Shown piece after piece: positions 1 to 54,023 of a stretch of DNA of 54,023 nucleotides. Under the pieces are notes generated by a model. The model saw nothing but the letters and a program-made list of their open reading frames with translations, was not told the origin of the DNA and searched no databases. How positions within the stretch are numbered: the first letter of the stretch is position 1; each line of letters starts with the position of its first letter. The position numbers and the translations under genes were made by a program. Origin of the DNA: Lentisphaerota bacterium (GTDB taxonomy: Bacteria; Verrucomicrobiota; Lentisphaeria; Victivallales; Victivallaceae); assembly GCA_015061495.1 (NCBI GenBank), contig SUWL01000010.1, positions 1-54,023 on the forward strand, written 5' to 3'.

Positions 1-79
1 CGTTCTCGAGCTTATCTAATATAGCACAAAGTTTGAATTCTACGCAATACTGACGTTGTTTCTTTTGTGTTTTTTCCAT
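1..79 (-). CDS. Start of a probable transposase OrfA (partial, runs off left edge)
   Basis: Read on the minus strand from ATG at 79, the frame gives 26 residues without a stop: MEKTQKKQRQYCVEFK, then LCAILDKLEN. A basic start followed by Y-x-x-E-F-K and A-I-L is the usual opening of IS3-type OrfA proteins, which carry an N-terminal helix-turn-helix for DNA-end binding. A GAGGTG ribosome site lies 9 bases upstream. The rest of the gene, including any frameshift signal and the DDE domain of OrfB, is outside the window. It could instead be a remnant. Confidence 0.45.
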   Translation of the reverse strand, partial: MEKTQKKQRQYCVEFKLCAILDKLEN

Positions 80-122
80 AAAAAAGTACACCTCAAAAGT
101 TGTGTCCAACTTTTGGGGTGCA
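1..122 (-). mobile_element. Partial IS3-family-like insertion sequence, left end
   Basis: The minus strand from 122 leftward begins with TG and reads TGCACCCCAAAAGTTGGACA, which resembles the terminal sequence of IS150-subgroup IS3 elements as I know them. It is followed by a GAGGTG ribosome site and an open frame starting at 79 that stays open to the window edge. The element would have inserted about 35 bp beyond the tsf terminator. Only the first ~120 bp are in the window, so neither the family nor intactness can be confirmed. Confidence 0.5.
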
Positions 123-123
123 C
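86..123. repeat. 17-bp imperfect inverted repeat (IS end / hairpin)
   Basis: Positions 86-102 and 107-123 pair over 17 bases with two G-T wobbles around a 4-base loop. On the minus strand the hairpin is followed by a six-T run (80-85), so it could also end transcription coming from tsf. It coincides with the proposed IS terminus, where such subterminal repeats protect against read-through into the transposase. Confidence 0.55.
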
Positions 124-156
124 TTCATGTCTCGTGACAGCCTCTTTGATTTACTT

Positions 157-181
157 TGAAAAAACTCTGGGGATCAGAGTT
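157..181 (-). terminator. Rho-independent terminator of rpsB-tsf
   Basis: On the minus strand, AACTCTG (181-175) pairs perfectly with CAGAGTT (169-163) and the right arm runs into a TTTTTTC tail. The left arm overlaps the tsf stop codon, so the terminator is embedded at the very end of the gene. Confidence 0.6.
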
Positions 182-989
182 CTTCGCCGATCGCCCAGCG
201 GACAAAGCGTTTGACTTTGGCGTTCGGTTTCAATTTTTTCAAGCTGGATTTGTCATCCTTGACCCAAGGCTGATCTTCCAGGCAGATTTCGCTGAAGAAA
301 CGATTAATTTTACCGGCAAGGATTTTGTCCAGCATTTCAGCAGGTTTATTCGCCAGTTTCGGATCAGCTGCAGCAGCGATCTCTTTTTCTTTCTGAATAA
401 CTTCAGCCGGAACATCAGCGCTGCTGATGTAGCGGGGACTGAATGCAGCGATGTGCAGGCACAGATCATTGAGGAAAGCGGGATCGCTCTCGCCTTCGAC
501 TTCGACCAGCACGCTGACACGACCATCCATGTGGTGATAGGAGGCAAAGCAGGAGCCGTTGGAAGCAACCCACTTCTCTGCACGGCGCAGAGACATGTTT
601 TCACCGATGGTGGCAATGTGGCTGGTGATGATCGCAGCTTCCTGTTCGTTGACAGCCGCGGCGACATCGCCATTGCCGTCGATTTTCATAGCTCCATCGA
701 GCATGGCATCGACCAAAGCACCGAATTTCGGAGTTTTGGCAGCGAAGTCAGTTTCGCAGAGCATTTCAACGATAGCAGCTTCATTGCCGTTGATTTTAGT
801 CCAGACTTTGCCCTGTTCGGTGGCACGGCCGGATTTTTTCTCGGCTTTGGCAACACCGGATTTACGCAGATTCTCGATCGCCAGCTCCATGTCACCGTCA
901 GCGGCGACCAGAGCTTTTTTGCAATCCATCATACCGGCACCGGTTTTTTCCCGGAGCTCGGAAACCATTTTTGCAGAAATTGCAGCCAT
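174..989 (-). CDS. tsf: Elongation factor Ts
   Basis: EF-Ts is the cytosolic nucleotide exchange factor that regenerates EF-Tu-GTP during translation. The 271-residue product has the family N-terminus (ISAKMVSELREKTGAGMMDC, the UBA-like domain) and the TDF core motif (CETDFAAK, about residue 80). Its length is close to the E. coli protein (283). I chose ATG at 989 because an AGGTG ribosome site (1000-996) lies correctly before it. An in-frame GTG at 998 overlaps that site and is less likely. The gene follows rpsB by about 30 bases, the classic rpsB-tsf operon, and has a terminator overlapping its stop codon. Confidence 0.97.
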   Translation of the reverse strand: MAAISAKMVSELREKTGAGMMDCKKALVAADGDMELAIENLRKSGVAKAEKKSGRATEQGKVWTKINGNEAAIVEMLCETDFAAKTPKFGALVDAMLDGAMKIDGNGDVAAAVNEQEAAIITSHIATIGENMSLRRAEKWVASNGSCFASYHHMDGRVSVLVEVEGESDPAFLNDLCLHIAAFSPRYISSADVPAEVIQKEKEIAAAADPKLANKPAEMLDKILAGKINRFFSEICLEDQPWVKDDKSSLKKLKPNAKVKRFVRWAIGEEL

Positions 990-1021
990 TTTATTCACCT
1001 GATTTAATAAATTGATTACTC

Positions 1022-1903
1022 TTATTCAGCAGGAGCAGCTTCGGGAGCGGCTTCAGCTTTTTTGGCAGTACGTTTACGGGCCGGTTTGTCAGCGGCATCG
1101 CTTTTGGCAGCACGTTTACGCGGAGCTTTCGGAGCGGCAGCTTCGGCTTCGTCGGCGTTTTCCTGGGCGATCTTTTTGGCGGCTTCGGCGGCATCACGTT
1201 CTTCGGTGACACGTTTCAGATGGATCTCTTTGGCGATTTTGATCGCTTCACCGAAAAGATCAGTGATGATCTGAACAGATTTCACCGCATCATCGTTGGT
1301 GGCAACCGGATAATCGACCATGGACGGGTCGCCGTTGGTATCGACCAGAGCAACGATCGGAATATTCAGTTTGTTGGCTTCACGAACGGCATTGATCTCG
1401 TTGCAAACGTCGATAACGATCAGCGCAGCGGGAAGTTTTTTCATGCTGGCAATACCATCCAGATCCCGATGCAGTTTCTCGACCCGGCGGGTAAGAGCGG
1501 AAATCTCTTTTTTCTTCATGCCATTGACAGCATCGCTGGCGAGAATACCATCGATTTCTTTCATCTTGTCAATGCTTTTGCGGATGGTCTGATTGTTGGT
1601 AAGAGTACCACCGAGCCAACGCTCGGAGATGCTGAACATACCGGTTTTTTCGGCGAGATCGACCACCAGCTCACGCACCTGACGTTTGGTACCGACAAAA
1701 AGCACATCGCCGCCATCGCTGACGACTTTCTGCAGGAAGTTGCAGGCATCGGCGATTTGACGCATGGTTTTGGTCAGGTCAATGATGCTGATACCGTTTT
1801 TGGCACCATAGACATATTTTTTCATTTTGGGGTTCCAACGACGGGTCTGGTGTCCGAAATGACAACCTGCTTCCAAGAGATCGTTGATCGTAACTTTGGC
1901 CAT
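1022..1903 (-). CDS. rpsB: 30S ribosomal protein S2
   Basis: S2 is a structural protein of the small ribosomal subunit that helps recruit S1. The N-terminus (VTINDLLEAGCHFGHQTRRW) and the FVGTKRQ and SERWLGGTLTNN motifs are diagnostic. At 293 residues it is about 50 longer than E. coli S2 because of a C-terminal low-complexity tail rich in Ala, Lys, Glu and Arg (from about residue 235), probably a flexible basic extension. A GGAAG ribosome site precedes ATG 1903. It is transcribed from its own promoter (2033-2061) with a roughly 120-base leader, long enough for autoregulation by S2, though I recognise no specific leader fold. Confidence 0.98.
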   Translation of the reverse strand: MAKVTINDLLEAGCHFGHQTRRWNPKMKKYVYGAKNGISIIDLTKTMRQIADACNFLQKVVSDGGDVLFVGTKRQVRELVVDLAEKTGMFSISERWLGGTLTNNQTIRKSIDKMKEIDGILASDAVNGMKKKEISALTRRVEKLHRDLDGIASMKKLPAALIVIDVCNEINAVREANKLNIPIVALVDTNGDPSMVDYPVATNDDAVKSVQIITDLFGEAIKIAKEIHLKRVTEERDAAEAAKKIAQENADEAEAAAPKAPRKRAAKSDAADKPARKRTAKKAEAAPEAAPAE

Positions 1904-2032
1904 TTTGCATCTTCCTTTCTTTTTGCGGTGCTTTTCAACGCCTCATTTTGCGTTTACGGCAAGCCACCTTTGGGTTGAATTATCTCCGACTGCTCCGGCC
2001 AGATTTGGATCAGTCAGAATACTTATTTTGTT

Positions 2033-2061
2033 AATATAGCACAAAGAACTGCTTTTTTCAA
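2033..2061 (-). promoter_or_regulatory. Promoter of rpsB-tsf with ~120-nt leader
   Basis: On the minus strand, -35 TTGAAA (2061-2056), a 17-bp spacer and -10 TATATT (2038-2033) lie just beyond the argH stop codon. Transcription should start near 2026, leaving a long 5' leader (2026-1904) before rpsB. Confidence 0.65.
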
Positions 2062-2063
2062 GT

Positions 2064-3434
2064 TCAAAAGAGTTCTTTTTTCCAGAATTCCACCTGATTT
2101 GCCACCGGCTCGAAACCGGTACCGCCGGCAAGCCGCCGCTTGGCGACACTTTCCCGGGGGTCAAAAAGGGTGAGAAATTCGGCAGTTGCTTCCGGAATGG
2201 TCTCCTGCATTTCTGCCAACGTTGCCTGATCCAGCGCCATATTTCGGTCTTTACAATATTTCACAAATGCCCCGACCCGGTGGTGAGCATCCCGGAAAGG
2301 CACCCCCAATTCGACGAGTTTCTCGGCAATATCAGTAGCCATGAGCGCCGGATCAGCGGCGGCAGCAGCCATATTCTCTCTTTTGACCCGCATATCCCGG
2401 ATCATAGGCGGGTATACCGCCAGCATCAATTCAGCGGTATCCAGTGCATCAAACACCGCGACTTTATCTTCCTGCATATCCCGGTTATAGGTCATCGGCA
2501 AGCCCTTGCACAAGGTCAGCATTGCCGTAAGTGCGCCGTAAACGCGGGCAGTTTTTCCCCTGGTAAGTTCACAAACATCCGGATTTTTCTTTTGCGGCAT
2601 CAAACTGGAACCGGTACAGAAAGCATCACTCAATTCGATGAAGTCAAACTCCTGACTGCTCCACAAAATAAGATCTTCAGAAAGCCGGGAAAAGTGCATC
2701 GCCATCGTCGCCAGAGCAGCGGTAAATTCAATAGCGAAATCCCGGTCCGCCACAGCATCCATACTGTTGCGGGTGATCCGGTCAAATCCCAGTTCCCGGC
2801 AGACGAATTCCCGATCCAGCGGCAGCGTGGAACCGGCAAGCGCCCCGGATCCCAGCGGCATAACATTGATCCGCTTGCGGCAGTCAAGCAGTCTCCCGGC
2901 ATCCCGGTCAAACATTTCCACATACGCGAGCAGATGATGCGCAAGCAGAACCACCTGGGCATGCTGCAAATGGGTAAATCCGGGAATTATGGTCTCTTTT
3001 TCAGCATCGGCCTTTGCCACTAATTCCCGCTGAAATCCACGGATCTTGGCAACCAGCCGGTCAACAGCATCACGCAGATAGAGCCGGAAATCCAACGCCA
3101 CCTGATCGTTGCGACTTCTGCCGGAATGGACCCGGGCCCCCTCTGCCCCCAAGACATCGATAAGAGCGCTTTCCACATGCATGTGGATATCTTCTTTGGC
3201 AATATCGTAAGCGAAATCACCTTTTTCGATACGTTCACACACCCTGTCCAGTTCCGCCCGGATGGCATCAGCAGATGCCTGCGGGATGATCCCCTGCTTT
3301 GCCAGCATCGCCACGTGAGCCTTGCTGCCGGCAATATCATGCTTGTAGAGTCTCTGATCAAAACTGATGGATTCGGAATAACGCTTCACATCATCCTGCG
3401 TTTCTTCTCCGAAACGACCTCCCCAAAGAGCCAT
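2064..3434 (-). CDS. argH: Argininosuccinate lyase
   Basis: ArgH catalyses the last step of arginine synthesis, splitting argininosuccinate into arginine and fumarate in the cytosol. The 456-residue protein has the usual length, the N-terminal LWGGRF motif, the HTH/RSRNDQV segment (HSGRSRNDQVALDFRLY region) and the superfamily signature GSSLMPQKKNPD (about residue 280). It lies 21 bases after the fabZ-like gene, so arginine synthesis is co-transcribed with lipid A and fatty acid genes here. It ends with RLAGGTGFEP, the family C-terminal 'GG' motif followed by a short tail. Confidence 0.97.
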   Translation of the reverse strand: MALWGGRFGEETQDDVKRYSESISFDQRLYKHDIAGSKAHVAMLAKQGIIPQASADAIRAELDRVCERIEKGDFAYDIAKEDIHMHVESALIDVLGAEGARVHSGRSRNDQVALDFRLYLRDAVDRLVAKIRGFQRELVAKADAEKETIIPGFTHLQHAQVVLLAHHLLAYVEMFDRDAGRLLDCRKRINVMPLGSGALAGSTLPLDREFVCRELGFDRITRNSMDAVADRDFAIEFTAALATMAMHFSRLSEDLILWSSQEFDFIELSDAFCTGSSLMPQKKNPDVCELTRGKTARVYGALTAMLTLCKGLPMTYNRDMQEDKVAVFDALDTAELMLAVYPPMIRDMRVKRENMAAAAADPALMATDIAEKLVELGVPFRDAHHRVGAFVKYCKDRNMALDQATLAEMQETIPEATAEFLTLFDPRESVAKRRLAGGTGFEPVANQVEFWKKELF

Positions 3435-3455
3435 GTCGCACCTCCGTTTATCTGA

Positions 3456-4355
3456 TTACGCTTCAACAATGGCAAACATCAATGCCATTTCGGCGACGAC
3501 TTCCCCGTCGACCCGGATCACACCGGCACCTTTTCCGAAACGGGATTTGCTCTCCGGCATATCCAGATCGATCACCATCTGCTCGCCGGGCAGGATCTGC
3601 CGATGAAAAACAGCGTTATTGATCGCCATGAAAAATCCGAGTTTACCGGCATTTTCCGGACGGGCAAGCACGCTGGTACAACCGCTTTGAGCAGCGATTT
3701 CACACAACAACACATCAGGAACAGCGTTGAAACCAGCCTCGATAAATGGCTCATTACCGGAAATATTTTTAACAGCGACCACCCGGCTGCCTTCAACTTT
3801 GGAGACATAATCGACCAGCAGGAATGGGAACCGGTGCGGGATCAACTGCATGACCTTATCGGTATCCATGGCGATTTCGCTGTTGCGGGGACATTCACAA
3901 TCCAAAGAGGGAATGTCTTTGATACCGCCGACGGCTTCTTCGCACTTGCAAATGGTAAGAACGGCTTCGCAGCAGACTCCTGAATTGCTTTTAGTGGCCG
4001 CCTTGATCACCCACACACCGGATTCTTCTGAAACGACTTCCGCCTCTACAACTATCCGGTCACCGGGGACGATCGGGTTGCGGAATTTTACCTTTTCCAA
4101 CTTGCTGATCCGTTTTTCACTGGCTTTACCGGGCAGAAAACAGCAGCACAACTGCCGCATGGCTTCCACCTGCAATACACCGGGGACGATCGGATGAACC
4201 GGAAAATGTCCGGTAAAAAACTGTTCATTGGCGGTAAAATTCTTAAACCCGGCAAAATGGGTTTCATCATTTTTGCGGGCGCAATCCAACAGTTTCCACG
4301 GAGATTTCAAACCAAGTTTGGCAGCGATCTCATTGACTTGCAGAATTTCTGACAT
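3456..4355 (-). CDS. fabZ: Tandem (double) hot-dog FabZ-type 3-hydroxyacyl-ACP dehydratase
   Basis: FabZ dehydrates 3-hydroxyacyl-ACP in fatty acid elongation; lpxC neighbours are common because both draw on hydroxyacyl-ACP. The 299-residue protein is twice the usual length (~150). Domain 1 (about 1-145) keeps the catalytic signature GHFPVHPIVPGVLQVEA with His50 and Glu64. Domain 2 (about 160-299) opens with the LIPHRFPFLLVD element but its signature is degraded (FIEAGFNAVPDVLLCEIAAQ): Gly208 replaces the His and three residues are missing, while Glu219 is kept. In FabZ dimers each site takes His from one subunit and Glu from the other, so this pseudo-dimer should have one working site (His50 plus Glu219). 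The two halves appear diverged, not recently duplicated. The gene lies 32 bases after lpxC. Confidence 0.88.
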   Translation of the reverse strand: MSEILQVNEIAAKLGLKSPWKLLDCARKNDETHFAGFKNFTANEQFFTGHFPVHPIVPGVLQVEAMRQLCCCFLPGKASEKRISKLEKVKFRNPIVPGDRIVVEAEVVSEESGVWVIKAATKSNSGVCCEAVLTICKCEEAVGGIKDIPSLDCECPRNSEIAMDTDKVMQLIPHRFPFLLVDYVSKVEGSRVVAVKNISGNEPFIEAGFNAVPDVLLCEIAAQSGCTSVLARPENAGKLGFFMAINNAVFHRQILPGEQMVIDLDMPESKSRFGKGAGVIRVDGEVVAEMALMFAIVEA

Positions 4356-4387
4356 ACGTTTTACTCCTTTAATATTTTACACAACAC

Positions 4388-5239
4388 TTACTGATTGTTT
4401 TTCTCATTTATCATTGCCAGCAGTTTACCGGCAAGTTCAACATTTTTCGGATGCCCCGGACAAACCGCAATAAGTTTTCCGGTAATACGGCATCCGGCAA
4501 GATAAATATCGCCGATGGCATCCATGATCTTGTGCCGGACGATCTCATTGTCGAAACGCAATTTATCCTTGCAAATGATCGCACCGTCATGGATGATCGC
4601 TGCCGCATCCAGACTGCCGCCTTTGCACAATCCGACCGAAAGCAGCATCCGCAGGTCACTGTAATCAACAAAAGTTCTTCCCGGAGCGATTTCTCTGGCA
4701 TAACTCTCCTGTTCCAGCTCATATTGATAAAATTGGGGATCGAATGGACAATTTTTGAAACTGGTCACACAACTGACGGACAGTTTTTCCGGGTCCGGAA
4801 GCAGAACCACCTGGGTTTTCCCTCCGCAAACAGCAACCGGAACGTCCGGTGTAAAAGTCCGGGCAGGTTTGTTTTGCACAGCGACACCGGCTTCCATGAT
4901 CAATTCGTAGTAAGGAAGGCTGCTGCCGTCCGCAATGGGAGGTTCCATACCGTTCATTTCCACTATGCAGTTATCTATTTTGCAGGCATGCAGCGCAGAC
5001 ATGATGTGTTCAACAGTGTACACGATCCCCGTCCCCTGGGCGATCGTCGTACCGCGCTGGACATCCACCACGTTGGAAGCCAGAGCCCGGACTTCCGGTT
5101 TTCCCGGCAGATCGACCCGGCGGAAAATGATCCCGCTGTCTTCAGCGGCCGGATGCAGTCTGACAGTTGCCCGGGCCCCTGTATGCAGGGCGATTCCGGA
5201 AAAAACAGCACTTCCGGCGACAGTTTGTTGCATTTCCAT
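4388..5239 (-). CDS. lpxC: UDP-3-O-acyl-N-acetylglucosamine deacetylase
   Basis: LpxC is the zinc enzyme for the committed step of lipid A synthesis; its presence shows a lipopolysaccharide outer membrane. Family motifs are present: GIALHTG near the N-terminus, VEHIMSALHA (zinc His), PIADGSS, and NEIVRHKIMDAIGDI (second zinc His, zinc Asp). I chose the ATG at 5239 (start MEMQQTVAGS) because GGAG (5252-5249) sits 9 bases before it. An ATG at 5254 would place this ribosome site inside the gene. The 283-residue length is typical of unfused LpxC (about 300). It leads the minus-strand lpxC-fabZ-argH operon and is divergent from miaA. Confidence 0.97.
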   Translation of the reverse strand: MEMQQTVAGSAVFSGIALHTGARATVRLHPAAEDSGIIFRRVDLPGKPEVRALASNVVDVQRGTTIAQGTGIVYTVEHIMSALHACKIDNCIVEMNGMEPPIADGSSLPYYELIMEAGVAVQNKPARTFTPDVPVAVCGGKTQVVLLPDPEKLSVSCVTSFKNCPFDPQFYQYELEQESYAREIAPGRTFVDYSDLRMLLSVGLCKGGSLDAAAIIHDGAIICKDKLRFDNEIVRHKIMDAIGDIYLAGCRITGKLIAVCPGHPKNVELAGKLLAMINEKNNQ

Positions 5240-5260
5240 TAAAAAAAACTCCATTTTGAT

Positions 5261-5316
5261 TTGACAAAAACAATTTCATGTTTCATAATATAATACAGAC
5301 AACTGTCGCAATTCAA
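5261..5316. promoter_or_regulatory. Overlapping divergent promoters of lpxC and miaA
   Basis: For miaA (plus): TTGACA at 5261-5266, a 17-bp spacer, CATAAT at 5284-5289 (a TATAAT follows at 5289-5294). For lpxC (minus): TTGAAT at 5316-5311, an 18-bp spacer, TATATT at 5292-5287. The two -10 boxes overlap in the same AT-rich stretch, so polymerase cannot occupy both at once. Confidence 0.6.
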
Positions 5317-5334
5317 ATCAGGAGTGCAAAAATA

Positions 5335-6207
5335 ATGCAGGTTTTTGAAAATAATGTCAAAATTGTGGTAATTTCCGGCCCGACAGCCACCGGAAAAACT
5401 GCCCTTGCGGTAAAAATGGCAGAAAAATTCAACGGCGAAATCATCAGTGCTGATTCCAGACAGGTGTATCGCGGCATGGATATCGGTTCCGGCAAAGATA
5501 TCGAAGAATACGGAAATATACCATATCATCTGATCGACATCGCCGATCCGGCTTCGGAAACCTATAATCTCGGGCGCTTCTGCCGGGATGCCTGGGCGGC
5601 GATCGAAGATATCCACCGCCGCGGCAAACTACCGTTGATTTGCGGCGGAACGGCTCTTTACATAACGGCGATCCTTGACGGTTACCGGCTGCCGGGCGGA
5701 GCATTGCCGCCGCGCAGTTACGATACTCCGCGCATCCGGCAGAATCCGGATGCTCCTGCATCATTTACGCCTCCTTTTGACATCACACCGCTTATTATCG
5801 GGGTACTCTATCCCCGTAAAGAAGTCCGCTCCAGGATCGAACAACGCCTGGAGGCCCGTTTCGCCGCCGGTATGATCGATGAAGTAAAAAAACTGCACAC
5901 TGAACAACTGGTCAGCTTTGATAAACTCGAATCATTCGGCTTGGAATACCGGGAAATTTCCCTATTCCTGCAAGGAAAATATTCCGAATCTGAAATGAAA
6001 ACCTCCCTGCTCAATAAAATCCGGCAATTTGCCAAACGGCAGGATATATTTTTCCGGAAAATGGAACGTGAAGGTCATCAAATACACTGGCTCAATGCCG
6101 GTAAAGATCCCGATCCGGAACAACTTATCCATGCGTTTCTGAATAATGAAACAATCGCAGAACCGTCCTTCCGGCTCTGCGACCATCACAATCCGCCATC
6201 ATATTAA
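5335..6207 (+). CDS. miaA: tRNA dimethylallyltransferase
   Basis: MiaA transfers dimethylallyl to N6 of A37 in tRNAs reading UNN codons. The product has the P-loop GPTATGKTALA (about residues 14-24), the SADSRQVYRGMDIGS motif and GGTALYI. The 290-residue length is a little short for the family (~310) and the insert around 120-160 is compact. An ATG at 5278 in frame would precede the promoter -10, so ATG 5335, with AGGAG ten bases upstream, is the start. The gene ends convergently with the next one, their stop codons overlapping by 4 bases. Confidence 0.95.
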   Translation: MQVFENNVKIVVISGPTATGKTALAVKMAEKFNGEIISADSRQVYRGMDIGSGKDIEEYGNIPYHLIDIADPASETYNLGRFCRDAWAAIEDIHRRGKLPLICGGTALYITAILDGYRLPGGALPPRSYDTPRIRQNPDAPASFTPPFDITPLIIGVLYPRKEVRSRIEQRLEARFAAGMIDEVKKLHTEQLVSFDKLESFGLEYREISLFLQGKYSESEMKTSLLNKIRQFAKRQDIFFRKMEREGHQIHWLNAGKDPDPEQLIHAFLNNETIAEPSFRLCDHHNPPSY

Positions 6208-6971
6208 AGAACCGGCGGCAAGAAATCCCTGGCTGGAATTTTCGGATTAAGTTTATAATAAATAACTTTACTCTCCTGAACAGCCCCGTTCTGCCGGATT
6301 TTTGTTTTCATGGGAATAAGCACTCCGTCACGCATTTCGTAATCAAAAATGCGGTTTTCATAGTCATACGCCGTATCGGCATTGACTCGTACTTTCATTT
6401 TAACCATACGCAACAAAAAGTCCCGGACCCCGATATAGAAATACATCGGTTCTTTCTGGAATTCTCCATAGCAAGTGACCCGATAAAATACCCCATCTTC
6501 ATTCGTACACTTGTGAAGTTCCACTTTAGGAAACACCGCCGAATACCCTCCTGAACCGGGACGCCCCAGACTGGAAAGCATCTCCACCCGCCGGATGCCT
6601 TCTTTGCTCAACGGGATCTCCCGGCGGTCTTTGCATTCGACCATCCAGGCACGCTTACCGTTGGTACAGATGACTGTAACCGGCTGATTATCTTCATAGG
6701 TGGTAATGGCAAATTTGCCGGGCTTCTCAAATTTAACCTCAACCATGGATATTTCGTCATCTTCCAGGAAGTGCTTTTCACAGATCTCCTGCCGCATGAT
6801 GTAACTCTTACTGGAAGCAAACAATCCCTTGGGATCAGTGGCTTCGTTCATTTTTTTCTCCAACTCCTGCAAGGTAATATCCGATTGGATGAGAGTATCC
6901 GCACTGCCGGATACACATCCGGTCAGAATCAGCATCACAACAACTATCGTCAACATCCCAAAATTTTTCAT
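6204..6971 (-). CDS. Outer-membrane lipoprotein, LolA/LolB-like fold suspected
   Basis: The 255-residue product starts with a hydrophobic signal ending in the lipobox LTGC, with Cys at about residue 18, so it should be lipidated and exported. The mature part is beta-rich with alternating patterns (VEVKFEKPGKFAITTYE, FYIGVRDFLLRMVKMKV, YDYENRIFDYEM, KVIYYKLNPKIP). These resemble outer-membrane lipoprotein-sorting (LolA/LolB-like) or DUF4292-type proteins, but this assignment is by general pattern only. A strong AAAGGAGGT ribosome site precedes ATG 6971. It is divergent from topA and may be driven by a TATATT-containing region near 7010-7040. Function unknown. Confidence 0.75.
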   Translation of the reverse strand: MKNFGMLTIVVVMLILTGCVSGSADTLIQSDITLQELEKKMNEATDPKGLFASSKSYIMRQEICEKHFLEDDEISMVEVKFEKPGKFAITTYEDNQPVTVICTNGKRAWMVECKDRREIPLSKEGIRRVEMLSSLGRPGSGGYSAVFPKVELHKCTNEDGVFYRVTCYGEFQKEPMYFYIGVRDFLLRMVKMKVRVNADTAYDYENRIFDYEMRDGVLIPMKTKIRQNGAVQESKVIYYKLNPKIPARDFLPPVL

Positions 6972-7085
6972 ACTCTACCTCCTTTGCGATCAAATCTCAT
7001 TCAAGTTCCGGAATATAATATACACCGGACACGATTAAAAACCAGCAGTTTTTTATTTTTCCTTAAAAATATTTTTATTCTGCAC

Positions 7086-7113
7086 TTGACAAAAGCGGCT
7101 TTCACGTGATAAT
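7086..7113 (+). promoter_or_regulatory. Promoter of topA
   Basis: TTGACA at 7086-7091, a 16-bp spacer and GATAAT at 7108-7113; transcription should start near 7120, 60 bases before topA. Confidence 0.65.
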
Positions 7114-7180
7114 TTAATTTTGTGTACGAATATGCGCGCACGCGGGAAGCGTGTGCAAAAAAGTTAAGGAAGCAGTTTTT

Positions 7181-9676
7181 ATGGCCAAATTATTGATCGT
7201 CGAATCTCCGACCAAAGCCCGTACCATAAGCAGAATGCTGGGCAGTGATTATGATATTATCGCCTCTATGGGACATATCCGGGATTTGCCGGAGCATGAC
7301 TTCGGTATTGATATCAAAAATGATTTCGCCCCGCAATATGTTGACACTCCGCGCAGCAGACCGGTGGTAAAAAACTTGAAAGAGGCAGCAAAAAAATCCA
7401 ACGAAATCTATCTGGCAACAGACCCTGACCGCGAAGGCGAAGCTATCGCATGGCACCTTAAAAATGTGCTTGCCGCTGCCAATAAAAAATCGGCATTTCA
7501 CCGGGTAACTTTTCATGAGATCACCAGGCAGGCCATTGAAAATGCCATTGCCCAAAAAGGCGATATCAATCAGAATCTGGTCGATGCCCAACAGGCCCGC
7601 AGAGTCCTCGACCGCATCGTCGGTTATCAGGTAAGTCCTTTATTATGGAGAAAACTCGGCAAAGGCAGCAGCGCCGGCCGTGTCCAATCTGCCGCTTTGC
7701 GACTGATCGTGGAACGGGAACGGGAAATTCTCGCGTTCACTCCGGAAGAGTACTGGAACTTTGCCGCAACATTCGTTTCGACAGAAAAAATCTCCATAAA
7801 AAGCCGACTTTTCAAGATCAATCAAAAAGATTTCACCGTTTCTTCTGCCGCCGAAGCCGACCATGTGGAACGTGCCGTAAAAGGCGGTTCCATTCCGGAA
7901 GTTTCTTCGGTCACCACCCAGGAGCGCAAACGCAATCCCTACCCGCCGTTTACCACCAGCACTCTGCAGCAGGCTGCCAACCAGCTGCTGCACTATTCGG
8001 CGACCAGCACCATGCGTTACGCCCAGCAATTGTATGAAGGTGTGGATCTCGGCAACGGAAATTCCGCCGGTTTGATCACCTATATGCGAACCGACTCGGT
8101 AACCATCGCCAAAGAAGCTCAATTCGCCGCGGCAGAATTCATCAAAGAGAATTACGGACCGGAATTTCTGCCACCCAAATTCAACTATTACAAGAACAAA
8201 GCCGCCGCCCAGGAAGCACATGAAGCGATCCGTCCGACCGACGTCCGGCGCACTCCGGAATCACTGGCAGGTCTGCTGGATGCTCCGCAGTTGAAACTCT
8301 ACACGCTGATCTGGAAACGTTTTGTTGCCAGCCAAATGGCGCAGGCCAGACAGGAACTGGTCACCGCAGATGTTCTCATTCACGGGAACGACAAATCCGA
8401 TTACCTTTTCCGGACTACCGCGACATTAACGGTATTCCCCGGCTTCCTCACACTGTCCAGCGACAGTTCTTCTCAAGAAAAAGAGGATTGCCGTCCGGCA
8501 GTTCTGCGTTCACTCAAAGTCGGAGATCAACTTACGATGACCGATTTTGAAAAAGAACAGAAATTCACTGAACCGCCGCCGCGATTCACCGAAGCATCCC
8601 TGATCAAACTTCTTGAAGAAAACGGCATCGGCAGACCATCGACCTATGCGACGATCATCCGGACGATCCAGGACCGCAGTTATGTCAGCAAGGAGCAGAA
8701 TAAACTCCTGCCGACCGAACTTGGTTTCACCGTCAACGACTTCCTCGTTGAAAAACTTCCGGAACTGTTCGATATCGGTTTCACTGCTCAAATGGAGAAA
8801 AAACTGGACGATGTCGAAGAGGGATCTTTACCGTGGGTACTGATGATGTCAGACTTTTACAACCGCTTTTCACCGTGGCTCTCTGCCGCAAAAAACAGCG
8901 GTGCCCCGGACTCATCGGATGCATCCGCCATCATTGCTCTTTTTGATGATATACAATTTGATCCGAAGCAGAAAGTCGGCAGAAAAACGTTTGACGACGG
9001 ACATTTTGTTGCTTCCATCCGGGAAAAATTTGATTCGACAGGTATAATGAGCGAAAAACAATTCCAGGCTCTTTTGACCATGGCGGCGAAATACGCCGGA
9101 CAGCTGGACAGCAAAACAGCAAGGCTCCCGGAAGCCCTGCAGCAAGGCATCCGCGAAGCAGCGATGCGCCTGCAGGAACGCCAGGAAGTGGAAAACACCC
9201 GTCCACCGATCCCGGAAAACGGCGGTTATATGCCGGTTTTTGAGGCTTTCAGCAACGTAACATTCCCGGAAGTAAAACCAGGTCGCTACTCCTTTGATGA
9301 GGGAAAATTTTTCAAATCCCTCAAACGGCAGGCGGCAGATGGCAAAGCGTTGAGTGACAAACAATTGTCGGCACTGAAAAAACTGGTCGGCAAGTACAAA
9401 GATCAACTGGTCAATCAGGATGAGGTATTCCGGATACTGCAACTGGAACTGCCAGCAGCAGATCCGCAGGAAAAAACCGTTTCTGCAGATGTCGAACAAT
9501 TGCTCCGCAAACTTGCCGGAGTCAAAGAATGGGAAACTCCGGCAAAAAAAGGCCGCTTCGCTTTTGATGAGAAAAAGTTTTACCAATCCATCGCACGTCA
9601 GGCAGAGAGAGGGAAAACGCTTTCAGCCAAGCAGATCGCCGCACTGGAAAAACTGGCAGCAAAATACTGTCCGTGA
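7181..9676 (+). CDS. topA: DNA topoisomerase I (type IA) with atypical repeat tail
   Basis: Type IA topoisomerase relaxes negative supercoils by a transient 5'-phosphotyrosine break. The Toprim domain starts MAKLLIVESPTKARTI and has the acidic DPDREGEA motif; the catalytic Tyr301 lies in LITYMRTDS. ATG 7181 is chosen because the family begins at MAKLL and AAGGA precedes it. The 831-residue length is normal, but the C-terminal third lacks any Cys4 zinc ribbon. Instead it has three copies of a ~39-residue repeat, consensus FDxxxFxxSIxxQxxxGKxLS then KQxxALxKLxxKY, at about 604-642, 705-743 and 795-831. These may bind DNA or protein partners in place of the zinc ribbons. The gene leads an operon with two AsmA-like genes. 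Confidence 0.96.
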   Translation: MAKLLIVESPTKARTISRMLGSDYDIIASMGHIRDLPEHDFGIDIKNDFAPQYVDTPRSRPVVKNLKEAAKKSNEIYLATDPDREGEAIAWHLKNVLAAANKKSAFHRVTFHEITRQAIENAIAQKGDINQNLVDAQQARRVLDRIVGYQVSPLLWRKLGKGSSAGRVQSAALRLIVEREREILAFTPEEYWNFAATFVSTEKISIKSRLFKINQKDFTVSSAAEADHVERAVKGGSIPEVSSVTTQERKRNPYPPFTTSTLQQAANQLLHYSATSTMRYAQQLYEGVDLGNGNSAGLITYMRTDSVTIAKEAQFAAAEFIKENYGPEFLPPKFNYYKNKAAAQEAHEAIRPTDVRRTPESLAGLLDAPQLKLYTLIWKRFVASQMAQARQELVTADVLIHGNDKSDYLFRTTATLTVFPGFLTLSSDSSSQEKEDCRPAVLRSLKVGDQLTMTDFEKEQKFTEPPPRFTEASLIKLLEENGIGRPSTYATIIRTIQDRSYVSKEQNKLLPTELGFTVNDFLVEKLPELFDIGFTAQMEKKLDDVEEGSLPWVLMMSDFYNRFSPWLSAAKNSGAPDSSDASAIIALFDDIQFDPKQKVGRKTFDDGHFVASIREKFDSTGIMSEKQFQALLTMAAKYAGQLDSKTARLPEALQQGIREAAMRLQERQEVENTRPPIPENGGYMPVFEAFSNVTFPEVKPGRYSFDEGKFFKSLKRQAADGKALSDKQLSALKKLVGKYKDQLVNQDEVFRILQLELPAADPQEKTVSADVEQLLRKLAGVKEWETPAKKGRFAFDEKKFYQSIARQAERGKTLSAKQIAALEKLAAKYCP
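8990..9673 (+). repeat. Three divergent coding repeats in the topA tail
   Basis: Homologous units lie at 8990-9106, 9293-9409 and 9563-9673, each about 117 bp (39 codons; the last a little shorter). They are recognisable at protein level by an FDE/FDD start, a Ser-Ile/Leu core, a central LS-x-KQ and a final K/R-rich KY. DNA identity is low, so the duplications are old. Confidence 0.7.
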
Positions 9677-9692
9677 CCGATGAGCATCGTCA

Positions 9693-12140
9693 ATGAATAA
9701 AAAGTCATGGTTAAAAAAAATCCGACAAAAAATCAGACTGTTCCGCAAGAGACATCAGCGCAAGCATCAGAATGATCAAGGGACAGTCAAGTGTCGTTTT
9801 TTTCTGATAAAATGGCTGGCAAAAATATCCTGTTATGCGCTTGTTCTGCTCTTTTTTCTGCTGGTTGCCGCAATCGTTTTTCTGGATCCGCTGATCCACT
9901 TCGGAATAACCGTCGCCGGCAGCCGTCTTACCGGCTGCCAAATCTCGGCTGACAAAGTGGAAATTTCTATCTCGCAGGGATATCTGAAAATCATCAACCT
10001 GCAAGTTGCCAATCCTGACGGATTCAGTTCCGGCAATATGCTGACAGCAGATTCGCTGTACTGTTCGATCGTCCCGCAAACGGTATTTGCCGACACGATC
10101 ATCATCCGGGAACTGGAGGTGCGCAATCTCCGGATCTATCCGGAAATCAGCGCTGAAAAGAAACTGAATTTCCAGAGCTTTGCCGATTCATTTTCAACCT
10201 TATTTTCATCCTCTGCTCCGGAAAAAAATTCCAGCTGCCCGGATTTTGTCATTGAAAACCTTGAATTAAAAAATTCAGCTCTGATCACGACAGACTTGCG
10301 CCGGAATAAAAACATCAACGGTTTTTCCATTCGGTTCAACTCCCTTGCCGGCAATTCAAAATCCGGCATGGCTGCATTACACGGTCTGCAGATCATCCCT
10401 TCCGGGCAGAACCGGGCAAGTATGCTCGAAATCAATTCTGCCCTGCTGAAATTTCAATCAATTCCTGGGAAATCGGTATTTTCGTCGATCCGCAACTGTG
10501 AAATCAACAGCATCAAGATCCGTTTCAGTACCGGAGGACAGGAACTCAATGCCCTGCGAAATATTGTTGATACGTTTGGAACCTGCCTCCCCCCGGCAAT
10601 GGACAAAGAACACCACCAGGAGCTGCCGGAAGTTCATGATTTCACCATCCGCGATATTTCTGTATCGCTGCAGGATGAAGCAAATTCCGCTGGCGTAACG
10701 GCAAAATGCAAAATTTTCCACGGCTCTTTGACGAACGGCAAAACAGTTCTGAAAAATGTAAGCGTTTCCACTATTCGCAGTACCGGCAGCGACCTGTTGA
10801 ATCTGAAGCATGTCAATGTTGAATTTGTTCCGGAGTCAATTTTCTCTCCAAAAGTACAAATCCGCAAGTTCCATGCTGAAAACCTCAGTGCAACCGCCAA
10901 TTTGTACGACAGGCAATATTCCGACATACATATTGCTGTCGATGCCATCAATGCCGTGGATGTGCCGGATAACGCACTGAACAGCAGCGAAACAACGGAA
11001 TTGCAAGTCGAATCTTTTGAATTGAAAAACGGCGTTTTGAGAGTCCGGGACCTCCGATCCGGAGAACTTCGCGGCAGTGATTTTGACGTGCGTTTTTCCG
11101 ACATTTACGGCTCCTGGAACCGAGGTTCACTCGGTGTAAAAAAATTAGAAATATCCGACCCGGCTCTGCAGAATATCAAACTGTTGAAACTTGAATCAGC
11201 CCTCTTTGATTTTGTCCCGGAATCATTGACTTCTCCGGTCACCGTGATCAGAAAAGTTGATTTCAACGGAATAAGTGCGGTTGCTGTACTGAACGAGAAC
11301 AACCGTACTAATGTTTACAAATTTGCCGAAGCGCTGCAGGCTCTCATTTCGCCGTTTGCCTCTGACGATCTCGCCCGCGGATCATCTGCGGAAAAAGCAG
11401 ACAGCGTAATCGTAGACAACTATACTATGAATAATGGTCGTTTCTTTCTGCTTGACCGACGCAAAAACAGCAATGTCAGCGGCTTGAATTGTTCGGTTGG
11501 AAAAGTTGTTTTTTCGCGTGCCCGGGGATGGTTCGGATTGTCTGATTTAAAAATATGCAATCCGCGCAATTACAGCCGTTCCGCCCATTTACTGACTCTG
11601 GATTCGATACAGGCGGCTTTCCCTGCCGGAGCGGTTGTCCAGTCGCTGGACTCACTTGAAGTGAAAGGAATGCATGTAAAATTGGAATTCGGAGAAAACG
11701 GAAAAAGCAACATCCATGAAAGTGCAGATGCAGTGTGTACCCTGATTGCCAAAGACAAATTCGTTTGCTCCCCCGAGCCGGCAACTCCTGCTCCTGCTGT
11801 GCCGGAAACCGGAAACGACTCTCCGATTATCATCAAACAATTCTCTCTGACAGACAGTTCTTTTGCCATATTTGATGCCAGACAGAAAATACCGGTAAAA
11901 GTGCCGCTGGCACAATCGCAAAAAAATATGGTCATCGAGAGCAGTTCAAACAGTGATCCGGTCAATACGATCCACAGTATTGCCGCCTTACTGGAAAAAG
12001 AGTGCGACGGAATAACCAATCCGGCAAAGTTATTTATCGAACAGCTGGATAAAACCACCGGCCCGGGGATAAAATTACTCAAAAATTGCGGAAAAGCAAG
12101 CGGTGATCTGCTGCGTGGACTTTTCCCCAGATTCAAATAA
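9693..12140 (+). CDS. AsmA-like / DUF748-type membrane-anchored envelope protein
   Basis: The 815-residue protein has a very basic cytosolic N-terminus (about 1-45), one transmembrane helix (about 45-70, YALVLLFFLLVAAIVFL) and a long periplasmic beta-rich region. The segment after the helix (VAGSRLTGCQISADKVEISI, then LKIINLQVANPDGFSS) is the opening typical of AsmA-like proteins, which in other bacteria act as long beta-groove bridges or chaperone-like factors for lipid traffic to the outer membrane. Repeated blocks of the form 'F-x-V-R-x-L-x-I' and 'D-N-x-x-M-N-N-G-R-F' recur along the chain. It starts 17 bases after topA, so it is probably co-transcribed. Substrate unknown. Confidence 0.8.
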   Translation: MNKKSWLKKIRQKIRLFRKRHQRKHQNDQGTVKCRFFLIKWLAKISCYALVLLFFLLVAAIVFLDPLIHFGITVAGSRLTGCQISADKVEISISQGYLKIINLQVANPDGFSSGNMLTADSLYCSIVPQTVFADTIIIRELEVRNLRIYPEISAEKKLNFQSFADSFSTLFSSSAPEKNSSCPDFVIENLELKNSALITTDLRRNKNINGFSIRFNSLAGNSKSGMAALHGLQIIPSGQNRASMLEINSALLKFQSIPGKSVFSSIRNCEINSIKIRFSTGGQELNALRNIVDTFGTCLPPAMDKEHHQELPEVHDFTIRDISVSLQDEANSAGVTAKCKIFHGSLTNGKTVLKNVSVSTIRSTGSDLLNLKHVNVEFVPESIFSPKVQIRKFHAENLSATANLYDRQYSDIHIAVDAINAVDVPDNALNSSETTELQVESFELKNGVLRVRDLRSGELRGSDFDVRFSDIYGSWNRGSLGVKKLEISDPALQNIKLLKLESALFDFVPESLTSPVTVIRKVDFNGISAVAVLNENNRTNVYKFAEALQALISPFASDDLARGSSAEKADSVIVDNYTMNNGRFFLLDRRKNSNVSGLNCSVGKVVFSRARGWFGLSDLKICNPRNYSRSAHLLTLDSIQAAFPAGAVVQSLDSLEVKGMHVKLEFGENGKSNIHESADAVCTLIAKDKFVCSPEPATPAPAVPETGNDSPIIIKQFSLTDSSFAIFDARQKIPVKVPLAQSQKNMVIESSSNSDPVNTIHSIAALLEKECDGITNPAKLFIEQLDKTTGPGIKLLKNCGKASGDLLRGLFPRFK

Positions 12141-12144
12141 AAAA

Positions 12145-13494
12145 ATGGCATGCACAATGAAAGATTGGAAAAGTAAAATTCTGTCAAGAAAAATCTGTTT
12201 CCATTTGCGGCGCACAAAAAGTAAATCGTCGCCGGATAATCCGTATCCGGGACGATCCGGAATAAAAACGACTTTAAAAATACTCTTGTGGACACTTGGC
12301 ACACTGTTGGCTTTAATGCTGCTATTCATAAGTTTGTTTGATTTTATTGCGTTGAAGTATCTAACCGCCGCCGGACATAAATTCACCGGTTCAGAAATCT
12401 CCATTGAGCAGTTTGCTGTTTCCCTTTTTAACGGTACCGTTCACGCCGGAGGGGTAAAAATATCCAACCCGGACGGATTCAGCTCACCTGCCATGATCGA
12501 AATCGGCAATATATTTGTTGATACAGACATACTTTCACTGTTTTCCAAAGAAATAAATATCAATGATCTCCATATTGAAAACGTGTACATCCGGGCTGAA
12601 GCGCTTGAAAAAAACGACTTCAATATCCTGTCCGCTGCCGATCATATTTTTTCTCTGCAAAAATCACGCCATCCGGAGCAGCAGATCTTGCAAACAGCTG
12701 TCATTCCGGAGCAAACAGTAAAACCATGGAGCCTCAAAATCAGGAAATATCAATTGGACAACATAATTCTGGAATGGCAGGATACCAGAGAAAAAAACAA
12801 CATAACCGGCTTCGGAGTAAATATCAGGGAAATCAACGGTTCGCTGACCGATGGCACGCTGAATATCAAATGCGTGAATATCAACAATCCGGCAACCTTC
12901 AAGGCAACAAAAATGCTGACAAATGCTGATTTGGAAATCAAATACACCCCCGGAACTGTTTTTACAGTGTATCCGGAAGTCGATCTGATAAGGATATCCG
13001 GATTTGATTTCACCTCGGAATACAACTCTTCAGGAGAATATAATGTCACGGTGATAATAGACTCTTTAGCCGCACTATTTGCCGGCAGAGGAAAAAATCA
13101 AACGGCAAATAACCTGAAAAAAACTTCCGGAAACGGCAATAAAAACAAAGATCAACTGAAAAAATCTTATCTTATCATGGAACAGTGCCAAATGAATGTT
13201 CTGGACGACCGAACCGGCAAACCGGCAGTAACTTTGCCGCTTTCGGTTGAGGTCAACATCGCTGAAAATATGAACCTGGAAGATGGGACGGACTTATTCA
13301 CTGCCCTGCGGCAGCAGGGGCTTTCTCTGCAAAAAAGCAGTAATAATATGTTGGAAAATAACACTTTGGTCGACTCTGTAATAAAACAGGGTATAACGTT
13401 TTTTTTCGGTTCAGCAGACAAACAGAATTCCGGAAAAAAATCCCGGTTCAATCAAGTCAAAGTATCCGGCAATACCGGAAAAGACGAAAAATGA
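12145..13494 (+). CDS. AsmA-like membrane-anchored envelope protein, second copy
   Basis: This 449-residue product shares the layout of its upstream neighbour: basic N-terminus, a single transmembrane helix (about residues 45-70), then ALKYLTAAGHKFTGSEISIE and VKISNPDGFSS, matching the AsmA-like opening of the preceding protein. It is about half as long, so it may be a partner or a diverged duplicate. There is no clear ribosome site; ATG 12145 lies 5 bases after the previous stop codon, which suggests translational coupling (ATG 12157 is an alternative). The gene ends at a hairpin that overlaps its stop codon. Confidence 0.75.
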   Translation: MACTMKDWKSKILSRKICFHLRRTKSKSSPDNPYPGRSGIKTTLKILLWTLGTLLALMLLFISLFDFIALKYLTAAGHKFTGSEISIEQFAVSLFNGTVHAGGVKISNPDGFSSPAMIEIGNIFVDTDILSLFSKEININDLHIENVYIRAEALEKNDFNILSAADHIFSLQKSRHPEQQILQTAVIPEQTVKPWSLKIRKYQLDNIILEWQDTREKNNITGFGVNIREINGSLTDGTLNIKCVNINNPATFKATKMLTNADLEIKYTPGTVFTVYPEVDLIRISGFDFTSEYNSSGEYNVTVIIDSLAALFAGRGKNQTANNLKKTSGNGNKNKDQLKKSYLIMEQCQMNVLDDRTGKPAVTLPLSVEVNIAENMNLEDGTDLFTALRQQGLSLQKSSNNMLENNTLVDSVIKQGITFFFGSADKQNSGKKSRFNQVKVSGNTGKDEK

Positions 13495-13522
13495 CCCAAC
13501 GGTAAATTTTTCGCCTTTTTTT
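13485..13522 (+). terminator. Probable terminator of the topA operon
   Basis: CGAAAAAT (13485-13492) pairs with ATTTTTCG (13506-13513), followed by CC and seven T. The stem is AT-rich and the loop 13 bases, so strength is uncertain. Confidence 0.45.
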
Positions 13523-13585
13523 ATAGTCATTCTGAAATTTTATAAAAAAAGTTATAAATCTTGGCAATTTTGTGGCATTTTTCTA

Positions 13586-13640
13586 TTGAAAATCGCAAAA
13601 AAGAGGTTATATTAATAGGCGTATACTAAAATTAGTATAC
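13586..13640 (+). promoter_or_regulatory. Promoter and palindromic operator of the GntR/LacI-type regulator
   Basis: TTGAAA (13586-13591), a 16-bp spacer and TATATT (13608-13613) form the promoter. Seven bases downstream lies GTATACTAAAATTAGTATAC (13621-13640), a perfect 9+9 bp palindrome with a 2-bp centre, covering the expected transcription start. Such AT-rich GTATAC-type palindromes suit a GntR-family dimer, so the downstream regulator probably represses itself. Confidence 0.75.
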
Positions 13641-13672
13641 AAATGAATAATAATTTTTAACCGGGTCAATAA

Positions 13673-14710
13673 ATGAAGTCTGCTGTTGAATTGCCGCGCC
13701 GGGTGGAGAGCGCAAGAAATGCGCTTATCACCTACATTCAGGACAATGGTCTGACCACCGGAGACCGCTTGCCGCCGTATGCTAAACTGCGGGCGGAATT
13801 CGGATTCGGCAGTCAGACTATTGCCGCAGCGGTGGATTCTCTCTGTAAACTTGGAATGCTGGAAGTCCGGGATAAAGTCGGGCTGTTTGTCGCTGATCCT
13901 GCCGGAGGACATCTCACCGGACGCACTGTTGCAGTTGCTATCCGCAAACTTGCCGGCAGTGCTTATGCCGCAACTCTTGCCGGTTTCATCCAGAAATTGC
14001 TTAATGAACAAAATTGCCGTTGCCTGACCTTTTTCCAAAGTACTGATCCGGCAGAGTCCCCCTTCCCTGCTTTGAGCGAATTCCCCGGCTTGGAACAAGC
14101 CGTCGTGGAAAAACGGTGCGACGGAATAATTTCACTGTGCCAATTTTCTCAAGCCGCCCAGCAGAAACTTGAGAAAAATGATATTCCGTGCTGCTTTATT
14201 GGCGACGATGACCATGAATCCATGCCTCTCGGCGTCGTCATCGAAGTCAAGCGTTTCATCAGTGATGCTGTGGAAGCATTGAAAAATTGCGGATGCCGCA
14301 ACATCGTTCAGCTGTGCGCTTCAGCAGAGCAGTTGTCCCTGCGCGGCGGCGCCCTGCCCGCGTTTGTCGGCAATTCATACGACGGCGGCGTGAACATCGC
14401 CGGAAAACTGCTGGCCATGCCGGAAAATTCCCGTCCGGATGGCATCGTCAGCGACGACGATACCATCGTCAGCGGATTGCTGGCGGAACTGATTTCTCGT
14501 CAGTTGCCGCAAGTAACTTATCTGCCGCGTATCGCGACGATCATCCACGCGGAACTCGGGGAAAAATATCCATCTGATAAAATGATGCTTTTCAAACAGA
14601 ATATCGAAGAATATGCCGCTTTGGCAGTCGACCTGCTGCTCGGTGTGCTGCGGGGCGACAATCCGGCAAACAAACAGTTGTCATACCGGTTCTCACCGGT
14701 TGCTTTATAA
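13673..14710 (+). CDS. GntR-type regulator with LacI-like sugar-binding domain
   Basis: The 345-residue protein has an N-terminal winged helix (about 1-75, with LTTGDRLPPYAKLRAEFGFG, a GntR-family signature) and a C-terminal periplasmic-binding-protein-like domain (about 85-345). This resembles AraR-type regulators, which bind a sugar and release DNA. Elements such as KRCDGIISL, ENSRPDGIVSDDDTIVSGLL and IIH fit the LacI/PBP1 fold. It sits directly downstream of a palindromic operator and 40 bases upstream of an aminotransferase-dehydrogenase pair that it may control. The effector is unknown; a sugar or amino sugar is inferred from the neighbours. Confidence 0.85.
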   Translation: MKSAVELPRRVESARNALITYIQDNGLTTGDRLPPYAKLRAEFGFGSQTIAAAVDSLCKLGMLEVRDKVGLFVADPAGGHLTGRTVAVAIRKLAGSAYAATLAGFIQKLLNEQNCRCLTFFQSTDPAESPFPALSEFPGLEQAVVEKRCDGIISLCQFSQAAQQKLEKNDIPCCFIGDDDHESMPLGVVIEVKRFISDAVEALKNCGCRNIVQLCASAEQLSLRGGALPAFVGNSYDGGVNIAGKLLAMPENSRPDGIVSDDDTIVSGLLAELISRQLPQVTYLPRIATIIHAELGEKYPSDKMMLFKQNIEEYAALAVDLLLGVLRGDNPANKQLSYRFSPVAL

Positions 14711-14750
14711 CAAAATGTGTCAGCCAAACCCAAAACAAGGAGGAACAAAA

Positions 14751-16028
14751 ATGGCAATCGACATCAAAGACCTGGCTATCAATGGCGGTGCGAAAGTTTA
14801 TAACGATACTTTCCCCGGCTGGCCGCAATTCAACCCCGCTGTCTATGACAAAATCACCGACATCCTGAAATCCGGCAAAGTCAACTACTGGACCGGTAAA
14901 GTCGGTATGGAATTCGAGAAAAAATGGGCTGAATGGCTCGGCGTCAACCATGCCATCAGCGTTGCCAACGGCACCTGCGCGCTGCATACCGCTCTCGCCA
15001 GCCTCGGTGTCGGCCCCGGTGATGAAGTCATCTGTACTTCCTACAGCTTTATCGCTTCCAGTTTCTGCGCCCTGCAGGCCGGTGCGCTTCCGGTGTTCGT
15101 CGACTGCGGCACCGACCACCTGATCGATCCCAATCAGATCGAAGCTGCCATCACCGAACGCACCAAAGCAATCGTCGTCGTCCACCTCTACGGTATGGTC
15201 GCCGATATGGATCCCATCATGGCAATCGCCAAAAAACACAACCTCTATGTTGTTGAAGACTGCGCCCAGTGCTTCGGCGGTGTTTACAAAGGCAAAAAAG
15301 CCGGTACCATCGGTAATGTCGGCTGCTTCAGTTTCTGCCAGAGCAAACACTTCACCACCGGCGGTGAAGGCGGTATGGTCGTCACCAATGATGAAGACCT
15401 CGCCTGGGAATGCCGTTCTTTCCGTGACCACGGTTATGACGTCAAAGCCAAACTCAACCTGCTGGAAATGGAAGGCAAACAGCTCTACATCCACCGTCGC
15501 GTCGGCTTCAACTTCCGCATGACTGAAATGCAGAGCCAGATCGGTCTGTGCGAACTGGAACGTTTCGACGACTGGAACCTCAAAAACCGTATCCGTAACG
15601 GTAAAATGCTCATCGAACAGCTCAAAGATCATCCGTTGATCAAATACTGCCCGGTGGATACTGAAGAACGTCAGAACTCCTTCTGGTGGGCTCCATTCGT
15701 CATCGATACCGACAAACTCAAAGAAGGCATCGACACCAAACAATTCATCGCTGCCATCGCCGCCGAAGGCGTGCCGGTTTACAGCGTTCTCTGGCCGGAA
15801 ATGTACAAAGAACAGGCTTATACCGACCGCAAAGGTTTCGGTACCGTCGGATATCCTTTCAACGATCCCCGTTCCCGCAACATTGACTACACCAAGTTCA
15901 ACTGTAAAATGGCGAACTGGATGACCGACCGCACCATCAGCTTCTTCACCCACCCGACCTACGATGTCTGCCACGTTCAGGCAATGATCGACGCATTCAA
16001 GAAGGTTGCCGAAGCTTACATGAAGTAA
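14751..16028 (+). CDS. DegT/DnrJ/EryC1/StrS-family PLP aminotransferase
   Basis: Members transfer an amino group to keto sugars or related cyclic ketones using PLP. The 425-residue protein has the fold-type-I features: NGTCALHTAL early, VVHLYG, the VVEDCAQ motif binding the PLP pyridine, and the Schiff-base lysine Lys199 in SFCQSKHFTTGGEGG. An AAGGAGG ribosome site fixes ATG 14751. Next is a Gfo/Idh oxidoreductase 22 bases on; such pairs oxidise a sugar hydroxyl and then aminate it. Codon choice is unusually uniform (CTC/CTG, ATC, GGT, AAA), as in highly expressed genes. Exact substrate unknown. Confidence 0.92.
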   Translation: MAIDIKDLAINGGAKVYNDTFPGWPQFNPAVYDKITDILKSGKVNYWTGKVGMEFEKKWAEWLGVNHAISVANGTCALHTALASLGVGPGDEVICTSYSFIASSFCALQAGALPVFVDCGTDHLIDPNQIEAAITERTKAIVVVHLYGMVADMDPIMAIAKKHNLYVVEDCAQCFGGVYKGKKAGTIGNVGCFSFCQSKHFTTGGEGGMVVTNDEDLAWECRSFRDHGYDVKAKLNLLEMEGKQLYIHRRVGFNFRMTEMQSQIGLCELERFDDWNLKNRIRNGKMLIEQLKDHPLIKYCPVDTEERQNSFWWAPFVIDTDKLKEGIDTKQFIAAIAAEGVPVYSVLWPEMYKEQAYTDRKGFGTVGYPFNDPRSRNIDYTKFNCKMANWMTDRTISFFTHPTYDVCHVQAMIDAFKKVAEAYMK

Positions 16029-16050
16029 TCCGGATAACAGGGTAATTCAG

Positions 16051-17118
16051 ATGAAAAAAGTCAAATATGCGATCATCGGTTTCGGCGGCATCGCCGAAAA
16101 CCGTATCGCCAAAGAAGGTTTCGGTTGTGACAAAGCCCGTTTCAACGGGCTTCCCAATGCGGAATTGGTCGGTGCCACCGATATGAATCCCGCCCGGGAA
16201 TCTGCCGCAAACGCACTTGGTCTCAAATGGTACAAAGATATGGATGCGATTTTCGCAGATCCGGAAATTGATGCCGTCTATATCGCAACCAACAACTTGA
16301 GCCATGCACCCATCGCCATCAAAGCGATGAATGCCGGCAAACATGTCATGAGTGAAAAGCCGCTCGCCACCAGTGTTGCCGATGCGTCTGCCATGGTCAA
16401 ACTCGCCGCTAAAAAACGGTTGAGCCTGACCATTGACCACATGATGGTCTACAACGCATTCAACCAGTTGGCGCACAAATATATTGCCAACAATAAACTT
16501 GGCAATATCAACGACAGCTGCTTCCACATGGAGTTCCTTTTCGGTGCGGATCCGGCTGAAGCAGCCTCCTGGCGCTGCAACAACGTAGATGAAATGGGCG
16601 GTCCCATCGGTGATGTGGCATCCCACTGTATCTACATGGCAGAATTCATGTTTGACAGCAAGATCCGTCAGGTTCAGGCAGTTTATCTGCCCAAGACCCT
16701 TGCCATCAAAGCTGAAGACGGTGCTTACATCCGCTTCACTCTGGAAAACGGTCAGACCGGATCATTCAAAGTTGCTTTCTGCGAAAGCCGCGGCGGTTTG
16801 GTTGGTACTCTTTCCAACCTGGGTTACGAGATCTACGGCGACGCAGCTGTGCTTCGCGGTTTCGGAACCATGTTCCAGCTCTCCGGTTACAAGGATGAGC
16901 CCTACCAGATCCGTCTGGAAATGGAAACGACCGATGGCATCAAGCCCTTGCGTCCCCGCAAATTCCCGAACATCTATCAGCAGATCATCATGCATCATGC
17001 CCAGTCCGTCATTGACGGCAAGCCGCTGAATGCAGATGACGGTCTGCGTAACTTGCGCGCATGTCTTGCGATTCACAAATCCGCCCGCAACGGCGGTAAA
17101 GCATACATCGTCAAGTAA
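16051..17118 (+). CDS. Gfo/Idh/MocA-family oxidoreductase
   Basis: This family performs NAD(P)-dependent oxidation or reduction of sugars, inositols and related compounds. The N-terminal Rossmann domain (YAIIGFGGIAENRI) and the EKP motif (HVMSEKPLATS, about residue 108) with the catalytic-region DHMMVYN are clear; 355 residues is the usual length. It follows the aminotransferase by 22 bases and ends at a strong terminator, so the two form the structural part of a regulator-aminotransferase-dehydrogenase locus. Codon use is strongly biased like its partner. The sugar it acts on cannot be told from sequence. Confidence 0.92.
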   Translation: MKKVKYAIIGFGGIAENRIAKEGFGCDKARFNGLPNAELVGATDMNPARESAANALGLKWYKDMDAIFADPEIDAVYIATNNLSHAPIAIKAMNAGKHVMSEKPLATSVADASAMVKLAAKKRLSLTIDHMMVYNAFNQLAHKYIANNKLGNINDSCFHMEFLFGADPAEAASWRCNNVDEMGGPIGDVASHCIYMAEFMFDSKIRQVQAVYLPKTLAIKAEDGAYIRFTLENGQTGSFKVAFCESRGGLVGTLSNLGYEIYGDAAVLRGFGTMFQLSGYKDEPYQIRLEMETTDGIKPLRPRKFPNIYQQIIMHHAQSVIDGKPLNADDGLRNLRACLAIHKSARNGGKAYIVK

Positions 17119-17134
17119 GATAACGGTGTTCTCC

Positions 17135-17174
17135 ATGCGGGACAGGGTCATTCCTGTCCCGCATATTTTATTTC
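17135..17174 (+). terminator. Strong Rho-independent terminator
   Basis: ATGCGGGACAGG (17135-17146) pairs perfectly with CCTGTCCCGCAT (17153-17164) over 12 bp around a 6-base loop, followed by ATTTTATTTC. It ends the aminotransferase-oxidoreductase transcript. Confidence 0.85.
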
Positions 17175-17191
17175 AAAACAATGGAATCAAA

Positions 17192-17455
17192 ATGAAAAAA
17201 TTCAATTTCACGACCTCCCCGGAGGTTTGCAGCACGTCCATTGATGTAGAGATCGGCGATAGCGGAAAAATAACTTTTGTCCGCTTCAACGGCGGATGTC
17301 ACGGATCACTGCAAGCTGTTTCCGCATTGGTCAAAGGCAAGACTCCGGAAGAAGCCGCCGGAATCATCAGGGGCATCCTCTGCGGCAATAAAAATACCAG
17401 CTGCCCGGATCAACTGGCGATCGCACTGGAATCTCTCATTCCTGAAAAAAAATAA
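17192..17455 (+). CDS. Small TSCPD-domain protein (TIGR03905-like)
   Basis: The 87-residue product is one TSCPD domain: CSTSIDVEI near the start, FNGGCHGSLQAV in the middle and the name-giving NTSCPDQLA near the end, with four Cys that could hold a metal or cluster. Related domains occur at the C-terminus of class II ribonucleotide reductases and as stand-alone proteins of unknown role. ATG 17192 has only a weak GGA ribosome site. It lies between a terminator and the mraY promoter; no promoter of its own was recognised, so expression could depend on read-through. Confidence 0.85.
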   Translation: MKKFNFTTSPEVCSTSIDVEIGDSGKITFVRFNGGCHGSLQAVSALVKGKTPEEAAGIIRGILCGNKNTSCPDQLAIALESLIPEKK

Positions 17456-17476
17456 GATTTTTATCAATTTTTGCAC

Positions 17477-17504
17477 TTGCTTTTTTCCTATGTTGGGATA
17501 TAAT
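17477..17504 (+). promoter_or_regulatory. Promoter of mraY
   Basis: TTGCTT at 17477-17482, a 16-bp spacer and a consensus TATAAT at 17499-17504, about 40 bases before mraY. Confidence 0.6.
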
Positions 17505-17544
17505 ACAACTATGACATAAATCCCATAAAAAACGAGGAAAAAAT

Positions 17545-18651
17545 ATGCTTTATTATCTCTCTTACCTCAGCGAATATTTCGGTCCGTTCCGCCTTTTTGA
17601 CTATATAACCTTCCGTGCCGGAGGAGCAGCTGCCACAGCATTTCTGATCGTCGCAATTTTCGGCGGACGTTTTGCTGCCATGCTCCGTTCATTCAATATC
17701 CGGGCGGCAGCCCGTTACGAAGGAGTTCTCCCGGAAGAACTCCTGGACAAGCGCAAAAACAGTACCCCCTGCATGGGAGGGATCCTGCTTATCGGTGCTG
17801 TCCTGCTGGCGGTGCTGTCCTGGAGTAAATGGCACGCTTCCAATGGAATCAGCTGGATTTTAATGGGTGGTACGCTGGGATTTGCCCTGATCGGTTTTCT
17901 GGACGATTTCCTGAAAGTCTTTCATCAGAAACGTGACGGTCTGCCCGGCAAACTCAAACTGCTCGGTCAATTTCTGGTCGGCGGGATCGTAGTGTGGCTG
18001 TTCTGGAAAAATCCTGAACTCAATAAAATAATGCGCGGCTTTTATATACCTTTTATAAAGCAGCCATTTCAAATATCAGCATGGTATCTGCTGCCGATAT
18101 TTTCGGTGGCAATCATCATCGTCGGTTCAGCCAATGCGGTCAATCTGACCGATGGTAAAGACGGTCTGGCATCCGGATGTACGATTTTTTGTTCGCTGTC
18201 CTATGCAGTGCTGACTTACCTGATGGGACACCAGATATTTGCCCGGTATCTGGATTTGCCCTATATCAGCGGTATTGAAGAAGCCGTGGTCTTTGCTTCC
18301 GCTCTCGGCGGCGGATGTGTCGGTTTTCTCTGGCACAACTGCCATCCGGCATCCATGTTTATGGGCGATACCGGCAGTCTGGCTCTCGGCGGTGCGATCG
18401 GTATGCTGGCAGTACTTTCCCGGCAGGAACTGCTTTTGGCACTAATTGGAGGAGTATTTGTAATGGAAATCGTCTCGGTCATGCTTCAGGTGGCATCTTT
18501 CAAACTTACCGGCAAGCGTATTTTTCTCTGTACTCCGATCCACCACCACTTTGAAAGGAAAGGGTGGAATGAAACTCAAATTGTGGTGCGCTTCTGGATC
18601 CTTTCCGGGATCTTTGCCTTAATGGCATTGGCAACGTTGAAACTCCGCTGA
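17545..18651 (+). CDS. mraY: Phospho-N-acetylmuramoyl-pentapeptide-transferase
   Basis: MraY moves phospho-MurNAc-pentapeptide onto undecaprenyl phosphate to make lipid I at the inner membrane. The 368-residue polytopic protein has the family motifs: TPCMGGILLIG, GFLDDFLKV (catalytic Asp pair), NAVNLTDGKDGLASG, FMGDTGSLALGG and IHHHFERKGWNE. It is transcribed alone between its own promoter and a terminator, not inside a dcw/mra cluster as in most bacteria. A GAGGA ribosome site precedes ATG 17545. The presence of a full-length mraY argues for a peptidoglycan wall. Confidence 0.97.
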   Translation: MLYYLSYLSEYFGPFRLFDYITFRAGGAAATAFLIVAIFGGRFAAMLRSFNIRAAARYEGVLPEELLDKRKNSTPCMGGILLIGAVLLAVLSWSKWHASNGISWILMGGTLGFALIGFLDDFLKVFHQKRDGLPGKLKLLGQFLVGGIVVWLFWKNPELNKIMRGFYIPFIKQPFQISAWYLLPIFSVAIIIVGSANAVNLTDGKDGLASGCTIFCSLSYAVLTYLMGHQIFARYLDLPYISGIEEAVVFASALGGGCVGFLWHNCHPASMFMGDTGSLALGGAIGMLAVLSRQELLLALIGGVFVMEIVSVMLQVASFKLTGKRIFLCTPIHHHFERKGWNETQIVVRFWILSGIFALMALATLKLR

Positions 18652-18673
18652 AACAGCAATTTTCACAATCCTG

Positions 18674-18709
18674 CCGCCGGTTATTGATTTACCGGCGGTT
18701 ATTTTTTTG
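18674..18709 (+). terminator. Rho-independent terminator of mraY
   Basis: CCGCCGGT (18674-18681) pairs with ACCGGCGG (18691-18698), loop of 9 bases, followed by TTATTTTTTTG. Confidence 0.8.
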
Positions 18710-18762
18710 CCCTCAAACTTAATTTAATCGATAAAAAAAACATATTTTTTTTAATCTTCCTC

Positions 18763-18790
18763 TTGATTTTTTCCAGAATCCGCTTAAAGT
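18763..18790 (+). promoter_or_regulatory. Promoter of the arginine decarboxylase operon
   Basis: TTGATT at 18763-18768, a 16-bp spacer and TAAAGT at 18785-18790. The -10 is off consensus, which would fit an inducible operon. Confidence 0.4.
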
Positions 18791-18824
18791 GAATTCCAGA
18801 TACAATAAAACAGAAGAGGAAATC

Positions 18825-19316
18825 ATGGAAATCGTATTGGAAAGCTTCAAACGTCTGCCGTTGTCAACTATGTTGGCGGCGCGAAGTTACGGCATCGATA
18901 ATATATCTGCCCCCAAGTGCGCCCCGATTGAAAAGAAATTGTGCATGGCGATCGTGCGAGAAGACAACCGGGAAGTTCTTGATTTCCTCAACCGCGGAGC
19001 AGACCTGAACTTCCGGGATGACCCAGATGGCTGGACTCCGCTGATCTACAGCATTTATTACGGCAACCGCAAAGCACTTAAACTGCTGTTGGCACGCGGT
19101 GCCGATGTCTGTACGGCAGATTATGCCAACCGTACCCCGGTAATGTTCGCCGCTGTTCGCGGCGATGCGGAACTTATCATTGATCTGCTCCAACGGGGTG
19201 CAAAATTGAATGTCTGCGATTTCCGGGGAAAAAGTGCGCTGGACTTTGCCATTGAATATCACCGTGATAACTGTGTTGAACTTCTGCGGAACCCCCCAAT
19301 AGTAACGGAGGATTAA
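18825..19316 (+). CDS. Ankyrin-repeat protein
   Basis: The 163-residue protein has about three ankyrin repeats between residues 45 and 155 (NREVLDFLNRGADLNFRDD, GWTPLIYSIYYGNRKALKLL then LARGADVCTADYANRTPVMF, and DAELIIDLLQRGAKLNVCD), so it should bind another protein. No signal peptide is seen, so it is probably cytosolic. ATG 18825 has an AGAGGA ribosome site; an in-frame GTG at 18789 overlaps the promoter and was rejected. It opens an operon with the antiporter (3-base gap) and the arginine decarboxylase. Its partner is unknown; a role in regulating or stabilising one of the two is inferred from position only. Confidence 0.85.
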   Translation: MEIVLESFKRLPLSTMLAARSYGIDNISAPKCAPIEKKLCMAIVREDNREVLDFLNRGADLNFRDDPDGWTPLIYSIYYGNRKALKLLLARGADVCTADYANRTPVMFAAVRGDAELIIDLLQRGAKLNVCDFRGKSALDFAIEYHRDNCVELLRNPPIVTED

Positions 19317-19319
19317 ATT

Positions 19320-20783
19320 ATGGCAGAGAAAAACAAAAAACTCGGAGTAATGGCTCTATCAGCACTGGTCGTCAGTGCGATGATCGGCGGTGGCATATTC
19401 AGTATGCCGCAAAATATCGCCCAGGGAGCCTCGGTAATGGCAGTTGCCATGGCATGGTTCATTTCCGGCGTGGGAATATTCTTCCTTGCCGGTACATTCA
19501 GGATCCTCGCCGAAGTCCGCCCGGATGCGACAACCGGTATTTATGCCTATGCCAGGATCGGATTCGGCAGATTTGCCGGATTTCAAATTGCCTGGTCATA
19601 CTGGTTATGCAACATATTCGGCAATGTGGCATATGCTGTTTTGCTGATGGATGCAATGAATTACTTTTTCCCCGGCTGGTTCACCGGCGGAAACAATATA
19701 TGGTCGATAATTGGAGGATCCATGGTTATCTGGTTGATGAATTTCGCAGTACTGCGCGGTATCCGGCAGGCAGCATCCATCAACACGATCGGCACGATCT
19801 GCAAACTTGTCCCGCTGGCAATATTCATCGTAGTAATGCTCTTTGCATTCCGTTGGAGCTGCTTTACCACCGATATGTTCGGTACAGAAACCGTAAAATC
19901 TCTCGATCTCAAACCGCTTGGCAGTTTCCTCGGACAAATCAAATCCACAATGATGGTAACTTTGTGGGCATTCATCGGTATCGAAGGTGCCGTGGTTATC
20001 TCTGCCGGGGCAGACAGTCAGCGTTCTGTAGGCAGAGCCACCATGATCGGTTTTGCCGGATGCCTGGCAATATATGTACTGCTCTCACTGCTCCCATTCG
20101 GCAGTATGTCCCAAGGGGAACTTGCCAACTTGAGCAATCCCTCTACTGCAGAAATCCTGCAAAAAGCCGTACATGCTTCATGGGGCGGAGTCATCATGAA
20201 TCTCGGAGTCATCATCGCCCTGCTCACCAGCTGGCTGGCATTCACCATCATGATCGCTCAAATCCCTTATGCCGCTGCCAAAGATGGAACGTTTCCCAAA
20301 ATATTTGCCCATGAAAACAACTGTAATTCTCCGGATGTCTCTCTCTTTGTCACCAGCAGCATCATGCAGCTGACCATGATCCTGGTGTACTTCGCAAATA
20401 ATGCCTGGAATACCATGCTCAGTATAACCAGCGTAATGATCCTGCCTGCCTACTTCGCCTGCACTCTCTACCTTTGGAAAGTATGTGCAAAAGGTCAGTA
20501 TCCGGTCTCTGCTTCGGTGAAGCTCACCTTTGCCACTGTATGCGGGATCGCCGGATCCATCTACGCGCTCTGGATGATCTACGCTGCGGGGATCAAATAT
20601 CTGGCTATGACCTTCATCTTCCTTGCAGCCGGGATACCGGTATTCATCTGGGCAGCCAGAGAACGTACCTCCGGACAAAATAAACGTTGTTTCACCGCAC
20701 CGGAACTGCTGGCAGCAATTCTGATCGTTATCATCGCCATAATCGCAGCGGCAAGCGCTATCAATGGAACAATCGATCTTTGA
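19320..20783 (+). CDS. Basic amino acid antiporter (arginine:agmatine or arginine:ornithine type)
   Basis: This 487-residue inner-membrane protein has about 12 transmembrane segments and the APA-family N-terminus SAMIGGGIFSMPQNIAQGAS, with the substrate-binding GGGIF loop. The early sequence looks closer to ArcD/AaxC-type antiporters than to E. coli AdiC by my reading. The operon partner is an AdiA-type arginine decarboxylase, so arginine uptake coupled to agmatine export is the most likely exchange; the pair consumes a cytosolic proton per turnover. The start follows GGAGGATTAAATT after the ankyrin stop. Arginine:ornithine exchange remains possible. Confidence 0.85.
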   Translation: MAEKNKKLGVMALSALVVSAMIGGGIFSMPQNIAQGASVMAVAMAWFISGVGIFFLAGTFRILAEVRPDATTGIYAYARIGFGRFAGFQIAWSYWLCNIFGNVAYAVLLMDAMNYFFPGWFTGGNNIWSIIGGSMVIWLMNFAVLRGIRQAASINTIGTICKLVPLAIFIVVMLFAFRWSCFTTDMFGTETVKSLDLKPLGSFLGQIKSTMMVTLWAFIGIEGAVVISAGADSQRSVGRATMIGFAGCLAIYVLLSLLPFGSMSQGELANLSNPSTAEILQKAVHASWGGVIMNLGVIIALLTSWLAFTIMIAQIPYAAAKDGTFPKIFAHENNCNSPDVSLFVTSSIMQLTMILVYFANNAWNTMLSITSVMILPAYFACTLYLWKVCAKGQYPVSASVKLTFATVCGIAGSIYALWMIYAAGIKYLAMTFIFLAAGIPVFIWAARERTSGQNKRCFTAPELLAAILIVIIAIIAAASAINGTIDL

Positions 20784-20796
20784 AGGAAAACAAATC

Positions 20797-23073
20797 ATGG
20801 ATAACCGCAAAATCCTCATCATCGAAGACAGCACTGTTACCGGCAGCGACATCATGAGCGCAGCATTGGACAATCTGGCACATGAACTTACCATCAATGA
20901 TTACCGCATCAGTCGCGCCGGATCATACGCTGAAGCAATGCCTCCGGCTGAAACTGACATGGACATTGATGCAATTCTAATGGCAGTAGACCTCTCTCCG
21001 GCAAGCAGAAATTCAACTGATATGACAGAGCTGCTGAATATCATCTCTCAATGGCAGCCGGAAGTTCCGCTATTCATGCTCTCCGACCGGGAACAGACTG
21101 CAAAAAACATCTCTCTGGAATTGATGCAATATTCCACTGAATTCATCTGGATATTTGAAGACAGTCCGGTTTTCATTGCCGGAAGGATCATTGCCGCCGT
21201 GGAAAGATTCCGGAAAAAACTGCTACCTCCTCTGATGCAGGCGATTTGGGACTACAATGAACAGAATCATGAATATTCATGGGCCGCCCCAGGTCATCAG
21301 GGAGGCAGAGGATTCACAAAATCCCAGGCTGGCAAAAAATTCTACGACTTTTATGGTGAAAATCTCTTCCGCACCGACACCGGGATCGAAAGATCCAGCA
21401 TCGGTTCACTGCTGGACCATACCGGAGCATTCGGAGAGAGTGAAAAACTGGCAGCCAAGGTCTTCGGTTCAGATATATCCTTTTCCGGGATCGTCGGCAC
21501 ATCCGGCTCCAACCGCTCCATCATGCAGTCTGTCCTCGCCGACGGAGATCTTGCCATCTGCGACCGCAACTGCCATAAATCCATTGAACAAGGCTTGATA
21601 AATACCGGTGCAGTGCCGGTTTATATGATCCCATGCCGCAACCGTTACGGGATCATCGGGCCGATCCTGCCGGAAGAAATGAGTGCGGAAAACATCAGCA
21701 AAAAAATTGCGGCATCTCCGCTGAAAATATCCGGAGACACCAGAGCCTATGCAGTCGTAACCAACTGCACCTATGACGGATTGTGTTACAATGCAAAAAA
21801 AGCTGAAGAACTTTTGGAAAAATCCAGTGACCGTATCCACTTCGACGAAGCATGGTATGCTTACGCCAGATTCAACCCCATATATCAGGATCACTATGCC
21901 ATGCGCGGATGTCCGGAAAAACACCATGGGGCGACCGTCTTTGCAACTCATTCCACCCACAAACTGCTGGCGGCACTTTCCCAGGCAAGTTACATCCACA
22001 TGCGGAACGGCAAAAAAGCTCCAGGATTCGATCAGCTCAACCAAGGTTATATGCTCAATGCATCCACTTCACCGCTTTATGCGATTTGCGGTTCAAATGA
22101 TATAGCCGTAAAAATGATGGCGGACAACGGAACGGCATTGACCGGGCAGGTTATTGAAGAAGCAGTCGATTTCCGGCAAGCTCTTGCCAAACTGGAACGG
22201 GAATTTGCAGCACGTGATTCTTGGTTTTTCAAAGGTTGGCATCCTCCTGTGATAACCGATCCGGATACCGGAAAACAGTGGGATTTTGCGGATGCCCCGG
22301 CAAAATTGCTGTGTTCCGACCAACGCTGCTGGCGCTTGACTCCCGGAGAAAAATGGCACGGTTTTGAACAGCTCCGTGATGACAACTGGGTAATGCTCGA
22401 TCCGATAAAAGTCAGCATTCTTGCCCCCGGTATGGGAGATGACGGAGAAATCATGGAAACAGGAGTTCCTGCCGCACTGGTTTCGGCATATATTTACAAT
22501 GCCGGTATCGTGCCGACCAGAACGACCGATTTCCAACTGATGTTCCTCTTTTCCATCGGGATCACCAAAGGCAAGTGGGTAACTCTGCTCAACGCCCTGC
22601 TCCGCTTCAAAGAACTTTATGACCGAAATGCCCCCGTATCGGAAGTTCTGCCGGAAACAGCAGCACTCTATCCGCAGAAATACAATAATTGCGGCATCCG
22701 TTCTCTCGGTGAAAAAATGTTTGCACATCTGAAAAAATACCGCCCGGATGCCAAATTGAATGCCGCTTTTGAATCTTTACCGGTTCAGGTAATGACCCCC
22801 CGGCAGGCTTATATGGAAATCATTCGCGGCAATACGGAACTTGTCCCGGCAGATAAGCTTGCCAACCGGGTAACTGCCAACGCCGTCATCCCCTACCCCC
22901 CGGGAATTCCCATGGTCATGTCAGGAGAAAGATTCGGCGGTCTGGACGATCCGCATATAGCGTACCTGCAATCTTTGACCGCATGGGACAAAGAATTTCC
23001 CGGTTTTGAACACGTTACCGAAGGATGCACTGTGATCGACGGCATATATCATCTGCGCTGCATTATTGATTAA
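20797..23073 (+). CDS. adiA: Acid-inducible-type arginine decarboxylase (AdiA-like)
   Basis: This PLP enzyme converts arginine to agmatine and CO2. The 758-residue product has an N-terminal response-regulator-like wing domain (about 1-135), a core with APGHQGG, YGENLFRTDTGIERSSIGSL, DRNCHKSIEQG, HFDEAWY and the PLP lysine Lys389 in THSTHKLLAALSQAS, and a full C-terminal domain ending DGIYHLRCIID. The YGENLFRTD and GTSGSNR segments match AdiA as I remember it better than lysine or ornithine decarboxylases. ATG 20797 with GAAGGA upstream is chosen over an upstream start that overlaps the antiporter gene. With the antiporter it forms an acid-resistance or arginine-catabolic module. A GC-rich terminator follows. 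Confidence 0.93.
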   Translation: MDNRKILIIEDSTVTGSDIMSAALDNLAHELTINDYRISRAGSYAEAMPPAETDMDIDAILMAVDLSPASRNSTDMTELLNIISQWQPEVPLFMLSDREQTAKNISLELMQYSTEFIWIFEDSPVFIAGRIIAAVERFRKKLLPPLMQAIWDYNEQNHEYSWAAPGHQGGRGFTKSQAGKKFYDFYGENLFRTDTGIERSSIGSLLDHTGAFGESEKLAAKVFGSDISFSGIVGTSGSNRSIMQSVLADGDLAICDRNCHKSIEQGLINTGAVPVYMIPCRNRYGIIGPILPEEMSAENISKKIAASPLKISGDTRAYAVVTNCTYDGLCYNAKKAEELLEKSSDRIHFDEAWYAYARFNPIYQDHYAMRGCPEKHHGATVFATHSTHKLLAALSQASYIHMRNGKKAPGFDQLNQGYMLNASTSPLYAICGSNDIAVKMMADNGTALTGQVIEEAVDFRQALAKLEREFAARDSWFFKGWHPPVITDPDTGKQWDFADAPAKLLCSDQRCWRLTPGEKWHGFEQLRDDNWVMLDPIKVSILAPGMGDDGEIMETGVPAALVSAYIYNAGIVPTRTTDFQLMFLFSIGITKGKWVTLLNALLRFKELYDRNAPVSEVLPETAALYPQKYNNCGIRSLGEKMFAHLKKYRPDAKLNAAFESLPVQVMTPRQAYMEIIRGNTELVPADKLANRVTANAVIPYPPGIPMVMSGERFGGLDDPHIAYLQSLTAWDKEFPGFEHVTEGCTVIDGIYHLRCIID

Positions 23074-23085
23074 GCCCCCACACCC

Positions 23086-23138
23086 ACGGGGCGGCACCAA
23101 GGCTTCTCCCCGGAGCCGCCGCCCCGTTTCTTTTTTTT
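23086..23138 (+). terminator. Rho-independent terminator of the arginine decarboxylase operon
   Basis: ACGGGGCGGC (23086-23095) pairs perfectly with GCCGCCCCGT (23118-23127), and the stem is followed by TTC and eight T. Confidence 0.85.
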
Positions 23139-23202
23139 ACAGCAAACACCGGTATTCTCCGGGGAATTATAAAAAAAACGATTTTTTCTCCTTGCATACA
23201 GG

Positions 23203-23231
23203 TTGATATCTGAAAATTAGCGATATATATT
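23203..23231 (+). promoter_or_regulatory. Promoter of the XRE-type regulator gene
   Basis: TTGATA at 23203-23208, a 17-bp spacer and TATATT at 23226-23231, about 50 bases before the gene. Confidence 0.55.
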
Positions 23232-23280
23232 ATAATAAGTGTAATTTTATAATAGTAATCGTCACCGGGGAAATATCGAT

Positions 23281-24078
23281 ATGAATCGTGAATCCTTTGT
23301 AAAAAAACTGCAGGATGTCATCAGAGATTCAGGACTTCAGCAAAATATCATTGCCGAAGCACTTGATTTGTCATCTGCAGCGATTTCACAATTTATCCAC
23401 GGCATCGTACTGCCCAATCCGGAACAGTTAAGTTCCATTCTGTCGCTTTTATGCATCCCGGAAGAAGAACAGGTAAAGCTGGTTCAGGATCTGTACACCC
23501 TGCGGGAAGAGTGCGGCGAAGAAGACAGCCGCAATGACATTGACTATGATGAGTTGGATGAAGATTTCGTCAACGCTACCAGTTTAGAATCAATTTTCAC
23601 TGATATGCTAACAAACGACCCCCAGGTACCATCGCAACTGATGTTTGCAGAACCGCAAATCGGCGGCATTCCGGTGATCCACCTGCACGATCTGGATGAC
23701 TACACCCCAAGCATGGGATTGTATGATTTCGCAACAATGATACCGCACGATCTGCTGTTACGGGATTACGGTTCACTGGGGACTCCGGTGGTTGTCCTTG
23801 CAACCGGAACTCAACTGGGATTGAGATATTGCGGCATGATACAGATGACTCTTGCAGAAGATGTTCCATTCAGTTTGTCGGCATTGGCTCTGATTTGTTT
23901 GCCCGGGTACAAATATCGCATGATTCCGGCAGGAGACCGTAAATCATGCCGGGGCTTGGAATCTCTTTTTGATATGAAACTGAAAATCGATACCCCGCCA
24001 CTGTGGGGGCTCCCCATCGTGGAGTTTACGTTGCTGCCTGGTTCCATAGATGATATGAGAAAGGAATTGCCGCAATGA
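23281..24078 (+). CDS. XRE-type helix-turn-helix protein with unknown C-terminal domain
   Basis: The 265-residue protein has an N-terminal XRE/Cro helix-turn-helix (about 10-65: SGLQQNIIAEALDLSSAAIS, FIHGIVLPNPEQLSSIL), an acidic linker (about 80-100, EECGEEDSRNDIDYDELDED) and a C-terminal domain (about 115-265) I do not recognise, with IPVIHLHDLDDYTPSMGLYD and YCGMIQMTLAEDVPFSLSA. It lacks the Ser-Lys dyad of LexA/CI-type regulators as far as I can see. Its stop overlaps the start of a 57-residue membrane protein (ATGA), so the two are translated together. Likely a DNA-binding regulator; target unknown. Confidence 0.8.
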   Translation: MNRESFVKKLQDVIRDSGLQQNIIAEALDLSSAAISQFIHGIVLPNPEQLSSILSLLCIPEEEQVKLVQDLYTLREECGEEDSRNDIDYDELDEDFVNATSLESIFTDMLTNDPQVPSQLMFAEPQIGGIPVIHLHDLDDYTPSMGLYDFATMIPHDLLLRDYGSLGTPVVVLATGTQLGLRYCGMIQMTLAEDVPFSLSALALICLPGYKYRMIPAGDRKSCRGLESLFDMKLKIDTPPLWGLPIVEFTLLPGSIDDMRKELPQ

Positions 24079-24248
24079 AAATATCAATGTTCAGCACCAT
24101 TGTAACGGGTTTTATTCTGTCCATGCTGATCGCTGCGGCAATATCTTATTATACCGGTCTGCGCGGAAACCCGGAATTGGCTGCAAAAACCATTCATCCG
24201 ATAATAAACTCCTGGAACAATATAAAAGGCATACTCGCAGATCGGTAA
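24075..24248 (+). CDS. 57-residue single-pass membrane protein
   Basis: Start codon overlaps the XRE gene stop codon (ATGA at 24075-24078), which implies translational coupling. The product has one strongly hydrophobic segment (about 8-26, TIVTGFILSMLIAAAISYY), then a short polar tail (RGNPELAAKTIHPIINSWNN then IKGILADR). No family was recognised. It may anchor or antagonise the regulator encoded just upstream, by analogy with other coupled regulator and small-membrane-protein pairs; this is inference. Confidence 0.6.
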   Translation: MKISMFSTIVTGFILSMLIAAAISYYTGLRGNPELAAKTIHPIINSWNNIKGILADR

Positions 24249-24294
24249 AAAGCGCTGAAAAACAAAATTTTGATTACAGAATGGAATCTATAAA

Positions 24295-25107
24295 ATGAAT
24301 AATTGGTTGCTGCTCGGCATACTGGCAATATTGCAGGGAATTACGGAATTTTTGCCGGTAAGTTCATCCGGACATTTGGCTCTGATGGGGGCATTATGCG
24401 GATTGCCGCAGGAAGAAGGTGCGGCATTCAGCATTGTTCTGCATGCCGGATCTTTGCTGGCGATCATCATGTTTTATTTCCGGACTCTGTTGGGGTTCGT
24501 CAAAAAAGAGCAGCGTCATTTGCTGCTGATGGTTGTCGTCGGCTCCATTCCTGCCGGAGCAGTCGGCATCTGGCTGAAAAAAAGCGGATTGATGGAGCTG
24601 CTTTTCGGGGATATGCTTTCAGTGGCAATGGGACTTCTGATCACCGCTTCATTGCTGCGGCTGACCGGCAAAGAAAAACTCCGGGCAAAAACAGAAACCG
24701 ACTTGAATGACATCACTTTGAAACAAGCTCTTACTGTTGGTTTTTCTCAAGCATTTGCCATCATTCCCGGCATCAGCCGCTCCGGAAGCACCATTGCCAG
24801 CGGAATTCTCTCCGGGATCAAGTTTGAAGCGGCGGCGGCATTTTCATTTCTGCTGGCTCTGCCTGCCATCGCCGGAGCAACTTTACTGGAATTTTTGGAT
24901 TTATACAAATATGGTTTTCAATTGGGCAGATTTTCTGCAATCCAGCTGTCGGTGGCATTTCTGCTTTCCGCAGCGGCAAGTATGGCATCGCTGTGCCTGC
25001 TGATCAAATTGATCCGCAGGCGCAAACTTTCATATTTTTCATGGTACCTGTTTTTTGTCGGTGCCGCGGTGATGATCTGGCAGATCCTTTCATTGAATAA
25101 AGGTTGA
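24295..25107 (+). CDS. uppP: Undecaprenyl-diphosphatase
   Basis: UppP (BacA) dephosphorylates undecaprenyl pyrophosphate to recycle the lipid carrier for cell wall and glycan synthesis, at the inner membrane. The 270-residue protein has both signature motifs, QGITEFLPVSSSGHLAL and PGISRSGSTIASGI, and seven or eight membrane segments. Length is typical. The ribosome site is weak (GGAATC). It follows the small membrane gene by 46 bases and precedes proC by 4 bases, so uppP-proC-glycosyltransferase is one operon. Because UppP recycles the carrier released by lipid II and glycan assembly, the polyprenyl theme links it to the glycosyltransferase downstream. Confidence 0.96.
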   Translation: MNNWLLLGILAILQGITEFLPVSSSGHLALMGALCGLPQEEGAAFSIVLHAGSLLAIIMFYFRTLLGFVKKEQRHLLLMVVVGSIPAGAVGIWLKKSGLMELLFGDMLSVAMGLLITASLLRLTGKEKLRAKTETDLNDITLKQALTVGFSQAFAIIPGISRSGSTIASGILSGIKFEAAAAFSFLLALPAIAGATLLEFLDLYKYGFQLGRFSAIQLSVAFLLSAAASMASLCLLIKLIRRRKLSYFSWYLFFVGAAVMIWQILSLNKG

Positions 25108-25111
25108 TTTT

Positions 25112-25915
25112 ATGAGCAAAATATTCTTTCTTGGAGCCGGAAAAATGGCAACTGCCATTGCTGGCGGCATGGTCAGTTCCGGAGCATTCTCCGTCGATGA
25201 ACTTGAAGCATTTGATCCGGATTGCAGTGCAGCCGGCAATTTTACTTCCACCACAGGAGTACACTCCACAAATTCATCTCCGGCAAGCGGTATAAAATCC
25301 GCTCAAACAGTAGTGATCGCAGTAAAACCGCAAGTCATTTCCGGCGCATTGGCTGCTTGTGGGGATCTGCTTAAAGATAAACTGCTGATCTCAATTGCCG
25401 CCGGAGTTCCCATATCTCGTCTGCAGGAATTGACCGGATGTTCCCGGATCATCAGAGTTATGCCCAATACCCCAGCGTTGGTAAAGCAGGGAGCAACAGC
25501 ATACGCATTAAGTGAAGACACCCTCCCGGAAGATGGTGAACTTGCAGAAAAGATCTTCTCCGCAGTCGGCATCGCCCTGAAGGTAAAAGAGGAAGAACTG
25601 GATGCTGTAACAGCACTATCCGGCAGCGGACCTGCTTACGTTTTTGAGTTCATCCAGGCGCTGGCAGACGGAGGAGTCGCCGAAGGATTGTCCAGAGATA
25701 CCGCCTTGAAACTGGCAGTTCAAACGGTTGCCGGCGCCGCAGAAATGGTCAGTGTGACCGGAGAACACCCCACCAGTTTGAAAGATAAAGTAACCAGCCC
25801 TGCCGGAACAACCAGCAGAGCTCTGGAAATATTGGCTGAACGCGGCTTCGCCGGAAGCATCATCAAAGCAGTCCGTGCGGCGGCAGACCGTTCACGGGAA
25901 CTGGGAAAGAAGTAA
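25112..25915 (+). CDS. proC: Pyrroline-5-carboxylate reductase
   Basis: ProC reduces pyrroline-5-carboxylate to proline with NAD(P)H in the cytosol. The 267-residue protein has the Rossmann start FFLGAGKMATAIAGGM, VMPNTPALVKQGATA, and the family signature around LSGSGPAYVFEFIQALADGG and VTSPAGTTSRALE. Length matches the family. It is four bases downstream of uppP and five upstream of the glycosyltransferase; the operon mixes proline synthesis with envelope functions without an obvious metabolic link. Confidence 0.97.
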   Translation: MSKIFFLGAGKMATAIAGGMVSSGAFSVDELEAFDPDCSAAGNFTSTTGVHSTNSSPASGIKSAQTVVIAVKPQVISGALAACGDLLKDKLLISIAAGVPISRLQELTGCSRIIRVMPNTPALVKQGATAYALSEDTLPEDGELAEKIFSAVGIALKVKEEELDAVTALSGSGPAYVFEFIQALADGGVAEGLSRDTALKLAVQTVAGAAEMVSVTGEHPTSLKDKVTSPAGTTSRALEILAERGFAGSIIKAVRAAADRSRELGKK

Positions 25916-25919
25916 TATC

Positions 25920-26693
25920 ATGAACACCAAACCGATTCCAGAAAATTGTCTTTCAGTAGTCATGCCGGTGTATAACGAGGAAGCAACGATCGCTTCGATC
26001 GTGCAATCGGTTCTCGCCCGTCCGGAGGTCGGAGAATTACTGATTATCGATGATGCATCCAAAGATGCCAGCTGGGAAAAACTCCAGCAATTCAAGGAAA
26101 ATCCCCGGGTAAAACTGCTCAAGCAGGAGATCAATCGCGGAAAAGGAGCCGCCATTACCCGCGGTTTTTATGAAGCGACCAGAGATTATGTCATCATTCA
26201 GGATGCCGACTTTGAATACACCCCGGAAGATTATCCGCTGGTGATCGCACCACTGGTCAACGGCAAAGCCGAAGCGGTTTATGGGGCGCGATTCATGAAT
26301 ACCCCCGGACAGGTCAGATATTTCCGGCACGAAATGGGCAACAAATTTCTGACTTTCTGGTCCAATGTCTTTTCCGATATTCACCTGTCTGATATGGAAA
26401 CCTGTTACAAGGCGTTTCGCAGAGAGGTCATCCAAAATCTGAAATTAACTTCATGCCGTTTCGGCATCGAGGTTGAGTTGACCGCAAAACTTGCCCGTTC
26501 CAGACAACTTCGGATATGGGAAGTACCGATCTCATATCAGCCGCGACGCTATGATGAAGGAAAAAAGATCGGTTGGAAAGACGGTTTTGCCGCTTTGTGG
26601 CACATAATTCGCTTCAACTGTTTTTCCAGTGATAAAAAAAGTTTTCACCGTCCGTGGAACGAAGTGCTGAAAAAAGAAGATCAACAGCCTTGA
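25920..26693 (+). CDS. Family 2 glycosyltransferase, dolichyl-phosphate-mannose-synthase-like
   Basis: This 257-residue protein is a GT-A fold enzyme: VVMPVYNEEATIASIV at the start, LLIIDDASKDASW (nucleotide binding), the DXD-type IIQDADFEYTPEDY, and CYKAFRRE. It lacks transmembrane helices at the C-terminus, so it is the soluble or peripheral type of DPM1-like enzyme, which adds a sugar from a nucleotide donor to polyprenyl phosphate. It ends with SYQPRRYDEGKKIGWKDG, a common feature of this branch. It is 4 bases after proC; ATG 25920 is chosen because an earlier in-frame ATG would overlap proC. Confidence 0.9.
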   Translation: MNTKPIPENCLSVVMPVYNEEATIASIVQSVLARPEVGELLIIDDASKDASWEKLQQFKENPRVKLLKQEINRGKGAAITRGFYEATRDYVIIQDADFEYTPEDYPLVIAPLVNGKAEAVYGARFMNTPGQVRYFRHEMGNKFLTFWSNVFSDIHLSDMETCYKAFRREVIQNLKLTSCRFGIEVELTAKLARSRQLRIWEVPISYQPRRYDEGKKIGWKDGFAALWHIIRFNCFSSDKKSFHRPWNEVLKKEDQQP

Positions 26694-26718
26694 TAAATAC
26701 GTCAACCAGCGTTATTTT
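26690..26718 (+). promoter_or_regulatory. Probable promoter of the pfp-gatCA-ruvC operon
   Basis: TTGATA at 26690-26695, a 17-bp spacer and TATTTT at 26713-26718, overlapping the stop codon of the glycosyltransferase gene. The -10 is weak for a gene with highly expressed codon use. Confidence 0.4.
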
Positions 26719-26776
26719 ATGTAAATGACCGTTTTTTAAGATTTCAACCCGAAAATAATGTAAAGGAAAAAAGAAA

Positions 26777-28435
26777 ATGAGTAAAATTTCTCCGTTGCAG
26801 AAGGCGCGTGCCGCCTATGCCCCGAAACTCCCTGCCGCTCTGAAAAACGGAGCTGCCGTCTGTGTCAATGAAGGCGGTGCCACTACCGCTGTAGCTGATG
26901 TGGAAAAAATCCAGGCACTTTTCAAAAGTACCTTCGGCAGCCCGGTGCTGACCTTCGCTCCCGGATGCGGAGAGAAAAAGGCCGCGATCAACGTCGGTGT
27001 GATCCTCTCCGGAGGTCAGGCTCCCGGCGGACATAACGTTATTGCCGGACTCTTTGACGGACTGAAATCCCTTAACGCCGACAGCCGTCTTTTCGGTTTC
27101 CTCAAAGGTCCCGACGGTCTGGTTAAAGGCGAAGTAATGGAACTTACCGCCGACATCATCGACGCTTACCGCAATACCGGCGGATTCGACATGATCGGTT
27201 CCGGCAGAACCAAACTGGAAACTGAAGAGCAGTTCCTCGCAGCTAAAGCAAACTGCGAAAAAGCCGGTATTTCTGCGCTGGTCATCATCGGCGGTGACGA
27301 CTCCAACACCAATGCCTGCGTGCTGGCGGAATACTTCAAAAGCAACAATGTCGGCATCCAGGTCATCGGCTGTCCCAAAACGATCGACGGCGACCTCAAA
27401 AATGAATGGATCGAAGCCAGTTTCGGTTTCGATACCGCATGCCGAGTCTACAGCGAATTGATCGGTAACATCGGCAGAGATGCAAACTCCGCAAAAAAAT
27501 ACTGGCACTTCATCAAACTGATGGGACGTTCTGCTTCTCACATTGCACTGGAATGTGCCTTGCAGACCCAGCCCAATGCTGCCATCATATCCGAGGAAGT
27601 CGCTGAAAAGAAAATGACCCTCGGTCAGATCGTTGACGATCTCGCCGCCATCGTTGCCGGACGTGCCGCCATGGGCATGAATTTCGGTGTGGCTCTCATC
27701 CCTGAAGGTCTGGTGGAATTCATCCCCGAAATCAAAGTCCTGATCGCTGAACTCAACGATCTGCTCGCCGCTAACGCCGATGCCGTCGAAGCAATGGATA
27801 AAAATGAAAAAGTTGCTTTTGCTTCCGGCAAACTCTCTGCGGAATCTGCCAAAGTATTCGCTTCTCTGCCTGCCGGTATCCAGATGCAGCTCTGCAATGA
27901 CCGTGACCCCCACGGCAACGTGCAGGTTTCTCTGATCGAAACAGAAAAAATGCTCGCGGAAATGGTCGGCACCAAGCTCAAAGCAATGAAAGCAGAAGGT
28001 TCCTACAAAGGCAAATTCTCCACCCAAACCCACTTTTTCGGCTATGAAGGCCGTTGCGCAGCCCCCTCCAACTACGATGCTGACTACTGCTACAGCCTCG
28101 GCTTCAACGCCGCTGCATTGATCGGTGCCGGACGTACCGGTTACATGTCCAGCGTTCGCAACACCATCAAACCCGCAGATCAGTGGATCGCCGGCGGTAT
28201 TCCCATCACGATGATGCTCAACATGGAACGCCGTCACGGTGCCGACAAACCGGTCATCCGTAAAGCGTTGGTCGAACTTGACGGCGCTCCGTTCAAAGAA
28301 TTCGCCGCCAAACGCGCTGAATGGGCAAAAGAAACCAGTTTCGTCTATCCCGGTCCGATCCAGTATTTCGGTCCCGCCGAAGTATGCGATCTGGTCACCA
28401 AAACTCTGACTCTGGAAAAAGGCGGAAATATTTGA
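26777..28435 (+). CDS. pfp: Pyrophosphate-dependent phosphofructokinase
   Basis: This enzyme phosphorylates fructose 6-phosphate with pyrophosphate instead of ATP, and is reversible, so it serves both glycolysis and gluconeogenesis. The 552-residue length is that of the long PPi-PFK group. Motifs: [26 protein letters not shown] (Asp in GGDD marks PPi use), [11 protein letters not shown] with the catalytic Asp, and the [10 protein letters not shown] region. No ATP-type GGDG motif is present. Codon use is strongly biased, as for highly expressed genes. gatC starts one base after its stop codon, an unexpected coupling of central metabolism and tRNA amidation. Confidence 0.95.
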
Positions 28436-28436
28436 C

Positions 28437-28736
28437 ATGAGTTCGGCAATCGACATCAAATATGTAGCCGATCTCGCCCGATTGGAGCTCTCCGCTGAAC
28501 AGGCGGAGAAGCTTCAAGGTGAACTTGCCCGGGTGGTGGAATATATCGCTGAACTCGGGGAAGTTGATGTGACCGGGGTCGAGCCTACTGCCCATGCGGC
28601 ACAGTTGACCAACGTCTGGCGGGAAGATTGTGCTGAAAAGTCATTCCCCCGCGAGGCTATGCTGAAAAATGCTCCGGGCATCATCCACGAAAATCTGATC
28701 AAAGTTCCCCGGGTACTGCCCAGTGAAGAGGAGTAA
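28437..28736 (+). CDS. gatC: Aspartyl/glutamyl-tRNA amidotransferase subunit C
   Basis: GatC is the small structural subunit of GatCAB, which amidates misacylated Glu-tRNA(Gln) and Asp-tRNA(Asn). The 99-residue protein has the family start VADLARLELSAEQAEKLQGE and the EVDVTGVEPTAHA region, followed by the C-terminal stretch LPSEEE. It begins one base after pfp and ends four bases before gatA. gatB is not in this window. Its short acidic tail resembles family members from other phyla. Confidence 0.95.
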   Translation: MSSAIDIKYVADLARLELSAEQAEKLQGELARVVEYIAELGEVDVTGVEPTAHAAQLTNVWREDCAEKSFPREAMLKNAPGIIHENLIKVPRVLPSEEE

Positions 28737-28740
28737 GGAT

Positions 28741-30180
28741 ATGGATCTTAAACATACCACTATTCATGCGTTGAGCAACGAACTTAACGCCGGAAAAATT
28801 TCCTCTCTGGAACTTTGTCAGGCATATCTGAAAAATATCGATGCCCGGGATAATGAAATCGGAGCCTTTCTGGAAATCGACCGGGAACACATGCTTGCGG
28901 CGGCGCAGGAAGCGGATTCACGCCGGGCGGCGGGAAAAACTTTGAGCGCATACGATGGCATTCCCATCGCGGTCAAAGATAACATCTGTGTCAAAGATGA
29001 ACGCTGTTCCTGTGCATCCAAAATACTGGAACCGGTAAAATCTCCGTATGATGCCACCGCAGTTGCGGCGCTGAAAAAACAGGGATTTATCCCTTTCGGC
29101 AGACTGAATATGGATGAATTTGCCATGGGGTCAAGCTGTGAAAACAGCGCATTCAAAACCACCCGCAACCCTCTGGATACCAGCCGGGTACCCGGCGGAT
29201 CATCCGGCGGATCAGCTGCTTGTGTTGCGGCAGATTTCGCTCCGGCAGCCCTGGGGTCGGATACCGGCGGTTCCATCCGTCAACCGGCAGCATTCTGCGG
29301 TGTTGTAGGCGTAAAACCCACCTACGGCAGAGTTTCCCGTTACGGGCTGGTCGCATTTGCTTCCAGTTTGGATCAGATCGGTCCGTTATGCAACGATGCG
29401 GAAGATGCCGGAATCATTCTGGATGCGATTTCCGGATTTGATCCTCATGACTCCACCTCTCTGCCGGATGCGGCAGGCGGTTTCGCCGATGCTGCACGCA
29501 AAGGACTTGAAACCGGTTCTCTTGCCGGATTGAAATTCGGATTGCCCAAAGAGTATTTCACCGGCGGGCTGGATGCCGGTGTAGCCAAAGTCATGGATGA
29601 AACCATTGCTAAAGTAAAAGCCCTCGGCGGTCAGATCGTGGATGTAAGTTTGCCGCACACCAAATATGCAGTTGCAGTATACTACATCATCGCCACGGCA
29701 GAAGCCAGTGCCAACCTGGCACGTTTTGACGGCATCCGTTACGGCAGCCGCCAAGATGCCAACGGACTGGTGGATACCTACTATAAATCACGTGGTGCCG
29801 GATTCGGAGACGAGGTGAAACGGCGGATACTGTTGGGGACTTATGTGCTTTCCAGTGGTTACTATGATGCATATTACCTGCGTGCCCAGAGAGTGCGCAC
29901 ATTGATCCGCAAGGACTTTGAAGAAGCATTCAAGCATTGTGATCTTTTGCTCACCCCGGTAACTCCGCAAACGGCATTCAAATTCAATGAAAAAAGTGAT
30001 CCGCTGCAGATGTATCTGTCGGATATTTTCACCATTGCGCTCAACCTCTCCGGTCACTGCGGCATCAGCATCCCTGCCGGGATCGACGGTGCGACCGGAA
30101 TGCCGGTTGCCGCGCAGATCATGGCTCCTGCCATGGGTGAAGCGACGATGCTTTCTGCCGCAGCGGCTTTTATGAAGTAA
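28741..30180 (+). CDS. gatA: Aspartyl/glutamyl-tRNA amidotransferase subunit A
   Basis: GatA releases ammonia from glutamine for GatB. The 479-residue amidase-signature protein has the catalytic Lys in AVKDNICV, the GGSSGGSAA motif and the nucleophile region GSDTGGSIRQPAAFCG. The start ATG 28741 has GAGGAG upstream; the in-frame GTG at 28723 lies inside gatC and is rejected. Length is typical. The subunit that binds tRNA (gatB) is elsewhere in the genome, so the complex is encoded at split loci. Confidence 0.97.
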   Translation: MDLKHTTIHALSNELNAGKISSLELCQAYLKNIDARDNEIGAFLEIDREHMLAAAQEADSRRAAGKTLSAYDGIPIAVKDNICVKDERCSCASKILEPVKSPYDATAVAALKKQGFIPFGRLNMDEFAMGSSCENSAFKTTRNPLDTSRVPGGSSGGSAACVAADFAPAALGSDTGGSIRQPAAFCGVVGVKPTYGRVSRYGLVAFASSLDQIGPLCNDAEDAGIILDAISGFDPHDSTSLPDAAGGFADAARKGLETGSLAGLKFGLPKEYFTGGLDAGVAKVMDETIAKVKALGGQIVDVSLPHTKYAVAVYYIIATAEASANLARFDGIRYGSRQDANGLVDTYYKSRGAGFGDEVKRRILLGTYVLSSGYYDAYYLRAQRVRTLIRKDFEEAFKHCDLLLTPVTPQTAFKFNEKSDPLQMYLSDIFTIALNLSGHCGISIPAGIDGATGMPVAAQIMAPAMGEATMLSAAAAFMK

Positions 30181-30181
30181 T

Positions 30182-30694
30182 ATGATCATACTCGGTATAG
30201 ATCCGGCGATCAGAACTACCGGATACGGTATAATAAAAGCTGATCCTCAATCCGGAAGCGGCATGGAGATCCTTGATTGCGGAGTCATCCGCAACAAGCC
30301 GACCATGCCGCATACCGAATGTTTGCGCCGTCTGGCAGGAGGAATCAATGAATTGATTTCACTGTATTCCCCCGATTGTGCGGTTTTGGAAGAGCCTTTT
30401 GTCGGGCGCAATGCCAAAACCGCGATCATTCTCGGAATGGCGCGCGGAGGCATCCTCACTGCACTTGCCACTCACAATATTCCGGCTTTTGCCTACACGC
30501 CCAGTGTTGCGAAGCGTGCCGCCACGGGGAACGGCAGTGCCGATAAAAACCGTATTGCCTTCCTGCTGGCAGCCGAATTCGGAATTGCCGTGGAAAACAT
30601 TCCCCTCGACAGTACCGATGCTTTAGCGTTGGCAATGTGCCATATACAGCGCCTGCGCTTCCCAACGGTTGCCGGAGTGGGAAAAGAACTCTGA
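30182..30694 (+). CDS. ruvC: Holliday junction endonuclease RuvC
   Basis: RuvC cuts four-way DNA junctions during recombinational repair, normally with RuvAB. The 170-residue protein has the catalytic acidic residues of the RNase H-like fold: Asp7 in ILGIDPAIRTTGYG, Glu in AVLEEPFVGRN, and the Asp pair in LDSTDALALAMCH. Length matches E. coli RuvC (173). It starts 2 bases after gatA; its TGA overlaps the next start (TGATG). ruvAB are not in the window. Confidence 0.95.
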   Translation: MIILGIDPAIRTTGYGIIKADPQSGSGMEILDCGVIRNKPTMPHTECLRRLAGGINELISLYSPDCAVLEEPFVGRNAKTAIILGMARGGILTALATHNIPAFAYTPSVAKRAATGNGSADKNRIAFLLAAEFGIAVENIPLDSTDALALAMCHIQRLRFPTVAGVGKEL

Positions 30695-31302
30695 TGGCAA
30701 GCGATTTTCACACCCATATTCCGCGTGATGGCATCAATGCCCTGATATCTTCTGCGGAGTTACTCCCAGGGCATCTTACTTCACTGGAGATCCATCCCTG
30801 GTATCTGCCGGAAACATTCTCCCCTGCCCTGCTGCCGGATCATGAAAAACTTTATCCTTTTGCCGCAGTCGGTGAAATCGGTCTGGATAAACTGCGAGGT
30901 CCGGAATCAGTGGTGCAGGAACAATTTTTGCGTGCCATACTCGATCTTGCCGCCGACACTTGTAAGCCGGTCGTGATCCATGCGGTGAGAAGTTATCCGG
31001 AAATCTTTGCCATATTAAAGCATTACCGTCTGAAAGTAATGATCCACGGATTCCGTTCTTCTCCGGAAATGCTGGATGAGTTATGGCGCAAGAAATTCAC
31101 AGTATCTTTCCATCCGTCTGCTCTTAACAATCCGGCATTAATGAATAAACTGCGCCATGCATCCGGTAAGTTCGGATTTGAGAGTGATGCTTCAAATGAT
31201 ATCGACATCCGCGATACACTTGATTCGGTTGCGGCAAAATTCGCCATCCCGGATCTGGAAAAGATGACCGATCAATATTTTGCTGATTTTCTGGAGATAT
31301 GA
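30694..31302 (+). CDS. TatD-like metal-dependent hydrolase
   Basis: TatD-family proteins are amidohydrolase-fold nucleases or phosphohydrolases. This 202-residue version keeps the metal ligands DFHTHI near the N-terminus, GEIGLD (about residue 65) and the IHAV segment, and ends with FESDASND carrying the last Asp. It is shorter than E. coli TatD (~260), missing parts of the barrel loops. Start codon overlaps the ruvC stop (TGATG) and its own stop overlaps the next gene's start region. Function could be 3'-exonuclease-type DNA repair, fitting the ruvC neighbour, but this is inference. Confidence 0.75.
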   Translation: MASDFHTHIPRDGINALISSAELLPGHLTSLEIHPWYLPETFSPALLPDHEKLYPFAAVGEIGLDKLRGPESVVQEQFLRAILDLAADTCKPVVIHAVRSYPEIFAILKHYRLKVMIHGFRSSPEMLDELWRKKFTVSFHPSALNNPALMNKLRHASGKFGFESDASNDIDIRDTLDSVAAKFAIPDLEKMTDQYFADFLEI

Positions 31303-31304
31303 CC

Positions 31305-32009
31305 ATGCCTGATATACCCCCCCGTTTCTCCCGTACCGCACTGCTGCTTGGCGAGGATACTGCCGTACAGCTGACCAATAAAAAAGTTCTGATCGTCGGA
31401 GTCGGCGGCGTTGGAGGTCATGCCGCGGAAAACATCGTCCGTGCCGGAATTGGCAATGTAACACTGGTCGATGGCGATCTGGTGGATATATCCAACTGCA
31501 ACCGGCAGATAATCGCGCTGTCATCCACTGTTGGCATTGCCAAAGCAGAGGTTTTGGCGAGCCGGTGCCGGGAAATCAATCCCGACGGGACTTTTACTGC
31601 GATCAACCGTTTCCTGAAATCTCCGGAAGATATTGCCGCTTTGCTGGAGTGCGGATTTGATTATGTAGTGGATGCGATAGATGATGTCCCGGTAAAAATT
31701 GAATTGATCCGGCAGCTGAAACAGCGGAATTTGCCATTTATATCTTCGATGGGAGCCGGAGGAAAAATCGATCCGTCTCTGATTCAGCAGGCGGATTTGA
31801 GCAAAACTCACGGATGTCCGCTGGCACGGGTGATGCGGAATAGATTAAAACCTTACCGCTTGAAACACATTCCGGTGATATTTTCCCCGGAGATACCTGC
31901 GCGCAATTTTGAAAACAAAAAAATCGGCAGTATCAGTTACATCCCGGCAGTTTTCGGCTGTTTTTGTGCCGCCGCCGCCATCAAGTCGCTCACTTCAATG
32001 AAGTCATGA
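31305..32009 (+). CDS. tcdA: tRNA threonylcarbamoyladenosine dehydratase (TcdA-like)
   Basis: TcdA uses ATP to cyclise t6A37 of tRNA to ct6A. The 234-residue protein has the E1/ThiF-like fold: RFSRTALLLGEDTAVQL at the start, the nucleotide-binding VLIVGVGGVGGHAAENIV, NRQI, VVDAIDDV and the late SSMGAGGKIDP. ATG 31305 is chosen because GGAG (31293-31296) is 8 bases before it; ATG 31299 would be only 2 bases from it. The window also encodes MiaA and a threonylcarbamoyl-AMP synthase, so A37 modification is well represented. It overlaps the 3' end of a converging transporter gene by 20 bases. Confidence 0.92.
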   Translation: MPDIPPRFSRTALLLGEDTAVQLTNKKVLIVGVGGVGGHAAENIVRAGIGNVTLVDGDLVDISNCNRQIIALSSTVGIAKAEVLASRCREINPDGTFTAINRFLKSPEDIAALLECGFDYVVDAIDDVPVKIELIRQLKQRNLPFISSMGAGGKIDPSLIQQADLSKTHGCPLARVMRNRLKPYRLKHIPVIFSPEIPARNFENKKIGSISYIPAVFGCFCAAAAIKSLTSMKS

Positions 32010-32886
32010 CCAATCCGCTGACTACCAGTAAAATACCGACCAGTTTGGGTGGTGAACACTTTTCTTTCAAAATAAAGATCCCCGCCAACACTCCCAATGG
32101 CAGACTCATTTGCCGGAACGCCTGTATATAACTGACGTTGGTCACAAACTTCATTGCCAACAAAATCAAAACATAAGCGGATGCGCTGAATATACCTGCT
32201 ACATACGGCGAATAGGATTTGCAAAGCGCTTTCAGCTCACGGCGGGATTCCCGGCTGACAAAAACCGGCACTGCCAAAGTTGCCGTAATTGCCATCTGAA
32301 CGATGAAAATATAGAAAATCGTCTTGAATAACGGACTTCTTCCCGGAACATTATTCAGGATCTCCATTGCCATACTGTCAAATATAGTGTAACCGGTCGT
32401 TCCGACACCGATCATCAGCACCCAGAACAACAACTTATTGCAATAGGTGGATAATTTAAAACTTTTCCAGTTTTCAAGCGGCATGATAATGCATCCGGCA
32501 AAAATCACAGCCATTCCGATAAACGCTTGCAGTGCAGGGATTTTGCCAATACCGAAAAGCGATGTTACCACCGCGACAAGAATAACCGGCAATGCCCTGC
32601 CCAAAGGATATACCAACGAAATATCTCCTTGACGGTATCCGTGAGAAAGCGCAAGGAAATACAGCACTTCAAAGCAGTTGCTGATCAGAAAAAATGCCCA
32701 GAACTGCCACGGCAAAGCCATCACGTCCACCTGACAGAAAAAGAGCGCCCCGCTCCAGATCAAGCCGCCAGCCGCAGCGGCAAGCAGATAAAATGCCATA
32801 CTGGGGCTGTCTTTTTTACTCATAAAATTCCATGCAGCATGCATGAATACCGAAATAAAAACCAATACAAAAGCTTCTATTTTCAC
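31990..32886 (-). CDS. DMT/EamA-family transporter
   Basis: The 298-residue inner-membrane protein has about ten hydrophobic segments and the two EamA repeats typical of drug/metabolite transporters, with 'WNFMSKKDSPSMAFYLLAAA' and 'VYPLGRALPVILVAV' at the start of the first and 'YIQAFRQMSLPLGVLAGIFI' in the second. I prefer the GTG at 32886, which puts the first helix (EAFVLVFISVFMHAAWNF) at the start. An in-frame ATG at 32925 or TTG at 32955 would lie upstream of or within the promoter. The 3' end overlaps tcdA by 20 bases. Substrate unknown. Confidence 0.8.
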   Translation of the reverse strand: MKIEAFVLVFISVFMHAAWNFMSKKDSPSMAFYLLAAAAGGLIWSGALFFCQVDVMALPWQFWAFFLISNCFEVLYFLALSHGYRQGDISLVYPLGRALPVILVAVVTSLFGIGKIPALQAFIGMAVIFAGCIIMPLENWKSFKLSTYCNKLLFWVLMIGVGTTGYTIFDSMAMEILNNVPGRSPLFKTIFYIFIVQMAITATLAVPVFVSRESRRELKALCKSYSPYVAGIFSASAYVLILLAMKFVTNVSYIQAFRQMSLPLGVLAGIFILKEKCSPPKLVGILLVVSGLVMTSLK

Positions 32887-32927
32887 CGTTTCACCCAAAT
32901 TTTCATTCCCTCGAATGTATTTCATTA

Positions 32928-32955
32928 AATGTATCATATATTTGACTTTTTGCAA
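32928..32955 (-). promoter_or_regulatory. Promoter of the DMT transporter gene
   Basis: On the minus strand TTGCAA (32955-32950), a 16-bp spacer and TACATT (32933-32928); predicted start near 32921. Confidence 0.45.
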
Positions 32956-32973
32956 GTCTCCATAATTTTATGC

Positions 32974-33002
32974 TTGAAAAATTTTTATGGAGATGTTATA
33001 TT
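32974..33002 (+). promoter_or_regulatory. Promoter of the DUF4105 gene
   Basis: TTGAAA (32974-32979), a 17-bp spacer and TATATT (32997-33002). The 85-base leader carries nothing else I can identify. It lies back-to-back with the transporter promoter. Confidence 0.6.
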
Positions 33003-33087
33003 CTGAAAGAAGGTATTGAGCGAGCTCAACATTCTTGTGGATACAAAATTCTGAATATCTCACCTGAAAAGTCCGGAGCAAAAAAAT

Positions 33088-34104
33088 ATGTTGAAATCAC
33101 TTTTTCAAACAGTTTCATGGCTGAATACCGGCAGATATTGTCTGCTGGTCGCCCTGTTGCTGACAGGTATATGGTGCATCGGAGCCATATACTACACATC
33201 CCATCTGCAGGGCATCATCCGGATTGCTGTGACCGTACTGTTTGCTTTTGCCATTCTGTTTCTCCTGGCGGCATCCTGGAAAGGTGATTGGATATATACC
33301 TTTGATTTAATGATTATTGAGTTGCTTATAATTGGACACTTTACTCTTTTATCACCTCAAGAAGCATTCCGTAATGTCCAATGGCAAAAACCATGGCTGC
33401 ACCGTCCGCATATAACATTCAACGGACCATTGGCCACGATCAATTTTGTCCGCAATTTCTCTTACCGAACTGAACATGATTACGATGTCAACTACATCAC
33501 GATGACGATCGACATGGATAAAGTTACCGCACTGGATGTAGTGCTGTCGCACTGGGATGGACTGGAAAATATTGCACATACAATGATTTCATTTGCTTTT
33601 TCCGATGGACAATATCTGGCTTTTTCCATGGAAACCAGATTGCCGGAAGGAACAGTACAAGGCATGATCCCCGGACTTTACAAGCAATATGAGTTGCTTT
33701 CAATCGCCGGAACCGAAGAAGATCTTTTCAAATTGAGAACCAATTACCGGAAAGAAGATCTCTATCTCTACCGGAGTAATGCCACAATCGCACAGTGCCG
33801 GATGATTCTCTCTGATCTGCTGAATGCGATCAACCGTCAACAGCTGCATCCGCGTTTTTACAACAGCATGACTCACAACTGTACGACCAGTATGACACCG
33901 ATATTGCGAAAAATCAAACCGGGATTCACCAATGATATCCGTTTGCTATTCAATGGCCGCTCGGATGAGATGCTCTTTGAAATGGGATACCTCGCCCACC
34001 GGAAAGGAGAATCATTTGCCGAATTGAAAAGAAGACGTCAGGTAAGTCAATACCTCAACACTGCATCTGACTATTCCACTGCCATAAGGACAAACCTGTT
34101 ATAG
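33088..34104 (+). CDS. DUF4105 (Lnb N-terminal periplasmic domain) membrane protein
   Basis: The 338-residue protein starts with three hydrophobic helices (about 17-95) and then carries a soluble domain with the DUF4105 features: VLSHWDGLENIAHTMISF, FSMETRLPEG and the Cys motif MTHNCTTSMTP (about residue 271). DUF4105 is thought to be papain- or NlpC/P60-like; a Cys and two His fit that. It may act in the periplasm on peptides or glycopeptides, but the function is not established. The gene is solo, ending at a bidirectional terminator. Neighbours give no strong clue. Confidence 0.8.
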   Translation: MLKSLFQTVSWLNTGRYCLLVALLLTGIWCIGAIYYTSHLQGIIRIAVTVLFAFAILFLLAASWKGDWIYTFDLMIIELLIIGHFTLLSPQEAFRNVQWQKPWLHRPHITFNGPLATINFVRNFSYRTEHDYDVNYITMTIDMDKVTALDVVLSHWDGLENIAHTMISFAFSDGQYLAFSMETRLPEGTVQGMIPGLYKQYELLSIAGTEEDLFKLRTNYRKEDLYLYRSNATIAQCRMILSDLLNAINRQQLHPRFYNSMTHNCTTSMTPILRKIKPGFTNDIRLLFNGRSDEMLFEMGYLAHRKGESFAELKRRRQVSQYLNTASDYSTAIRTNLL

Positions 34105-34107
34105 CAT

Positions 34108-34150
34108 AAAAACTCCACCCTGGCGGAATTTTCCAGGAATGGAGTTTTTT
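34108..34150. terminator. Bidirectional terminator between converging genes
   Basis: AAAAACTCCA (34108-34117) pairs with TGGAGTTTTT (34140-34149), with an inner CCTGG/CCAGG pairing. T runs occur on both strands, so it serves both the DUF4105 gene and the kinase gene. Confidence 0.75.
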
Positions 34151-34167
34151 GCTTTTCTTTCACCGGA

Positions 34168-36732
34168 TTACTTGAAAGATTTTTTCACCACCGGCCAGAT
34201 TGTTTTCCATAAGCCCTTGGGAACAACCTTATCCTGCGGACGTTTTCCGTGGAATATATCGGAATAAAATTCCGCATGAGCGATCTTGCCCCGCTTGCCC
34301 AATACCTCAAAAAGAGTTTTTCTGGTTCGGGGCAGAGCCTGATCATATTTCAAAACTTTGACCTCTTTACCGGCCCGGTATTTCAACTCTCCCGGAGTTA
34401 TTCCGCACAACAATTCAGTACCGTAGGCAAACAATATCCGGAGATTAAGCTTTTCATTGATCGACAGCATCCGTTTGAAATATTCACGCATCTGCTTTTG
34501 CTCTTTGGTCAACTGCGGAAGCAAAGCTTTGAATTCACGGATCGTTTTAGCATCTGCCGGAGAAAATACTTTTTGATTGGCAATAAAATCATTCGCTCTT
34601 TTTAACGCCTGTTCCAAAACTTTATTGTCTCCGCTGATGGCAGAATTACGCATCGCCATCACGCAGTCAATGAGCAGCAGGTCGACCTCACCTTTGAGCG
34701 AATCTGCACGTTTACGCATCGCCTGTTCGTTTTTCTGCAACAGAAGCTGATTTTCACGGGTTTGCCGGTCGATTTCCTGCTGAAGTTTCTGTCTCTCACT
34801 CTCACGCTGACGGTCAGCGGCTTTTTGTTCAGCATCTTTGGCGACATCCTGGGCGACCAATTTACTATGTTCCTGACGCAAATTTTCACGGGATGCTATG
34901 CAACGATACTGTTCGTCCATTCCGGAAAAAATAATCATTATTTTCTTGAATAAAGCCCGCTCTTTTTCGGTTTCCGGATAGCACAACTCCGACCACATCT
35001 GATCGACTTTTTCCAAAAATTGTTTGCCGTCACTCAAATTGGCTTCCCGCCACTCCAATAATCCAACTGCCTTGCGCAAATATTCCGGACGGGAAAGATC
35101 CATTACCGTAAACGTAACCAGAGTAGAGTCGGATGTCTTCACCGGAGGACGCTTTTTTACAATGACCTCTGTTGCCGGACGTTTTACTTCGCTGACCTTT
35201 TCTTCACTTGCTTCCGGCTTTTTTTCCGGTTTGGCTTCTGCAACAGGAGATTCAGCTGCAGCAGGCGCGGCGGCGCCGTCAGTCATTCCGGGGATCACGA
35301 TAACGGTTTTATCTTCGGCATCATTATCGGCACTATCGGCAGCGGCGACCTCCTCGATGACTTCATCGGCAGTTTCCGGTTTCCGATTCTGCTGCATAAA
35401 AACCAATGCCAAAACTCCGGCAACAATAATCAACAGCAATGGTATCAAAATCCACAAGACAACTTTTAACTCGCCTCCTTTTTTGACCGGAGTTTCGCCC
35501 GGAGCTTTCGGCATTTTGGGCATGCTCGAAGCAGGTGCTTGCGGAACTGCCGGACGAGCTGCTTGAGGGGCTGCCGGACGAGCTGCTTGAGGGGCTGCCG
35601 GACGCGGCGGTTGGGGAACGGCCGGACGAACTGCTTGAGGAGCTGCCGGACGAACTGCTTGAGGAGCTGCCGGACGCGGCGGTTGGGGAACGGCCGGACG
35701 CGGCACTGCCGGAACTGCCGGACGCGGCGGTTGAGGAACTGCCGGACGCGGCACCACCGGAGCTGCCGGAGTTGAAGCCGGCAATTGCCCTTCATCACGT
35801 CTTTGCAAATACGCATCCAAATCTGCACACAATTGAGCCGAATTCTGATAACGTTCATCGATATTGCGTGCCATCATCTTAATGATGATCCGGTTAAGCT
35901 CATCCGGAAGATCCGGCGAAATCTCTTTTGGCGGCACCAGTTTACCCTCATTGTGCATATGCGCCAATTCTGTAAAATCAGCGGCCCGATAGGGCAATTT
36001 GCCGGTCACAATATGATAAAAAGTCGCTCCCAAACTGTAAATATCGCTGCGGACATCGGTGGGAACTCCGGTCAATTGTTCCGGACTGATGTATTGCGGA
36101 GTACCGAGAACTTCATCGGAATCGTCATTCTGGATATCCAACGTCGCCGTTTTCGCAAGCCCGAGGTCTGCCAATTTCGGCACACCGTTGATATCGACCA
36201 TGATGTTATCTGGTTTAATATCCTGATGAACCAGTTTCTGCTCATTCCAGGCAACATTCAATGCACTGGCAATATCCCGGATAATCGAAGCGGCTTCATT
36301 CGGCGGCAATGCACCTTTGGTACGCAAAATATTTTTCAGCGTATCACCGCGCACAAGTTCCATTGCTAAAAAATAGTACCCGTCATCCATACCGACTGCA
36401 TACGCCTGAACAATATTCGGATGATTGATCCTGGCTGCCGCTCTCGCCTCGCGGAAAAGGCTGGCAACATATTCTCTGTCATTGGTAAATTCTTTTTGCA
36501 GAACTTTCAATGCAACCGGACGGTCGAGCGATATCTGTCTGGCCTCATAAACGACCCCCATCCCTCCGGCATTCAATTTTTTCTCAATTACAAAATCCCC
36601 GATGACCACTCCGGGCCCCAGTTCCTCTGCCGAAACCGGAATATCGGCACTGCAGTGCGGACACTTGACAACAGCATCTGCCACATTTTCTACTGAAAAA
36701 ATATTGTCACATTTCTCACAAAACAACTTCAT
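34168..36732 (-). CDS. Membrane Ser/Thr protein kinase with N-terminal zinc ribbon
   Basis: This 854-residue protein starts with a zinc ribbon (CEKCDN, then CPHCSAD, about residues 4-32), followed by a Hanks-type kinase domain (about 46-305) with a Gly-rich loop LNAGGMGVVYEA, the ATP Lys in VALKVL, the catalytic HQDIKPDN and ADLGLAK. HRD has become HQD, so it is a non-RD kinase. Next are a Pro/Ala-rich repeat linker (about 320-420), one transmembrane helix (about 440-465, ILIPLLLIIVAGVLALVF) and an external tail with a long charged coiled-coil (about 635-690). ATG 36732 is chosen over a GTG at 36744 that abuts the promoter. It may sense envelope signals; partners are unknown. Confidence 0.92.
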   Translation of the reverse strand: MKLFCEKCDNIFSVENVADAVVKCPHCSADIPVSAEELGPGVVIGDFVIEKKLNAGGMGVVYEARQISLDRPVALKVLQKEFTNDREYVASLFREARAAARINHPNIVQAYAVGMDDGYYFLAMELVRGDTLKNILRTKGALPPNEAASIIRDIASALNVAWNEQKLVHQDIKPDNIMVDINGVPKLADLGLAKTATLDIQNDDSDEVLGTPQYISPEQLTGVPTDVRSDIYSLGATFYHIVTGKLPYRAADFTELAHMHNEGKLVPPKEISPDLPDELNRIIIKMMARNIDERYQNSAQLCADLDAYLQRRDEGQLPASTPAAPVVPRPAVPQPPRPAVPAVPRPAVPQPPRPAAPQAVRPAAPQAVRPAVPQPPRPAAPQAARPAAPQAARPAVPQAPASSMPKMPKAPGETPVKKGGELKVVLWILIPLLLIIVAGVLALVFMQQNRKPETADEVIEEVAAADSADNDAEDKTVIVIPGMTDGAAAPAAAESPVAEAKPEKKPEASEEKVSEVKRPATEVIVKKRPPVKTSDSTLVTFTVMDLSRPEYLRKAVGLLEWREANLSDGKQFLEKVDQMWSELCYPETEKERALFKKIMIIFSGMDEQYRCIASRENLRQEHSKLVAQDVAKDAEQKAADRQRESERQKLQQEIDRQTRENQLLLQKNEQAMRKRADSLKGEVDLLLIDCVMAMRNSAISGDNKVLEQALKRANDFIANQKVFSPADAKTIREFKALLPQLTKEQKQMREYFKRMLSINEKLNLRILFAYGTELLCGITPGELKYRAGKEVKVLKYDQALPRTRKTLFEVLGKRGKIAHAEFYSDIFHGKRPQDKVVPKGLWKTIWPVVKKSFK
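35536..35770 (-). repeat. Tandem DNA repeat coding the Pro/Ala-rich kinase linker
   Basis: About ten copies of a ~24-bp unit encoding RPAAPQA-type octapeptides (R-P-A-[AV]-P-Q-[AP]-x) are arrayed in two variants, one Q-A-V/A and one Q-P-P. Near-identity between units at DNA level suggests recent copy-number change by slippage or recombination. Confidence 0.8.
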
Positions 36733-36747
36733 AGCACGATCCACATT

Positions 36748-36777
36748 ATATACTGTATATTATATTTTCCTTGTCAA
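36748..36777 (-). promoter_or_regulatory. Promoter of the kinase gene
   Basis: On the minus strand TTGACA (36777-36772) is consensus. The -10 is ambiguous within an AT-rich run: GTATAT (36753-36748) with 18-bp spacing, or TATAAT (36750-36745) with 21. Transcription would begin close to the ATG, giving a very short leader. Confidence 0.45.
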
Positions 36778-36782
36778 AATAT

Positions 36783-37748
36783 TCAAAAAAAGTATTCCAC
36801 CAACGCTTTACTGCGCAACTTTTTTGCATAACCGTCAATAACATTTTCCCGGATTTTCAGTTCCAATTCAGCTTTTATCCGTTCTTCAACATCTCTGAAA
36901 CTTTTTTTCTCCGCCGGATGATACTCTTTGATCAAAAGCCATACTGTGCCATCGTAAACCTCGACCGGGGAAGAAACTGTACCGGATGAAAATTTTTTGA
37001 ATGCCGCGACGAATTCCGGACGCAAATCATTTTTTGTAACATCCCATGACTTGACACTGCCGGAACTGATCCCGAATTTTTCCTCCAACTTTTCAAATGC
37101 AGCTGGGTCTTCATTCAACATTGCAGTGATTTCCGCACAACGCTTCCGGTAATCAAGAACCGAATTATCCAATTTGAACATGCCGATTTTAAATCTTTCC
37201 GGAGCAGCAAACTTCTCTTCATTAGCTTGAAAATACTCATACGCCTCTTTGGGTGATACCGGATCGGCAATCCGGATCTGACGGTAAAGCATCATTTGAA
37301 CCATCATATTTTTGCGGATCACCATGCGTACTTCATCCACACTGCTGCCCTCTTTTTTCAACCGTCGGTTCAACTGCGATCGGGAACGGCAGCCGATCCG
37401 AACCGCGAATCGATCGATCTCACGCTCAACTTCCTGATTGGGCAACTCATACTTATATCGCGCGAATTCTTTATGGATCAGAATATTATCGATCATCTCA
37501 TCCACTGCTTTTTTACGATAACCACTGATAACTTCCAAAAGTTTATCGCCTGAATAAACCGATCGTGCCTGCAATTCACGATTTCTGGTCACCGGCAGAA
37601 CATCCATCAGTGTGACCGCCTGACCATCAACCGATGCCAACACCGAATTGACCTCGACACGATCCGCACCATCCGGAGTAACAGCAAAACAGCACAAAAC
37701 CATCACTACGCTCAATAAGCTGATAATGGCAGCGGCAGCTTTTTTCAT
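36783..37748 (-). CDS. SurA-like periplasmic peptidyl-prolyl isomerase / chaperone
   Basis: SurA-type proteins chaperone unfolded outer-membrane proteins. The 321-residue protein has a signal peptide (about 1-22), a SurA-N-like helical domain (about 40-190: VLASVDGQAVTLMDVLPVTR, MIDNILIHKEFARYKYELPN) and a PpiC-like parvulin region (about 200-300) that keeps the VSSPVEVYDGTVWLLIKE ending but lacks a canonical parvulin core I can align. It may be chaperone only. It has its own promoter overlapping the end of the upstream gene, and ends just before the kinase gene. Confidence 0.8.
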   Translation of the reverse strand: MKKAAAAIISLLSVVMVLCCFAVTPDGADRVEVNSVLASVDGQAVTLMDVLPVTRNRELQARSVYSGDKLLEVISGYRKKAVDEMIDNILIHKEFARYKYELPNQEVEREIDRFAVRIGCRSRSQLNRRLKKEGSSVDEVRMVIRKNMMVQMMLYRQIRIADPVSPKEAYEYFQANEEKFAAPERFKIGMFKLDNSVLDYRKRCAEITAMLNEDPAAFEKLEEKFGISSGSVKSWDVTKNDLRPEFVAAFKKFSSGTVSSPVEVYDGTVWLLIKEYHPAEKKSFRDVEERIKAELELKIRENVIDGYAKKLRSKALVEYFF

Positions 37749-37783
37749 TGTTTCAACCTCCGGTAAATTTTATGCTCAAAGAT

Positions 37784-37812
37784 AATATAACACCTCAAAG
37801 CCACTTCTGCAA
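37784..37812 (-). promoter_or_regulatory. Promoter of the SurA-like gene
   Basis: On the minus strand TTGCAG (37812-37807), a 17-bp spacer and TATATT (37789-37784). The -35 lies inside the 3' end of the upstream tsaC-like gene. Confidence 0.55.
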
Positions 37813-38388
37813 ATCCACCGGCCCCTGCCGCAGAATTTTTATACGCTCTCCAGTGGCATCAACCACCGTTGAACCGATCGCTTTACCAAAAATACCGCCG
37901 CCGTCGATCACCATATCCGCTTCTCCGTTAAGCTGGCGCAGCGCTTCATCGCAATCCAGAGCATCCGGCATCCCGGATGCATTCGCACTGGTTTGAACCA
38001 ATGCTGTCCCGACCAGCGCCAACAATTTTGACAGAAACGGCGTATCCGGAACCCGGAACCCCAGAGTTGAGCCGTCACGGCATGGCGCAATTATGGTCAA
38101 CGCTCCGGGGCAATATTCCGCGGCAAGCTGCTCCGGCAAACCGCTCAATATCACGCCATATTCCGTCAATTTACGCCAATCGTCGATGAACCATCCCAAC
38201 CTTTTTGATGCATTGCGATGCTTCAATTCAAAAATCCGTTCGATCGCCGCCCGATCATCCGCCCGGGCAATCAATCCGTAAACGGTTTCAGTAGGAACCA
38301 ATACCACTTTGCCGGGCTGTTGCAATACCGCAGCAGCTTCAGCGGCGATCTGATCAATTTTTTCCGTCGACAGCCGAACTCGTTTCAT
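37795..38388 (-). CDS. tsaC: L-threonylcarbamoyladenylate synthase (TsaC/Sua5/YrdC type)
   Basis: The enzyme makes threonylcarbamoyl-AMP from threonine, bicarbonate and ATP for t6A37 in tRNA. The 197-residue single YrdC domain has VVLVPTETVYGL near the start, an ELKHRNASKRL motif, CPGALTIIAP and VQTSANASGMPDA. It has no C-terminal Sua5 extension, so it is the short TsaC-like type. ATG 38388 follows GGAGG-AGAGG. The start overlaps the end of the upstream symporter gene by 35 bases, so it is translationally coupled to it. Confidence 0.92.
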   Translation of the reverse strand: MKRVRLSTEKIDQIAAEAAAVLQQPGKVVLVPTETVYGLIARADDRAAIERIFELKHRNASKRLGWFIDDWRKLTEYGVILSGLPEQLAAEYCPGALTIIAPCRDGSTLGFRVPDTPFLSKLLALVGTALVQTSANASGMPDALDCDEALRQLNGEADMVIDGGGIFGKAIGSTVVDATGERIKILRQGPVDLQKWL

Positions 38389-39913
38389 CCTCTTCGCCTC
38401 CGATCCTCTCTCCGACATAACAGCAGACAAATGCCAAAAGGGCGGATACAAAACCATATACCGCTCCGCAAGTTATCGCCCGGTCAAAACGAACACTGCT
38501 CAACAGATCAACAAAACTCATCCCGCTGCCGCTGCTGGCAATAAAGGTATATCCCAACCATACAACGGTTCCGGAAATCATCGTCGCCCAAACCGTATTC
38601 CTCGTCGCTTTGGGAACATAAAGAGCAATCATCACCGGCAGAAAAACGATCACCAGCTGGGAAATCCAACTGCCGATCATCAAATTGTAAATACTTTTCA
38701 CCCATATCGCAATGATCAATGCTACAACTGTAAGTACGATCACTGCGATCCGGGTACTGACCAGCAGCCACTTTTCCTGCAGTTTCGGGAAAAGCGGAGC
38801 CAACACATTATTGCAGAGCAGTGATGCTCCGGCAAGCAGAGAACTGTCTGCCGAACTCATGATCGCCGCGGTCAATGCCGCAATAAAAACCGTGAGAAAA
38901 AACGGACTGCTGTCCCCAAGTACCAATATCGCGATCCTCGGTAGCACCTGATTTTCCAATCCTGCCCCCATCGTCTCTTCAGTAATACCATAACGCGGAA
39001 GAATTATTCTGGCGGCGATCCCGATAGTTATCGGCAGAGCGGCTATAATTATGTAGAAAAACCCGGACAGCACGCTGCTGGCGACCGCCACATTGGAATT
39101 CTTGCTGGCAAGAGATCTTTGCACCAGATCCTGACCGACCATACACCCCAATCCCATAATGATCCAACTGCCGATGTAATAAACGTAGTCATTGAAATTC
39201 TGCGCATCAACCGGAAGCAGAGAATCCGCTTGCGTCAAACTGGCAAGCAGCTCATCAGAACCGCCTGCCAGGCTGACAGCACCGGGAAAAATCACGATCA
39301 AACCGATCACCATGATCCCGATCTGAACCACATCGGTCAGCGTAACTGCCCACATCCCGCCGGCACAGGTGTAAAACAACACCACCACAGCTCCGATAAG
39401 CGTACCGTAAACGATATCAAGTCCGGTAAGCAAGTTGATGATCGTTCCCAATCCCAACAGCTGCGAACCGAGCCAGCCGACGTAAACCGGGATCATCCAG
39501 AGCGAAGCATAAACTCCTGCTCCTTTGCCGAAACGCCGTTCTATGATGTCGGTAACTGTCATACACGATTTGCGGCGCAGCATACCTACCACAAACACCC
39601 CGGCGAGGATCAAACTCAAAGAAGCCCCGAATGGATCTGCCAGTACACCGCTGATACCTTTGGAATAAACCGTAGCCACCACCCCCAGAGAGGAACCGGC
39701 ACCGAACCATGTGGCAGTCAATGTCGCAGTTGACATCCACAGCGGCAGTCTTCTGCCGGCAACCAGAAAATCACTCATCCGGGAAACTTTGCGGCTGGCA
39801 AACCATCCGATGGCAAGCATCCCCAGCATATAGATGCTTATCCCGGCAATCAACATTCCCATGATTCCCGGCGGAAGCAATATTCCTGATGCGGTACCGA
39901 AAAGATCACTCAT
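38354..39913 (-). CDS. Sodium:solute symporter family transporter
   Basis: The 519-residue inner-membrane protein has about 13 hydrophobic helices and SSS-family features: SDFLVAGRRLPLWMSTATLT, ATWFGAGSSLGVV, LTDVVQIGIM, and ALTAAIMSSADSSLLAGASL. The family imports a solute (sugar, amino acid, choline or proline) with sodium. Nothing in sequence or neighbours fixes the substrate. It leads a two-gene operon with tsaC. The 145 bases upstream hold its promoter. Confidence 0.9.
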   Translation of the reverse strand: MSDLFGTASGILLPPGIMGMLIAGISIYMLGMLAIGWFASRKVSRMSDFLVAGRRLPLWMSTATLTATWFGAGSSLGVVATVYSKGISGVLADPFGASLSLILAGVFVVGMLRRKSCMTVTDIIERRFGKGAGVYASLWMIPVYVGWLGSQLLGLGTIINLLTGLDIVYGTLIGAVVVLFYTCAGGMWAVTLTDVVQIGIMVIGLIVIFPGAVSLAGGSDELLASLTQADSLLPVDAQNFNDYVYYIGSWIIMGLGCMVGQDLVQRSLASKNSNVAVASSVLSGFFYIIIAALPITIGIAARIILPRYGITEETMGAGLENQVLPRIAILVLGDSSPFFLTVFIAALTAAIMSSADSSLLAGASLLCNNVLAPLFPKLQEKWLLVSTRIAVIVLTVVALIIAIWVKSIYNLMIGSWISQLVIVFLPVMIALYVPKATRNTVWATMISGTVVWLGYTFIASSGSGMSFVDLLSSVRFDRAITCGAVYGFVSALLAFVCCYVGERIGGEEDETSSAVDGKN

Positions 39914-39974
39914 AAAATCATCAACTTCCTCTCAAAAAATTTTCAACACAAGGTAAACTGAAAAACGTTTTGAA

Positions 39975-40002
39975 AATATAATACTTATGAAACGGATTGC
40001 AA
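39975..40002 (-). promoter_or_regulatory. Promoter of the symporter-tsaC operon
   Basis: On the minus strand TTGCAA (40002-39997), a 16-bp spacer and TATATT (39980-39975), leaving about 60 bases of leader. Confidence 0.55.
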
Positions 40003-40058
40003 CTGATATTTTGAAAAAATTGCTTTTTTTTGCAGATTTTTATCAGTTTTCGATCACT

Positions 40059-40841
40059 TCACAAGCAGATATTGATCAGCGGAAAATGTTTGATCCAGCT
40101 GTTCGGATTGGTGTTCCATAAACCGAACTGGATCCCGGGAGCATCCGAAACATTTACGATCCCAGCCTGCACACCGAATTTTTTATCCTTGAATTCCGGT
40201 TTCATCGGATACTCAAACAATGAGTCACGCTGTGCCTGGTTGAATAATCCGATCTGTACGCCGCGGTTGTTTTCGGTAATATTCCACAACCCGACCAGAC
40301 AGCCGCGGTTGTCCGCCGCGCCACCGGCAATAAACAACGCCAGTCCGTCAGAAGATTTGCTCACATCCACCAACGAAAATGAAACTCCGCTTTTTTTGCT
40401 GTTGAAAAAGTGTACCATTGCCACACTTACTCCATTGATCTCTTCCTGCGGCAGCAGATACCCCAGCGCGACCCCATTGATCGAAGCGGATTTGGGATAC
40501 AGATAAGCATTTCCCCAAGGCAGATATTGAACTTGAAAGAGAGAAGTATCGGAACTGCTGGAAGTTTGGACAGATTTTTTTTCCGGAACTGCGGGAGCTT
40601 GCTTCTGCGGCACGGTGGCATCTGCGGCAGCGTGTTCATGCGGTATTTCGCTTTTGCGGACAACGCTGTCCGGGACTTGTTCCTCCGGAATGATTTCACT
40701 TTTTACCAAAACTCCCGGCAGTTCCAGTTCTTCCCGGTGCCAGACACCGACCGGAACTTCGGGGGAAAACAGTGCCGCCAACATTCCGGCAACCAACGAC
40801 ACCACCGCAACCGACGGAATCGCCCGCATTTTTCTGCCCAT
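40059..40841 (-). CDS. Surface-repeat protein (GxxxGxxN repeats)
   Basis: The 260-residue protein starts with a hydrophobic anchor (about 5-28) and a Pro/Glu/Lys-rich linker (about 30-95), then a C-terminal domain of glycine-asparagine repeats: INGVALGYL, INGVSVAMVHF, NRGCLVGLWNITENNRGVQI, GLFNQAQR, KFGVQAGIVN, GIQFGLWNTN, ending NSWIKHFPLINICL. Such ladders form beta-helix-like or barrel-like surfaces and the end is similar to the LA_2272-type surface repeat proteins as I recall them, so the assignment is tentative. ATG 40841 has AGGAG upstream. It shares a promoter region with a divergent release-factor-like gene. Confidence 0.65.
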   Translation of the reverse strand: MGRKMRAIPSVAVVSLVAGMLAALFSPEVPVGVWHREELELPGVLVKSEIIPEEQVPDSVVRKSEIPHEHAAADATVPQKQAPAVPEKKSVQTSSSSDTSLFQVQYLPWGNAYLYPKSASINGVALGYLLPQEEINGVSVAMVHFFNSKKSGVSFSLVDVSKSSDGLALFIAGGAADNRGCLVGLWNITENNRGVQIGLFNQAQRDSLFEYPMKPEFKDKKFGVQAGIVNVSDAPGIQFGLWNTNPNSWIKHFPLINICL

Positions 40842-40870
40842 TGACTGCTCCTGGTTTTTATTTTTGACAC

Positions 40871-40920
40871 TTGACAAATCCGCTTTCAGATAATATATTC
40901 CATAAAACGACAATATGCAA
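40871..40920. promoter_or_regulatory. Face-to-face promoters sharing one palindromic -10
   Basis: Plus strand (RF-like gene): TTGACA 40871-40876, 17 bp, TATATT 40894-40899. Minus strand (surface protein): TTGCAT 40920-40915, 17 bp, TATATT 40897-40892. Both -10 boxes come from one AATATATT palindrome at 40892-40899. Confidence 0.75.
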
Positions 40921-40931
40921 GTGGACTTACT

Positions 40932-41420
40932 ATGAATTTTGAACGCAATGAACTTCTGCAAATGGATGATGCCGCATTATCTGCGATTTGCCGGATAACC
41001 TTTACCAAAGGAACCGGTCCCGGAGGACAAAAGCGGAACAAAACCTCTTCCGCAGTAACCGTTTCTCTGCCGGCACTGGATATCACAACTTCGGACTGCA
41101 CTGAACGCAGTCAAAGCCGCAACCGGACCAATGCGCTGAAAAAACTGCGCTTGCAAATAGCCGTCAAATTCAGGCAGTCTCCACCGCTGCCTCCGGAAGA
41201 TATGAATTGTTCCATGAATTCCCCGCGCTACCCGCTTTTTGCAGCCAAACTGCTGGATGTCATCACAGCCAACGGCTTCGACCACCGGGCATCGGCAATG
41301 CAATGCGGCATATCACCGACCGGATTGCTAAAAAAACTCTATCGCGATCCGGATCTCTGGCAATTTTTTCAAACCCGCCGCAGAGAACTTGCTTTGCCAG
41401 CCCTGCTGCCGCCGGGATAA
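40932..41420 (+). CDS. Release-factor-like protein (GGQ domain) with unusual C-terminus
   Basis: Class I release factors and rescue factors hydrolyse peptidyl-tRNA with a GGQ loop. The 162-residue protein has FTKGTGPGGQKRNKTSSAVT, a good RF-1 domain signature with GGQ (about residues 37-39), but no codon-recognition domain. After the GGQ domain (to about 80) a C-terminal part (about 90-162) has a helix-turn-helix-like stretch (RASAMQCGISPTGLLKKLYR) and an Arg-rich segment, unlike the basic tail of ArfB. It could rescue stalled ribosomes. It converges on an AraC-type regulator gene with a 6-base gap. Confidence 0.85.
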   Translation: MNFERNELLQMDDAALSAICRITFTKGTGPGGQKRNKTSSAVTVSLPALDITTSDCTERSQSRNRTNALKKLRLQIAVKFRQSPPLPPEDMNCSMNSPRYPLFAAKLLDVITANGFDHRASAMQCGISPTGLLKKLYRDPDLWQFFQTRRRELALPALLPPG

Positions 41421-41426
41421 TACATC

Positions 41427-42314
41427 TCAAGAGATCTTTTTGCGAAACTCCCGCGGCGAACAACCGCTGATATTCCGGAACACCCGGTTGAATTGCGACA
41501 AACTGCCGAAGCCGCATAAAAATGCTACTTCTCCGACAGCCAGATCCGTTTCACGGAGCATCTCTTTTGCCTTATCCACCCGGAAACAACTTAAATAAAC
41601 ATTGAATCCGACTCCCAATGTCTGATGGAACATCCGGCTGAAATAATTGGCGGTAAAGAAAAATTTTTTCGCGACAGATTCCACGGTAAGCGGTTTGGAA
41701 TAGTTATCGTGGATATAATTACGGATCAACTGAATTTTGTCCGGCGTATTCACAGATTCCATATACATCAGATTATGATGGGTGGAAACGACCAAAGCCC
41801 CCATCAACTGCAGATAATCAATCAGACCTTCCATCTGGGTCGTGGTCAATTCAACCGTATGACTGCTGTGATTTATCAGCTGCTGCTCATCCAACCCGGT
41901 TTTTTCCGCAAGCTTCCGGAAAGTTTCCCTTCCCGGTCCCGGTTGATCTTTAATGTGAAACTGCCCGCTGGTTAAACAGCCGAGATAGACTCCATTCCCG
42001 GAAAACAGCGGAACAACGATATCCACCAATCCGGCGTAGCAGGTATAAATCTGCACCTGTTTGGACAAACGGGCATTGTCCGCAGCTGCTCCATCCTGAA
42101 GCCGGCAAAGTTCCCTGCCGTTCACCGAATGGCGCAGACAATCGCACAGCGGATTGAAATGTCTGCCTTTGGACAATTTCAACGAAACTCCGTCTGCACT
42201 GATAAAGTCGATAACGATTCCAAGCATTTTAAATACACAATCATGATATTCATGCAGCTGCTTTTCGTTACCGAGTTTGGCAAATACCCTGGTTACAATG
42301 TCATAATGATTCAT
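41427..42314 (-). CDS. PocR-domain AraC-family regulator
   Basis: The 295-residue protein has an N-terminal PocR ligand-sensing domain (about 25-170) whose conserved cysteines are visible (CDCLRHS, GRELC, YTCYAGLVDIVVPL), and a C-terminal AraC helix-turn-helix pair (about 195-295: LIRNYIHDNYSKPLTVESVA, ending ISGCSPREFRKKI). It should bind a small molecule and activate transcription. ATG 42314 is chosen; an ATG at 42353 lies at the predicted transcription start. It is divergent from the phosphotriesterase-like gene with overlapping -35 boxes, so it most likely controls that operon. Confidence 0.88.
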   Translation of the reverse strand: MNHYDIVTRVFAKLGNEKQLHEYHDCVFKMLGIVIDFISADGVSLKLSKGRHFNPLCDCLRHSVNGRELCRLQDGAAADNARLSKQVQIYTCYAGLVDIVVPLFSGNGVYLGCLTSGQFHIKDQPGPGRETFRKLAEKTGLDEQQLINHSSHTVELTTTQMEGLIDYLQLMGALVVSTHHNLMYMESVNTPDKIQLIRNYIHDNYSKPLTVESVAKKFFFTANYFSRMFHQTLGVGFNVYLSCFRVDKAKEMLRETDLAVGEVAFLCGFGSLSQFNRVFRNISGCSPREFRKKIS

Positions 42315-42353
42315 AAAAAATAGAACTTTCGTGCATTTTTGAAGATTTTGCAT

Positions 42354-42402
42354 AATATATCACCAAAAATGCGTAGATTCAAATTAAATTTTGTGGTATA
42401 AT
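42354..42402. promoter_or_regulatory. Divergent promoters between regulator and catabolic operon
   Basis: Minus strand (regulator): TTGAAT 42382-42377, 17 bp, TATATT 42359-42354. Plus strand (operon): TAGATT 42374-42379, 17 bp, TATAAT 42397-42402. The -35 boxes overlap. The plus-strand -35 is poor, as expected for a promoter needing an activator. Confidence 0.65.
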
Positions 42403-42456
42403 ATAGTGCGAACAGAATTTTTTCACATTGACTGCATATTTACGAAAGGCTGAACC

Positions 42457-43473
42457 ATGCAGAATAAAAAAATCATCACCGTAACCGGTGAAGTTGATAT
42501 CGGACAATGCCAAAAGGTATTGTCTCACGAACATCTTTTTATAGACATAACCAATCAGGCTGCCCCTGGAGCTTCAGAAAAAACCATCTCTCCGGCGGAC
42601 CGGCAGCAGCTGATGCGCGATCCATACTCGATCCGGGATAATCTGCTTTTAAACGATCCGGATGAAGTGGTAAGGGAGTGTCAGACCTTGCAGCTTTACG
42701 GCTGCGATACGATCGTCGATTGCAGCACCCCGCAAATCGGCAGAGATCCGGAAGTGCTGAAAAAAGTCTCCATGCAAACCGGTACAAAAATAGTCATGGG
42801 CTGCGGCTATTACACTGCCGATACCCATCCGGCTGAATTCACCGCAATATCTGCGGAAACAGCCGCCGCTGTGCTGATCGATGAAATAAAAAACGGTATC
42901 AACGGCATCCGCCCCGGAGTCATCGGCGAGATCGGTACCAGCAAAGAGATCATGCCGGATGAGAAAAAGGCACTCCGGGCTGCCGCAATTGCTCACCAAG
43001 ACTGCGGTCTGGCTGTTCAAGTCCACATTTTCCCCTGGTCAACGAACGGCCTTGAAGCGATGGATATTTTAATGGCAGGCGGAGTTGCCCCGGAAAAAAT
43101 CGTCATCTGCCACTCCGATGTGGAACCGAACTGGAAATACATTTCCCAACTGCTGAAATGCGGAGTCTATGTTGAATTGGACAACTTCGGCAAAGAATTC
43201 ACTCCTGCTCCGGACGGTTTTGCCGCCGGCAAATTCATCCCGGATATCGAACGGGCAGAACTGGCGGCAAAAATCATCGATGCCGGATTCGGTTCACAGC
43301 TGCTTATAACCAATGACATTTGTTTAAAGTGTATGCTCCCGTCATGCGGCGGCGAAGGTTATTCCCATATTTTCCGCAATGCAGTACCGATGATCGCTGA
43401 TTGCGGAATAGATGAAACGTACTTGAAAGAGGTGGTTTTACGCCAAAACCCGCTTACGGTGCTGGCGGTTTGA
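42457..43473 (+). CDS. Phosphotriesterase-family metallohydrolase
   Basis: This family (PTE/Php) has a (beta/alpha)8 barrel with two metals and hydrolyses phosphotriesters, lactones or esters. The 338-residue protein has metal ligands HEHLFID (His24, His26), VIGEIGTS (Glu in the bridging-ligand position, as in Php-type proteins), QVHIFPW (His), VICHSD (His) and LITNDIC, where Asn-Asp replaces the usual His-Asp. It has no signal peptide, so it is cytosolic. It opens the operon of large secreted proteins and may process an imported sugar lactone or ester; the substrate is not known. Confidence 0.82.
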   Translation: MQNKKIITVTGEVDIGQCQKVLSHEHLFIDITNQAAPGASEKTISPADRQQLMRDPYSIRDNLLLNDPDEVVRECQTLQLYGCDTIVDCSTPQIGRDPEVLKKVSMQTGTKIVMGCGYYTADTHPAEFTAISAETAAAVLIDEIKNGINGIRPGVIGEIGTSKEIMPDEKKALRAAAIAHQDCGLAVQVHIFPWSTNGLEAMDILMAGGVAPEKIVICHSDVEPNWKYISQLLKCGVYVELDNFGKEFTPAPDGFAAGKFIPDIERAELAAKIIDAGFGSQLLITNDICLKCMLPSCGGEGYSHIFRNAVPMIADCGIDETYLKEVVLRQNPLTVLAV

Positions 43474-43507
43474 AACAGATATCCGGACAACACAAAGGAG
43501 GTTTTAC

Positions 43508-45946
43508 ATGAAAAAAACAAGTATCCTGTTAGCAGTGCTGTCGGCAATATTCACCCTTGCTGCAGCAGAAAAAAATCTGGTCATAAACGGCACATTCGAC
43601 ATGAAAGGAAAGAGTTTTCCACCGTTTTGGATGTTCCGCTCCCACACTCCGAGTACCGTGGACTGTTTTTCTGACGGCGGTCCCAACGGATTGGGATTTC
43701 TGCGGGTCAACGGCAGAAAATCACTCATTTTGATCCAGCAGAACAACATTTCTCTTGTCAAGGATGAAAAATACCGCATCAGTGCCTATGTCCGCACCCG
43801 GAATCTCACCGGCAAACGCAACTGTGTTGCCATCCATCCGGGAAAAGCGCACTCCGGTCTGGAATTTCCGGAAAACCAGCCGGAATGGAAATATATTGAG
43901 AAGATCCACGAAGGCTACGCCACCGGAGATGCATTCTACTTCTCAATCGAAGTAGACTCTCCCGACGGTCAGCTGGATATCGCCGATTTGAAAATCGTCC
44001 CCCTGGGAGCAAAAGGCATCGCCGGATCAAAACGGCAGATCGAAAGTGTCTTTCAGCAGCTCGTTCCGCTCAACCTTTTGCGTTACATAAATGTAAACCA
44101 GCCGGAACTGGAATTTTTCTGGGTCGGCGAACTCCCCGGCAAACCGGAGGAAATGCGCTGCCGATTCACTCTTAACGGCAAAAAACTTACGGTCCCGTTT
44201 TCCACTAAAAAATTTACCGTCCCCCTGAAATCCCTCGCTCCGGCTGCCGGTGAAGCGGAACTGAAACTTGATATCCTTGCCAAATCCGGCAAAACTCTTT
44301 TCTCCCAAACCTATCCTGTGCGTTTCATAAAGCATCCGGATTCCTCCACCCCGCCGAAACGGCTCAACAATCTGGTCAGCATCGTTTATGAAGGCAAACT
44401 TGCCGCCGGAGAAAAACGCCGCTTTACCAATCCCCGCAACAACTGGGTGCTGATCCGCTACACCGGCAAAAATAAACCGGCATTGAAATTAGACGGCAAA
44501 GTGGTTCTGGAAAAAGATTATCCCCATGGCACGACTGTCCGCTGTCTGGACATGGGTAACTATACTTTGGAAAACAGCAGCAAGGAAGATTGCGAAATTT
44601 CCATCCGTCTGGTTCCGGATATGCACATGTTCCCCCTCTGGCACACCCGGGTGCCCGGCAACGGCTCATACGATTGGACATTTGCCAAAAAATATATGCT
44701 CCCGGCATTCACCACCATCAACGTCGGCGGGATCGGAAAAGAAGAAAAACCGGAAGTGGAACGCTTCGGGCTGAAACTGCTGGACAACGCCAGCGCCATC
44801 AAATTCGGCACTGCAGAAGAGCTGGTAAAAAGATTTGAAAATAACGCTTCTCTCAAATCCACGCATTTTGACGGCATCACCATGGACGAAGTCGAATACT
44901 GGAGCTGCAAAGTGCCCGCTCCTTATGCCAAAGGCCTGCGGATGTTCAAAAATCCCGGAAACAAAGAGATCCGCACCTGGGTCATCGGACCGCCGAGTCC
45001 CTCTTATGCGGATTTCATTTCCAGTGTCGCCAACGTTTCCGGCGGTCACGGCAGACTGCTTTATGAAGTCTATAACCGCTCTCACTATACTGAAGATGAT
45101 GCGGCAAAATATATCCGCCAGACTGCCCAGCACGCGGCTCTTTACAAAGATATTTCACCCAAACTTTTCAATAATATTTCGGTCATCCTCGGCAACTTCT
45201 GCCTTGCACCGATGATTTCACTGAACAGTATTCCCAGCGTGGACTTCCGCTACTATCTGGATATGCAGATGAACCTGATCGCCAATGATCCCGCACTGGA
45301 CGGCATCGGCGGTGTCGGTTACTGGGGAACTCAAAGCTGTGATGAGGAAACGTTGCGCTGGTGTTTCGCGCTGCTCAAACACTATGCGGTCGAAGGAAAT
45401 ACCGAAATGCTGTCAAAGAAATACGGTTATACATTCAACCTCGACTGGATAAAAAATCCTGATTTTGAAGAGAAACTTGACCACTGGCAGGTTTCCGGAA
45501 AAGTCGAAGCGGGTTACCTTAAAAACTTCAGCCAAAAGTATGAAAAACGTTACGATCCCGGCTACGGTCAGGGCGATACCTTTGCCATATTCACCAAAGA
45601 AGGTTCCACCCCGGCAGAACTCCGGCAGAAAATTACCGGACTTACCCCCGGCAAACTCTATTCGGTCTACTATATGAGTGCCGATTATGACGATGTCCTC
45701 AAGGAAAAACACAACCCCAAACGGATTCCTCTGCAGTTGACCATCCCCGGGGCAGTCATCACCCGGAGAAGTTACTATATCGACAACCGTCCGGCAACCA
45801 GTATCAAAGTAAGTGTCAACTGCTGCAAATATGTTTTCCGTGCAAAAAACAGCGAAGCTGAACTGGTTTTCAGCAACCGCAAAGCTCCTTCCGGCAGCCG
45901 GCAGGTACTCAATTACATCACGGTAAGACCGTATTTTGAACCCTAA
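43508..45946 (+). CDS. Large secreted glycan-active-like protein, paralogue A
   Basis: The 812-residue protein has a signal peptide (about 1-20), an N-terminal beta-sandwich (about 20-170: NLVINGTFDMKGKSFPPFWM, typical of carbohydrate-binding CBM4/9-like folds), a middle beta-rich part (about 190-390), a central domain (about 390-640) and a second beta-sandwich at the C-terminus (about 650-812, KNPDFEEKLDHWQVSGKVEA). The central domain holds candidate acids Asp460-Glu461 (GITMDEVEYW), a later Glu in LLYEVYNR, and GVGYWGTQSCDEETLRWC. I recognise no named glycoside hydrolase family. It is paralogous along its length to the protein at 50222-52714. A strong AAAGGAGG ribosome site precedes it. Confidence 0.75.
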   Translation: MKKTSILLAVLSAIFTLAAAEKNLVINGTFDMKGKSFPPFWMFRSHTPSTVDCFSDGGPNGLGFLRVNGRKSLILIQQNNISLVKDEKYRISAYVRTRNLTGKRNCVAIHPGKAHSGLEFPENQPEWKYIEKIHEGYATGDAFYFSIEVDSPDGQLDIADLKIVPLGAKGIAGSKRQIESVFQQLVPLNLLRYINVNQPELEFFWVGELPGKPEEMRCRFTLNGKKLTVPFSTKKFTVPLKSLAPAAGEAELKLDILAKSGKTLFSQTYPVRFIKHPDSSTPPKRLNNLVSIVYEGKLAAGEKRRFTNPRNNWVLIRYTGKNKPALKLDGKVVLEKDYPHGTTVRCLDMGNYTLENSSKEDCEISIRLVPDMHMFPLWHTRVPGNGSYDWTFAKKYMLPAFTTINVGGIGKEEKPEVERFGLKLLDNASAIKFGTAEELVKRFENNASLKSTHFDGITMDEVEYWSCKVPAPYAKGLRMFKNPGNKEIRTWVIGPPSPSYADFISSVANVSGGHGRLLYEVYNRSHYTEDDAAKYIRQTAQHAALYKDISPKLFNNISVILGNFCLAPMISLNSIPSVDFRYYLDMQMNLIANDPALDGIGGVGYWGTQSCDEETLRWCFALLKHYAVEGNTEMLSKKYGYTFNLDWIKNPDFEEKLDHWQVSGKVEAGYLKNFSQKYEKRYDPGYGQGDTFAIFTKEGSTPAELRQKITGLTPGKLYSVYYMSADYDDVLKEKHNPKRIPLQLTIPGAVITRRSYYIDNRPATSIKVSVNCCKYVFRAKNSEAELVFSNRKAPSGSRQVLNYITVRPYFEP

Positions 45947-45971
45947 CCCAAACATAAGGAGGTCGTAAATC

Positions 45972-46742
45972 ATGAAAAACAACAATGCTTCCGAACACAC
46001 ATTTTCTTCGGGGAGTATCCCGAAGAAGCCCATGGGCTTCACCCTTATCGAACTGTTGGTGGTCATTGCGATCATCGCCATTCTGGCAGCGATTTTGCTT
46101 CCAGCCCTCAACTCTGCCCGGGAACGCGGTCATGCGGCAAGCTGCGTGAATAATTTGAAACAGATGGGAACTTATTTCATACAGTATGCCGATGCCAACG
46201 AAGATTATTATATCCCGGCAAACTATAAGTTAATGGGACATGCCGACAATATTCTCTGGGTACAAACGTTTGAAAAATTTTTCGGTATCGCTGATTATCA
46301 GAAAACGCCGTATATATTCTGTCCAAAACGTCTGACCATCAATCAGGTCACCAATGCTCCCGGCAATAAATATTACCCGGGATACGGAGTTTTGCTTGCC
46401 GGACCGACCAGAAGATATGTCGCAGAAGCTAAAGGTACAACCCATCACCCGCAGAAAACAACCGCGATATACAAACCGAGTGCGACGATTCTGCTGTCCG
46501 ATGTGACCTATTATGCTACTGACGGTTCTTACAAAGGTACCGGCTATTATGTTGTTGACAATACTACAGCCGGGAATGGCAAAGGAACCACCAACAAAAC
46601 CGGCAATCTGACCGGAATACACAACAATGCCGACAATATGGCATTTTGCGACGGGCACGTTGAAGCGGTTTCCAAAGATATAATTGACGCATGGCTTGAC
46701 TCCACTACGCCCGAACGCGGCTATGGAGAATTGAAGAGGTAA
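45972..46742 (+). CDS. Prepilin-like protein with H-x9-DG tail (DUF1559-like)
   Basis: The 256-residue protein has a short charged leader (1-21), then [17 protein letters not shown] (from Gly22), the type IV prepilin cleavage site and hydrophobic helix with Glu at +5. The rest is a globular domain ending [17 protein letters not shown], the H-x9-DG motif typical of the large families of such proteins in Planctomycetes and Lentisphaerota. It should be processed by a prepilin peptidase and stay anchored to the inner membrane. Its place between two catabolic proteins suggests it serves the locus, for example as a substrate-binding or secretion accessory protein; that role is inference. Confidence 0.85.
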
Positions 46743-46751
46743 TTTAACAAA

Positions 46752-48773
46752 ATGTTCGATAAAAAACAACAGGAAACCTGGATCTGGACAGAGCTGCTCG
46801 CCTTTGACCGGGAACAGCCGGATTGCGGGGTAAAAGCCTATCTCGACCGGCTGGGATTCATCCCAGCCGGTATCTCCGCACTGCTTTCGGCGGTTGACTT
46901 CGTGCTGCTGCACAAAGGCATGGAGGAGGAATATGAGCTTTTCCCCGATGTCTGTTCACGCTTCGGACACGAAAAAAACGAAGAGCGTGCCCGGCAGAAG
47001 TGGACGAACTACGATCTCCGCCGCCTGATCGCCGAACTCCACAAACACAATATAAAAATTTTCGTATCAGTATTCATCCGGATCATGCATGACCGGTACC
47101 ACAGGGAATTTGTTTCCGAACATCCGGAAATCCGCATGGGGGACAAAATTTACGGTTTGGACAATGCCGTATCTTTCCTTGCCAGAATGAATGACGGAAC
47201 CCTCTTTGAGGATATTTTCATCCCCAAACTGGTCGATGTCATGCGCGATTACGGCTTTGACGGCTGGCACGGCGCCGATGGACAGGGGCCGGGATGGAAT
47301 CTGACCCACTCGGATTCATCCGACAGTTTTGTTTTCCAATTCGCCGAATATCTCGGCAAAGACAAACTTCCGGCAAAATATCTGGAAAAAGCCGACGATT
47401 CCGAGGCAATGATGGCAGAAAGATTGGATTATATCTGGCAGAATTTCCGGAACGAATGGGCAAAATTCACTTCGGACTTTTGGGTACGATTCTGGAAAAA
47501 AGCCGCCGATGCCGCGCACCGCATCAATTGTGAAGTGATGATCAATTCGCCGTTTGCAAAGTCCATTTTTGAGTCCATTTTCTACTTCGGGCTGGATTAC
47601 CGGAAGCTCAACGGTTTGAAAATCGACTATCTGATCACCGAATCGGTCGTCACCAGTTGTGCCCTTAATTACGGCAACTACGAACGGGTCTTCGACTTCA
47701 GTGCCATGATCGCCGAAATGCGTGCCATCCTGCCGGAAATGAAGGTCATCGTCATGCCCGGCGTAAAAGATGTGGTGGAAAGTTACGATTCGCTCCGCCA
47801 TGCCCCCTGCCGGTTGGAACGGGATATTTTTGCCACGGTCAGCCAGAGCATCTTTGCCAATGGCAGAGCCAACCGTGCCGCCGATGGACATCTGATTTGC
47901 CTGGGTGACGGTATCACCGCTCAAGAGTGGAAATATCTGGAAGAGATCCGGGAAATGTCTTTCTCATTTGATATTTCCCGCGCGGGAGATATGGTTTGGA
48001 TGGTTGCTCCGGAAATCTTTGATCCGCTGATCAAAGAGTACGAAAAGTACGGTACCATGCCTCCATATCAGTTCCCTGCCCGGTTGACAGAAACGCAGAA
48101 TATCGATATATCCTGCGTAGTTCTGCCGGAAAACATCGACCGCCTGGAACAGCCGCTCTTTGTTCCGATGTTCAACCTTTACCCCCGGGATATCAAAGAC
48201 AAGATCCTTGCCCGTCCGGGATTGACAGTCCTCATGGGACGCTGGGAAGATGCCGGTCTGCCGGCAAATACTCCGGCGATCAAGTGCAAACTTGCCGCAG
48301 ATTATACGCTGTTTTGCACTATCCTCAATGGTAAACCGGTAAATGAACAGATGGTTGCAGATGTTTCCGGCCGACCGGCGTTTGACTGGAAACCGACTTA
48401 TCGCAAGTTCATTTCCACCCGGATACCGCGTACCGAAATTCCCGATGAGTTCTTCGATGCCGCCGGTGCCGCCATCCGCAGCAATCTGCCGGATTCCGCA
48501 TTGCTCAATCCTGAAGACCAAGTCACCCAAATGAATTTCCATGACCCGGCAGGCAATCGTCAGATCGCCCTGCTCTCGCACCGGGACAATTACTGTGTCG
48601 CCCGTTATCAGTTGGACGATGAGGGAAAAGTACTGGAAAAACTCAGTCCATTCCCCTATTCACCGCTTCACATTGCCAATGGTCTTCTGGCGCTGGATGA
48701 GCATGACTCACCCTTGCATTTACCACCGAGAGGTATTATATTAATAAAAGTAACAACAGGAGCAAAAAAATGA
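46752..48773 (+). CDS. Cytosolic TIM-barrel-like protein, possible new hydrolase family
   Basis: The 673-residue product has no signal peptide. The first ~430 residues alternate helix and strand (KHNIKIFVSVFIRIMHDRY; MRDYGFDGWHGADGQGPGWN at about 165-184; NCEVMINSP; KIDYLITESVVTSC; EMKVIVMPG), as in a TIM barrel with acidic residues at strand ends, suggesting a glycoside-hydrolase-like active site (Asp in GADG, Glu in ITES). The C-terminal ~230 residues look like a beta-sandwich domain. I cannot place it in a named family. It sits between the prepilin gene and a secreted beta-sandwich gene, which starts inside its stop codon (ATGA). Confidence 0.65.
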   Translation: MFDKKQQETWIWTELLAFDREQPDCGVKAYLDRLGFIPAGISALLSAVDFVLLHKGMEEEYELFPDVCSRFGHEKNEERARQKWTNYDLRRLIAELHKHNIKIFVSVFIRIMHDRYHREFVSEHPEIRMGDKIYGLDNAVSFLARMNDGTLFEDIFIPKLVDVMRDYGFDGWHGADGQGPGWNLTHSDSSDSFVFQFAEYLGKDKLPAKYLEKADDSEAMMAERLDYIWQNFRNEWAKFTSDFWVRFWKKAADAAHRINCEVMINSPFAKSIFESIFYFGLDYRKLNGLKIDYLITESVVTSCALNYGNYERVFDFSAMIAEMRAILPEMKVIVMPGVKDVVESYDSLRHAPCRLERDIFATVSQSIFANGRANRAADGHLICLGDGITAQEWKYLEEIREMSFSFDISRAGDMVWMVAPEIFDPLIKEYEKYGTMPPYQFPARLTETQNIDISCVVLPENIDRLEQPLFVPMFNLYPRDIKDKILARPGLTVLMGRWEDAGLPANTPAIKCKLAADYTLFCTILNGKPVNEQMVADVSGRPAFDWKPTYRKFISTRIPRTEIPDEFFDAAGAAIRSNLPDSALLNPEDQVTQMNFHDPAGNRQIALLSHRDNYCVARYQLDDEGKVLEKLSPFPYSPLHIANGLLALDEHDSPLHLPPRGIILIKVTTGAKK

Positions 48774-49561
48774 AAAAAACGATTCTTTTTCCGCTTATGG
48801 CGGCGGTACTGGCAACGTTGACAGCCGGAGCTGAAACATATACCTACAATACTCCGGGCAACTGGCGCCGCTCAAAAGATTTCATCCCCGTTGCAGACGG
48901 AGTGCTGCAAATCAAAGCTTCCGCTCACGAAACTGCCCGCAACACCGTCAATGTCGATCCGGAAAAAAGTTATAAGGTATCCATGAAAATCCGCCTTCAA
49001 GGTACTGTTCCAAGTCAGGTATACCTGCTTGCCATGCCGATTTCCGAAGAGGGACGCACCATCCAGATGTACCATGTCACTCCGGTCACCGGCAGCGACG
49101 GTGTTCTGGCTGCTGACTGCACTAAAAATGATACATTCATCATCGTCAAACCGGACAGCCGCCGTCACTGGTCGCCCATCCGCAGCTGGCGGGTTCACTT
49201 CAATTCTGCCAAAGATGCGTCCGATCTGCCGAATTATGACGTTTCCAACAATCTGGACAAAATCGAAGACACCGCTGACGGAAATATTAAAGTTTCTTTC
49301 CGCGGCAAAGCATTGGTCGACGCCAAAGCCGGTACTCCCGTGCGCCTGACTCAAGGCGGCGCATATATGTACCTCGCCGGAATCAAACCGACCGCCCAGT
49401 GGACAGAGGTTTCCGGAACGGTCAAAGGTATAAATAACAACGGTTGGAGCAACAATGTTTTTCCGGTTGGGACCGCCAGTTTCGCCCCTGCCCTGCTCGC
49501 CAACTGGGGAACCAAAGGCGCAGTTATTGAAATCAAAGACTTCAAAGTAGAAGAAATCTGA
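48770..49561 (+). CDS. Secreted beta-sandwich protein, carbohydrate-binding suspected
   Basis: The 263-residue protein has a signal peptide (about 1-21) and then beta-rich sequence (ETYTYNTPGNWRRSKDFIPV, SYKVSMKIRLQGTVPSQVYL, ending ALLANWGTKGAVIEIKDFKV) like a galactose-binding-fold domain, as seen next to glycoside hydrolases. No catalytic site is seen. Its start codon overlaps the stop of the gene before it, and the HAD gene follows by 5 bases. It may bind the glycan at the cell surface or in the periplasm. Confidence 0.6.
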   Translation: MKKTILFPLMAAVLATLTAGAETYTYNTPGNWRRSKDFIPVADGVLQIKASAHETARNTVNVDPEKSYKVSMKIRLQGTVPSQVYLLAMPISEEGRTIQMYHVTPVTGSDGVLAADCTKNDTFIIVKPDSRRHWSPIRSWRVHFNSAKDASDLPNYDVSNNLDKIEDTADGNIKVSFRGKALVDAKAGTPVRLTQGGAYMYLAGIKPTAQWTEVSGTVKGINNNGWSNNVFPVGTASFAPALLANWGTKGAVIEIKDFKVEEI

Positions 49562-49566
49562 AAAAA

Positions 49567-50217
49567 ATGAACAATCTGATTATTTTTGATCTTGACGGCA
49601 CATTGATCAACTCCGTAGGCGGTATTGCCCAATCTGTAAACCGCACCAGGCAGGATTTCGGATTTGCTCCGCTGCCGATCGGGGTCATCACCTCGTTTAC
49701 CGGAGACGGAGCAAAAAAACTGCTGGAACGTTCCTGTGCCGATGTTACGCTGCCGGTTCCTTTGGAAGAGGCAGTTCAGGTCATGATCAAAAATTATGCA
49801 GCCGATCCGGTCTATGACACCTTCCTTTACGATGGCGTAAAGGAAGGATTGATCAGACTCAAAGATTCCGGATGGATTCTTGCGGTGGTCAGCAACAAAC
49901 CGCAACTGGTCGCAGAAAAGATCCTTGCCGGACTGGACGTCGCCCAACTTTTTCACGAAAATATCGGCGGCGGAGCCGGATTCCCGCTCAAACCGGCTCC
50001 GGATGCCATTTTTCACCTGATGGATAAATATCATATCTCTCCGGAAAAAACCTTCTTTGCCGGAGATAACCACACCGATATGAATGCCGCAAAAAATGCC
50101 GGTATAAAAAGCATTTTCTGCCGCTACGGATTCGGTGAAAAACTTGATACCGATTCAACAGTTGAGGTTGACAACTTTACAGAATTGACCGATTACCTTA
50201 TTGATTACAAAGGATAA
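49567..50217 (+). CDS. HAD-family phosphatase (phosphoglycolate phosphatase-like)
   Basis: The 216-residue protein has HAD motif I DLDGTLINS, motif II VVSNKPQ and motif IV FFAGDNHTDMNAAKNAG, with a helical cap (about 15-85). It resembles Gph/phosphoglycolate phosphatase by size and motifs, but HAD enzymes vary in substrate; here it may dephosphorylate a sugar phosphate produced by the locus. It is 4 bases before the second large secreted protein gene and overlaps no other gene. Assignment to a particular phosphate ester is not possible. Confidence 0.85.
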   Translation: MNNLIIFDLDGTLINSVGGIAQSVNRTRQDFGFAPLPIGVITSFTGDGAKKLLERSCADVTLPVPLEEAVQVMIKNYAADPVYDTFLYDGVKEGLIRLKDSGWILAVVSNKPQLVAEKILAGLDVAQLFHENIGGGAGFPLKPAPDAIFHLMDKYHISPEKTFFAGDNHTDMNAAKNAGIKSIFCRYGFGEKLDTDSTVEVDNFTELTDYLIDYKG

Positions 50218-50221
50218 CTCC

Positions 50222-52714
50222 ATGAAAAAAATATTTCTTTCTTTTGCACTTGCCGCCACGACAGTTTTGCCGCTTGCCGCGCGGGAACTGGTATTCAATC
50301 CGGAACTCCGAGCAGACAACCGCTCTTTCCCGTCCGGCTGGATGCCTCTGACCCGCTCCGGAGCACAGGTACTCTACTTCCGGGAAGGCGGTCCGGATAA
50401 CAAACCGTTTTTCCGTCTGACCTCCCGCAAAGCCCCTTCCCTGCTCCATCAGACCAATTTAAAACTGGTGAAAGGGGAAAAATATATCCTCGGAGCATGG
50501 TTCCGCACCAAAAATGTCGTCAACCGCATGTCCGGCATCCGGGTCGCATCCAGCTCAAACCACATGCAGTACAACGGCGATCATCTGCTGGTCGGTCTGC
50601 CGGAAAATATGAACGAATGGCGTTATTTTGAACGGGTCATCACTCTGCCCGCAGAAGAAAAGCCGCTTTATCCCTATTACGACATCGAATTGATCCTTGA
50701 TGCCGGCGGCGGTCAGTTGGATATTTCCGGTGTCACCCTCAAACCGGTTTCCGAAATCGCCAAACGGGATTCCAAAACTCTGATGGAAAATGTCGCCCCC
50801 TGTCTGGTTCCGCTCGGCATTCTCTATTATATCCCGCAGAATAAGCCGGCGATGGATTTCCGCTGGGTCGGTGAATTCAAAGGCGGCGAACCGCAAAACT
50901 GCGAATGTGAATTTTATTTCAGCTATGACAAGAAAACTGTCACCGCCCCCTTCTCCTTTGAGCGGTTCAACGTGGACTTCGGCAAACTTACCGCTAAAAA
51001 AGTGCAGGACATGCGCATTCGGATCGTGGACAGAAAAACCCGCAAGATCTGGTTCGAAGAAACCTACTCCGTGCGTTCCATGCCGATCCCGGAACTTGCT
51101 GCCAATGCCAGACAGCTCAACAATATCGTCACAGAAGTATTCAATGCCGGTGTCAAAGACGGAGAGACGGTGAAATTTGCCAACAACCGCTATGGTTTTG
51201 TGCTTTTCCACTTTGATTCTAATGGCAGGAAACCCTTTTCGGTATCGCTCAACGGCAAAAAAATATTCGATGAAAAAGCTCCGCAAAGCGAAATCATCCG
51301 CGACCTCGATCCCGGTGTTTTTGAAGTTAAAGTCACCGGAAACAGCGGTAATCTGCAGATCCGGCTCATTCCCGATGTCATGACCTTTGCCTTGATGACT
51401 CCGCGCATGCCCGGAAACGGTATCTACAACTGGGAGTTCGCAAAAAAATATCTTTTCCCCGGATTAACTACTATCAATGTCGCCGGATTAACCCCGCAGC
51501 AGTTTGCAGAACTCAACCAGCTGGGCAGAAAATATCTGGAAAACTACGGCATCCAGAATTGGTCAAATCCCAACATCGCTGAAGATAACCTGCAGCGCAT
51601 GCAAAAAAGCAAAGCATTCCGCAATCCCTACAGCCACGGCAGTACGCTGGATGAATCCGAATGTTTCTATCCGGTCATGCTCGATCCCTACGCTTATGCA
51701 CTCAAAAAATTCACCAACCCGTATGACCGTATGATGGTAACTTATCAGACCGGTCCGGTGACCGATGCGCTGATGAATTCGATTTCTGCCGCCGCCAATG
51801 CCACCCGCGGCAAAGCATGGCTTGCTTTTGAACTTTATCCCCGTGGTGAAGAAAATATGGATGATGTCAAAGCAATGTTGAGCAATGCCGCCCAGGAGTG
51901 GAATATGTTCCGTGATTGCGCACCGGGATTATTTTCAAAAGCCGGTGTCTGCTGGGGTAACTTCTCCTGCCCGCCGAATATTTCCCTTGCCCACTATCCG
52001 GACATCGATTACAAAGTCATCATCGATATGAAAATGCATGCAGTCGCCAACGATCCGGCATTCAACGGAGTCGGCAAGGTCGGCTTCTGGGGGACTTATG
52101 CCGCAGACGAAGAGATCGCCCGCTGGAGCTTCCGGGTCATGCGGCACTATGCGTTTGAAGGAAAAAAGAATCTGCTCTCCCGGGAGTACGGATTTTCCCT
52201 CAAACCAGGTTTCGTAAAAAATGCCGCGTTTACTGACGGCTTGAATGGTTGGCAAGTCTCCGGAAATATCGTAAAGGAAGTCTATGCCGGATACGGTAAA
52301 AACTCCATCAAGCTGCACGGCTCCAAAGGTGCCGGTGACGATTTTGCCCTCTTTACCAAAGAAAAAGGTACTCATGCCGAATTGAGTCAGGTTGCAAAAG
52401 GATTCGAAAAAGGCAAAAAATATCTCATGTACTTCTACGTCGGAGATTTCGATGATGTGATCTGCAACCGCCAGAGAGTCGGCGCTCTGCCGCTGAAAGT
52501 AACTCTCGATGGTGCAAAAATCCTGAATAAAACCCACTATCAGGGCAGTGCGACCAAGGGTAATCACGCCTATGTAAATATCCACAAGATCATTTTCACC
52601 GCCGAAAATGATGAAATCAAACTGACCTTTGACAACAAGGAAGCAAAGGACGGCAGTATGCTGATGCTCAATTACATCTGCATCCGTCCATATTATGAAC
52701 CAGAGGAGCTTTGA
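50222..52714 (+). CDS. Large secreted glycan-active-like protein, paralogue B
   Basis: The 830-residue product has a signal peptide (about 1-20) and the same layout as the protein at 43508-45946: N-terminal beta-sandwich (NPELRADNRSFPSGWMPLTR), middle beta region, central domain and C-terminal beta-sandwich. In the central domain Asp477-Glu478 (GSTLDESECF), AFELYPRGEE and GKVGFWGTYAADEEIARW match the acidic positions of paralogue A. The stretch from GNFSCPPNISLAHYPDIDYK on is the best conserved. ATG 50222 has AAAGGA upstream; an upstream TTG in frame is unlikely. The duplication suggests two related substrates, or a two-subunit enzyme. Confidence 0.75.
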   Translation: MKKIFLSFALAATTVLPLAARELVFNPELRADNRSFPSGWMPLTRSGAQVLYFREGGPDNKPFFRLTSRKAPSLLHQTNLKLVKGEKYILGAWFRTKNVVNRMSGIRVASSSNHMQYNGDHLLVGLPENMNEWRYFERVITLPAEEKPLYPYYDIELILDAGGGQLDISGVTLKPVSEIAKRDSKTLMENVAPCLVPLGILYYIPQNKPAMDFRWVGEFKGGEPQNCECEFYFSYDKKTVTAPFSFERFNVDFGKLTAKKVQDMRIRIVDRKTRKIWFEETYSVRSMPIPELAANARQLNNIVTEVFNAGVKDGETVKFANNRYGFVLFHFDSNGRKPFSVSLNGKKIFDEKAPQSEIIRDLDPGVFEVKVTGNSGNLQIRLIPDVMTFALMTPRMPGNGIYNWEFAKKYLFPGLTTINVAGLTPQQFAELNQLGRKYLENYGIQNWSNPNIAEDNLQRMQKSKAFRNPYSHGSTLDESECFYPVMLDPYAYALKKFTNPYDRMMVTYQTGPVTDALMNSISAAANATRGKAWLAFELYPRGEENMDDVKAMLSNAAQEWNMFRDCAPGLFSKAGVCWGNFSCPPNISLAHYPDIDYKVIIDMKMHAVANDPAFNGVGKVGFWGTYAADEEIARWSFRVMRHYAFEGKKNLLSREYGFSLKPGFVKNAAFTDGLNGWQVSGNIVKEVYAGYGKNSIKLHGSKGAGDDFALFTKEKGTHAELSQVAKGFEKGKKYLMYFYVGDFDDVICNRQRVGALPLKVTLDGAKILNKTHYQGSATKGNHAYVNIHKIIFTAENDEIKLTFDNKEAKDGSMLMLNYICIRPYYEPEEL

Positions 52715-52719
52715 ATTTT

Positions 52720-53460
52720 ATGAAACTGCGTGTGATGAGTTATAATACTCAATCCGGATTCGCCAAAGGCAGAAAAGTTCACAATTATCTGCCGCAGGCG
52801 GAACATATCGCCTGTTACAACCCGGATGTGGTCGCCTTGCAAGAGGTCGCCATCAACCATCCGTTCGGAGAAAAAATCAATTATCCGGAATTGGTCGCAA
52901 AACATCTCGGAATGAATTACTGTTTCGGAAAGGCCTTGGATTTCTGTGACATGTTTCCGGAATGCGACGGTACTTACGGCGTAGCGGTTCTTTCCAAATA
53001 TCCGGTAGAACCGGTTGAAAAAATCATGCTCCCGGTTCCCGAAGGCATTGAGCCGCGGGTGGCACTGGTCACCCGGATCGATGCTCCGACTCCGTTTTAC
53101 ATGGTCAGTACCCACCTGTCCTATCAGGGTGAATTCCCCAATGATACCAACAGCCGTGTCGATCAGTTGGAAACGGTCTTTGCCTATCTCAAAAAACACC
53201 AGCTCTCTCCGGTCGTACTCGCCGGAGACCTCAACTCCCAGCCGCAGGACAACTCCATTGATGCTCTCCGCCGGGAATTTGATGTTTTTAACGACGGCAG
53301 AAGTGATTTGCCTACTGCTGAATCATCCAAATACGGCTGGGTACAGATCGACTATATTTCCGCTGCTCCGAAAGCACAATGGAAATGCGACCGCTTTTTT
53401 GTCGGCAGCGACTGTTCCGTCAGCGATCACTATGCGGTGATTGCGGATTTGGAAATATAA
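52720..53460 (+). CDS. Endonuclease/exonuclease/phosphatase (EEP) family enzyme
   Basis: The 246-residue protein has the EEP-family motifs MSYNTQSG, VVALQEVA (metal Glu), STHLSYQGEF, LAGDLNSQP (catalytic Asp and Asn) and SDHYAVIADL (catalytic His). These metal-dependent phosphoesterases act on nucleic acids, inositol phosphates or sphingomyelin; the absence of a signal peptide points to a cytosolic substrate. ATG 52720 has GAGGAG upstream, overlapping the end of the paralogue B gene. In this operon a phosphorylated sugar or a phospholipid/glycolipid headgroup is a plausible substrate, but that is inference. Confidence 0.85.
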   Translation: MKLRVMSYNTQSGFAKGRKVHNYLPQAEHIACYNPDVVALQEVAINHPFGEKINYPELVAKHLGMNYCFGKALDFCDMFPECDGTYGVAVLSKYPVEPVEKIMLPVPEGIEPRVALVTRIDAPTPFYMVSTHLSYQGEFPNDTNSRVDQLETVFAYLKKHQLSPVVLAGDLNSQPQDNSIDALRREFDVFNDGRSDLPTAESSKYGWVQIDYISAAPKAQWKCDRFFVGSDCSVSDHYAVIADLEI

Positions 53461-53479
53461 AATTGTCCCATTTTTTGTG

Positions 53480-53590
53480 CTGCACTCATACCGGCGGCGG
53501 TTCTGACCGTTATCGCAGGTTGCCGGATCATAATATAGGTGATATATTCTTGTATTTGTGATTATCGCAGCCAACGACTCTTGAGTGCAG
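53480..53590. other. Possible structured element (nested inverted repeats)
   Basis: A 9-bp perfect helix (CTGCACTCA 53480-53488 with TGAGTGCAG 53582-53590) encloses two modules: CCGGC/GCCGG (53491-53495/53522-53526) around CGGT-TCTG-ACCG (53498-53509), and ATCA/TGAT (53527-53530/53559-53562) around AATATA-GGTGA-TATATT (53532-53548). TTATCGCAG occurs twice, at 53510-53518 and 53562-53570. It lies between the EEP gene and the GH20-like promoter. It may be a structured RNA or a DNA site. A further hairpin, CAAAATTC (53597-53604) with GAATTTTG (53617-53624), follows. The remaining bases to 53654 show nothing I can identify. Confidence 0.35.
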
Positions 53591-53654
53591 ATTTTACAAA
53601 ATTCGGAACATTACCGGAATTTTGCAGAAAATGTAATTTTTTATATTGTTTTAC

Positions 53655-53700
53655 TTGCAAACCGATGCGGTACACTGTATATTACCACATCGGTTTGCAA
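53655..53700 (+). promoter_or_regulatory. Promoter inside a 13-bp inverted repeat, GH20-like gene
   Basis: -35 TTGCAA (53655-53660), a 17-bp spacer and -10 TATATT (53678-53683). A perfect 13-bp inverted repeat, TTGCAAACCGATG (53655-53667) and CATCGGTTTGCAA (53688-53700), brackets it: the left arm covers the -35, the right arm the transcription start. Arm starts are 33 bp apart, about three helical turns, so a dimer or looped regulator could bind both and repress. Confidence 0.8.
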
Positions 53701-53725
53701 ATTTATGGTCTTTTCAAGGGAAAAC

Positions 53726-54023
53726 ATGTCCGAACACACCGCATCATTTTTGATTCCGGCTCCGGCACAGGCGGAATATCTCAATGGGAAACTGCCGGTA
53801 AGCAGCATCACCACCTTTGCCGTGGCAGATGAACTTGCCGCGGTTGCCACGGAATTGAAAAAGGTATTTTCTGTCCTGAGAATGACGGTTTCCCGGACCG
53901 CCGGGAATGCCGCTGTAAACTTCCGATACGCTCCGATGACCGAAGGTGCATGGCAGATGACCATTGACGGTACCGGCATCACTGCAGTTGCCGGTGATCT
54001 TACCGGTGCATCCTACGCCGCCA
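53726..54023 (+). CDS. Probable GH20 beta-N-acetylhexosaminidase, N-terminus (partial, runs off right edge)
   Basis: Ninety-nine residues are present from ATG 53726 (AAGGG upstream) to the window end, in one open frame. The sequence (PAPAQAEYLNGKLPVSSITT; AVADELAAVATELKKVFSVL; GAWQMTIDGTGITAVAGDLT then GASYAA) has the pattern of the GH20 N-terminal alpha+beta domain, in which a strand with 'x-I-T-V-x-A-x-D-x-x-G-x-x-Y' leads into the catalytic barrel. GH20 enzymes release N-acetylhexosamine from chitin or glycoconjugates. No signal peptide is seen. The catalytic Asp-Glu pair lies beyond the window, so the family remains tentative. Confidence 0.55.
   Translation, partial: MSEHTASFLIPAPAQAEYLNGKLPVSSITTFAVADELAAVATELKKVFSVLRMTVSRTAGNAAVNFRYAPMTEGAWQMTIDGTGITAVAGDLTGASYAA

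Follow-up and report, generated by a model that had tools for sequence, protein, structure and literature searches.

Introduction

Polysaccharide utilisation loci and ABC-importer sugar operons bring together a sensor-regulator, secreted binding or cleaving proteins and cytosolic glycosidases, apparently under common control. In the GH18 family, to which endo-beta-N-acetylglucosaminidases belong, strand 4 of the barrel carries the motif DxxDxDxE. Regarding other barrel enzymes, Cwp19 (GHL10) has been described as a peptidoglycan lytic transglycosylase and PgaB (GH153) as cleaving deacetylated PNAG (PMC6811678, PMC5933820). In a further study (de Souza, Iyer, Aravind 2009, PMC2739507), ASRT was proposed as sugar-binding and tied to sugar isomerase operons.

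The ten-gene locus described here, from a gut Lentisphaerota bacterium, appears to combine the same elements as the polysaccharide loci, but differs from them in that none of its genes encodes a transporter or matches a SusC/SusD pair (Pfam), and in that its main glycosidase-like barrels have no Pfam model. With moderate confidence, we read the region as an inducible glycan or glycoconjugate utilisation operon built from two joined modules, whose substrate probably contains N-acetylhexosamine. Among the titles listed in searches of the open-access literature, none, PMC2739507 apart, describes the locus or its gene set. Two glycosidase-like families that are strongly conserved and lack Pfam models, S812/S837 and B673, meet in this one operon, which seems responsive to one sugar source. 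For these two large, enzyme-like families neither a family model nor a tested function turned up and, if they are enzymes, they would represent new carbohydrate-active families from gut Lentisphaerota.

Gene content and organisation of the locus

The window, that is, the whole stretch of 54,023 nucleotides analysed, stops at the contig end, and the locus takes up its last part, 41427..54023. ATG starts were adopted for S837 (50222), EEP (52720) and GH20 (53726), and signal peptides were assigned by visual inspection alone.

41427..42353, minus strand: PocR-domain AraC-type regulator, likely the operon switch (Pfam PocR 83.1 bits, HTH_18 75 bits)
42457..43473, plus strand: PTE-family metallohydrolase without evident signal peptide (Pfam PF02126 176.5 bits, cut-off 22.4)
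43508..45946, plus strand: S812, secreted, CBM4-like domain and GH18-like barrel, putative glycosidase (CBM_4_9 29.6 bits, cut-off 25.9)
45972..46742, plus strand: DUF1559-like prepilin/pseudopilin (N_methyl 25.3 bits, cut-off 21.2; SBP_bac_10 just under its cut-off)
46752..48773, plus strand: B673, putative glycoside hydrolase of three domains (barrel, alpha/beta, beta), no signal peptide evident (AlphaFold2 pLDDT 88.5)
48770..49561, plus strand: S263, small secreted protein (weak CBM_4_9_1 match, E=0.051, under cut-off)
49567..50217, plus strand: HAD phosphatase, phosphoglycolate-phosphatase-like (HAD_2 112.3 bits)
50222..52714, plus strand: S837, secreted paralogue of S812, putative glycosidase (AlphaFold2 pLDDT 89.3)
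52720..53460, plus strand: EEP-fold phosphoesterase (endonuclease/exonuclease/phosphatase) without evident signal peptide (Pfam 60.4 bits)
53655..53700, no strand assigned: inverted repeat (18-nt arms) ahead of GH20, perhaps a regulatory site (single occurrence in the source genome)
53726..54023, plus strand: GH20 beta-N-acetylhexosaminidase-like gene, its 3' end past the contig (GH20 domain 2, 35.8 bits)

The earlier note on this DNA had described ten genes, with a regulator facing a tight run of eight, and all of them were found. The divergent PocR/AraC gene is followed by PTE, S812, prepilin, B673, S263, HAD, S837 and EEP, with intergenic gaps of -4 to 34 bp within this run when ATG starts are read from the sequence, and then, after 265 bp, by GH20. 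In the regulator, Pfam recognises both the PocR sensory domain and the AraC HTH. The prepilin has its N-terminal methylation motif but, taking into account that PF07963 (N_methyl) has 71 matches in the source genome, it carries no specific information, and the suggestion that it is a specific anchor had to be dropped.

Conservation in relatives

The same gene order occurs in two congeners, G003 (complete as far as its contig reaches) and G020, with 56-81% identity per protein. The co-conservation that the earlier note had made its check was found in complete form in 2 of the 99 other relatives searched, and as a partial order in Lentisphaerae ADurb.Bin242, which carries homologues of S812, S837, prepilin, B673 and S263. 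Each of the two paralogues, which are about 35% identical, groups with its own ADurb.Bin242 counterpart (tree support 0.76 and 0.97). Chance adjacency of the locus genes is ruled out by this conserved order. The regulator is also divergent and in the same position in G020, and in the PocR-PTE intergenic region the window shows similarity to that genome only, the region of G003 not aligning.

Across the 100 genomes searched, G000 included and many of them incomplete, the full operon is present in three and this PTE in seven. B673 was found in 12, four of which also carry the PTE (p=0.004), nine an M24 gene (13 carriers; p=7e-8) and five an S-family gene (17 carriers; p=0.03), all by Fisher tests that ignore kinship; S-family genes mostly occur without B673. 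The source genome holds a second copy of B673. For EEP, the co-occurrence tally comprises five genomes at >=60% identity, out of 25 with an EEP match.

The B673 family

B673 matched none of the Pfam families at E values up to 1, and no credible PDB match was obtained by phmmer and profile searches for it, for S812, or for A1 and A2; a comparison of A1 with A2 by hhalign (probability 0.2) left their kinship unsupported. Structure models, against which the idea of a glycan locus was checked, back glycosidase-like folds with invariant acidic residues for both B673 and S837. In B673 the modelled barrel is PgaB/Cwp19/GH42-like, and Asp176, Asp340, Glu343 and His350 are identical in all 73 aligned rows (members outside 560-800 residues being excluded), with Asp176 placed at the end of strand 4 by strand order. 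Its identity to PgaB and Cwp19 is only 11-13% and, compared with them, it has two extra domains, no evident signal peptide, and the invariant Asp340/Glu343 after strand 7. It differs from GH42 beta-galactosidases by the lack of a Pfam GH42 match and by Asp176, not Glu, at the strand-4 position; GH42 is also absent from the nine families matched by 16 aligned members. GH85 was matched by one of these 16 (E=0.0098) and rejected as too weak. GH156, another family with a resemblance to Cwp19, gave no match in the PDB sequence search and is absent among the 50 listed fold matches, neither of which counts against kinship with B673. From its model, B673 is a glycosidase-like protein and putative glycoside hydrolase; fold similarity, here as for S837, is no proof of activity, and the residue patterns of both do not fully coincide with those of the nearest families.

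Since Cwp19 and PgaB are the closest to the B673 barrel among the matches listed, and the HAD protein scores 61.6 bits against one MupP model, below its cut-off of 359 bits, the operon might serve to recycle or remodel envelope polymers of the cell itself (peptidoglycan or exopolysaccharide) and not to feed on an outside glycan. This is quite improbable, as the patchy distribution of B673, the inducer-type PocR regulator, the ABC importers in Paenibacillus loci and the duplicated secreted CBM proteins fit a foreign substrate better.

The B673 family spans several phyla and has links to PTE-like hydrolases and to M24 creatinase-like, ASRT sugar-sensor-like and fucose-isomerase-like proteins. 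In the 80 loci of the best 80 of 98 relatives, several of which share one genome, B673 was clustered in 72, the other eight (cut, short or miscalled) being kept in the denominator; L069 and L070 were taken as contigs of G003 and G020, and in the G+C-rich stretches L158-L160 and part of L191 search and tblastn coordinates replace ORF calls in wrong frames. At least one of six associated genes was present in 31 of these 80 loci, and none within the stretch in 49. At least two occur in 25, belonging to Lentisphaerota, Firmicutes, Omnitrophota, Abditibacteriota and one contig titled Uhrbacteria. One cluster of PocR-like regulators is represented in six of the 80, and PTE lies near B673 in 14. Twelve of these 14 are from Paenibacillus or Cohnella, with M24 in all 12; these genera have 18 B673 loci in total. 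Paenibacillus copies of B673 accompany SBP_bac_1/BPD_transp_1 ABC importer genes, and P. baekrokdamisoli KCTC 33723 (L108), for example, has B673, PTE, M24 and isomerase genes in one operon.

Secreted S-family proteins and S263

The earlier claim of two paralogous, secreted multidomain proteins holds for S812 and S837. Residues 19-175 of the S837 model (numbered without the initiator Met) are CBM-like, with fold matches to CBM16/CBM4, and residues 347-646 form a GH18-like barrel for which no Pfam model was matched; CBM_4_9 (PF02018) reaches 20.9 bits in S837, under the cut-off of 25.9. Neither protein, nor B673, has an NCBIfam match up to E 0.1. Whole-model Foldseek rows for S837 (TM-scores 0.11-0.31) were left unused. 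Some of its fold matches are insecticidal toxins (Vip3); over model ranges 15-178 and 17-383, these reach the CBM-like N-terminus and the beta domains that follow.

Asp476, Glu477, Glu536, Glu630, Arg633, His641 and Tyr642 of S837 are identical in all 36 aligned members (those of <560 residues or E >1e-25 being excluded); the counterparts of the first three in S812 are Asp460, Glu461 and Glu520. By strand order in the model, Asp476-Glu477 lie on strand 4 and Glu536 on strand 6. Unlike in GH18 endo-beta-N-acetylglucosaminidases, to which S837 is 9% identical, GxxxDE replaces DxxDxDxE in 36/36 members, and in S837 beta domains flank the barrel. It could be argued that S812 and S837 are non-catalytic glycan-binding or surface-display proteins and that the cytosolic enzymes alone act; the seven invariant residues, with acids on strands 4 and 6, make this unlikely, and the models rather suggest secreted putative glycosidases.

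S263 is suspected, from its sequence, to be carbohydrate-binding, and its homologues share a stretch with S-family genes in L051, L057, L058 and L071.

The PTE-like hydrolase

His24, His26, Glu158, His190, His219 and Asp287 are invariant in 15 aligned PTE sequences. We take these to be the binuclear metal ligands (HxH, bridging Lys/Glu, His, His and Asp), Glu158 presumably occupying the position of the carbamylated Lys of phosphotriesterase. The family name in Pfam would suggest organophosphate detoxification. That role is extremely improbable, given this Glu in place of the Lys, a score of 69.8 bits against a cut-off of 500 for the organophosphate-hydrolase model, and neighbours that are sugar genes. 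Matches to three named equivalog models (NCBIfam) are all far under cut-off, and the sequence suggests that the enzyme is likely of lactonase, amidase or esterase type.

The HAD-EEP-GH20 module

In the window, only 98 residues of GH20 remain before the contig end at 54023, and its catalytic domain is therefore visible only in relatives; the full copy of G020 (L050) has PF00728 at 275 bits and the stretch HVGGDE. EEP gave nothing against the PDB up to E 0.01. In G014 and G007, EEP copies about 60% identical lie between HAD and GH20, the three genes forming a unit, and PTE, S-family and B673 genes are absent from the stretches read there. The ADurb.Bin242 stretch does not contain these three genes, and a small secreted protein joins them in G020 and G014. 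HAD-EEP-GH20 is thus a separable module. It might even be an unrelated insertion into a pathway of PTE, S-family and B673 proteins only, as its separate occurrence would allow; we regard this as somewhat unlikely, since in the window and both congeners HAD is interleaved between S263 and S837 and EEP follows S837, the gaps in the window measuring 0-5 bp.

GH20 had been assigned an operator of its own. An inverted repeat is indeed present upstream, but it was not found within three mismatches in the four congeners searched, and in two genomes GH20 lies directly 3' of EEP with a gap of 3 bp, so that conservation does not extend to a separate operator. G020 has a different inverted repeat before GH20, and none was found there in G003.

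Proposed catabolic pathway

According to the two-module reading, in module A (PocR-PTE-S812-prepilin-B673-S263-S837) the PocR domain would sense an inducer and the AraC part would activate the divergent operon. Secreted S812, S837 and S263 would bind the glycan outside the cytoplasm, the first two possibly also cleaving it, and B673 could cut the imported oligosaccharide in the cytosol, after which the PTE-like enzyme would act on the sugar set free, hydrolysing its lactone, ester or amide. In module B (HAD-EEP-GH20, plus the small secreted protein in G020 and G014), a cytosolic GH20 may take off N-acetylhexosamine, and the two phosphoesterases, HAD and EEP, would take off phosphate, although they could serve another purpose.

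This proposal is based on the conserved order, the B673-PTE-M24 association, the fold matches and invariant acids, the Paenibacillus ABC importers, the GH123-like genes adjoining two B673 loci and the GH20C adjoining one S-family triplet, and the sugar-binding proposed for ASRT in PMC2739507. Against it count the rarity of the full operon, the 49 of 80 loci (best 80 of 98 relatives) without associated genes, the missing transporter, the S-family genes without B673, and the position of M24, ASRT and isomerase genes outside the ten. The single coordinated pathway claimed earlier is not supported in its strict sense, because two modules are joined and the M24 partner of the source genome sits on another contig. 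As for the substrate, N-acetylhexosamine is plausible, not proven, from the GH20 of the locus and these GH123-like and GH20C neighbours elsewhere, and phosphoglycan is no better than a guess.

As a tentative extension, somewhat under an even chance, S812/S837 and B673 may each found a glycoside hydrolase family not described before, and B673, together with PTE, M24, ASRT and isomerase, may form a cytosolic pathway, common to Lentisphaerota, Paenibacillus and several other phyla, that breaks down an unusual sugar of an N-acylated or lactone-forming kind. Such a multi-phylum gene set would be testable in named, isolated Paenibacillus strains. The B673, M24 and PTE partners distinguish it from the ASRT/ASRAH sugar operons of PMC2739507, the main text of which contains neither 'creatinase' nor 'phosphotriesterase'; as in those operons, a sugar isomerase gene adjoins the ASRT gene at many B673 loci.

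Gene content of the locus

The open reading frames and a Pfam scan confirmed every gene that the earlier note had named. On the forward strand, the genes for a PTE-family hydrolase, S812, a prepilin, B673, S263, a HAD protein, S837 and an EEP protein follow one another at intergenic distances of -4 to 34 bp; a PocR-AraC gene is transcribed divergently, 103 bp from PTE. GH20 comes after EEP and is interrupted by the contig end at 54023. S812 and S837, putative secreted glycosidases combining CBM4-like and GH18-like barrel regions, are paralogues (~35% identity), S263 is a small secreted protein, and B673 is a barrel putative glycoside hydrolase lacking an evident signal peptide:

46752-48773, + strand, B673

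A sodium:solute symporter gene (38354-39913; SSF, 150 bits) lies 1.5 kb past the PocR gene.

The locus is a real, co-conserved functional unit, and it is most likely an inducible glycan-utilisation operon of two modules. Neither Pfam nor NCBIfam gives a barrel model for the two glycosidase-like families that it carries, and B673 has zero matches in Pfam up to E=1 and in NCBIfam up to E=0.1. The kind of system is already known; the open literature searched yielded no account of the enzymes or the B673-linked gene set. Several observations count against a glycan operon: the proteins did not pass motif or profile tests for the nearest named GH families, there is no transporter among the ten genes, and the prepilin is one among 71 N_methyl matches in the genome. 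The same applies to an inverted repeat at 53655-53700 (18-nt arms, 94% complementary, 10-nt loop), 25 bp 5' of the GH20 ATG, which occurs once in the window genome and is unmatched within 3 mismatches in four congeners.

Conservation of the gene set

Conserved gene order in related genomes, which the earlier note had proposed to look for, was found in G020 and G003, two members of the same genus among the 99 other genomes searched, with 56-81% identity per protein. In G020 the order runs PocR, PTE, S812, prepilin, B673, S263, HAD, S837, EEP and GH20, followed by a 221-aa protein with a signal-like start; in G003 the set is present from PTE through the start of GH20, and the contig stops soon beyond on both sides. 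The full operon is rare (3/100 genomes, many of them incomplete), and S and B673 are weakly associated across genomes (p=0.03, Fisher, kinship ignored), both of which weigh against the glycan-operon reading. Past PocR, G020 has a GH42-like gene (just under the cut-off) and a GxDLY/GDSL esterase gene (L050:185-3349), neither of which adjoins PocR in the window.

Lentisphaerae ADurb.Bin242 (locus L071) has S812-like (42%) and S837-like (53%) genes with a prepilin, B673 (52%) and S263 (33%) in their vicinity, and the stretch read has no PTE, HAD, EEP or GH20. In a FastTree tree, each of the two paralogues pairs with its counterpart in L071 (support 0.76 for S812, 0.97 for S837). The duplication thus predates the split between the window and L071, both copies having been retained.

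EEP copies at least 60% identical occur in 5/100 genomes. G014 and G007 have HAD, EEP and GH20 side by side, with no PTE, S or B673 gene in the stretches that were read; in the window, HAD lies between S263 and S837, with EEP and GH20 behind S837. Thus, the operon reads as HAD-EEP-GH20 joined with PTE-S-B673. A 222-aa protein 3' of GH20 in G014 resembles, by eye, the 221-aa protein of G020.

B673 and PTE in other genomes

Relatives of B673 were sought in named genomes, the best 80 of 98 being kept, and neighbours were named by Pfam. Record titles among these 80 include Lentisphaerae/Victivallales, Paenibacillus, Cohnella, Armatimonadetes, Planctomycetota, Verrucomicrobia, Omnitrophota, Abditibacteriota and others.

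Genes associated with B673 (best 80 of 98 loci, up to 10 kb each side)
M24 creatinase-like gene: 25/80
Fucose/arabinose-isomerase-like gene: 17/80
PTE: 14/80
ASRT (sugar-sensor-like): 14/80
PIG-L deacetylase: 11/80
DUF2334/polysaccharide-deacetylase-like gene: 10/80

At least two of the six accompany B673 in 25 of these 80 loci and at least one in 31; the remaining 49 have none, a further point against the glycan-operon reading. In PMC2739507, ASRT is proposed to be a sugar-binding domain, found in operons with sugar isomerases. Among the 18 Paenibacillus/Cohnella loci of the best 80, 12 contain PTE, all 12 with M24, and 16 adjoin ABC importer permease genes (SBP_bac_1, BPD_transp_1).

Across the 100 genomes, M24 and B673 (13 and 12 carriers) co-occur in nine (Fisher p=7e-8, kinship ignored). 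Window-type PTE is present in seven, the other copies being 57-64% identical to the window's, and five copies lie outside a window-type operon. Both copies in G032 and that in G098 have M24 within 30 bp, one small ASRT gene separates the two in G019, and an M24 fragment and an ASRT gene lie upstream in G006. Taking this co-occurrence into account, the window operon has B673 and PTE, with its own genome's M24 elsewhere, on contig C55; a second B673 copy is on C42.

As in Lentisphaerota, locus L080 (LBWG01000008.1, titled Candidatus Uhrbacteria) combines the B673-M24-isomerase-PIG-L set with a PocR-like regulator and prepilin genes, and this contig is possibly mis-binned. In two Paenibacillus loci (L105, L107), the secreted proteins that flank B673 begin with a common PTVSGEFPIGIFVEP-like stretch, and one of them matches GH42 weakly; in a third (L106), a 1665-aa neighbour carries SLH, CBM_4_9 and DUF4838 domains.

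Substrate

Several signs, none of them proof, point to an N-acetylhexosamine-containing glycan: the presence of GH20 in the operon, GH123-like genes adjoining B673 in L064 and L193, GH20C adjoining S genes in L204, the PIG-L deacetylases near B673, and predicted PgaB/ENGase-like folds. Given the phosphatases of the locus, a phosphorylated glycan is possible; these enzymes could equally act on sugar phosphates made inside the cell.

S-family copies in other genomes

Two further genomes of the same class carry tandem triplets of S812/S837 relatives, at G239:C97 (L204) and G313:C332, each with one in-frame TAA within one copy, and a G160 copy has two TAG.
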